NCBI GenBank assembly: GCA_026388115.1
Contig: JAPLKK010000035.1
Coordinates: 69,168-107,873 of the forward strand
Source: Elusimicrobiota bacterium
Lineage (GTDB): Bacteria; Elusimicrobiota; Elusimicrobia; UBA1565; JACRDR01
Length of the DNA stretch: 38,706 bases
Direction: 5' to 3'
The position numbers and the translations under genes are program-made. The notes under the pieces are model-generated. The model was not told where the DNA came from, did not search any database, and saw only the letters and a list, made by a program, of their open reading frames with translations. Numbering within the stretch: position 1 is the stretch's first letter; every line of letters starts with the position of its first letter. Shown in pieces: positions 1 to 38,706 of this stretch.

Positions 1-146
1 TCGGCGGCCTCGAGGTTCAGGGGTGTCGTGCCGAAGGCGCCCGAGTCCACGCGGGCGAGGATGGAGGGCAGCCCTGCCGCGGCGACGGCGGCGCGGGCGC
101 GGCCCAGTTCGGCTTCGACGTCGGCGGATTCGATCTTGGCTTTCAC
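1..146 (-). CDS. Partial CDS (C-terminus outside window), hypothetical protein; GTG start overlaps the upstream stop (GTGA)
   Basis: Open minus frame VKAKIESADVEAELGRARAAVAAAGLPSILARVDSGAFGTTPLNLEAA; GTG at 146-144 overlaps TGA (145-143) of the neighbouring minus-strand ORF. Confidence 0.45.
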   Translation of the reverse strand, partial: MKAKIESADVEAELGRARAAVAAAGLPSILARVDSGAFGTTPLNLEAA

Positions 147-1210
147 TGCTCCGGCTCCCCACCCCGACCCTCCTCCCCTGTGGGGGAGGGAGCGTCCAGG
201 GTGTAGACGATGTTGGCGGTGCCCGCCTGGCGCAGGCGCTCGTTCAGGTGCTCGGCGGCGCCCGGCGTGCACACGAATTTTCGCTCTTTATTGACGCGGT
301 AGCCCAGCCGCCGCGCCTCTTCTTCCACCAGCGGCCGGCTCTCGTCGGAAAGGAAATGGCGGTAGATCGTCGCGAAGGGGTCCGCCTCGCGGTCCTCATC
401 GATGTCCACCGAGGCCTTGTCCCACGGCAGGTGGAGGATGAACTCGCCGGCCGCCCCCGCGCCCTCGCCGCTCCAGCCGGGCGGCGGCGGCGCGGCGAAG
501 GACCATAGCGGTCCGATGCGCGCCCGCGTGACCTCCTCGACGCGCACGCCCGCCATGTGGCCCAGGAGCAGGAACGTCAGCTCGCTCTCGTCGGCCGCGT
601 ACCGCTCCAGGGTCTCCCGGAAAAGCTCCGTCTGCCGGCTGTAATCGCCCGTGCGCTCGATGAGCGCGGCGCCGAGGCTCATGTCCTTCTGCTCCAAAAG
701 CAAGGTGAAGCGCGTGAAGACGTTCTCCGCCGCGTCATAGCGGTCGAAGACCGCCTCATAAGCCGCCATGCCGCGCCCGCCGTCCACGCGGCGCAGCAGC
801 ACGCTGATATTGGTGAGCGGGGGGAACTCCCATTGCGAGAGCATCTGGTAGTACTGGACCTTCGCGGCGATCTTCGGCGTGAGCGCGCGGCCGCCCGACT
901 GCCGCGCGGCCTGCTCCGCCAGGAACTCCTCCGCCACGTCGTGGTCGGCTTTGACCCGCACGATCTCCTGCAGGGTCGGCATGCCGGAGCCCAGGTCGAT
1001 CTGGACGCCGTCGTAGACGCCGAGGCGCGCGGAGGCGGCCATCGCCTGGAAGTAATGGGCGCACCCGTAGGGGTCCGGGTACCACTTGTTGAGCCGGCCG
1101 GCGAGGATCAGCCGCGCCGCGGTCTCTGCGTAGCGGTCTAGCTCGGCTCCGGCAAGGAGCCTTCGCGGGCGGCTCGGCAGCCGGGTCGTATCAATTGGAC
1201 TTGCCGGCAC
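143..1210 (-). CDS. Hypothetical protein, 355 aa, second gene of TelA-like operon
   Basis: Long minus ORF with protein-like composition; GTG start overlaps the end of the 1191-2261 ORF by 20 nt; no family recognised. Confidence 0.65.
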   Translation of the reverse strand: MPASPIDTTRLPSRPRRLLAGAELDRYAETAARLILAGRLNKWYPDPYGCAHYFQAMAASARLGVYDGVQIDLGSGMPTLQEIVRVKADHDVAEEFLAEQAARQSGGRALTPKIAAKVQYYQMLSQWEFPPLTNISVLLRRVDGGRGMAAYEAVFDRYDAAENVFTRFTLLLEQKDMSLGAALIERTGDYSRQTELFRETLERYAADESELTFLLLGHMAGVRVEEVTRARIGPLWSFAAPPPPGWSGEGAGAAGEFILHLPWDKASVDIDEDREADPFATIYRHFLSDESRPLVEEEARRLGYRVNKERKFVCTPGAAEHLNERLRQAGTANIVYTLDAPSPTGEEGRGGEPEQ

Positions 1211-2261
1211 CGTCGCCGTATTCCTTTCGCGCCATCTCGATGGTCTCGTTGATGCGCTGCTCCTTGATCTCGCGCTCGGCGGCCAGGTTGGATTTCACCA
1301 GCTCCTCGGTCTCGGTGTCGTAGATCTTCATCTCCGAGGTCAGCTTCTCCACGTTCTGAGTGAGGTACAGCGACGTCTCCGAGGCGAGCGCGGCCAGCTT
1401 GTTGGCGCTCTTCTTGAGCGATTCCATCGACTTGTGCATCTCGACGGACAGCTCGCCCGCGCGCGCGAGGGAGGCCAGGCCGGCGAGGTTGCCGTGCAGC
1501 TCGTTCAACACCTCGTTGCCCGCCTCGTAGAGCGACTGCATGTTCCCGTTGAGATTGGTCATGATCTCGAGGAAATTGTTGTTCATGTTCACGATCGCCT
1601 GGATGCGGTCCTCGGCGTTCGAGTACAGCCGCAGCTTCGCGCCGTGCTCCCAGATCAGGCGCTTGACCTCGCTGATGCGCACGTTGGCCTCGCGGGCCTC
1701 GGCGCTCTTGGGGTCCATGCTCTGCAGCTTCGCCTCGAGGTCCTTGCGGTGGGTCTCCAGGTCCAGGACGAAGTGGGCCGCCTTCTCCTCGTTGTGCGAG
1801 GCGGCGATCATCTTCTTGTTGAGGCGCGAGATGTCGTCTTGGAGGTTCTTGATGTCGCTTTGCAGCGTGTCGAGGTAGTTGCCGATCTCCTGCACGCGGC
1901 GCTGGGCGATCTCCACCTTCTCGCCCAACAGCTCCTTCATGTCGCGGCTGGGGGCGAACTCCTTGATGAGGGGCATCTTCGCGAGCAGGCCCTTGATGTT
2001 GGTCCCGATGTGGTCGAGCGTGAAGATGTTCCCGAGGTAATCCATCGCGCTCTTCTGGTCGGCGATCTCCTGCGTCATGTCCTTGGAGAGGCGCGAATAG
2101 GCTTGGGAGAGGTCGTCGAACTTCTTGAGGTCGGTGGTGTGCTTGGTCTGGTACTCGTTGAGCATGCCCTCCAGACCTTCGCGCGAGTAGCCCTCCCCGT
2201 CATAAACGACCTGCCGGGTCAGGATATCGGTCGATTCTTTCTGCTGCTGTTGCGGTTCCAT
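1191..2261 (-). CDS. Coiled-coil protein resembling TelA / toxic anion resistance family
   Basis: Long heptad-rich protein; segment PLIKEFAP...LDTLQSDIKNLQDDISRLNKKM...LEAKLQSMDPKSAEAREANV...NNNFLEIM resembles TelA architecture; good promoter upstream. Confidence 0.55.
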   Translation of the reverse strand: MEPQQQQKESTDILTRQVVYDGEGYSREGLEGMLNEYQTKHTTDLKKFDDLSQAYSRLSKDMTQEIADQKSAMDYLGNIFTLDHIGTNIKGLLAKMPLIKEFAPSRDMKELLGEKVEIAQRRVQEIGNYLDTLQSDIKNLQDDISRLNKKMIAASHNEEKAAHFVLDLETHRKDLEAKLQSMDPKSAEAREANVRISEVKRLIWEHGAKLRLYSNAEDRIQAIVNMNNNFLEIMTNLNGNMQSLYEAGNEVLNELHGNLAGLASLARAGELSVEMHKSMESLKKSANKLAALASETSLYLTQNVEKLTSEMKIYDTETEELVKSNLAAEREIKEQRINETIEMARKEYGDGAGKSN

Positions 2262-2292
2262 GCAAGCCCCTCCGTCCGCCGATGCGCCCTAG

Positions 2293-2321
2293 AGTATAGG
2301 AAGGGTCCACGTCGAGCGCAA
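2293..2321 (-). promoter_or_regulatory. sigma70-like promoter of the TelA-like operon
   Basis: Minus strand TTGCGC-N17-TATACT (revcomp GCGCAA 2316-2321, AGTATA 2293-2298). Confidence 0.55.
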
Positions 2322-2325
2322 GCCT

Positions 2326-2354
2326 TTGGCGACCTTTTCGACATTGTGTAGACT
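2326..2354 (+). promoter_or_regulatory. sigma70-like promoter of ABC transporter gene, very close to start codon
   Basis: TTGGCG (2326-2331) N17 TAGACT (2349-2354); ATG at 2362. Confidence 0.45.
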
Positions 2355-2361
2355 CTCCCGG

Positions 2362-3162
2362 ATGGCGGATATCATCGAGGTCGAAGGGCTGACGAAGAGC
2401 TTCGGCGATTTCCGTGCCGTCGACGGCATCTCCTTTTCGGTGCCGGCCGGCGCGATCTTCGGCTTCTTGGGCCCCAACGGCGCCGGCAAGACGACGACCA
2501 TCAAGATGCTGACGACCATCCTGTCGCCCGACGCGGGCACGATGCGCGTCGACGGGCACGACCCGGTGCGCGAGCCGCTCGAGGTCCGCCGCTCCTTCGG
2601 CATCGTGTTCCAGGACTCGAGCGTCGACAGCGAGCTGACCGCTTTCGAGAATATGGAGCTGCACGGCATCCTGTACGGCGTGCCCGCCCGCGGCCGCAAG
2701 GAAAGGATCGAGCGGCTGCTCTCCTTCGTCGAGCTGGCCGACAGGCGCAACGACGTCGTCAAGCAGTTCTCGGGCGGCATGATCCGGCGCCTCGAGGTCG
2801 CGCGGGCGTTCCTGCACGAGCCCAAGATCCTGTTCCTGGACGAGCCGACCGTGGGCCTGGACCCGCAGACCCGCAACCGCATCTGGAGCGCGATCCAGGA
2901 GATGGTGCGCGAGCGCGGCACGACGGTGCTGTTCACCACGCATTACATGGAGGAGGCTGAGAAGGTGGCGGGCCAGGCGGCCATCATCGACTACGGCAAG
3001 ATCGTGGCTCGCGGAACGCCGGCGTCCATCAAGGAGACGGCCAAAACCGCCACGCTCGAGGAGGCCTTCATCGCGCTGACGGGCCACGCGATCCGCGACG
3101 AGGAGTCGTCGCCGCTGGCTGAGATGCGGCAGCTGCATCGGTTGTGGGGGCATCGGCGCTGA
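2362..3162 (+). CDS. ABC transporter ATP-binding protein (DrrA/CcmA type)
   Basis: Walker A GPNGAGKTTTIKML, signature FSGGMIRRLEVARAF, Walker B KILFLDEPTVGLDP; start MADIIEVEGLTKSFG. Confidence 0.93.
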   Translation: MADIIEVEGLTKSFGDFRAVDGISFSVPAGAIFGFLGPNGAGKTTTIKMLTTILSPDAGTMRVDGHDPVREPLEVRRSFGIVFQDSSVDSELTAFENMELHGILYGVPARGRKERIERLLSFVELADRRNDVVKQFSGGMIRRLEVARAFLHEPKILFLDEPTVGLDPQTRNRIWSAIQEMVRERGTTVLFTTHYMEEAEKVAGQAAIIDYGKIVARGTPASIKETAKTATLEEAFIALTGHAIRDEESSPLAEMRQLHRLWGHRR

Positions 3163-3828
3163 TGGGAGCGGTCTATATCCTGTGGCTGCGCCAGCTCAAG
3201 CGCTACAGCCGCGCCCGGGCGCGCATCATCGGCTCTTTGGGCCAGCCGCTGCTCTTCTTGCTGGCGCTGGGCTTCGGCTTCGGCCCGACGTTCCGGAAAG
3301 CGGGCGGGGGCAGCTACATTCAGTTCTTGTCGCCGGGCATCATCGCCATGGGGATCCTGTTCACGGGCCTGTTCTCGGGCATCGAGGTCCTCTGGGACCG
3401 GCAGTTCGGATTCTTGAAAGAGACGCTCGTCGCTCCGGTCTCGCGCCTGCATATCGTCCTCGGCCGCACGCTCGGCGGCGCCACCATCGCGCTGATCCAG
3501 GGCTCCCTCGTCTTCGGCGTCTGCCTGATCGCCGGCTTCCGGGTGGAGAGCCTCGCCCACTTCCCGCTCGCCGCGGCGTTCATGGTGCTCATCTCCTTGG
3601 CCTTCACGGCCGTCGGCACGGTCTTCGGTTCGGTCTTCGAGGACATGCAGGCCTTCCCGGTCACTTGCGACGTCGCTCAATCCCTTGTCCTACGGCGTGG
3701 ACGGCCTGCGCGGGGCGCTTACGCACGGCTACGCGTTCGGGGCGGGCGTGGATCTGCTCGTCCTAAGCGTGACGACGGCGGTGTTGTTGGCCGTCGGGAG
3801 CTGGTGCTTCTCCCGGATACAGCTATGA
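3162..3828 (+). pseudogene. ABC-2 type permease, apparently disrupted by an out-of-frame internal deletion
   Basis: N-terminal part MGAVYILWLRQLKRYSRARAR...EDMQAFPVT in one frame; C-terminal part TSLNPLSYGVDGLRGALTHGYAFGAGVDLLVLSVTTAVLLAVGSWCFSRIQL* in the +1 frame, ending in an ATGA overlap with dut; total 667 nt is not divisible by 3. Confidence 0.8.
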
Positions 3829-4262
3829 TCGAGGTAAAGGTGCAGAGGCTCGACCCGGCCGTGCCTTTGCCGCGCTACGCGCACGAGGGGGACGCGGGGG
3901 TGGACCTTTATGCCGCGCGGGACCTCACGGTCGGGCCGGGTGCGCGCGTCCTCGTTCCGACCGGGCTGAAGATGGCGATCCCTCGCGGCTATGAGGGCCA
4001 GGTGCGTCCGAAGTCCGGCTTGGCGCTCAAGCACGGCATCACGGTCCTCAACACCCCGGGCACGGTCGACGCGCCGTATCGGGGCGAGGTGGGCGTGATC
4101 GTCATCAACCACGATCCCGTGGCCGCGTACGAGATCAAGAAGGGCGAGAAGATCGCGCAGATGGTCTTCAGCCGGGTCGAATGCGCTTCCTTGTGCGAAG
4201 TGCAGGAGCTGGACAGCACCCCGCGCGGCGCGGGCGGCTACGGCAGCACCGGCAAGAGCTGA
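3825..4262 (+). CDS. dut: dUTP diphosphatase
   Basis: MIEVKVQRLDPAVPLPRYAHEGDAGVDLYAARD, RPKSGLALKHGITVLNTPGTVDAPYRGEVGVIVIN, GKIAQMVF-like GEKIAQMVF and C-terminal RGAGGYGSTGKS motifs of trimeric dUTPase. Confidence 0.95.
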   Translation: MIEVKVQRLDPAVPLPRYAHEGDAGVDLYAARDLTVGPGARVLVPTGLKMAIPRGYEGQVRPKSGLALKHGITVLNTPGTVDAPYRGEVGVIVINHDPVAAYEIKKGEKIAQMVFSRVECASLCEVQELDSTPRGAGGYGSTGKS

Positions 4263-4331
4263 GCTACGGCATGGCCGGCGCCAAGCAGCCGGCGAGAAAT
4301 GACCCGCCCAGAGATTTGTATTCTTGATCGC

Positions 4332-4538
4332 ATGACGGACCTTCGGGTTTTGCTTGAGGCGCTCCTGCTCATCTCCCTGCCCTTCTCCTTGGTCATCGCC
4401 GGGGTTATTTTGCGCCGCAAGTTCCGGGATTCCCCGTCAAAGGCCGGCCGCGTGCTGGGCACGGCGGTTCTCTGCGCCGGCATCCTCGCCGTGCTTTTCT
4501 GCGTCTTGGTCGTGCTCAACTTCAAGGGGATCCTCTAA
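4332..4538 (+). CDS. Small membrane protein, two predicted TM helices
   Basis: MTDLRVLLEALLLISLPFSLVIAGVILRRKF...VLGTAVLCAGILAVLFCVLVVLNFKGIL. Confidence 0.55.
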   Translation: MTDLRVLLEALLLISLPFSLVIAGVILRRKFRDSPSKAGRVLGTAVLCAGILAVLFCVLVVLNFKGIL

Positions 4539-4890
4539 ACCTCTCAGTCGGTGGCTGTCGCCGACAGCCGATCACTGGTCGAGCCTGCGTGCGGCCCTCG
4601 AGCGCCGGATCGCCGCCGAGCGTGTTCCTCAACGCGATGCGCTCGCTTTCAAAGGGCGTCAGGTCCTTGGCGCGCTGACGCTCGATGAGCGCTTGGATGG
4701 CCTTCTCCGTGTCGGCGGCGCTGTTTTTGGCTAACTTGCGGATCTTGGGGTCGGAGATGTTCCCCATTGCCGCGCGGACGGCGAATTCGATCCCGTTTCC
4801 CATCCGGTCGACGCCTTGGTCCCCGGCGGGCTCGGCTGCGGCGGCAGAGGGGGCGAATCGCTTCGGCGGTCTTGTCGCTAGTTGCTCGAA
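4522..4890 (-). CDS. Possible C-terminal continuation (frameshifted) of the lipoprotein-like CDS, or a separate small CDS
   Basis: Frame gives protein-like TFEQLATRPPKRFAPSAAAAEPAGDQGVDRMGNGIEFAVRAAMGNISDPKIRKLAKNSAADTEKAIQALIERQRAKDLTPFESERIALRNTLGG. Confidence 0.4.
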   Translation of the reverse strand, partial: FEQLATRPPKRFAPSAAAAEPAGDQGVDRMGNGIEFAVRAAMGNISDPKIRKLAKNSAADTEKAIQALIERQRAKDLTPFESERIALRNTLGGDPALEGRTQARPVIGCRRQPPTERFRGSP

Positions 4891-6113
4891 GGTATGTGTT
4901 TGCCGGAGGCGCAAGCGAACAGATACTTCCCCGGTTTGAGCGGCGTCCATGAGACGAGGCCCGCCGCATCGGCGGTGACGGTGGCGACGGTCTTGCCGGA
5001 TTCGTCTTGGATCCACACCGTCGCGTTCGGCATCGCGTCACCGTCGGCGTCCTTCGCGATCATGCGGATCGGGATCGTGGTGCGGAAATCGCCGCCGCCT
5101 GGAAATCTCGCCGTGATGCTCCGCCTGCGATCCCCGCCGCTCGCTTGGGGGGCGGCGACTGCATTTCCGCTGGGGTCCGAGGGGTCGACCGCCAACCCGG
5201 TGACCCGGCCAGAGGTGAAGCCGTTTGCAATCGTGTGTTCCGAGATGGATTGTTCTCCATTCCCGCCCTCCTTTGGGGAGTTCTTCACCGTATTCATCCA
5301 GAGCGGTCCATCATTGGGCTCGGGTACAACTCCTCTGTTCCCCGCCGGTTGGGGGCGACGATCGCTCGGTCGCGGCGATTCGTTTTCGGCGATTTTGAAC
5401 CGCTGGCTCGTGTCGGGCCCGCCTAGCGTTTGTTCGCGTGCTGTCTCGACGCCGGCGGGCGCTTTCCACACGCCTTTTGCATCCGCGGTGGGAGTCGGTG
5501 CGGGCGAGTTGCTCACCGTAGCGGTAAAGGTGACCGGCTGTCCGAAAGGAGCCGGATCCTTTGGAGGGGAAACCTTGACCCGCGAGAGTGTGCCGTCTCC
5601 CCAATCGATTGTCGCCAGCCCTTTCAGAAGCGTAACGGTGCCGATGTAGCCCTTGTAGCGGACCGTGTCCCCTTCTCTTGGGGAACTCACCATCACGAAC
5701 TCCGCGGGCCTGAGCGCCGCAAATCCTATCGTCTCGCCGGGTTGGGAGGTGGCGGCGCCGTTTGGCTGAGCAATCACTACAAGGGTGACGTTTATGCCGG
5801 GCGTGAGAGCGAGAGCAGGAGGCGGGTCGGCTTGTTCGAGACCCGGGATCGATTTGCCGAAGTTGGTCTTGAGAGTCTCCCCGGGGTGCAGGTCCTGCTT
5901 ATCCGGCGATGAGTCGGGGAGGCGCTCTTTGAATAGCGCGGCGGCGTCGGGGGCGAAGCGTGGAGATTGCAGGGCGCCGCCGGCGTTGCCGATGGCAGGG
6001 AGGGCTTCCCTATCAGGGCCGAGGGCGTCTTTGGCACAGGCGGGAAGCGCCAGAAGCAAGAGGCCTCCCAGACACGCAACACAGATTCGAATCGCAGCCG
6101 AGGTCCTCTTCAT
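4878..6113 (-). CDS. Exported (lipo)protein with Ig-like / carboxypeptidase-regulatory-like C-terminal domain
   Basis: MKRTSAAIRICVACLGGLLLLALPACAKD signal/lipobox-like; C-term IPIRMIAKDADGDAMPNATVWIQDESGKTVATVTADAAGLVSWTPLKPGKYLFACASG. Confidence 0.7.
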   Translation of the reverse strand: MKRTSAAIRICVACLGGLLLLALPACAKDALGPDREALPAIGNAGGALQSPRFAPDAAALFKERLPDSSPDKQDLHPGETLKTNFGKSIPGLEQADPPPALALTPGINVTLVVIAQPNGAATSQPGETIGFAALRPAEFVMVSSPREGDTVRYKGYIGTVTLLKGLATIDWGDGTLSRVKVSPPKDPAPFGQPVTFTATVSNSPAPTPTADAKGVWKAPAGVETAREQTLGGPDTSQRFKIAENESPRPSDRRPQPAGNRGVVPEPNDGPLWMNTVKNSPKEGGNGEQSISEHTIANGFTSGRVTGLAVDPSDPSGNAVAAPQASGGDRRRSITARFPGGGDFRTTIPIRMIAKDADGDAMPNATVWIQDESGKTVATVTADAAGLVSWTPLKPGKYLFACASGKHIPSSN

Positions 6114-6304
6114 GACGTTCTCCTTGCTGGCGGCTAGGGGCACTGCACGTCGCTTCCACGATTGCCAAGCCGTGGATTGGTTGGATAAAGGCCTTGAACT
6201 AATGCAACATCACTGCCAATTCTGGATAGTGTATGCTGTTATTATTTTGCTGTCAAGTGCTGATTATTTGCTTTGAGCTCCGGGGCTCTGGGCTGGCACC
6301 GACG

Positions 6305-7705
6305 CTAATACTTACCGCCACCGAATTGGGTCCAGACCCACTTGCGGTTGGAGAGAGGATCCTTCATGTCCGCCGACGGGAAGACGATTTTCACCGCTTT
6401 CAGGTCCGCGTCGCAGGTGAGCCAAAGGACAGGGTGGAGCTTCTTGCCGCCTTCGCCGGGCCACGGCTTGTCGGTGGCGGCCAAGGTGCTCGTCTCCTCC
6501 AGCGCCGTCCTGAGCTCGAGGAAAGACAGCGGCTTGCCCTTCCAGTCGAGAAAGACCGAGGCGGTCCATAGAGGCTTGAGGCTGTCGGAGGGCTTGATCG
6601 GCCGGTCCCTCCAGCCCTTGAGCCACAGCACGGCCGCCTGCCTGAGCCACCGGGTGCGCTGAGCCTCCTCCAGCACCGACGCGCGCTCCGGCGTCCAGGG
6701 GTCGGGCGGCGTGTCTCCCATGAAAAGGTGCATCGCGCGGTTGAGCTTGCCGGAACCGGGGGGCTCGTGCTCGGGGGCGCCCAGGCCCGCCCGCCACGCG
6801 GCCAAGAGCGAGGCGTCTTTGATCATCGCCTTGCCCGCTCCACGAAGCCTTTGGCGATGCCCGTCCATCGCCTGGGCCAACAGCTCGTTGGCCGCGTCGC
6901 GCAGGCGGCCCTGCAGCTCGTTGAAGCGCGCGTCGCGGATGACCTTGGCCTGGCCCGCGTCGAGGCGCAGGCGGTCGTCGTCCATCTCGGCCGCGACGAC
7001 GGCCGGGCCGAGCTCGAGCCGGGCGTGCTCGGCTTCCACGCCGTAGACCGACAAGGCGGCGAGGCTCGCGCCGTCGGAGGAGATGTGCCGCCACGCGCGC
7101 CCGCGCATGCCGCCGCCCTCGATGAGGACGGAGGGCTCGGGCTCGGACTCGTGGTCGGGCGGGCCGAGGGTGAGGCCGTCGATGGAGATGGGCACGCGCG
7201 AGCGGGCGCAGCGCTTGGAGACCGTGGCGAAGACCTTGTCGAGCGTCTTGTCGAGCCCCCAGACGCGGATGCGGTTGCGCTCGTCGGGCTCCTGGGGCGG
7301 GCCGAGCGCGTGCTCGAAGCCCGGGTGGACGGTCAGCTCCACCGGGCCTTCCGGAGGCGAGGAGGACACCGACACGCCCTGGGCTCCCAGCTGGAAGGCG
7401 CCGAGCACTCCGGCGGCGAGGAAGCGTCCGCGCCGCCAATCCTCCTCGCCGGCGAAGAGGTTGCCGAGCGGGTCTTTCAGCTCGTCTTTGTCGAAGGAGC
7501 CGCCGTCGAAGAGCAGCTCGTAGGCCCCGGGCCCCAGGGTGAGGATGTCGATGCGGCCGGAACTGGAGGCCACGGCCGCGCGGCAGAAGGCGAGGATGTG
7601 CTCGGCCGGGTCGGCGAGGCGGAACTTGCCGAGCTTTTCCAGCATGCGCTGCTGGTCGATGCGGAAGGTGCCTGTGCTTACGTGGATCGGCTCGCTGTCT
7701 GCCAT
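6305..7705 (-). CDS. Hypothetical protein with N-terminal GHKL/HSP90-like ATPase resemblance
   Basis: FRIDQQRMLEKLGKFRLADPAEHILAFCRAAVASSSGRIDIL...LLFDGGSFDKDELKDPLGNLF pattern; start MADSEPIHVSTGTF. Confidence 0.65.
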   Translation of the reverse strand: MADSEPIHVSTGTFRIDQQRMLEKLGKFRLADPAEHILAFCRAAVASSSGRIDILTLGPGAYELLFDGGSFDKDELKDPLGNLFAGEEDWRRGRFLAAGVLGAFQLGAQGVSVSSSPPEGPVELTVHPGFEHALGPPQEPDERNRIRVWGLDKTLDKVFATVSKRCARSRVPISIDGLTLGPPDHESEPEPSVLIEGGGMRGRAWRHISSDGASLAALSVYGVEAEHARLELGPAVVAAEMDDDRLRLDAGQAKVIRDARFNELQGRLRDAANELLAQAMDGHRQRLRGAGKAMIKDASLLAAWRAGLGAPEHEPPGSGKLNRAMHLFMGDTPPDPWTPERASVLEEAQRTRWLRQAAVLWLKGWRDRPIKPSDSLKPLWTASVFLDWKGKPLSFLELRTALEETSTLAATDKPWPGEGGKKLHPVLWLTCDADLKAVKIVFPSADMKDPLSNRKWVWTQFGGGKY

Positions 7706-7718
7706 GGGCGACGCCAGT

Positions 7719-7747
7719 AGGATGCGCGGCTCGGGCGTTCCTGTCAA
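7719..7747 (-). promoter_or_regulatory. sigma70-like promoter of the GHKL-like gene
   Basis: Minus strand TTGACA (revcomp TGTCAA 7742-7747) N17 CATCCT (7719-7724); start codon at 7705. Confidence 0.4.
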
Positions 7748-7794
7748 GCCGCGGGGTGTCCCGCCGTCAAGGGAAAACAGTATACTGCGAGCCG

Positions 7795-8874
7795 ATGCCC
7801 GACCTCGTGGAAATCCTCAAAGCCACGGTCCAGCGCAACGCCTCCGACCTCCACATCGTCATCGGCAAGCCGCCCATGCTGCGCGTCAGCGGGGTGATGG
7901 TGCCGCTCGACGGCGTGCCGGCCTTGACCGAAGAGGCGGCCAAGGACATGATTTACTCGGTCTTGCGCGAGGAGCAGCGGGCCCGCTTCGAGGAGAGCTG
8001 GGAGCTCGACTGCTCGATCGGAGTGCCCGGCCTGTCGCGCTTCCGCGTCAACGTCTTCCAGCACAAGAGCGGCATCGGCGCCGTCTTGCGCGTCATCAGC
8101 TCCCATATCCCGAGCCCCCAGGAGCTCGGGCTGATGCCCTCGATCACCAATCTGATCGACGAGCCGCGCGGCTTGGTGCTCGTCACCGGGCCGACCGGCT
8201 CGGGCAAGACGACGACGCTGGCGGCGCTGTTGGAGGAGATCAACAAGAAGCACCAGAAGACGATCATCACCATCGAGGACCCGATCGAGTACGTCTACGA
8301 CGACAAGAGCTCGGTCATCATCCAGCGCGAGGTGGGCCAGCAGACCCGCAGCTTCTCCGAAGCGCTGCGCCATGCCCTGCGCCAGGACCCCGATGTGATC
8401 CTCGTCGGCGAGATGCGGGACCTCGAGACGATCTCGCTGGCGATCACGGCGGCGGAGACGGGGCACCTGTGCTTCGCGACCCTGCACACCCAGGACGCGC
8501 CCACCTCCGTCGACCGCATCATCGACGTCTTCCCCGCGCACCAGCAGCAGCAGGTCCGCGTGCAGGTGTCCACGGTGCTCAAGGCGGTCGTCAGTCAGAC
8601 GCTGATCCCGCGCAAGGACGGCAAGGGCCGCGTGTGCGCGCGCGAGGTGATGATGATGACCCCGGCCATCGGCTCCATCATCCGCGACGGCAAGACCCAC
8701 ATGCTCTACGGCGCCATCGAGGCCGGCGCGAAGTTCGGGATGATCTCGATGGATCAGTACCTCGTCTTCCTCATCAAGCAGAACCTCGTCACGCCCGAGG
8801 AAGCGCTCGCGCGCTCGCACAACCAGGACAACATCCGCGCCCTGCTGAGCCTGAGCTCCCAAACCCCCGCCTGA
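7795..8874 (+). CDS. pilT: Type IV pilus retraction / twitching motility ATPase PilT
   Basis: DLHIVIGKPPMLRVSG; Walker A GPTGSGKTTTLAALLEEIN; IEDPIEYVYDDKSSVIIQREVGQQTRSFSEALRHALRQDPDVILVGEMRDLETI; ETGHLCFATLHTQDAPTSVDRIIDVFP. Confidence 0.95.
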   Translation: MPDLVEILKATVQRNASDLHIVIGKPPMLRVSGVMVPLDGVPALTEEAAKDMIYSVLREEQRARFEESWELDCSIGVPGLSRFRVNVFQHKSGIGAVLRVISSHIPSPQELGLMPSITNLIDEPRGLVLVTGPTGSGKTTTLAALLEEINKKHQKTIITIEDPIEYVYDDKSSVIIQREVGQQTRSFSEALRHALRQDPDVILVGEMRDLETISLAITAAETGHLCFATLHTQDAPTSVDRIIDVFPAHQQQQVRVQVSTVLKAVVSQTLIPRKDGKGRVCAREVMMMTPAIGSIIRDGKTHMLYGAIEAGAKFGMISMDQYLVFLIKQNLVTPEEALARSHNQDNIRALLSLSSQTPA

Positions 8875-8895
8875 AGATTGGTGCCGTTTGATGTC

Positions 8896-8924
8896 TTGCG
8901 CAAACCGCCTCGACCCTTTATCCT
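8896..8924 (+). promoter_or_regulatory. sigma70-like promoter, 9 nt upstream of ATG
   Basis: TTGCGC (8896-8901) N17 TATCCT (8919-8924); ATG 8934. Confidence 0.5.
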
Positions 8925-8933
8925 AAGAGCAAG

Positions 8934-9719
8934 ATGACGCTTAAAGACGCGTGCCTCATCGCGGCGGCTTTCGCCCTCGTGGTCCCGGCTCTCGCCCAGC
9001 AGCAGCAGCGGGAGGAGATGCAGCCCATCACGCTCGATGGCAACCATGCCTACGCGATAGAGGGCTCGAGCGTCAGCGTGGGCGGGGCGGATAAGGACAT
9101 GAACGCCGCCCAGGCGCAGGAAGAAAAGCCGTATTCGCATTACATCGGCGGCCCGGAGTTCCAGGCTGGCGACCCCAACGCAGGCTTGGAGCCGCCGACG
9201 CGCCTGAAGCGCGTTCCCTACGTCCCCGGCGGCTCCCAATCCGGATCCAGCTCGAGCTCCGGCTCGGGTTCAAGCTCCGGCTCGAGCGGCGGCCGCGGCG
9301 ACTCCGGCGCCTCGGGGGGGTATCAGGACGTCCTGAAGCAGGCGATCGAGTTCATGCATAACCCTCCCTATAACTCGAATAACGGGTCCCATGACTGGGC
9401 CGGCTGGTGCCTCGGTTTCGTCAACACCACCCTGCGCGCCGCCGGCCACAACCCGGGCATCATGTACCAGCCGGCGGCCAAGGATGCCTATTACGCCATG
9501 GCGCACGCCAACCGCATCTCCAACGACATCAAATCGGTCGTCGCCGGCGCGCCGCTGTTCTGGATCGGCTGCAGCCAGTGGGGCCACGCGGCCGTTGCCA
9601 CCGGCGAGTGGTCGGCTGACGGCACGCCGATCATGGTCACGACCTCCCACAACGGCATCCGCGAGATGTCCACCAGGCAGTTCGGCTGCGGCTTGCCCAC
9701 CGGCTGGGGCAAGATCTAG
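8934..9719 (+). CDS. Exported CHAP/NlpC-like putative peptidoglycan amidase with Ser/Gly-rich linker
   Basis: Signal peptide MTLKDACLIAAAFALVVPALAQ; linker SQSGSSSSSGSGSSSGSSGGRGDSGASGG; C-term WAGWCLGFVNTTLRAAG...WGHAAVATGEW (Cys/His arrangement of CHAP-type hydrolases). Confidence 0.65.
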   Translation: MTLKDACLIAAAFALVVPALAQQQQREEMQPITLDGNHAYAIEGSSVSVGGADKDMNAAQAQEEKPYSHYIGGPEFQAGDPNAGLEPPTRLKRVPYVPGGSQSGSSSSSGSGSSSGSSGGRGDSGASGGYQDVLKQAIEFMHNPPYNSNNGSHDWAGWCLGFVNTTLRAAGHNPGIMYQPAAKDAYYAMAHANRISNDIKSVVAGAPLFWIGCSQWGHAAVATGEWSADGTPIMVTTSHNGIREMSTRQFGCGLPTGWGKI

Positions 9720-9776
9720 CCGCTCCACTCGGCCGCTTCCACCTCTCCGCTTCGCAAAAGTGTTAGGATGCGCGCC

Positions 9777-11168
9777 ATGACTTCATGGCCCTGGGAAACC
9801 ATCATCGAGCCGTTCAAGATCAAGAGCGTCGAGCCGCTGGGCTTCACGACGCGCGAGGAGCGTGAGGACGCGCTGCGCGCGGCGGGTTTCAACGTTTTTC
9901 ACGTGCGGGCGGACAAGGTCCTCATCGACCTCTTGACCGACTCCGGGACGTCGGCGATGTCGGCCGAGCAGTGGGCGGCCATCATGCGCGGCGACGAGTC
10001 GTACGCCGGAGCGCGCAGCTTCTACGTTTTCGAGAAGGCGGTGAAGGACCTGACCGGCATGAGGGAAGTCATCCCGGTGCACCAGGGCCGGGCCGCCGAG
10101 CGCATCCTCTTCTCGTTTTTGGGCGGAGCTGGCAAGACGGTCCTTGCCAACGCGCATTTCGACACGACGCGCGCCAATATCGAGGTCTCCGGGGCGCAGG
10201 CCGTGGACCTGCCGGTGCCGGAGGCCTGGGATTTCGAGAACCCGAGCCCGTTCAAGGGCGACATCGACTTGCGCCGGCTCGAGAGCGCGATCCAGGAATA
10301 CGGCGCGAAGAACATCCCGCTGGTGATCCTGACCGTGACCAACAACTCGCTGGGCGGCCAGCCCGTCTCGATGCGCAACATCCGCGACACGGCCAAGATC
10401 TGCCTGCAGTACCGCATCCCGCTTTTCCTGGACTGCGCGCGCTTCGCCGAGAACGCCTACCTCATCAAGAATCGCGAGGCGGTCTACGCCAAGAAGCCCG
10501 TCCGCGAGATCGCGCAGGAGATGTTCTCGTACGCTCAGGGCTGCATGATGAGCGCCAAGAAGGACGCGCTCGTCAACATTGGCGGCTTTCTGGCCTTGAA
10601 CGACCTCGACTGGGCCAAGCAGGCGCGCCAGGAGCTGATCCTGGGCGAGGGCTTCCCGACCTACGGCGGCCTCGCCGGCCGCGACCTCGAGGCCATGGCC
10701 CGCGGCCTCGAAGAGGTCCTAGACGAGGAGTACCTCCACTACCGCATCCGCTCCGTCGAGTATCTCGGCGACGGGTTGATGGAGGCGGGCGTCCCGATCA
10801 TCCGGCCCACCGGCGGCCACGGCGTGTACGTGGACGCCAAACGGTTCTTGAGCCACATCCCGCCGGAGCAGTACCCGGGTCAGGCGCTGGTGTGCGAGCT
10901 GTACCTCGCCGGCGGCATCCGCGCCGTCGAGATCGGCTCCTTGATGTTCGGCCGCCGCGTCAACGGCCGCTTCGAGCCGGCCAAGATGGAGCTGGTGCGC
11001 CTGGCGATGCCGCGGCGGGTCTACACGCAGAGCCACATCGACTTCGTCATCGAGGTCTTCCGCGACCTCGCGCAGCGCAAGGACTCCATCCGCGGCCTGC
11101 GCTTGGTCGAAGGGTTCGAGCACCTGAACCACTTCATGGCCAAGCTCGCGCCTCTCAGCACGGCCTGA
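9777..11168 (+). CDS. tnaA: Tryptophanase (beta-eliminating lyase, PLP-dependent)
   Basis: EPFKIKSVEPLGFTTREER; DLLTDSGTSAMSAEQWAAIMRGDESYAG; PLP lysine region YAQGCMMSAKKDALVNIGG; GIRAVEIGSLMFGRR matches tryptophanase (AVEIGS) rather than tyrosine phenol-lyase (SMERG). Confidence 0.88.
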   Translation: MTSWPWETIIEPFKIKSVEPLGFTTREEREDALRAAGFNVFHVRADKVLIDLLTDSGTSAMSAEQWAAIMRGDESYAGARSFYVFEKAVKDLTGMREVIPVHQGRAAERILFSFLGGAGKTVLANAHFDTTRANIEVSGAQAVDLPVPEAWDFENPSPFKGDIDLRRLESAIQEYGAKNIPLVILTVTNNSLGGQPVSMRNIRDTAKICLQYRIPLFLDCARFAENAYLIKNREAVYAKKPVREIAQEMFSYAQGCMMSAKKDALVNIGGFLALNDLDWAKQARQELILGEGFPTYGGLAGRDLEAMARGLEEVLDEEYLHYRIRSVEYLGDGLMEAGVPIIRPTGGHGVYVDAKRFLSHIPPEQYPGQALVCELYLAGGIRAVEIGSLMFGRRVNGRFEPAKMELVRLAMPRRVYTQSHIDFVIEVFRDLAQRKDSIRGLRLVEGFEHLNHFMAKLAPLSTA

Positions 11169-11172
11169 GGCC

Positions 11173-11751
11173 TCAGCCGCCGCGCGGCATGCAGACGACC
11201 TCGCGGATGCGGAGGTCGAAAAAAGCCGACGAGCAGACGGGAGCCAGGATGAGCGCGGTATCGGCTCCGCTGGCGCTGCCGCCGAGCGCCAGGGCTTCTT
11301 TCTTGAGGGGAAGCGCGCCCTGGTCGGCGGCCATGAGGGCGACCTCGACGGCCACCTTGAACCCCTGCCCGAGCGTATAGTAGGTGTTCGCGATCGTCTT
11401 GCTCGGCGTCGCTCCGCCGAACCGCTTCTCGACGGCGCCGGCGAGCCCGCCCATGGCGTGCCCGCCCGTGATGAAGACCGCGCCGAGCTTCTCCGCTTCG
11501 CGCGTGAACCGCGGCAGCAGGGCTCCCCACTTGGCGGCGTACTCCGCCGAATAGCCGACGCCGATCACCCTCGCCCGGCTCCCGGCTTTGCGCAAGGCGC
11601 GCGCGAGCTCCAGGGCGGTCCTGCCGCTGCCGGTGGCCACGACGGCGTGGGCGAGCTTGAGCTCGGCCGTGCGCTGAGCGGCGGCGGCGAGGCACTTCGG
11701 GCACTCGGCGATGCCCGGCTTGTCCAGATAGGCGATGGTCTTGGTCTTCAT
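11173..11751 (-). CDS. Stand-alone pyruvate kinase alpha/beta (C-terminal) domain-like protein
   Basis: MKTKTIAYLDKPG...AVVATGSGRTALELARAL...ARVIGVGYSAEYAAKWG; resembles PK C-domain-only proteins; TATAAT (revcomp 11782-11787) upstream. Confidence 0.6.
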   Translation of the reverse strand: MKTKTIAYLDKPGIAECPKCLAAAAQRTAELKLAHAVVATGSGRTALELARALRKAGSRARVIGVGYSAEYAAKWGALLPRFTREAEKLGAVFITGGHAMGGLAGAVEKRFGGATPSKTIANTYYTLGQGFKVAVEVALMAADQGALPLKKEALALGGSASGADTALILAPVCSSAFFDLRIREVVCMPRGG

Positions 11752-11908
11752 GGCGCGGTCGGCCCCCTTTCCTTGTCCGCGATTATACAGGTTCCGCAGC
11801 GTGGGCCGTGCCCAGGTGGTCATGCGTGCTCAGGTGGTCATTGACAAGCACATCGGGGCGGGCTAGCCTATCCGTGCTCCAGAGTTTGTTACGATTTGCT
11901 AGCAGAAT

Positions 11909-14188
11909 ATGGCCGAAGCCCCCAAAGCAAGCACGCCCGCCGTGCCGGTCAAGAAGCGCCTGATCCTTCTCGGCGCTGACGAGGCGCTGAACAAGCAGCT
12001 CATCGCCGCGGCCGAGGCGCGCGGGACCATCTGCGAGGTCGCCCCGTCGCCGGAAGCGGTGAAGTCGCTGCTGGTCCACCCGAACACCGAGCTCCTCGGC
12101 GTGGTGGTGGACATGGGGACCGCTCCGCCCGATGTCTGGACCGCCCTTGTCGCCCAGCATCACGGGCCCAAGGCGCCGAAGCTCCTCAAGCTCGATGCCT
12201 CCGGCGTGGGCGGCCAGGCCGAGGCGCTCGAGCGGACGGCGTGGCCGCTGCAGCCCTCGTTCTTGCAGTCGATCCGCGCGAACGCCGATCGTCCGCACGT
12301 GATCTTCTGCGACCATACCGTCTTCACGACCGGGATGCTGCAGGCGGCGCTCAATCAGAACGGCCTTCCGCATGTGCCGCTCGAGACGCCGGTCGGCTTG
12401 GCCGAGGCCCTCGCCTCCCCGGACAACGTGCTGTGGAGCATGGTCAGCGGGACCGGCGGGCCGCGCATCGTGGTCGCCTGCTGGAAGGGGGCGCTTCCCG
12501 AGGCGGAGGCGATGGCCGTTCGTCTGCGCGAGGCGGTCCCCGAGGCGCGCTGCCTTATCATCGCGACGGCCGGGCCCCTGCACCTGGCCGAGCAGGCGCT
12601 GCGCCGCAACAAGCCGGCATCCTTGCCGCGAGAAATGGCGGACAAGGTGCCGACGCTGCTGGAAGGCAAGCCCGTCGAGGACCCGAGCGAGAAGGGCCGG
12701 GTCCTGCTCGTCGAGAACAACCAGCTCTATATGGTCCAGCTCGCCATGAGCCTCATGGCCGAGGGCTTCGAAGTGGCCGCGACGACGAAGGCCGAGGAAG
12801 CTTTCGAGCTGGCCGAGACGGACCGCTACTACGTCGCTCTCGTCGGTGCCGCCATCGCCTTCGCCAAGCGCACCGGCATCGAGCTGGCGCACCGTCTGCG
12901 CGAGATCGACCCGGACCTGCGGCTCATCTTGATGGTGGACCGCTTCCCGGCCGAGGCGGCGCTCAAGGGCGTGAGCCAGGCGGTGGAGTTCGGCCTGGAC
13001 GACTGCCTGCTCAAGCCCGCCGAGCCGCAGCGCCTGCGCATCGCGCTCCAGCGCGCGCTGGATCGCCGCCGGCTGCTGCTGGAGAACGGCCGGCTGTTGA
13101 CCGAGCTGCAGGTCTCCAACGACAAGCTCGGCCAGCTCAACGGCTTTCAGCAGAAGTTCTTCGCGACCGTGGCGCACGACGTGAAGAACCCTCTGACCGC
13201 CATCCGCGGCTACGCCGAGCTGATGGCCTGGAAGGTGAAGGAGCCCGACATCGTCAAGTGCGTGGGCCACATCCAGACTTCGGCCAAGACGCTCGAGGGC
13301 CTGGTCAATGACCTCGTCGATTACGCCGCCATCGAGTCCGGCAAGCTGCGCGTGAGCCTGGAGCCCTGCAATCTGCTGGAGGTGGTCGAAGAGGTGCGCT
13401 CGCGCATCCAGGTGGTGGTGAACGCCCGCAAGCAGAAGCTCATCGTGAACGTGCCGAAGGAGCTCCCGACGCTCGCGGGCGATCCGTTGAGGCTCGGCCA
13501 GGTGATCCAGAACCTGTGCACCAACGCCGTGCAGTACACGCCCGAGGGCGGCACGGTGACGCTCACGGTGGAGCGCTCGGGCGCCGAGATCACGATCAGC
13601 GTGAGCGACACCGGCATCGGCATCTCGAAAGAGGACCTGCCGCGCGTGTTCCAGCGCTTCTTCCAGACCGAGGCGGCGCAGAGGATGCGGCGCGCGGGCT
13701 TCGGCTTGGGCCTCAAGATCGCCCAGGAGATCATCAAGGCGCACGGCGGCGCGATCGGCGTCGAATCGGAGGTCGGCAAGGGCTCGCGCTTCTTCTTCAC
13801 GGTGCCCATCCCGCTGACGGCGCCGACCCAGGCCGCGCCGGCCGCCGCCCCGGTCGCCACGCCGCTCGGCCCCGCGGCCGCCGCGCCGGCCGTCGCCCCG
13901 GTCGCCGCTTCCGTCGCCTCCGCGCCCAACAGCCGCTCCATGCCGTCGTTCACCGGGCCGCTGCACACGCCGATGCCCGCGGCCACGCCGGCGCCGCGCC
14001 CCTTGCCGCCCGGCGCGCCGCCGCCCGCTCCTCGGCCCGGCCTGCCCGACGTCAAGACGCCGCCGCCGGCCGCCAGCCCGCCGCCGAGGCCGATCACGGT
14101 CCAGCCTCCTCCTCCGCCGCCCGCGGTGCCTCCTCCTCCTCCGAAGGCCAAGCCGCGGCCGTTCGGCTTGGCGCCCGAAGAAGATTGA
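11909..14188 (+). CDS. Sensor histidine kinase with N-terminal receiver-like (degenerate) domains and long Pro/Ala-rich C-terminal tail
   Basis: H-box FFATVAHDVKNPLTAIRGYAELM; N-box QVIQNLCTNAVQYTPEGG; G1 VSDTGIGI; G2 GFGLGLKIAQEII; receiver-like GRVLLVENNQLYMVQL...CLLKPAEP lacking acceptor Asp. Confidence 0.9.
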   Translation: MAEAPKASTPAVPVKKRLILLGADEALNKQLIAAAEARGTICEVAPSPEAVKSLLVHPNTELLGVVVDMGTAPPDVWTALVAQHHGPKAPKLLKLDASGVGGQAEALERTAWPLQPSFLQSIRANADRPHVIFCDHTVFTTGMLQAALNQNGLPHVPLETPVGLAEALASPDNVLWSMVSGTGGPRIVVACWKGALPEAEAMAVRLREAVPEARCLIIATAGPLHLAEQALRRNKPASLPREMADKVPTLLEGKPVEDPSEKGRVLLVENNQLYMVQLAMSLMAEGFEVAATTKAEEAFELAETDRYYVALVGAAIAFAKRTGIELAHRLREIDPDLRLILMVDRFPAEAALKGVSQAVEFGLDDCLLKPAEPQRLRIALQRALDRRRLLLENGRLLTELQVSNDKLGQLNGFQQKFFATVAHDVKNPLTAIRGYAELMAWKVKEPDIVKCVGHIQTSAKTLEGLVNDLVDYAAIESGKLRVSLEPCNLLEVVEEVRSRIQVVVNARKQKLIVNVPKELPTLAGDPLRLGQVIQNLCTNAVQYTPEGGTVTLTVERSGAEITISVSDTGIGISKEDLPRVFQRFFQTEAAQRMRRAGFGLGLKIAQEIIKAHGGAIGVESEVGKGSRFFFTVPIPLTAPTQAAPAAAPVATPLGPAAAAPAVAPVAASVASAPNSRSMPSFTGPLHTPMPAATPAPRPLPPGAPPPAPRPGLPDVKTPPPAASPPPRPITVQPPPPPPAVPPPPPKAKPRPFGLAPEED

Positions 14189-16182
14189 TGGACCTCGCCG
14201 GGCTGGCGCCGGGAGCCTCGCTCCTCACCTCGGAGGCCGACCTCCTCTCTTATTCGTACGACGGGGCGCTCGACCGCGCGCGCCCCGATGCCGTGCTGCT
14301 CGCGCGCCGAGCCGAGGAGGTGCACGCGGCGGTCGAATGGTGCGCGCGCCGCGGCGTGCCGTTCGTCGCGCGCGGCGCCGGCACCAACCTCTGCGGCGCG
14401 GCGATCGCCTCGCGCGGCGGCGTCGTCATCGCCACGGTCGGCATGAACCGCGTGTTGTCCATCGACGCCGCGGCGGGCACGGCCGTGCTCGAGCCGGGGG
14501 TGGTGAACCTCGAGCTGCAGAAGCAGCTCGACAAGGTCGGACGCTTCTACGGCCCCGACCCGGCGTCCTATCGCGTCTGCACGCTGGGGGGCAACGTCGC
14601 CCAGAACGCCGGCGGGCCGCGCTGCCTCAAGTACGGCGTGACCAGCGACCACATCCTCGCGCTCGAGGCCGTGATGCCGGACGGGACGGTGGAGCGCTTC
14701 TCGACCTCCGAGCCGGGCCCCGACCTCGTCGGCCTGCTCGTCGGCGCCGAGGGCACGCTCGGGGTCGCGACGCGCATCACGGTCCGAACGCTGCCGGCTC
14801 CCCCGTGCATCGTCACTCTCCTCGCGGGCTTTCCGACGATCGAGGCGTCCATCCAGTGCGTCTCGGACATCATCGCCGCGGGCATCGTCCCGCGCGTGCT
14901 CGAGGCGATGGACCGGATGACCGTGGAGTCCATCGAGGCCTATTGCCACGCGGGTTATCCGAAGACGGAGGCGGTCCTCCTCATCGAGCTCGACGGAGAA
15001 CCCCGGCAGGCGGAGGCCGAGGCGGCGCGAGTCGAGGAGATTGTGAGGCGGTTGGGCGCCGTGGAGCTGCGCCGCGCCACGGCGGAGGCCGAGCGCGAGC
15101 GGCTGTGGGAGGGCCGGCGGGGCGCCTACGCGGCGGTGGCGCGCATCGCGCCGAACGTGATGGTCGAAGACGGGGTCGTCCCGCGTGGCCAGCTTCCCGA
15201 AGCCGTGCGCCGCCTGCGCGCCATGGCGGAGAAGGCGAAGATCACGGTGCCGCTGTTGTTCCACGCGGGCGACGGCAACCTCCACCCGAACATGGCCTAC
15301 GACGAGCGCGACGCCGAGCAGACGCGCCGCGTACAGAGCGCCGGCCATGAGGTGCTCTCGATCTGCGTGGAGCTGGGCGGCTCGATCTCGGGCGAGCACG
15401 GCATCGGCACCAATAAGCGCGGGGCGATGGCTTGGCTGTTCACGCCGGAAACGCTCGCCTTGTTCCGCCGCGTCAAAGACGCCTTCGACCCCACGGGGAT
15501 CTCCAACCCGGACAAGAAGCTGCCCGACAAGCCCCAGGCGGCGCCGGTGCGCGGGCCCCGGCGCGAGCTGTCCGCCGAGGCGCGCGGCGTCGTCGAGGCT
15601 CTGCGCGAAGCGGCGCGGTCGGGCTCGCCGCTCGCCTTAAGAGGCTCGAAGACGAAATTGGACGACGGGGAGGCCCGGGGGGGAAAGGACCTTTCGCTCG
15701 CCGGCCTCGGCCGCGTCTTGGAGCTCGACCGCGCGAACTACAGCGCGACGGTCGAGGCGGGCATGAAGCTCGAGGACCTGCGCCACGCTCTCGCCGCCGA
15801 GGGCTTCCACCTGCCGCTCGGCCGCGGCGCGGGCACGCTCGGCGGGGCCATTGCGGCCAAGTCGGTGGAGGGACTTCGCTACGCGGTCCTCGGCCTGCGC
15901 GCCGCGCTGGCCTCGGGCGAGGTGGTCGAGCTGGGCGGCAAGGTGGTCAAGAACGTGGCGGGCTACGACCTCATCAAAGTCCTGCTCGGCTCCTGGGGAG
16001 CTTACGCCGCTATCCTCGAGGTCACGCTGCGCCTTGCGGCGAAGCCGCCCGCTTGGCTCGAGACGCCGGAGACAGCGAGGCGCTTCGTCCCCGGCCGCTG
16101 GCACCGGACGCTGAAGCACGCTTTCGACCCGGACAACCGTTTGAATCCATGGATATACTCGGCCGGCTCTCCACAGGTCTAG
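14188..16182 (+). CDS. GlcD-GlcE-type FAD-linked oxidase fusion
   Basis: FAD_binding_4 motif PFVARGAGTNLCGAAI, TLGGNVAQNAGGPRCLKYGVT, C-term LFHAGDGNLHPNMAYD, SGEHGIGTNKRG; then second FAD-binding part LPLGRGAGTLGGAIAAKSVEGLRYAVLGLRAAL...KNVAGYDLIKVLLGSWG; start overlaps upstream stop (TGATG). Confidence 0.88.
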   Translation: MDLAGLAPGASLLTSEADLLSYSYDGALDRARPDAVLLARRAEEVHAAVEWCARRGVPFVARGAGTNLCGAAIASRGGVVIATVGMNRVLSIDAAAGTAVLEPGVVNLELQKQLDKVGRFYGPDPASYRVCTLGGNVAQNAGGPRCLKYGVTSDHILALEAVMPDGTVERFSTSEPGPDLVGLLVGAEGTLGVATRITVRTLPAPPCIVTLLAGFPTIEASIQCVSDIIAAGIVPRVLEAMDRMTVESIEAYCHAGYPKTEAVLLIELDGEPRQAEAEAARVEEIVRRLGAVELRRATAEAERERLWEGRRGAYAAVARIAPNVMVEDGVVPRGQLPEAVRRLRAMAEKAKITVPLLFHAGDGNLHPNMAYDERDAEQTRRVQSAGHEVLSICVELGGSISGEHGIGTNKRGAMAWLFTPETLALFRRVKDAFDPTGISNPDKKLPDKPQAAPVRGPRRELSAEARGVVEALREAARSGSPLALRGSKTKLDDGEARGGKDLSLAGLGRVLELDRANYSATVEAGMKLEDLRHALAAEGFHLPLGRGAGTLGGAIAAKSVEGLRYAVLGLRAALASGEVVELGGKVVKNVAGYDLIKVLLGSWGAYAAILEVTLRLAAKPPAWLETPETARRFVPGRWHRTLKHAFDPDNRLNPWIYSAGSPQV

Positions 16183-17343
16183 GCGAGCGCTCGACCTACG
16201 ACGCGGTCGCTCAGTGCCGCCGCTGCGGCGACTGCGAGCAGGCGTGCCCCACGTACCTCGCCACGGGCCGCGAGGGCTTCAACCCGCGCGGTAGGAATCA
16301 GGCGGTGCGCATGCTGCTGGAGCGCAAGATCGCCCGGGCGCAGACGGCCGAGCAGCTTTTGTCCACCTGCCTCTTGTGCGGCGCGTGCTCGACGACGTGC
16401 TACGCGCACGTCCGCACGCCGGACCTCGTCCTTGAAGGGCGCAGGCTCCTGCGCGAGGGGCAGGCGCCGCCGCTCGCGCGGCTGCTCGGCTGGCTGCTCC
16501 TGGAGCATCCGCGCGCCTTCGAGTCGCTGCTGAAGGTGTCGTACTTCTTCAAGCGCCTGGGCCTCGCCCGGCTCGCTTGCCGCCTCGGCCTTCCCTCCCT
16601 CGTCGGTTTGCCCGGCTTGGCGGTCGCTGAAGAGCAGGTCTCGGAGGCGCCGCGCTCCTTGCTCGCCCCGGAGCTTCGGGCGCGGCCTGAGCTCCGCTCG
16701 CCCGCGCAGGCGAGCTTCCTGTATTTCGCCCCGTGCGGGCCGAACTTCGTCCTGCCGCGCGTGGGCCGCGCGACGGTGCGGGTGCTCAGCGCGCGCGGCA
16801 AGACCGCTTTCGCGGACATCGGCTGCTGCGGGCTCTTGGCCTACAACTACGGCGACGTGGGGCAAGCGCGCGAGTTCGCGCGGCGGGTCATCGAGCGCGC
16901 CGAGACGGCCTTCGCCAAGGCCGACAAGGCGGCGGTGCTGGCGGGAGACTGCTCATCCCGCGTCGCGCACATGAAGGGCTATCCTCAGCTCTTCCTCGAA
17001 GACCCCGCCTGGAAGACTCACATACCACGACTCCTGCCGCGCCAAGCACGGCCAGGGTATCTCCAAGGAGCCGCGCGCGGCGCTGGCGGGGCGGGACTTT
17101 CGCGAGATGGCGGAGTCGGACTCATGCTGCGGCGGCGCGGGCGCCTTCGCCTTCGTCCATCCGGACCTTTCCGACGCCGTGCTTCGTCGCAAGGTCTCCA
17201 ACATCGCGTCCACGCAGGCGCGCGTCGTCGCGGCCAGCGCTACCTCCTGCCTCCTGCACCTCGCGCACGGCTTGGCAAAATACTACCCGGAGTGCCGCGT
17301 CGCGCACGTCTCCGAGTTGGCTGCCGAGAATCTCCCGAAATAG
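16149..17343 (+). pseudogene. GlcF-like glycolate oxidase Fe-S subunit, frame-disrupted
   Basis: CRRCGDCEQACPTYLATGREGFNPRGR, CLLCGACSTTCYAHVRTPDLV in frame 1; YHDSCRAKHGQGISKEPRAAL...SDSCCGGAGAFAFVHPDLSDAVLRRK in another frame; 1195 nt not divisible by 3. Confidence 0.85.
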
Positions 17344-17410
17344 GACTTTTCCGCGACCGACGGGCACGCGGCTGTTGCCCTCGCGGGAAGGGGTCGGTGC
17401 TTGCGCGCCC

Positions 17411-18715
17411 TCACATCTGGGCGGTCTTGCAGTTGATGCCCTCGCGCCAAGTCTGCTCTCTGGGATCCATGAAGTCCGCCTTCATGGTGGCCGAGAGCTT
17501 CTGGACCCATTGCCGCTCCCCGAAGAGGAGGCCGAACTCCCGGTTGTTCGAGACCGCGGACACGGACCCGTTGGCGGAGCCGACCCAGGCGCGTTCGCCG
17601 TCGACCACGATCGCCTTGGCGTGCAAATAGCCGGGGAAGCCGTTGATCAGGATGCTGCTGTTGAACATCTTGGTCTCTATCCCCGCGGCGTCGAAGGCCG
17701 AGTAGGTCGCGGTGGCCTTCGCGGCCTCTTGTTCATTGGGCATCCCGAAGGCGCAGAGGCTGGTGATATTGAGGTTGACGCGCACTCCCCTGTGCGCGGC
17801 CGTGATCAGAGCGGCGTTGATCTCGGGCTCTTTGAGGTACTGGTTCTGCAGCTCGATCGTGCGCTTCGCGGAGCGGATGAGGCGGAGCAAGGGGTCCAGG
17901 ATCAGCGGGCCCACGGTCAATCTCTTGGCCGCCGGTCCGGTGAGGACCGCGCTCATGTCGTAGCGGACGCCGGCGAGGTCCTTCTCAAAGATCGCCGTAA
18001 GCGTCGCCGTGATCTGCGGATCGTCGAGGACCATCGTGTAGTCGCGATTGCATTTCTCCGGCGATTCGGCGACATCGCAGAGATTTGACTTGTCGAAGTT
18101 GCCGGTGCTCATCAGGGCGACGGCGCCATCCGAGATGACCATCTTGCCGTGCTCCCAGCAGGGTTCGTTCTGGCACAGCTGGTCCTTCTTGAAGGGGACA
18201 TAGGCCCCTCCGGCGGCCCGGACCTGCCGGACCAGGCGTTTCTCATCCGCGCAGTCGGCCGCGGCGCCGGGGTCGGACAGCGTCGCGCCCGAGGCGTCGA
18301 AGACTCGGCAGGCGCCGCCCACGGGATCGGGCTCCTTGACGATCCGCACGCGGACCCCGCGCTTGAGGGCCTGGCGGATGGCGGCGCGCACGGCCGAATC
18401 GCCCATCTGATAGATCTCGATGTCCAAGGTGGCTTGCGTCCCTCCGATTAGGGAGAGGATGGGCGAGCCCTCCGAGTTGTTGTAGAAGCCGGCAAGGCTG
18501 GCGTCGCGCTGCTGAGAGCGAGCCGCCGCGCGGTTCGGCATGGCGTCCACGGTGCCTGAGATGACAGGGACCGGCAGCGTGTCGCCGAGGCTCAAGGCCT
18601 TGAGTTGCTCGAACGCAGTCTGGGCCGAGGCGGTGATTGGCAGGGCGAACCATAGGGCCAGAGCGGCCGCTGCCCCGAGCGTTCTCCCTGCGACAACGTA
18701 TCTCTTTTCCTTCAT
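17411..18715 (-). CDS. Secreted phospholipase D-family / cardiolipin synthase-like protein
   Basis: Signal MKEKRYVVAGRTLGAAAALALWFALPITASAQT; two HKD motifs HGKMVISDGAVALMSTGNFDKSN and HAKAIVVDGERAWVGSANGS. Confidence 0.88.
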   Translation of the reverse strand: MKEKRYVVAGRTLGAAAALALWFALPITASAQTAFEQLKALSLGDTLPVPVISGTVDAMPNRAAARSQQRDASLAGFYNNSEGSPILSLIGGTQATLDIEIYQMGDSAVRAAIRQALKRGVRVRIVKEPDPVGGACRVFDASGATLSDPGAAADCADEKRLVRQVRAAGGAYVPFKKDQLCQNEPCWEHGKMVISDGAVALMSTGNFDKSNLCDVAESPEKCNRDYTMVLDDPQITATLTAIFEKDLAGVRYDMSAVLTGPAAKRLTVGPLILDPLLRLIRSAKRTIELQNQYLKEPEINAALITAAHRGVRVNLNITSLCAFGMPNEQEAAKATATYSAFDAAGIETKMFNSSILINGFPGYLHAKAIVVDGERAWVGSANGSVSAVSNNREFGLLFGERQWVQKLSATMKADFMDPREQTWREGINCKTAQM

Positions 18716-18856
18716 ACGATCCCGTTGCTGGGAGTATGCCCGTGTCTCGAGCATCGCTCCCTGAAAGAAGACGGCAGGTGAAAAGAATCTGAACTTTCTT
18801 GCTCGACGCCCTGATTGCAAAGGATGCCGAGCGCGAGACCTGCGGAGCGTGACGGC

Positions 18857-18872
18857 GCCCGCGAAAGCGGGC
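18857..18872. repeat. Perfect hairpin GCCCGC-GAAA-GCGGGC in intergenic region
   Basis: 6-bp perfect stem with GNRA tetraloop read directly from sequence. Confidence 0.4.
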
Positions 18873-19016
18873 TTGAAATGCCTTGGTCCGGAAAACTCTG
18901 GCAATTGAGCGGAACGGGTGCTAAGATAAAGGAAGCCGCTGCTCCCCGCCCGGCGGTCGAGAGGTACCGAGCCAGGTCATGAAGTAGTAACTCAGGCCTG
19001 GTTTAATAGTGACGCC

Positions 19017-20150
19017 ATGGGACGACGACAAGATCTAGAGCGGCGGCAGATGCTACTCGCCCGATTCGGGCGGCGCATATCGAGCGAGACCCGCCTAGAC
19101 AACCTCCTTTCCCTCATCGCGGAAGAGGTGCGCCATATCCTGCAGGCCGACCGCTGCTCCGTCTTTCTGGTCGATCCCAACAAGAACGAGCTTTGGACCA
19201 AGGTCGCCCTCGGCATGGGCGAGAAGGTCCTGCGCATCCCGCTCGGCCACGGCATCGCGGGCTTCGTGGCCAAGACCGGCTCGGCCGTCAACATCCGCGA
19301 CGCGTACCGCGACACGCGCTTCGCGCAGGACCTCGACAAGATCACCGGCTACCAGACCAAGAGCGTCCTGGCCGTGCCGCTCAAGGACCGCGACGGCAAG
19401 GCGCTCGGCGTCTTCGAGATACTGAACAAGACGAAGGGCTCCTTCAACGAGGAGGACGAGGGCTTCCTGCGCATTCTGGCCACCATCGCCGCCTCGGCGA
19501 TCGAGAACGCCCAGCTTTACGAGAACCTGCGCAAGTCTCACCTGGAGACGATCTATCGCCTGGCCATGGTGGCGGAATACCGCGACCAGACGGACACCGC
19601 CAAGCACCTGCGCCACATCTCGAAATACTCCGCGATCATGGCGGCCCAACTGGGCATGCCCTACGAGGTGGTCGAGGACATCCGCTACGCGAGCCCGCTG
19701 CACGACATCGGCAAGGTGGCGATCCCGGACTCGATCCTGCTCAAGCCCGGCAAGCTCACGCCCGACGAGTACGAGGAGATGAAGAAGCACCCGATCTACG
19801 GCGCGCGCATGCTGGAGAACGCCGAGACGCGGCTCTTGCAGCTCGCCTGCCGGATCGCCATCGCGCACCACGAGCATTTCGACGGCTCGGGTTATCCCAA
19901 CGGCCTGCGCGGCGAGCAGATACCGCTCGAGGCCCGCATCGTCAGCGTCGTGGACGTCTTCGACGCGCTCACCACCCGCCGCGTGTACAAGGGCGCGTGG
20001 AGCCTGGACGAGACCTTCCGTTACATGCAGGACCAGTCCGGCCGCCTCTTCGACCCCATGGTCACCGATGCTTTCATCAAATGCACGCCGCAGGTCCAGG
20101 CGATCCTCAACGAAGAGGCGGTCTCCGTCGCGCCCGAAGGCCAGGCGTAA
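19017..20150 (+). CDS. GAF domain + HD-GYP domain protein (putative c-di-GMP phosphodiesterase)
   Basis: GAF ADRCSVFLVDPNKNELWTKVA...SVLAVPLKDRDGKALGVFEILNK; HD HDIGKVAIPDSILLKPGKLTPDEYEEMKKHPIYG; HHEHFDGSGYPNGLRGEQIPLEARIVSVVDVFDALTTRRVYK. Confidence 0.93.
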   Translation: MGRRQDLERRQMLLARFGRRISSETRLDNLLSLIAEEVRHILQADRCSVFLVDPNKNELWTKVALGMGEKVLRIPLGHGIAGFVAKTGSAVNIRDAYRDTRFAQDLDKITGYQTKSVLAVPLKDRDGKALGVFEILNKTKGSFNEEDEGFLRILATIAASAIENAQLYENLRKSHLETIYRLAMVAEYRDQTDTAKHLRHISKYSAIMAAQLGMPYEVVEDIRYASPLHDIGKVAIPDSILLKPGKLTPDEYEEMKKHPIYGARMLENAETRLLQLACRIAIAHHEHFDGSGYPNGLRGEQIPLEARIVSVVDVFDALTTRRVYKGAWSLDETFRYMQDQSGRLFDPMVTDAFIKCTPQVQAILNEEAVSVAPEGQA

Positions 20151-20175
20151 GTCGGCGCGGCCGCTCTCCCCGCGG

Positions 20176-20649
20176 ATGGACATCGCGCAGCTGAAGCTCA
20201 GGCCTGCGACGGACCAAGACCGGGACGCGATCATCCGGCTCATCTCCGACGCCCTTCAGGAGTACGGCCTGCCGCTGTACTTGGACACGATGGATTCGGA
20301 CCTCAGCGACATCCGCGGGAGCTACGAAGCGGCTGGCGGATTCTTCGACGTCCTGGAGGGCGCGCAGGGAGAGATCGCCGGCTGCGTCGGGCTTCGGCCC
20401 GCGGCCGGTCCGGCCTGCGAGCTGCGCAGGATGTACTTGAAGGCCTCCTGGCGGGGGAAAGGCCTAGGCAAGCGCCTGCTCAAGCACACCGTGGAGCGGG
20501 CTAAGGCGCTCGGCTTCTCCCGCATCCGCCTAGAGACGGCCTCGGTGCTCAAGGAAGCGATCGGGCTGTACACCAGCTGCGGGTTCCGCCCGCAGGAGCA
20601 CGCGGACCTGTCCAAGTGCTGCGACAGGGCGTACGTGATGGAGTTGTAG
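20176..20649 (+). CDS. GNAT family N-acetyltransferase
   Basis: ACELRRMYLKASWRGKGLGKRLLKHTVERAKALGFSRIRLETASVLKEAIGLYTSCGF. Confidence 0.88.
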   Translation: MDIAQLKLRPATDQDRDAIIRLISDALQEYGLPLYLDTMDSDLSDIRGSYEAAGGFFDVLEGAQGEIAGCVGLRPAAGPACELRRMYLKASWRGKGLGKRLLKHTVERAKALGFSRIRLETASVLKEAIGLYTSCGFRPQEHADLSKCCDRAYVMEL

Positions 20650-20692
20650 GCCTCCCGAGACGTCTTACACCGGCACCCAGAGGGTGAAGCGG

Positions 20693-22294
20693 CTATTGGC
20701 CCGGGTTCAGGTCGAGCACGCGGGCTTGGCGGCGCTTCGGCAGGCGGGCGTACAGCTCCTCGAAGACCGCGTTCGTCCAGCCGAAGCCGATCTCGTTGGA
20801 ACCGTAGCCGAACTTGAGCCCGGCGGCGAGCTGCGAGGTCCGCCGGACCACGTCGTACTTCTCCACGATGGCGTGGTGGGCGATGAACTCCTTGAGGACC
20901 ATCGACAAGAAATGGATGGAGACGCGGTCGGCGTCCTCGTGGAAGCCGTACCGCCGCAGGCCTTCGACGCCGATGAGCTGCATGGGGGCCCAGCCGAAAG
21001 GGGCGTCCCACTGCTCGCCCGTTGTCCGGGCGCTGGTCACCAAGCCGCCGGGGCGCTCGAAGAGCGGCAGGTTGGCCCGCACGCGGGCGGCTTGGCGCGT
21101 GTCGGCGAGTCCGGCCCAGAGCGGGTAGAACGTCGTCACGAACGGATATGGCCGCAGCGCCTTGCGCGTGAAGTCGTAGTCGTAATAGAGGCCGTCCTTC
21201 TCGTCCCACAAGAGGCGATTGACCCGCTCGCGCCGCGCCGCCGCGCGGCCAAGCCACTCGCCCGCCTTCCCGCCGTCTCCCAGCTCCCGCTCGATGGCCG
21301 CCATATCCGTTTCCATGCGGAAGAGCAGCGAGTTGAGGCACACGGGGTTGATGTCGATGACCTCCGAGTTGAAGGGGCCGAAGCGATCCGACGGGTCGAA
21401 GCCGGACTCGCGCATGGAGCGGTCGTTCTTGTAGAAGAACGGCGTCAGGCTGTCCGTCTTGGCGTCGTATTCCTTGTCAAGCGGATACTCCGGGAGCTTG
21501 TGCGTCTTGAGATGCTCCTTGACGCGGTCGTAGTGCGTGCGCCCCTCGGCATCCTTCTCGCCGGCGAGCACCTCCGGAGCGGGCCCCTCGCCTGAGTCGT
21601 AGTAGCGGGACAGCCCGGTCGCGGCGACGAGGTGCGGCGCCTCGGTCCAATAGCGGTAGGTGCTCTCAAGCGCCGGGAGCGCGTTCTCGAGCCAGGGCCT
21701 GTCTTTCGTCCGGGCATACACTGCCCGCACCATCGCGGCGAGGAACGGCGGCTGGGAGCGCGTCAGGTAGTACGTCCGGTTGGCGTTGAGCACCCGGCCG
21801 TAATGCCGTACCTCGTAAAGGAAATCGTCGGTGACGTCTTTGGCAAGCTGGAGCCGCCCGTCGCGCACCAAGCCGACCAAGATGAAGTAGCTGTCCCAGC
21901 CGTAAAGCTCGTTGAATCGCCCCCCCGGCACGACGTACGGCTTGGGCACGTAGAGCAGCCCCGCAGGCGCGTCCGCGCGGCCGTCCGGCAGGACCCGCAG
22001 GTCGATGCGGGCCCAATCGTCGGGTCGCATCTCGGCCTTGAGCCGGGCGCGGACGGCAACCGGGTCCTCATCGGCCGGAAGGTAGACGACCGGCTCGGCG
22101 CCTTTCGCCTGGAGCTTCGGGTCGGCGGCGGCAAGGGCTAGCGAGGCGTTGGACCGGGTGAGGGTATCCCAGGCGCCATGGATGTAGGCGCGTATCGCCT
22201 CGAGCTGAGCGGGAGCGGCGACGGCGGGCGGCCGCGGCGCGCGCGTTGCGGCGAACGCGGGGGCGCAGGCCAAAAGCAGCGTGCCCGATAGCAT
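20693..22294 (-). CDS. Exported trehalase (glycoside hydrolase family 37)
   Basis: Signal MLSGTLLLACAPAFAA; GH37 signatures PGGRFNELYGWDSYFI and EQWDAPFGWAPMQLI. Confidence 0.9.
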   Translation of the reverse strand: MLSGTLLLACAPAFAATRAPRPPAVAAPAQLEAIRAYIHGAWDTLTRSNASLALAAADPKLQAKGAEPVVYLPADEDPVAVRARLKAEMRPDDWARIDLRVLPDGRADAPAGLLYVPKPYVVPGGRFNELYGWDSYFILVGLVRDGRLQLAKDVTDDFLYEVRHYGRVLNANRTYYLTRSQPPFLAAMVRAVYARTKDRPWLENALPALESTYRYWTEAPHLVAATGLSRYYDSGEGPAPEVLAGEKDAEGRTHYDRVKEHLKTHKLPEYPLDKEYDAKTDSLTPFFYKNDRSMRESGFDPSDRFGPFNSEVIDINPVCLNSLLFRMETDMAAIERELGDGGKAGEWLGRAAARRERVNRLLWDEKDGLYYDYDFTRKALRPYPFVTTFYPLWAGLADTRQAARVRANLPLFERPGGLVTSARTTGEQWDAPFGWAPMQLIGVEGLRRYGFHEDADRVSIHFLSMVLKEFIAHHAIVEKYDVVRRTSQLAAGLKFGYGSNEIGFGWTNAVFEELYARLPKRRQARVLDLNPGQ

Positions 22295-22300
22295 CGCGGC

Positions 22301-22350
22301 ATCATAGCATGCGAACGGCGATTGCAACGAGGGGAGCGAGGTTGTTAAAG
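22301..22350. promoter_or_regulatory. Divergent promoters sharing one palindromic TTGCAA -35 hexamer
   Basis: TTGCAA 22322-22327; plus: N17 then TTAAAG 22345-22350 (GTG 22359); minus: N15 then TATGAT (revcomp ATCATA 22301-22306; ATG at 22294). Confidence 0.4.
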
Positions 22351-22358
22351 TTGCTGGA

Positions 22359-23309
22359 GTGGACCTCAGCGGGCTCCTGCACGACGTCTCGCGCTCCTTC
22401 TACCTGTCTTTGCGCGTGCTGCCGGCCGAGGTCCGGCCGCAGGTGGGCCTCGCCTACCTGCTCGCTCGCGCCAGCGACACGGTCGCCGACACGAAGGCCG
22501 TGCCGCGCGAGCGCCGGCTGGAGCTGCTGGCGAGGATGCGCAAGGGCGACTTCGCCTCCGTGCGCGAGCTGGCGACCGGGCAGGCCTTGTCGGCGGAGCG
22601 GACCCTTCTCGAGCGGCTCGACGACTGCGCGCGGGAGAAGGAGCGGCTGGCGCCCCGCGACCGCGAGCTGATCGACGCCTTGCTCGACACCATCGTCTCC
22701 GGCCAGATCTTCGACCTGGAACGCTTCCCCGGCAAGGGCGTGGAGACCCTCAAGGACGCCGCCGAGCTCGACCGCTACACCTACCTCGTCGCCGGCTGCG
22801 TGGGCGAGTTCTGGACGAGGATGTGCGCCCTGCACCTGCCGGCCTTCGCCGCGCTCGACCAGGAAGAGATGATCCGCCTGGGCGTGCGCTTCGGCAAGGG
22901 GCTCCAGCTCGTCAACGTCCTGCGCGACGTGGCGGCGGACCTGCGCATCGGCCGCTGCTACCTGCCGTTCCCCGATCCCGAGCGGCTGCTCGATTCCGCG
23001 CGCCGCGACCTGTTCGCGCCCGAGTACGCCCGCTGGCTCGACGCGGCGCTGGAGCATCTGGACTCCGGCTGGCGCTACACGTTGAGCATCCCGCCGTCGC
23101 TGAGAAGGGTGCGTCTGGCCTGCGTCTGGCCCATCTGGATCGGCCTCGAGACGATCGCCCTCCTGCGCCGCGCCAATCCCCTCGACCCCGCCCAACGCGT
23201 GATGGTGAGGCAGGGCCGGGTCTATCTCTTCCTGGCGGAGTCGGCGCTCTTCGCCGGCTCGGACGCTGTCCGTCCGTCCACTCGCCGCGGCCGTCGGGCT
23301 GGACGGTGA
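22359..23309 (+). CDS. Squalene/phytoene synthase family protein
   Basis: SRSFYLSLRVLPAEVRPQVGLAYLLARASDTVADT and LQLVNVLRDVAADLRIGRCYLP (two Asp-rich motifs); GTG start. Confidence 0.88.
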   Translation: MDLSGLLHDVSRSFYLSLRVLPAEVRPQVGLAYLLARASDTVADTKAVPRERRLELLARMRKGDFASVRELATGQALSAERTLLERLDDCAREKERLAPRDRELIDALLDTIVSGQIFDLERFPGKGVETLKDAAELDRYTYLVAGCVGEFWTRMCALHLPAFAALDQEEMIRLGVRFGKGLQLVNVLRDVAADLRIGRCYLPFPDPERLLDSARRDLFAPEYARWLDAALEHLDSGWRYTLSIPPSLRRVRLACVWPIWIGLETIALLRRANPLDPAQRVMVRQGRVYLFLAESALFAGSDAVRPSTRRGRRAGR

Positions 23310-23979
23310 AGTCCACGGCGTCGGAGCCGAGCTGCCGCTCGTCCTTATAGATCACGCGGTTGGTGTCGATCCAGATCACGTCGCCGGAGGCCGTCGCGAA
23401 CGAGTAGCGCGCCGCGTTGGCTCCGAGACGGCGGCTGTTCTTGTATAGGACGCGGTCGGTGTCGATCCAGGCCACGTCGCCCGTGTAGTCGTTGAGCTGG
23501 AAATCCTTTGCGTTGACGCCGAGCTGCTCGCCGTCGCGGTACATGACCCTGCTCCGGTCCATCCACGCCACGCGGCCCGTCCAATCCGACAGCGCATGGC
23601 GCGCGGCGTAGACGCCCAGCCGCCGGTCGTTCTTGTACAGCGTGCCTTCGCTGTCCTTCCACATCACGTCGCCGGTGCGCTCCGCGATCGCGTAATCGGC
23701 GACGTAGTACTGGCCGAGCGTCGCGTCGTTCTTGCGCAGGGCGTGGTTGGAGTCGACCCACGCCACGTCGCCGGAGCAGGAAGCGAGGAAGCTGGCGGCG
23801 GTGCCGTCGCTCAGGCGCTTGCCGTCGCGAAAGAGGGCGCCGTAGAGATCGATCCACACGACGGGGGTCGAGCAATACGGCTGGGCGGACGGGGGCAGCG
23901 GGCGCGCCGGCGGCTTCTTGGCCGACGCCGGCAGGGCGAGAAGGAAGAGCAGGAATCCCATGGCCGCGGACCTCCGCAT
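23260..23979 (-). CDS. Exported beta-propeller-like repeat protein (32-33 aa repeats); ORF remains open to 22912 antisense to the squalene synthase gene
   Basis: Signal MRRSAAMGFLLFLLALPASAKK; six repeats of V.W.D..rvLYKn.rrLG..A......tGD, seventh starts GEWTDGQ and then becomes antisense sequence. Confidence 0.7.
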
Positions 23980-24121
23980 CGTTGCGCCTGATGCACGCGT
24001 TCGAGCCACTGTACGAAACGAAGCGGTTCATGTCCATCGGCGCGCGGTTGGTGCCGGATGCTGACTTGACGCCCCGGTAGTTCGGGGTTAACCTGATATG
24101 GCGCGAAAAGCCGGGGGGGCC

Positions 24122-26185
24122 ATGCTCATAACTCGCATGCCGGGCCATGAGGATGAGGGAAATGGTGAGGACAAGCCGAGGAGGCCGTCGGCGCTATGGT
24201 TGATCCCGGCGTTCCTAGCGGCGGCTTTCCTCGTCGGTGCGATAGGGTTGCTCCTGGCTCTGCCGGCGGGGAGAGCGACAACGGTCTTCCCCGGCCGCGC
24301 CGATGAGAGCGGAAAGGCGAAGCTCGCCGCGGCGGCCCAAGCGAGGTCGCTCACCCCTCGGGAGCTGCGCGGATCGGCTCTCTACCAGGCGCCGGCGATG
24401 GCCACCCAGAAGGAGCAAGAGCTCACCCTCGACGAATTCCTCAAGGTCCTCGACGACCGGGTGCCGAAGTCCGTCTCGAAGAATTTCACGACCGAGTTCA
24501 TGAAGCAGCCGGCGCTCAAGCACGCGCTCACCTACTACCGGCGCAACCGCGGGCCGTACGCGGAGGCGAAGGAGTTCGTGAATTACATCACGCGCATCTC
24601 CGAGTTCCGCAAGCTCACGCAGCAGTTCAGCAGCAACGCCGCCTTCAACGCCGCCTACTCCGACGTGATGAAGAACCCGCAGACCGGCGCCATCGTCAAG
24701 GGCGGGCTCGCCAACTACACGAGCCAGACGCCGTCGGGCTCGGCGGCGCGCCAGTGGGCCGCTAAGCCCCGCTCGAACCCGTCCGCGGGAGTCGGTAGCG
24801 TGAGCGCCGTCGCGTCGTCCGGCGGACCGGGCGTCCTCACCGCGCGGGCGCCGGCGAGCGCAGGGGCCCTCACCGCCTACGGGCCGCCGGGCGCGATCGG
24901 GACGACCGAGCCGCCGGCGGGCGGTGCCGGCCCCAAGGGATCGGCGGACGTCCAGCTCGGAGGGGGGAACGCGTCGAAGGAGGGCTCGGACCAGAACAGC
25001 TTCGGCGGAGCCCCGCTTCCCAGCGGCAAAGCCGAGAAGAACAAGGGCGGGGACGCGGGCGGCGGGGGCTATGACGTCAACGACCACCTGTCGGGCAGCG
25101 GCGCTCTGCAGTCGAACATCGATTCGAACAAGAAGGAGTACACCAACCAGGGGCAGGCAGCGAGCTTCGACCCGAAGAACTACATCCAGCTGGTCCTCAA
25201 GTGGATGAACGTCCAAGACCAGACCGGCGTCTCGCGCGCGAACATGGAGTGCGCGATGGGGTGGAAGCCGGAGAAGACCACGAACGGGAAGGACTATTCC
25301 TGTCCCGGCGCGCTGAACGGCCTCGGCCCGGACGGCAACGGCGATGACATCTCCGGGGCGTGCTACGAAACCGGCTACTACAAGAAATGCGAGGAGTTCT
25401 GCGCGCAGGACCCCGCCCATTGCAACGGCGGGCTGGACAGCTATTGGGACTCCTGCCGCAAGGCCAAGTCCCACACGGGCGAGGACGACCCTTCCTGCAT
25501 CAAGAGCTGCACGCGGACTTCGGCCGCCCTCCCTTCGCAGCAGCACGCGCAGGATACCGACGCCTGCATGGCGACCATCGATCCCAAGATATGGGACGGC
25601 AACTGCAAGAGCAATGGCGTCTCCTGCGAGTATTGCCTGAAGTCGCAGGACTGCAACCCGCACTCCTGTCCCTGCCCGCAAGGCCCGTGCACCTGCTACG
25701 ACAACGGGACGCTGGTCGGCGGGACCCAGGAGCAGAACGCCGACGCCGCGCTGGTGATGGCACAGGAGGACGCCAAGGTCGGCTGCCCGACGTCGATGAA
25801 TCCCATCGAGTGCCAGTCTTATCTGAAATTCTGCGTCGCCACCAACTGCAACCCGCTGCAGAGGGACTGCAGAGTGGCGGGCAATTCGGCGGGCCTCACC
25901 ACGCCGACGGCCCAGCAGAACTGCGGGGGTGTCGGACAACCGGCGTGCGGACAGACGACCACGATGACGTCGACGAGTGTCACCGCCACGACGACCCGGC
26001 CTCCCGACCCGTGCGCCTCCGGCGACGCGCTCGGCTGCGGCGGCAAGGTCGGCAATTTCGGCGATAAGCTGTTCTCCGGCAAGTGCGGCTCGCCGTGCGG
26101 GCTGTTGGGCAAGATCGCCGGGGAGATCGACGGGATAGGCGCCGTCTTGCTCGGGCAGGGCAACTACTTCTCCGGCGATTATTAG
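24122..26185 (+). CDS. Membrane-anchored/exported protein: N-terminal TM, short helical domain, Gly/Ser-rich linker, Cys-rich C-terminus
   Basis: TM ALWLIPAFLAAAFLVGAIGLLLALPAG; LTLDEFLKVLDDRVPKSVSKNFTTEFMKQPALKHALTYYRRNRG; C-term Cys pairs CEYCLKSQDCNPHSCPCPQGPCTCYDNG; ORF open from 24098. Confidence 0.75.
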   Translation: MLITRMPGHEDEGNGEDKPRRPSALWLIPAFLAAAFLVGAIGLLLALPAGRATTVFPGRADESGKAKLAAAAQARSLTPRELRGSALYQAPAMATQKEQELTLDEFLKVLDDRVPKSVSKNFTTEFMKQPALKHALTYYRRNRGPYAEAKEFVNYITRISEFRKLTQQFSSNAAFNAAYSDVMKNPQTGAIVKGGLANYTSQTPSGSAARQWAAKPRSNPSAGVGSVSAVASSGGPGVLTARAPASAGALTAYGPPGAIGTTEPPAGGAGPKGSADVQLGGGNASKEGSDQNSFGGAPLPSGKAEKNKGGDAGGGGYDVNDHLSGSGALQSNIDSNKKEYTNQGQAASFDPKNYIQLVLKWMNVQDQTGVSRANMECAMGWKPEKTTNGKDYSCPGALNGLGPDGNGDDISGACYETGYYKKCEEFCAQDPAHCNGGLDSYWDSCRKAKSHTGEDDPSCIKSCTRTSAALPSQQHAQDTDACMATIDPKIWDGNCKSNGVSCEYCLKSQDCNPHSCPCPQGPCTCYDNGTLVGGTQEQNADAALVMAQEDAKVGCPTSMNPIECQSYLKFCVATNCNPLQRDCRVAGNSAGLTTPTAQQNCGGVGQPACGQTTTMTSTSVTATTTRPPDPCASGDALGCGGKVGNFGDKLFSGKCGSPCGLLGKIAGEIDGIGAVLLGQGNYFSGDY

Positions 26186-26244
26186 CTTCCCTCTCCACCG
26201 CGCGGGAGTACGCCTTCACGTTTGGCTGACGGTCGTCGGAAGTG

Positions 26245-26275
26245 TTAATCTTTTGACCTCACCAAAGAGGTCAAG
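26245..26275 (+). promoter_or_regulatory. Palindrome TTGACCTC-ACCAAA-GAGGTCAA covering SD of the glycyl radical enzyme gene, just downstream of a TTGGCT-N17-TTAATC promoter candidate
   Basis: Perfect 8-bp inverted repeat 26253-26274 immediately before ATG 26276; -10-like TTAATC 26245-26250. Confidence 0.6.
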
Positions 26276-28759
26276 ATGACCACGGCCCGGACGGAGACCG
26301 CGTTCACGCCGCGCGAGGTCGCGGCGAGCCCATCGACGGAACGGACCGCCTTCCTTAAGAGGCGCTACCTTGAGGAGCCGCTGCGGGTGGACGTCGACTA
26401 CCTCCGCCTGCTCACCGAGTCGCACCGGCGCACCGGCGGCCTGCCGGTGCTCGAGCGGCGGGCCGAGGATCACGCCTACGCCCTCGAGCGGCTCACGCCG
26501 GTCATCCACCCGCATGATGAGATCGCGGCGAACAAGACGCGCTACATCCGCGGCGCCATCCCCTACGCCAATTATGCCGCGGGGCCCTTCCTCAAGGAGA
26601 TGCGGCGCCAGGTGCAGGACGCCCAGCAGAAGCACGTCGAGCAGGGCCGGGGAGGAGGCATCGCCGGCGCGCTGGAGCGGGCGCGAAAGGAAGGCTGTAG
26701 GGTCTTCTCGGGCAAGTTCCTCATCTCGCCGCAGGACTACGAGACCCTGCGCGAGGCGTGCGAGTACTGGGAAGGCAAGTGCTTCATGTCCTCGGGACAG
26801 AGGCTCTGGAAGGCGCGCATGCTCGAGGCGGGCTTCATCGAGAAGGGCTGGGCCGCCGGCCTCTACACCGCCCCGCATGAGCCCTGCCCCGAAGGCCGCT
26901 TGATCCTGGACTTCGAGACCGCGCTGGCCAAAGGCTACTGGCGGATGCTGGACGAGATCGAGCAGCGCTTGGCCTCGCCGGACCGCCGCGACGGCCGGCG
27001 CGCCGAGTTCTGGCGCGCGGCGAAGCGCGTGCTCGGAGGCGCCTTGGCCTTCGCCGAGAACTACGCCAAGGAGGCTGAGCGCCTGGCGGCCGCCGAGCCG
27101 GACCCCGAGCGCCGCAAGAGGCTGGGACGGATGGCGGCCGCCTGCCGCCGCGTCCCCGCCCAGCCGCCGCGCGACTTCAGGGAGGCGGTCCAGTCCTTCT
27201 GGTTCACCTACATCCTTGGTCACCTTGAGGGCTCGCACCTCGGCTACTCGCCGGGGCGGCTGGACCAGACCTTGTGGCCCTATTACCAGGCCGGCGGCGT
27301 GACCTACGAGGAGGCGGTGGAGCTGTTCGAGGAGCTCTTCGTCAAGATGACCCAGATCGAGTACCTGGCCAGCCTGAGCTGGCAGGGCCTGGGCCACGGC
27401 AATCTCTACCAGAACCTCATCCTCGGCGGGCTCGACGAGCGCGGCAGGCCGGCGGACAACGAGCTGTCGCTCGCCATCCTCGACGCTCAGATCCGCATGC
27501 AGATGACCCAGCCGACGCTCTCGGTCTGGCACGACGACTCGCTCTCCGAGAAGTTCCTGCTCAAGGCGGCGGAGTGCGTCAAGACGGGCGTCGGCTATCC
27601 CGCCTTCTTCAACCTCAAGACCTACATCGCCCATGAGACCGCGGCGAGCGGCCTCCCCATCGAGACCGTGCGCAAGCACGCGGCGATGGGCGGCTGCACC
27701 GAGCCGGTCCTGCAGGGTATGTCTTACGGCGTGGTGCAGGCGGGCTTCGTCAACCACGGCAAGCTCCTCGACCTGACGCTCAACGACGGCGTCGATCCCG
27801 TGACTGGCGACCGCCTGTTCGAGCCGCGCAAGCCCAAGAGCTACGAGGACATCCGCGCCTCCTACCTCGACAAGATGCGCGTCTCCGTGAGGCTTTGGCA
27901 GAGGTACTGGAACCACGTCATGGCGGCGCACCGCGAAACGGTGCCGCTCGTATTCTGCTCCGTGTTCGTGCGCGACTGCGTGGGCCGCGGCCTGTGCATG
28001 GACGACGGCGGCGCGGTGCTCAACGGGACCCCGACCACGCTGTCCTCGGGCCTCGTCAATGTCGCGAACTCGCTCGCCGCGATCAAGAAGCTGTGCTTCG
28101 AGGACAAGGCGTGCGGCTTGGGGGAGCTGAAAGCGGCGCTCGACGCCGATTGGAAGGGCCACGAGGCGTTGCGCAAAGCCGCCCTCGCCGCTCCCAAATG
28201 GGGCAACGACGACGACCGCGCCGACGACGTCTTCCTGGGTCTTTTCGACGAGTATTGCCGGTGGGTGCCGGGAGAGATGAACTATCTTGGCGAGCCCTAT
28301 GATCCTTCCATGCTCGCCATCTCCACGCCGGTCCCCTTCGGCAAGGCATGCGCCGCGTTCCCCGACGGCCGGCGCGCGGGCGAGCCGCTGGCCGACGGCG
28401 TCACTTCGCCTTTTCCCGGCACCGACCGGCGCGGCCCGACGGCGGTCGCGCGCTCGAGCGCCAAAGTGGACCACACCCGCATCCGCGGCGGGCTCTTGAA
28501 TCTGAAGTTCCATCCCTCGGCCTTGCGCGGCGAGGCCGGCTCGCGCAACCTCCTGGCCTTCATCAAGACGTATTTCGAGAAGCCGGGCTTCCATGTGCAG
28601 TTCAACGTCGTGGATTCGCGCATGCTGCGCGACGCCCAAGAGCGCCCCGAGGCCTACCGCGACCTGGTCGTGCGCGTGGCGGGTTTTTCGGCCTATTGGG
28701 TCGAGATGAGCAAGGCCCTGCAGGACCAGGTCATCTGGCGCACCGAGCACGGACTTTGA
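26276..28759 (+). CDS. Glycyl radical enzyme (pyruvate formate-lyase family, CxE subgroup), substrate unassigned
   Basis: Active site AAMGGCTEPVLQG (Cys474 and Glu476) and C-terminal glycyl radical motif RVAGFSAYWVEMSKALQDQVIWRTEH (Gly803 of 827). Confidence 0.93.
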   Translation: MTTARTETAFTPREVAASPSTERTAFLKRRYLEEPLRVDVDYLRLLTESHRRTGGLPVLERRAEDHAYALERLTPVIHPHDEIAANKTRYIRGAIPYANYAAGPFLKEMRRQVQDAQQKHVEQGRGGGIAGALERARKEGCRVFSGKFLISPQDYETLREACEYWEGKCFMSSGQRLWKARMLEAGFIEKGWAAGLYTAPHEPCPEGRLILDFETALAKGYWRMLDEIEQRLASPDRRDGRRAEFWRAAKRVLGGALAFAENYAKEAERLAAAEPDPERRKRLGRMAAACRRVPAQPPRDFREAVQSFWFTYILGHLEGSHLGYSPGRLDQTLWPYYQAGGVTYEEAVELFEELFVKMTQIEYLASLSWQGLGHGNLYQNLILGGLDERGRPADNELSLAILDAQIRMQMTQPTLSVWHDDSLSEKFLLKAAECVKTGVGYPAFFNLKTYIAHETAASGLPIETVRKHAAMGGCTEPVLQGMSYGVVQAGFVNHGKLLDLTLNDGVDPVTGDRLFEPRKPKSYEDIRASYLDKMRVSVRLWQRYWNHVMAAHRETVPLVFCSVFVRDCVGRGLCMDDGGAVLNGTPTTLSSGLVNVANSLAAIKKLCFEDKACGLGELKAALDADWKGHEALRKAALAAPKWGNDDDRADDVFLGLFDEYCRWVPGEMNYLGEPYDPSMLAISTPVPFGKACAAFPDGRRAGEPLADGVTSPFPGTDRRGPTAVARSSAKVDHTRIRGGLLNLKFHPSALRGEAGSRNLLAFIKTYFEKPGFHVQFNVVDSRMLRDAQERPEAYRDLVVRVAGFSAYWVEMSKALQDQVIWRTEHGL

Positions 28760-29661
28760 GCCGCGGACTGGTCTTCGACGTCCAGCGGTACGCGGTCCAC
28801 GACGGCCCGGGGATCAGGACCCTCGTGTTCCTCAAGGGCTGCCCGCTGCGCTGCGCCTGGTGCTGCAATCCCGAGTCCCAGCAGGCGCGCCCCGAGCCGA
28901 TGCGCCGGCCGGCGCTTTGCGCTGCTTGCAGGACCTGCGCCTCCGCCTGCCCGGCCGGCGCCGGCAAGCGCGACGGCCGCGGCGGACCGGTCTTGGACCG
29001 CGAGCGTTGCGCCGCCTGCGCGGACTTCGCCTGCGTCCAGGCCTGCCCGCACGACGCCATCAGCCGGGTCGGCCGCGAGGCGGACGCCGGCGAGCTTCTC
29101 TTTGAGATCGAGCAGGACCGCGACTTCTACCGCAACTCGGGCGGCGGTGCGACTTTTTCGGGAGGCGAGCCGTTCTTCCAGCCGGAGTTCTTGGGCGAGC
29201 TGCTCGCCGGCTGCCGCAGCCGGGGGATCCATGCCGCCGTCGAGACCTGCGGCCACGCTCGGACGGATATCCTGCTGGCGCTGGAACCCTCGATCGACCT
29301 GTTCCTATTCGACCTCAAGGTCTTGGACGCGCAGGCGCACTGCCGTCTCACCGGCCAGGACAACGGTCTCATCCTGGATAATTTCCACCGTCTGGCCTCA
29401 CGCTGTCCGGACAAGGTCACGGCGCGCCTGACGGTGATCCCCGGCGTTTCCGATTCGGAGGAGAACGTCTCGGCCTTCGCCGGCCTGCTCCACGAAACGG
29501 GGCTCGAGACCGTCGAGCTGCTGGCCTACCATCCGCTGGGACTGGGCAAGTGGGATGGTCTCGACCGGGAGCCGCTCTTGCGGCCCGAACCGGGCCTGGC
29601 CGCCTCCAGCCTAGCCGAGGTCAAGCTTCGCTTGACGCGGCAAGGCATCTCCTGCCGCTGA
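28756..29661 (+). CDS. Glycyl radical enzyme activating enzyme (radical SAM with ferredoxin insert)
   Basis: DGPGIRTLVFLKGCPLRCAWCCNPESQ; CAACRTCASACPAG and CAACADFACVQACPHDAI; GGGATFSGGEPFFQPEFL; TTG start in TTGA overlap with upstream stop. Confidence 0.93.
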   Translation: MSRGLVFDVQRYAVHDGPGIRTLVFLKGCPLRCAWCCNPESQQARPEPMRRPALCAACRTCASACPAGAGKRDGRGGPVLDRERCAACADFACVQACPHDAISRVGREADAGELLFEIEQDRDFYRNSGGGATFSGGEPFFQPEFLGELLAGCRSRGIHAAVETCGHARTDILLALEPSIDLFLFDLKVLDAQAHCRLTGQDNGLILDNFHRLASRCPDKVTARLTVIPGVSDSEENVSAFAGLLHETGLETVELLAYHPLGLGKWDGLDREPLLRPEPGLAASSLAEVKLRLTRQGISCR

Positions 29662-29692
29662 ATTGCGCGGCCATCATCGCCCGACGCGCGTC

Positions 29693-31090
29693 TCAGCGCA
29701 GGAGGGGGATGGGCCGCGAACCGGCGTCGTCGGGGAGAGGGGTTTCCGGTTCCTGAGAGGTCGCCGGCGGGCCTGCCGGCGGGGTCCGCGCCCTCGGTTC
29801 CTCGCGCTGCATAGGCGTCAGCGAAGCGCAAAACTTCTCGAACACGGGCGGGAATTCCAGCTTCTTGCCGGGCGCCGGCCATGAGGGCTTGGCGCCTCCC
29901 ACCCAGTTCGTCTCGTAGGCTAGGCCGACGACCTGGCCCCCGCTGGCGGCGGGATTGTAGGACTGCAGGACGTCGTAGTGCCAGGTGAGCCTGTATCCGC
30001 CCCGCTGGGTCTGGGCGCTGTCGTCGCAGGCGTAGCGGACCGCGCGTCGGCCGAGGTGCGTGCACTCCTCGACTCGGCCGGCCGGCTTGTCCCTGCAGAG
30101 AACGGGCCATGTCCCCGCCACCGTGAAGTTCCTGAAGTCGCCCTCCACCGACACGATCTCGGTTCCGCCGGCGCCCTGGCGCCGCCAAACGATGGACTGC
30201 TCCTCGCCGGAGCGGTCCGGAAAGCCTTCGGGCGGCGTCACCAGCCACGGATAGAGATCTCCGACCTGCACCGGCGGCGCGCCGGGCTGGAGGAGGGCCG
30301 GCGGTTCGCGCGCGCTCGCCGGCGCGTTCATCTCGTGTCCCTTGGGCGGCGCGAGCGTGGAGCAGAGCCGATGGAAATCGGCGGCCGCCCTGCTTCTCGC
30401 GGACAGGGGAGTCCGATCGAAGACGTTGATCCACTCCGTCTTGTATTCCACGTGGATGACCTCGAGCGCTTTCATGAGCCACAACGGCGAGTGGGGCGTC
30501 CAAGCGGTCGTCCCCAAGACGACCACGAAATGCGATGACGGCGTCTCGCCTCTCCAGCCATGGTCGTTCTTGATCCCTCGCCGCGCATCGACCGTCTCGA
30601 TGTCGTGCCTCTGCCAGCCCGAGGGACAGTCCCAGCTGAAAGTCATGCGTCCATAAAGCACGCCTTTGATCAGCGTCGCTTTAGGCTCCGTCCTGCCCGC
30701 GCCGGGAGGCGTCTTCCTGCAATAGATGTCGTAGAACGGCGGAGGTTTGCCCGGCTTCCATTCCAGGGCTTCAACGCTGGAGTCGATGTGGTGCTCGACG
30801 CGGGCCACCCCAGCGAGGCTCGTCCCTGCGCTGCGGTTTTTCCCCGCGGAGACCCATCCACAGCTTGCGTTGCCGAGGTCGGCAGGCAGGGAGTTGACGT
30901 AGCCGTTGCCGGCGGTCTTCGAGGGTTCCCGCCAGCCGCTGCGCTCATACCCCGAGGGGACGATGACGGTCCAGCCGGTCTTCCCGAGCACCAGCGGGGC
31001 GCCTTCGGATGCCGCTCGCGAGCCGGCGAACGCCGACGCCGCGAGCATCACCGCCGTCGTCAGGAACGCGGCAAGGCTCTTTGATCGCAT
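29693..31090 (-). CDS. Exported protein of unknown function with apparent internal duplication
   Basis: Signal MRSKSLAAFLTTAVMLAASAFAGSRA; paired segments VEYKTEWINVFDR...FHRLCSTLAPP and LAYETNWVGGAKPS...FEKFCASLTPM. Confidence 0.75.
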   Translation of the reverse strand: MRSKSLAAFLTTAVMLAASAFAGSRAASEGAPLVLGKTGWTVIVPSGYERSGWREPSKTAGNGYVNSLPADLGNASCGWVSAGKNRSAGTSLAGVARVEHHIDSSVEALEWKPGKPPPFYDIYCRKTPPGAGRTEPKATLIKGVLYGRMTFSWDCPSGWQRHDIETVDARRGIKNDHGWRGETPSSHFVVVLGTTAWTPHSPLWLMKALEVIHVEYKTEWINVFDRTPLSARSRAAADFHRLCSTLAPPKGHEMNAPASAREPPALLQPGAPPVQVGDLYPWLVTPPEGFPDRSGEEQSIVWRRQGAGGTEIVSVEGDFRNFTVAGTWPVLCRDKPAGRVEECTHLGRRAVRYACDDSAQTQRGGYRLTWHYDVLQSYNPAASGGQVVGLAYETNWVGGAKPSWPAPGKKLEFPPVFEKFCASLTPMQREEPRARTPPAGPPATSQEPETPLPDDAGSRPIPLLR

Positions 31091-31185
31091 GGAAGGGGAG
31101 GGCTGACGATAGTCTAGCCCCGCGGGCTCCGAAGGCGCAAGCAAGCCCGTAACTACAGGACATTTCTGGAATTGGATTCGGGACC

Positions 31186-31214
31186 TTGCGGGTTTGCGCG
31201 AGCGGCGCTAAACT
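31186..31214 (+). promoter_or_regulatory. sigma70-like promoter ending 9 nt upstream of ATG
   Basis: TTGCGG (31186-31191) N17 TAAACT (31209-31214); ATG 31224. Confidence 0.45.
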
Positions 31215-31223
31215 ATACTCCTA

Positions 31224-32735
31224 ATGCATACCCTGATGCTTTTTCTCCTCGCCGTATCGGCGCGGCCGACGCTCGCCCAGGACGCCTGCTACTCGGCCGG
31301 GGCGAGCTGCTGCTATACGTCTGGTGGCAGCCGCGTCTGCCCTCAGGCTTGCGTCGACGCCAGGGTCAAAGCGGCGAACTGCATGCCGCCGCCGAGCCAG
31401 CACCAGCCGAAGGGAGATACCTGCGAGTCGGCGATGTCGGAGTGCTCCAAGACCAACGGCGACTCCGCGGCGTCCCAGCAATGCGTCCAATCGCTGTTCT
31501 CCGCCGCCGCCGACGGCAGCCCCAACGGCTGCATCGGCAGGTACGCTGAGGAGATATATGCCAAAGCGGAGCTGGCGGCGAACGCCGGCGAGGACAACTC
31601 CGCCCAGAATCAGTACACGGAGGCCATTCGCCTTCTCGGGATGGCGGAGGCCGCCAACCCGGCGGCGTTCAATTTGATGCTCATGCGCGCCAATTCGCTC
31701 TTTGCGACCGGCAAGCTCGATCCGGCGTACTCGGAATATACGAAGGCGCTCGGCGCCAAGGATGGGGAGACCAAGGCTTGGGCCCACGAGGGCCGCGCCC
31801 ATGTCCAAAGCTTGAAGGGGAACCACGACCAGGCGAAGGACGAGATGAACCAGGCGATCGCCGCCTCGCCGACGCCGGATATGTATGGCTACCGCGCCAA
31901 TGTGTACGAGCGCGCCGGGGACGCGAGGGCCGCCCAGGCGGACCGCGCGCGCGCCGGGGAGACGGGCGCGTATTCAGGCGCGGCCTCAGCCGGCAGGGGA
32001 AGGGCCGCCGGCGGCCCCGGCTCCGGGCCCGTCCGGCCGCAGGGCGAGCTCGACGCAAGCCGGTTGAAGCCTCACGCCCCGACGAAGTTCGAAAACTCCG
32101 CGTCCCCGAGCTCGATCGGCTCCAAGGATACCGCGGCATGCGTCACCACGGCGAAAGTGTGCGACCATCTCCAGCAGACGGGCAAGATCCGCAATGCGCT
32201 GAAGTGCTCGGCGGCGGCTGTTGAGAATTTTCCCCATTGCCTGGCCGCCCAGTTCCAGAACGGCTGGCTTTGGGGCAGCTTCGCGGAACAGGACCGCAAG
32301 TCCAAGGGCGATCAGGCGGCCGCCGAGGACTGGGGAAAGGCGGAGGCGGCGTATTCCGCTGCGCTCCAGATCGAGCCCAAAGACCTGCTTTCCCTGATCA
32401 ACGGCGGCCTCGCCGCCTACAAGGTCGGGCAGTTCGATTCCGCCATCCAGCGTCTTTCCACGGGGATATCGCTCGCCCGCAAGCCGGCGGTCGTCGCGGC
32501 CGCGCATTTCAACCGCGGCCTGGTCCACGCCGCCAAGCAAGAATATAAGGAAGCGCTCGCCGACTACGACGCCGCTTATGCGGTCACCAAGCAGGCGACG
32601 ATCGAGCGGGCGCGGGCGTGCGCGGCCCTGGGCCGCAATGAGGAGGCCCGCGGGGAGTACGAAGGCGTCATCTCCCAGGCGAAGAATCCGGCCGCCGTCG
32701 CGCGCGCGAAGCAGGAGTTGAAAGATCTGAAATGA
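31224..32735 (+). CDS. Exported TPR-repeat protein with Cys-rich N-terminal segment
   Basis: Signal MHTLMLFLLAVSARPTLAQ; DACYSAGASCCYTSGGSRVCPQACVDARVKAANC; TPR-like helices AEAAYSAALQIEPKDLLSLINGGLAAYKVGQFDSAIQRLSTG. Confidence 0.8.
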   Translation: MHTLMLFLLAVSARPTLAQDACYSAGASCCYTSGGSRVCPQACVDARVKAANCMPPPSQHQPKGDTCESAMSECSKTNGDSAASQQCVQSLFSAAADGSPNGCIGRYAEEIYAKAELAANAGEDNSAQNQYTEAIRLLGMAEAANPAAFNLMLMRANSLFATGKLDPAYSEYTKALGAKDGETKAWAHEGRAHVQSLKGNHDQAKDEMNQAIAASPTPDMYGYRANVYERAGDARAAQADRARAGETGAYSGAASAGRGRAAGGPGSGPVRPQGELDASRLKPHAPTKFENSASPSSIGSKDTAACVTTAKVCDHLQQTGKIRNALKCSAAAVENFPHCLAAQFQNGWLWGSFAEQDRKSKGDQAAAEDWGKAEAAYSAALQIEPKDLLSLINGGLAAYKVGQFDSAIQRLSTGISLARKPAVVAAAHFNRGLVHAAKQEYKEALADYDAAYAVTKQATIERARACAALGRNEEARGEYEGVISQAKNPAAVARAKQELKDLK

Positions 32736-32813
32736 TGACCCGTTACGTGCTCAAAACAGGCCTTGCGTCGAGCCCAAACAGGGTCTATACAGATAGAGTG
32801 GTGAGGTAGGGAA

Positions 32814-34265
32814 ATGTCTCAACGCGAGCCCGACCAAGAAGGCATCCCGGAGTTGGCGATGGGCGTGGGCCCGGCGTCCGTTCCCCCGCCGCAAAAAAAC
32901 GACAACAGGCCGCTGATCATCGGAGTCGTCGTCGCCGTGCTCGCCGCCGTCTTGACCTTCGTGCTGGTCGCGCGACGCCGGGGCGCCACCGATGCCATGG
33001 TGACCGCGGCCACCGGGCCAAGCGCCCCCATGGCGCCGCAGAAGTCGTGGTGGGCAGGCAAGTTCGCCGGGGGCGGGGGAGGCGCGGGAGCCGGCCCCTC
33101 GGCGGCCGCGGGTGCCGTGGCGGAGCGGGCCGGCGCCTCCACCGGAAACGCGGACATCGACGCTCCCATCACCTTGAGCGCGTTCTTGGACATCCTGGGC
33201 TCGCGCGTCTCCGAGGACAAGCGCGCGGCGTTCCTCGATGCCGTGCAGAAGGATCCCGCCATGCGCTCGACCCTCGAGGGACTCACCAAGGCCAGGGGCG
33301 GGCGATTCTCCGCGGCGGACGGGCTGGCGGCCCTCAACTCGCACGGAGGCCTCGACGGAATGGGGGCTAAATTCGGCGCCGCCCCGGGCGCCTTCGCCTC
33401 GGCCCGTGCGGCGGGCGGCGGGCTCGGTTCAGTCGGCGGAGTCGTCTCCGATGGCTCGATGGGCGCCTTCGGCTCGGTCGGAAGGTTCGGCGCCAACCAG
33501 TCGGGCTCCGCCGCTTCCTCGGGTCCCGGGGGCCGCTTCGAGAGCGTGGGCTCTTCGCAGCACGCGACCTTCATGCCGGGCTCCGGCCCCTCGGGCCCCG
33601 CGACGCGCCAGACGCGCTCCAACGCGCGGCGCTACGGGGCGCCCGTGGACGCCCCTTACACGCAGACCCGGCTCAACGGCGGCCAATGGAACACCCAGCT
33701 CGCCCAGGCCGGGGGGGCGACGCCAGACGACTTCGGCTGGAAGCCCCACGCCTGGGCCGCCATGAATGAGGCGGACCGCCAGTCATTGAAGGACCTGGAG
33801 ACCGAAGATCATAATCAGCCCGGCCCGGAGCAGCCCGGCATCGCGAGCGGCGGCTGCTCGGGCGCTTGGTGCCAGGTCAGGAGCTGCGGCAAGCACTGCG
33901 TCTACTGCTACCACAAGTATCCGTACAGCAACGGCGTGACGATCGGCTGCGGTGGGCCGCAGAACGATTACGACGGCCCGAACCACGCGAACATCAAGGG
34001 CTTCTGTCTCTACGGCGCCGGCAGCTTCGGAGCCTGCCGGCAGGCGTGCGAGGGAGACCACAATCCTCCTTGCGACCAGTACAACGGCACCGCCGGCAAC
34101 AGCACGAAACAGCAGATAGGAGACGGCATCGGCCCGCCGATCGGCGCGGACAACAACGGGACCAACACCAGCGGCGCGGACGACGGAAAAGGTCAAGAGG
34201 CGTGCGTCCTGCCCTGCGGCTACACTGGGACCGTTCCGCCCGGCTGCGTGGTGAACTGCCCCTAA
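32814..34265 (+). CDS. Membrane-anchored Gly-rich protein with Cys-rich C-terminus; architecture paralogous to 24122-26185
   Basis: TM RPLIIGVVVAVLAAVLTFVLVA; ITLSAFLDILGSRVSEDKRAAFLDAVQKDPAMRSTLEGLTKARGG; Gly-rich linker; CSGAWCQVRSCGKHCVYCYHKYP and terminal CVLPCGYTGTVPPGCVVNCP. Confidence 0.78.
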   Translation: MSQREPDQEGIPELAMGVGPASVPPPQKNDNRPLIIGVVVAVLAAVLTFVLVARRRGATDAMVTAATGPSAPMAPQKSWWAGKFAGGGGGAGAGPSAAAGAVAERAGASTGNADIDAPITLSAFLDILGSRVSEDKRAAFLDAVQKDPAMRSTLEGLTKARGGRFSAADGLAALNSHGGLDGMGAKFGAAPGAFASARAAGGGLGSVGGVVSDGSMGAFGSVGRFGANQSGSAASSGPGGRFESVGSSQHATFMPGSGPSGPATRQTRSNARRYGAPVDAPYTQTRLNGGQWNTQLAQAGGATPDDFGWKPHAWAAMNEADRQSLKDLETEDHNQPGPEQPGIASGGCSGAWCQVRSCGKHCVYCYHKYPYSNGVTIGCGGPQNDYDGPNHANIKGFCLYGAGSFGACRQACEGDHNPPCDQYNGTAGNSTKQQIGDGIGPPIGADNNGTNTSGADDGKGQEACVLPCGYTGTVPPGCVVNCP

Positions 34266-34419
34266 GTCGGGCTGCTGACAGGGGACTTTAGGCGTTTAAG
34301 GCGCCCCTTATTCGCTCCACACGGATGGAAAGACACCGATTTTTACGGCATCTTTTCCTTAAATAAAGAATTAGTCGCCTCCGATGGATCATCCGGGCAT
34401 ACTGTCGGTGCAGGCGGCT

Positions 34420-35421
34420 ATGAAACTTGATTTCGGCAACTCAACCATTCAACTTTTTGGAGCGACTGCTGGAGCCGCGCTTCTGGGCGCGGCTGTCCTG
34501 ACTCTCGGCCCCGAGGGCAACTGGAGCCAGGTGGACGACGCAGCCTCCGCTCACGTCGCGGCCGCGAGCGGCGTCTTCCAGTTTCCCAGGCGCGAGGCGG
34601 CCGTGTCTTCCGCGTCATCCGATATCGGTCCCGTCCGCGACTCCCTGGCCCCGGCGGCCAACGGCAGCTTGCCCGGCGCGAACCCCGCCTCGGCCGCATA
34701 CTCGCCCGCGCAGGCGAGCGCGGACAGCGGCGCGGGCTGGATGTCGCGAGAGGCGGCGTCGGAGTGGATCGACACGCTAAGCTATCTTCTCAGCAAGCAC
34801 CCCGGCCAAGCCTTGACCGGGACCCATCCGATCAGCATGACGGTCATCGGTCAGACCGCCTACTACGTCAAGTGGGCCGCCGACGTGTTCGACGTGTACG
34901 CCTGGGACGACGAGTACGTCTATTTGAAGGAGGTCCACAGCGGCGGCCATCCCTACTCCCTCGACCCGGGCAAGTTGATGAAGCGCTCGATGAGGATCGG
35001 CGATAGCGTGGAGGCCGAAGGCACGATGAGCGTCGATTTCGACGGCCGCTGCCGCGCCACGGGCGCTCAACTGTACCCTTATCGCATGACCCTCGAGGGT
35101 CGTTACGAGTCCTACGACGTGGGCGGCGCCCTGGCCGGTCAGGATGTCATCGTGCTCAAGTACGATTACTTCCATGGCAATTATGAGCGCTTCTTCTTCA
35201 GCAAGGAGTGGGGCTTGGTGCGCTGGGAGCTGTACGCCGGCGGCGCGCTGAAGCATGCCTCCGTCTTCAATGCGCCAGCAGGCTCCGCGACCCCTCCCGA
35301 CACGGCAGCCGCCTGCGGCCAGCAGGGGAGAGGGATCAGCGACGTCGACGCGCTGACCCGGAACCCGCTGAGGCTGACGCCGCGGGGCTGGAGCATCGGC
35401 GGCTCGGCCAAGAGCCGCTAG
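34420..35421 (+). CDS. Hypothetical exported/anchored protein
   Basis: Start MKLDFGNSTIQLFGATAGAALLGAAVLTLG; long ORF with protein-like composition; no family recognised. Confidence 0.65.
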   Translation: MKLDFGNSTIQLFGATAGAALLGAAVLTLGPEGNWSQVDDAASAHVAAASGVFQFPRREAAVSSASSDIGPVRDSLAPAANGSLPGANPASAAYSPAQASADSGAGWMSREAASEWIDTLSYLLSKHPGQALTGTHPISMTVIGQTAYYVKWAADVFDVYAWDDEYVYLKEVHSGGHPYSLDPGKLMKRSMRIGDSVEAEGTMSVDFDGRCRATGAQLYPYRMTLEGRYESYDVGGALAGQDVIVLKYDYFHGNYERFFFSKEWGLVRWELYAGGALKHASVFNAPAGSATPPDTAAACGQQGRGISDVDALTRNPLRLTPRGWSIGGSAKSR

Positions 35422-35469
35422 GCTAGCGCGGGACTATTCCGGGTGATAGGGCATTGACGCCGCCGCGCT

Positions 35470-37116
35470 TTATGGGAGGATCGTCAGGCGGGTGAAGCTG
35501 CGGTAATGATCCGAGGTGTAGTAGATCTCGTGGCCGCCGCCGATGATGAGCCGCTCCGCCCCGCGGGGGCCGCCGTTGTGGTCCGGTTGGCAGACCTTGT
35601 CGCCGACTTTGAAGACGGCCAGGCTGCCGTGCGGCGGGATGAACGTGTACTCTCGGTAGTAACCGACGGGCTGGGCGGGCAGTAGCCCCTCGGCGTTCTT
35701 CCAAACCCCGCCATCCTGTTTGTGGGACAGAGGATTTCCCGCCTTGATATCTGAGATCAACTGCTGGATGGCCTCGGCCCGCTTTGGGTCGCTGATCGCC
35801 GGGGCGATGCCCGTTCCGACCGGCTTGCTTTGGCGCAGGAGGGACTGCGCCAAGCCCCGCTCTCCGGGCGCCAGCGGCCGGTCTTGGGCCGCTATCTGAC
35901 CGAAGGAGGCGCGGTCCGTCGGCTCATAAGTCCCGTCGCTCCGGCGCTGGAAGACCTTCATCTCGTCGCCCGCGAAGAAGATCACCTGGTCGAGCGCCAC
36001 CTGCTTGGACCCGGCCTGCCAGGAGTCGAGGGTCTGCTGGAGCAGGGAGAGAGGGAGGTGGGACTCCTTCGCCAGGTCCACCGCGGCCGCTCCGTGGCCC
36101 AGGCCATGGATGCGGGCGTGCTCGTAGACTTGGTGGTCGGCTTTGTCGATGATCTGTTCGAGCGTCATCTGCTCGCCCAGGAAGGTCTTCATCTCCACGA
36201 TCCGGCCGCCGATGACCAGATCCGGGGTCTTGCCGTCCTCGCGCACGAGCACCCGGATGTCGGGATCCATGCGCGCGAGCTTGCGGATCAAGGTCACCTC
36301 GTGCGGCTCTAGGCCCGGGACCCGGCTCATGATCGCAGGAGAGGCCGCCAGGTCGATGCCTACGAGGCGTCCGCCGCGGTGGTCGTAGTAGGTGTAGATG
36401 CGGTATGGCGTCATGTCGGAGAGGTTGCTCTTGAGCCCCGCGATGAGCCCTTCGAGGTATTCGCGGACGTAGGGGTTGTGGCTGTGGCGCGGGTCCGGCA
36501 GGAGCCGATCGATATCGGCGGCCGTGCGCACCGTATCCACCGAGACCCTTTCGATGCCCGGCGGCAGGCGGACCGCGGCGAGGTCCAGGGCTTCGCCGGT
36601 CGCGGCCGGGGACTTGGCGGCTTGGTTGAAGAAGCGTTCGGATAGCTCCGCCGAGGCGTCGGCCCCTCCGCGGCGGGACTCCTCCATGCCCGCGGTGAAG
36701 CTCTTGAGCGAGTCCATGGCGGCGGCGGATCCCTTCTGCTTTTCCGGCGTTTGCTGCCGCGCGCCGGCCTCCTCGGCCGCGCCCACGCCCTGGGCCGCGG
36801 GAAGAGCGGTAATAGCCGGCTGTGCCAAGACCCGGGCCGAGACCGCGCTCTCGACCGGCAGGGCGCGCAGCGCCGATGCCGAGGGGATGAGGGAGGGCGT
36901 CAGCGCGGAGGGGGTCAGCGGCAGGGAGAGGGAAGCGGAGGGAAGGCTCCCCAAAGCCGGGCCCTGCACGGCCCCGATGGAGAAATAGCCCTGGACCGCG
37001 GCTGCGGCCGCTCCGGCCGGAGCGAGCGGGACCTGCACCCGGACCGGGGCGACCTCCTGGCCGTAGAGGGGCGCGAACACGAAGCACGCGAGGAGCCACG
37101 CTGCTGATTTCTTCAT
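35470..37116 (-). CDS. Exported protein with C-terminal barnase/RNase Sa-like ribonuclease domain and a central PD-(D/E)XK-like (CdiA-C-like) segment
   Basis: Signal MKKSAAWLLACFVFAPLYGQ; C-term VWKNAEGLLPAQPVGYYREYTFIPP...RGAERLIIGGGHEIYYTSDHYRSFTRLTILP with Glu/Arg/His of barnase family; KTPDLVIGGRIVEMKTF segment. Confidence 0.82.
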   Translation of the reverse strand: MKKSAAWLLACFVFAPLYGQEVAPVRVQVPLAPAGAAAAAVQGYFSIGAVQGPALGSLPSASLSLPLTPSALTPSLIPSASALRALPVESAVSARVLAQPAITALPAAQGVGAAEEAGARQQTPEKQKGSAAAMDSLKSFTAGMEESRRGGADASAELSERFFNQAAKSPAATGEALDLAAVRLPPGIERVSVDTVRTAADIDRLLPDPRHSHNPYVREYLEGLIAGLKSNLSDMTPYRIYTYYDHRGGRLVGIDLAASPAIMSRVPGLEPHEVTLIRKLARMDPDIRVLVREDGKTPDLVIGGRIVEMKTFLGEQMTLEQIIDKADHQVYEHARIHGLGHGAAAVDLAKESHLPLSLLQQTLDSWQAGSKQVALDQVIFFAGDEMKVFQRRSDGTYEPTDRASFGQIAAQDRPLAPGERGLAQSLLRQSKPVGTGIAPAISDPKRAEAIQQLISDIKAGNPLSHKQDGGVWKNAEGLLPAQPVGYYREYTFIPPHGSLAVFKVGDKVCQPDHNGGPRGAERLIIGGGHEIYYTSDHYRSFTRLTILP

Positions 37117-37247
37117 CCTATATAGAAGAGTAGCTTCAGCCCGGAGGAGCGTAAAGGTCCAAAGGGCCACGAGGCTAGGGTCTTAGGGCCCAAACCATTG
37201 AGTTTACTCGTGGGTCGTGGAGCGGGGGATGCGGTTTAGTTCGGCGC

Positions 37248-37421
37248 TTATCCGCAGCAGCCGCTTCCACTATCCGGCTGCGTCTGGTTCCCCGTGCTCG
37301 GCGAGCTCGATGTGTCCACGGTCGTGCTCGAGGTCACGACCTGCGCCACGGTGGACCGCTTCAGCGACAGCACCGCGAACAGCGCCATAGCGATTGCCAA
37401 TACCAACGATCTGCTGGGCAT
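37248..37421 (-). CDS. Small exported peptide with Ser/Thr-rich body and C-terminal CCG
   Basis: MPSRSLVLAIAMALFAVLSLKRSTVAQVVTSSTTVDTSSSPSTGNQTQPDSGSGCCG. Confidence 0.45.
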   Translation of the reverse strand: MPSRSLVLAIAMALFAVLSLKRSTVAQVVTSSTTVDTSSSPSTGNQTQPDSGSGCCG

Positions 37422-37488
37422 GATGCCTCCCATATCGACAGTCTAGCCGGAATCCCGGCGGTCCCGCCACTGATGCTTTTCTCAGCAA

Positions 37489-37515
37489 GATAATGCCGTC
37501 AAACAAAGCATTATC
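37489..37515. repeat. Perfect inverted repeat GATAATGC-N11-GCATTATC
   Basis: Read directly; 8-bp stem in intergenic region. Confidence 0.5.
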
Positions 37516-37542
37516 GGGGGCGAATGGGCCGAGGCCAATATC

Positions 37543-37557
37543 GTGCTGATGCAGCAC
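37543..37557. repeat. Perfect hairpin GTGCTG-ATG-CAGCAC
   Basis: Read directly; 6-bp stem, 3-nt loop. Confidence 0.45.
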
Positions 37558-37686
37558 CCGCTCAGCCGCCGTTCATCCCACGCCCCCTTTGTGCGGATAA
37601 TCCGTTGGATTCTCATGCTAATTGACGCTGAAGAAAATGTCAGTGGCGATTGGACGCGGCTTCGGCCCATACTTCGGTCGAGGCCC

Positions 37687-38601
37687 ATGGAACGAAAGCA
37701 TCCGGTTCTCCTGGTGTGGCTGGCGGCGGCTCTGGCCGCCTTTCTGCCGACGCTTTGCCGGGGACAAGGCACGCTGAAGCAGGGCGGTTCTCAAGCCCGC
37801 TGCGCCGCCGGCAAGAAGGCGGCGTCCGATACGAAGCAGAAGATCCTCAGCGCCATGAAGAATACCGGCGCCAGCAAGGTCGACATCGACCCGTGCGGAT
37901 CCGACTTCAGGCTGACGCAGGGCGTCGAGGGCTGCACGATCCGGGCGGTGGGCGGGAAGGTGACCACGGATTGTTCGGGCGCCGGCGCGACTCCACTCTC
38001 GGAGGCCGACGCGAAGAAGGCTCACTACGACGCGCTGGCCGACCAGCTCAAACGCGAGCACCCGGAGATCCCGCAGAACGCGGTCCACAAACTGTTCCAA
38101 TACATGCAAGACCACGATGTCCCGAACACCCAGTACGCGGCCATCGCCGATTTCGACCGCCCTTCCAACGAGCGCCGCTTGAGCATCATCAATCTGGAAG
38201 ACGGCAGCGTCGAGTCGTATCTGGTGGCGCACGGCGCGGGCTCCGGCGGGCTTTACGCGACCAACTTCTCCGACGATCCGGGCAGCCATGAGAGCTCGCT
38301 CGGCATCTACGAGACGGGGCCGCAATACGACGGCGAGCACGGCCGCTCGCTCAAGCTCATCGGGATGGAGTCCTCCAACCAAGACGCCGAGTCGCGCAGC
38401 GTGGTAATGCATGGGGCGAAGTACGTCTCCGACAGCTACGTGGCCGACAACGGGCAGGTCGGGCGTTCTTGGGGCTGCACGGCGGTCGATTACCGCTACC
38501 GCGACCACATCATGAACGAGCTCGAAGGCGGGGCGGCGCTTCTCGTCTACCACGCATCGCCAAGCGGGAGCGATAGCTCCCTCGTCGCTAGCGCTCCCTG
38601 A
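37687..38601 (+). CDS. Exported murein L,D-transpeptidase catalytic (YkuD_2-like) family protein
   Basis: Signal MERKHPVLLVWLAAALAAFLPTLCRG; YAAIADFDRPSNERRLSIINLEDGSVESYLVAHGAGSG, SVVMHGAKYVSD, GRSWGCTAVDYRYRDHIMNEL (His/Ser-x-Gly-Cys). Confidence 0.8.
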   Translation: MERKHPVLLVWLAAALAAFLPTLCRGQGTLKQGGSQARCAAGKKAASDTKQKILSAMKNTGASKVDIDPCGSDFRLTQGVEGCTIRAVGGKVTTDCSGAGATPLSEADAKKAHYDALADQLKREHPEIPQNAVHKLFQYMQDHDVPNTQYAAIADFDRPSNERRLSIINLEDGSVESYLVAHGAGSGGLYATNFSDDPGSHESSLGIYETGPQYDGEHGRSLKLIGMESSNQDAESRSVVMHGAKYVSDSYVADNGQVGRSWGCTAVDYRYRDHIMNELEGGAALLVYHASPSGSDSSLVASAP

Positions 38602-38665
38602 CCGTAACGGCCGCTTGGATCCCTCTCGATCGACGCTCGCGCGGCGCTGGCCTGGCACCGACTTC

Positions 38666-38706
38666 TTAGGTCCGTCGCCTCGAAAGCGACGCCAAGGCTT
38701 CGGCGA
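38666..38706 (-). CDS. Possible C-terminus of a convergent gene entering from the right edge
   Basis: Minus frame ...AEALASLSRRRT* ; too short to classify. Confidence 0.2.
   Translation of the reverse strand, partial: AEALASLSRRRT

Follow-up and report, generated by a model that had tools for sequence, protein, structure and literature searches.

RNase Sa, RNase Sa3 and barnase are secreted members of the ribonuclease N1/T1 family (PF00545) with Glu, Arg and His at their catalytic positions, and CdiA_C (PF18451) is the domain at the end of CdiA in the CdiA/CdiB/CdiI systems of contact-dependent inhibition. The BECR and PD-(D/E)XK superfamilies between them supply most of the CDI toxins of known structure, and one PD-(D/E)XK toxin, BpE479, is listed with an alpha-beta-beta-beta-alpha-beta start (PMC9086364). 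Barnase cassettes also occur in Sec-exported polymorphic toxins together with Imm-Barstar, and barnase-barstar pairs have been called an incipient toxin-immunity arrangement (PMC3482391). In this study we describe a gene from an environmental, little-studied bacterium of the mostly uncultured phylum Elusimicrobiota, which we read, by its domain homologies, as encoding a predicted exported fusion of two unrelated types of nucleic-acid-cutting domain. Both domain families are already known; a limited literature search found no published description either of a protein that unites a CdiA_C-like core and RNase Sa or of the LOG-fused family to which the central part of this one is related.

The gene lies in the window, by which we mean the whole 38,706-nucleotide stretch of DNA that was analysed. 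An earlier sequence-only reading had placed at 35470-37116 an exported protein with perhaps two nuclease modules. The open frame is there, and sequence and profile comparison upheld both domain homologies, with export as a prediction. From an ATG start at 37116 it runs for 548 codons, in the order signal peptide, Ala/Pro/Ser-rich stretch, central PD-(D/E)XK-like domain and C-terminal RNase Sa/barnase domain; with an alternative GTG start at 37170 the protein would be 566 aa long and have 18 residues ahead of the signal peptide. The features are as follows.

35470..37116, minus strand: whole gene, predicted exported PD-(D/E)XK and RNase Sa fusion, 548 aa in a single open frame
37057..37116, minus strand: residues 1-20, probable Sec signal peptide (KK and a hydrophobic run ahead of YGQ-EV, judged by eye)
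36727..37056, minus strand: probable linker, residues 21-130, 46% Ala, Pro and Ser
36331..36594, minus strand: N-terminal part of a conserved Elusimicrobiota module, residues 175-262 (homologue alignment, AlphaFold2)
35929..36330, minus strand: predicted PD-(D/E)XK core, CdiA_C-like, residues 263-396 (invariant residues, AlphaFold2, hhalign)
36298..36300, minus strand: Glu273 of the invariant HE, predicted active-site Glu on a helix
36220..36222, minus strand: Asp299 of TPD, invariant
36187..36195, minus strand: Glu308-Met-Lys310, the ExK motif, Glu and Lys invariant
36130..36132, minus strand: Gln329, in the helix after ExK, invariant
35473..35820, minus strand: RNase Sa/barnase domain, residues 433-548 (PF00545, PDB 1mgr; standalone homologues align from about residue 432)
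35650..35652, minus strand: Glu489, catalytic base position, in YREYT, aligned with the Glu of YYHEYT in RNase Sa/Sa3
35551..35553, minus strand: Arg522, catalytic Arg position, in AERLI, aligned with the RNase Sa/Sa3 Arg
35506..35508, minus strand: His537, catalytic acid position, in SDHYR, aligned with the His of DHY in RNase Sa/Sa3

The N-terminal parts agree with what had been proposed, a Sec signal peptide followed by about 110 residues rich in Ala, Pro and Ser. The probable signal peptide, judged by eye, is MKKSAAWLLACFVFAPLYGQ, and similar Ala/Pro/Ser-rich stretches are carried by the homologues of the central module.

The assignment of the C-terminus to the RNase Sa/barnase family, suspected from the start, is secure at the level of sequence homology. 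The PF00545 match over residues 445-544 scored 49.3 bits against a curated cut-off of 24 (E=7.2e-13), and a PDB sequence search matched RNase Sa3 (PDB 1mgr, E=5.3e-12). The catalytic Glu, Arg and His that had been picked out by motif correspond to Glu489, Arg522 and His537, the equivalences being taken from the PDB search alignment to RNase Sa/Sa3. The domain differs from the known enzymes in an insertion of ~18 residues that separates the YREYT strand from the RGAERLI strand and is common to the aligned Elusimicrobiota members, in the addition of a second nuclease-like domain to the protein, and in the lack of an adjacent barstar gene.

For the central region the earlier proposal was a PD-(D/E)XK domain of the CdiA C-terminal type with a D-x(n)-E-x-K pattern, to be checked by structure prediction. 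The motif KTPDLVIGGRIVEMKTF, which holds Asp299, Glu308 and Lys310, is present, and these three residues are invariant among 31 aligned homologues, some of them only ~30% identical. In all, 12 columns are invariant across the 31 sequences (H-E, G, T-P-D, E-x-K, A, Q, H and G). The AlphaFold2 model of the core (pLDDT 91.2, pTM 0.86) has, by DSSP, the order helix, strand, strand, strand, helix, strand, helix, strand, strand, which agrees with the listed start of BpE479 (PMC9086364); a model that included the N-terminal part of the module had an overall pLDDT of 87.5. Aligned by hhalign to 11 genuine CdiA_C (PF18451) domains from other Elusimicrobiota, the central module scored 50.8 (E=4e-8, probability 95%) with the motifs in register, as against at most 18.6 for 60 column-shuffled alignments and 9.3 for the reversed one. 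The Pfam match of PF18451 itself to the window's middle fragment was under the cut-off (13.8 bits vs 26.6, E=0.07-0.2); among the homologues, 10 of 21 gave sub-threshold or weak matches, the best at E=0.0024, and the CdiA_C family search found no match in this genome.

Neither AlphaFold2 model gave a Foldseek match in the PDB at E<=0.001, and a PDB profile search with the middle domain returned nothing relevant; support for the fold thus comes from the motif, the topology and the profile comparison. The nearest plausible Foldseek structures, two XisH-family entries (2okf and 2inb), were weak (TM 0.40-0.49), and this likeness carries no weight in the assignment. Taken together, the sequence and model evidence gives good support to a middle domain of PD-(D/E)XK fold and CdiA_C type, which may be a tRNase, a DNase or another nuclease. 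It shares with CdiA_C the HE, TPD, ExK and Q motifs and the order of secondary structure, but lies mid-protein in a Sec-exported protein instead of at the end of CdiA, has ~11 more residues past the Gln helix, and comes without a recognised CdiI-like partner. PD-(D/E)XK folds include members that are not nucleases. One could therefore imagine that RNase Sa is the only active enzyme here and that the middle domain binds nucleic acid or serves some other task, a reading to which such members and the want of a significant match to any solved structure lend something. All the expected catalytic residues are nevertheless invariant in 31 divergent sequences, and we consider this reading improbable.

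The central domain is, by its distribution in the sequence searches, an Elusimicrobiota-specific, predicted exported module. It was found in 31 of 342 genomes of the phylum, one copy in each and all in one order; another four matches, weak ones from a different family, are CdiA_C proteins, and a contig profile search with a closer subset of homologues gave 14 loci, all from Elusimicrobiota. Short frames of 125-210 aa with true CdiA_C (PF18451) and no obvious delivery part (L083-L099) are present in many genomes of a different Elusimicrobiota family, f21.

The C-terminal partner of the module is most commonly a LOG/lysine-decarboxylase domain, elsewhere nothing, and in this genome alone (1 of 342) RNase Sa. 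The protein continues into a LOG domain at most of the loci read: at L010 this partner matched PF03641 at E=1e-26 and also TIGR00730, and at the others the motif GGGPGIMEAANRGAFEAGGPSVGYNI or a near variant could be recognised by eye. The LOG-fused family (L004-L032, e.g. L010:1387-3258) has signal-peptide-like starts, and an exported LOG domain is unusual. Standalone forms terminate ...RAQALLRNGIEKSPVLALSL, and four relatives (L004-L007) stop shortly past ...RAQALLRNG, the point at which the window protein continues into RNase Sa; L009 and L013 have a shorter tail behind the module. The window protein groups with four standalone forms and one LOG form in a single supported clade (100/99), so that the partner was lost or exchanged within a close group.

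Since the fusion is known from one metagenome-assembled genome, its rarity, together with the long branch of its RNase domain relative to its paralogues (1.85 in the tree), might be taken as a sign of misassembly, or of a frozen accident confined to this genome, with a decaying RNase domain. Against this, the gene is an uninterrupted frame within a 142,933-base contig (of an assembly of 4.15 Mb), the catalytic residues are kept, and the junction falls where the standalone forms naturally end. GC3 is 0.85-0.91 in each of the four parts of the gene, and this evenness leaves no sequence sign of a chimera. We regard an artefact or decay as very improbable.

Two other proteins of the phylum, besides that of the window, stand as RNase Sa fusions on sequence comparison. 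One (L028:1495-2883, minus strand) joins an exported metallo-beta-lactamase-fold domain (PF00753, E=6e-21) to RNase Sa (PF00545, E=2e-10), shows a ComEC-like motif by eye, and lies on a contig that carries another RNase Sa gene nearby. The other (L104:275-1633, plus strand) is 453 aa long, with a repeat-like helical N-terminal part, hydrophobic segments and a C-terminal RNase Sa; a barstar match lies just downstream of it (G195:C41:12161-12430). Four more candidates, L102, L103, L105 and L106, were rejected and read as short RNases whose frame happens to extend upstream.

Across the phylum we found at least 97 RNase Sa places in at least 68 genomes, a barstar gene coming next on the same strand after 61 of the 97 places found (median of 110 bases between the matched segments), and barnase-barstar pairs, with an exported RNase Sa, in at least 61 genomes, one pair per genome and many of these also with orphan RNase copies, all of these counts being lower bounds as few candidates were scored per genome. 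Such frequent pairing would fit an RNase that is toxic to its maker, and a competitive role is possible. Three RNase Sa domains are encoded in this genome. Its single barstar (L003:317-754, minus strand; PF01337, E=4e-25) adjoins the RNase Sa copy on another contig, C256, and not that of the window; no barstar was found within the window.

The gene downstream of the fusion is convergent and unrelated, on the opposite strand (34384-35421), and Pfam recognised no known domain in it. At 15 loci of the central module, where part of the neighbour clusters was identified, no candidate emerged for a shared immunity gene; the largest clusters reach 7 of 15 loci once the gene itself and shadow frames are excluded, and the neighbours that could be named are an IMP dehydrogenase-like gene (PF00478), a recombinase (PF00239) and two small DUF genes. 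Elsewhere in the window, an exported L,D-transpeptidase-like protein (37687-38601, plus strand; PF13645, E=2e-48) is divergent from the fusion gene, and a glycyl radical enzyme (26276-29661, plus strand; PF02901, PF01228) precedes the gene for its radical-SAM activating enzyme. Two large proteins rich in Cys, each with a membrane segment at the N-terminus (24098-26185 and 32814-34265, plus strand), have a short similar stretch in common (E=7e-5) and no significant Pfam family.

These surroundings bear on whether the protein is an antibacterial effector, one that would be released, or delivered to rival cells, and whose two nucleases would kill these competitors in the manner of Sec-exported polymorphic toxins, with the barstar acting in trans as immunity. 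The prominence among CDI toxins of the superfamilies of both domains, BECR and PD-(D/E)XK (PMC9086364), the description of barnase-barstar pairs as incipient toxin-immunity arrangements (PMC3482391) and the fusion of RNase Sa to other proteins at L028 and L104 would all suit this reading. It would likewise account for a trait of polymorphic toxins that is found here, a constant N-terminal part before differing C-terminal domains (LOG, none or RNase Sa), just as an exported protein with a C-terminal RNase, in a phylum with barstar pairs, resembles the toxins described with barnase cassettes (PMC3482391). But the haemagglutinin, RHS and PAAR parts, whose absence had already been remarked, are likewise absent from the Pfam search of the protein, as are delivery or trafficking, repeat, pretoxin and processing domains, and at 548 aa the protein lacks the haemagglutinin repeats of CdiA. 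No immunity gene was recognised adjoining the fusion gene, in the LOG forms the PD-(D/E)XK domain does not stand at the C-terminus, and each genome has a single conserved copy and not a set of alleles. The absence of delivery domains, of an adjacent immunity gene and of allelic variation argues against a polymorphic toxin, the LOG domain as the module's commonest partner points the same way, and we hold the effector reading to be rather unlikely, though the most serious of the competing explanations.

The interpretation we lean towards, if only by a little, is that of a Sec-exported double nuclease for scavenging or general nucleic-acid degradation. The LOG-type domain (PF03641, TIGR00730), in whose place the window protein has RNase Sa, is nucleoside-monophosphate phosphoribohydrolase-like and acts on nucleoside monophosphates in characterised relatives. 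As the usual partner of the module elsewhere it would fit a pathway in which nucleic acid is broken down to nucleotides and these to bases. The scavenging reading is suggested by this partner, by the lack of an adjacent immunity gene, and by the searches with the fusion protein, which gave no phage match and nothing from plasmids beyond weak matches to the RNase domain; PADLOC and NCBIfam searches of the protein gave no match. Secreted nucleases have been discussed as a source of nutrients or nucleobases for environmental bacteria (PMC11495043). On this model, a RNase Sa cassette would have replaced the LOG-type domain present in most homologues, and the Sec pathway would export a protein bearing two independent nuclease domains, the middle one probably a metal-dependent PD-(D/E)XK nuclease of CdiA_C type and the C-terminal one an RNase of RNase Sa type, guanyl-specific and needing no metal. 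Before export, the barstar encoded elsewhere in the genome could restrain the RNase; after export, both nuclease domains would digest DNA and/or RNA, foreign or released, the most likely benefit being a supply of nucleotides. Export, activity, substrate and the preference for scavenging over killing are all what we infer from these comparisons.

Tentatively, and with rather more doubt than belief, one may go further and see in these proteins an exported Elusimicrobiota family in which a CdiA_C-like core with an exchanged catalytic partner carries out a two-enzyme extracellular breakdown of nucleic acids, a CdiA-type toxin domain thus serving as a digestive nuclease. The protein in the window brings together, in one short and predicted exported chain without the usual delivery parts, the two superfamilies that dominate bacterial competition toxins, and its relatives tie the CdiA_C-like nuclease core to a nucleotide-processing LOG domain, all in a phylum where barnase-barstar pairs are now documented on this scale. 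If the two domains are active, the fusion would show toxin-type nucleases used for, or derived from, the ordinary digestion of external nucleic acids.
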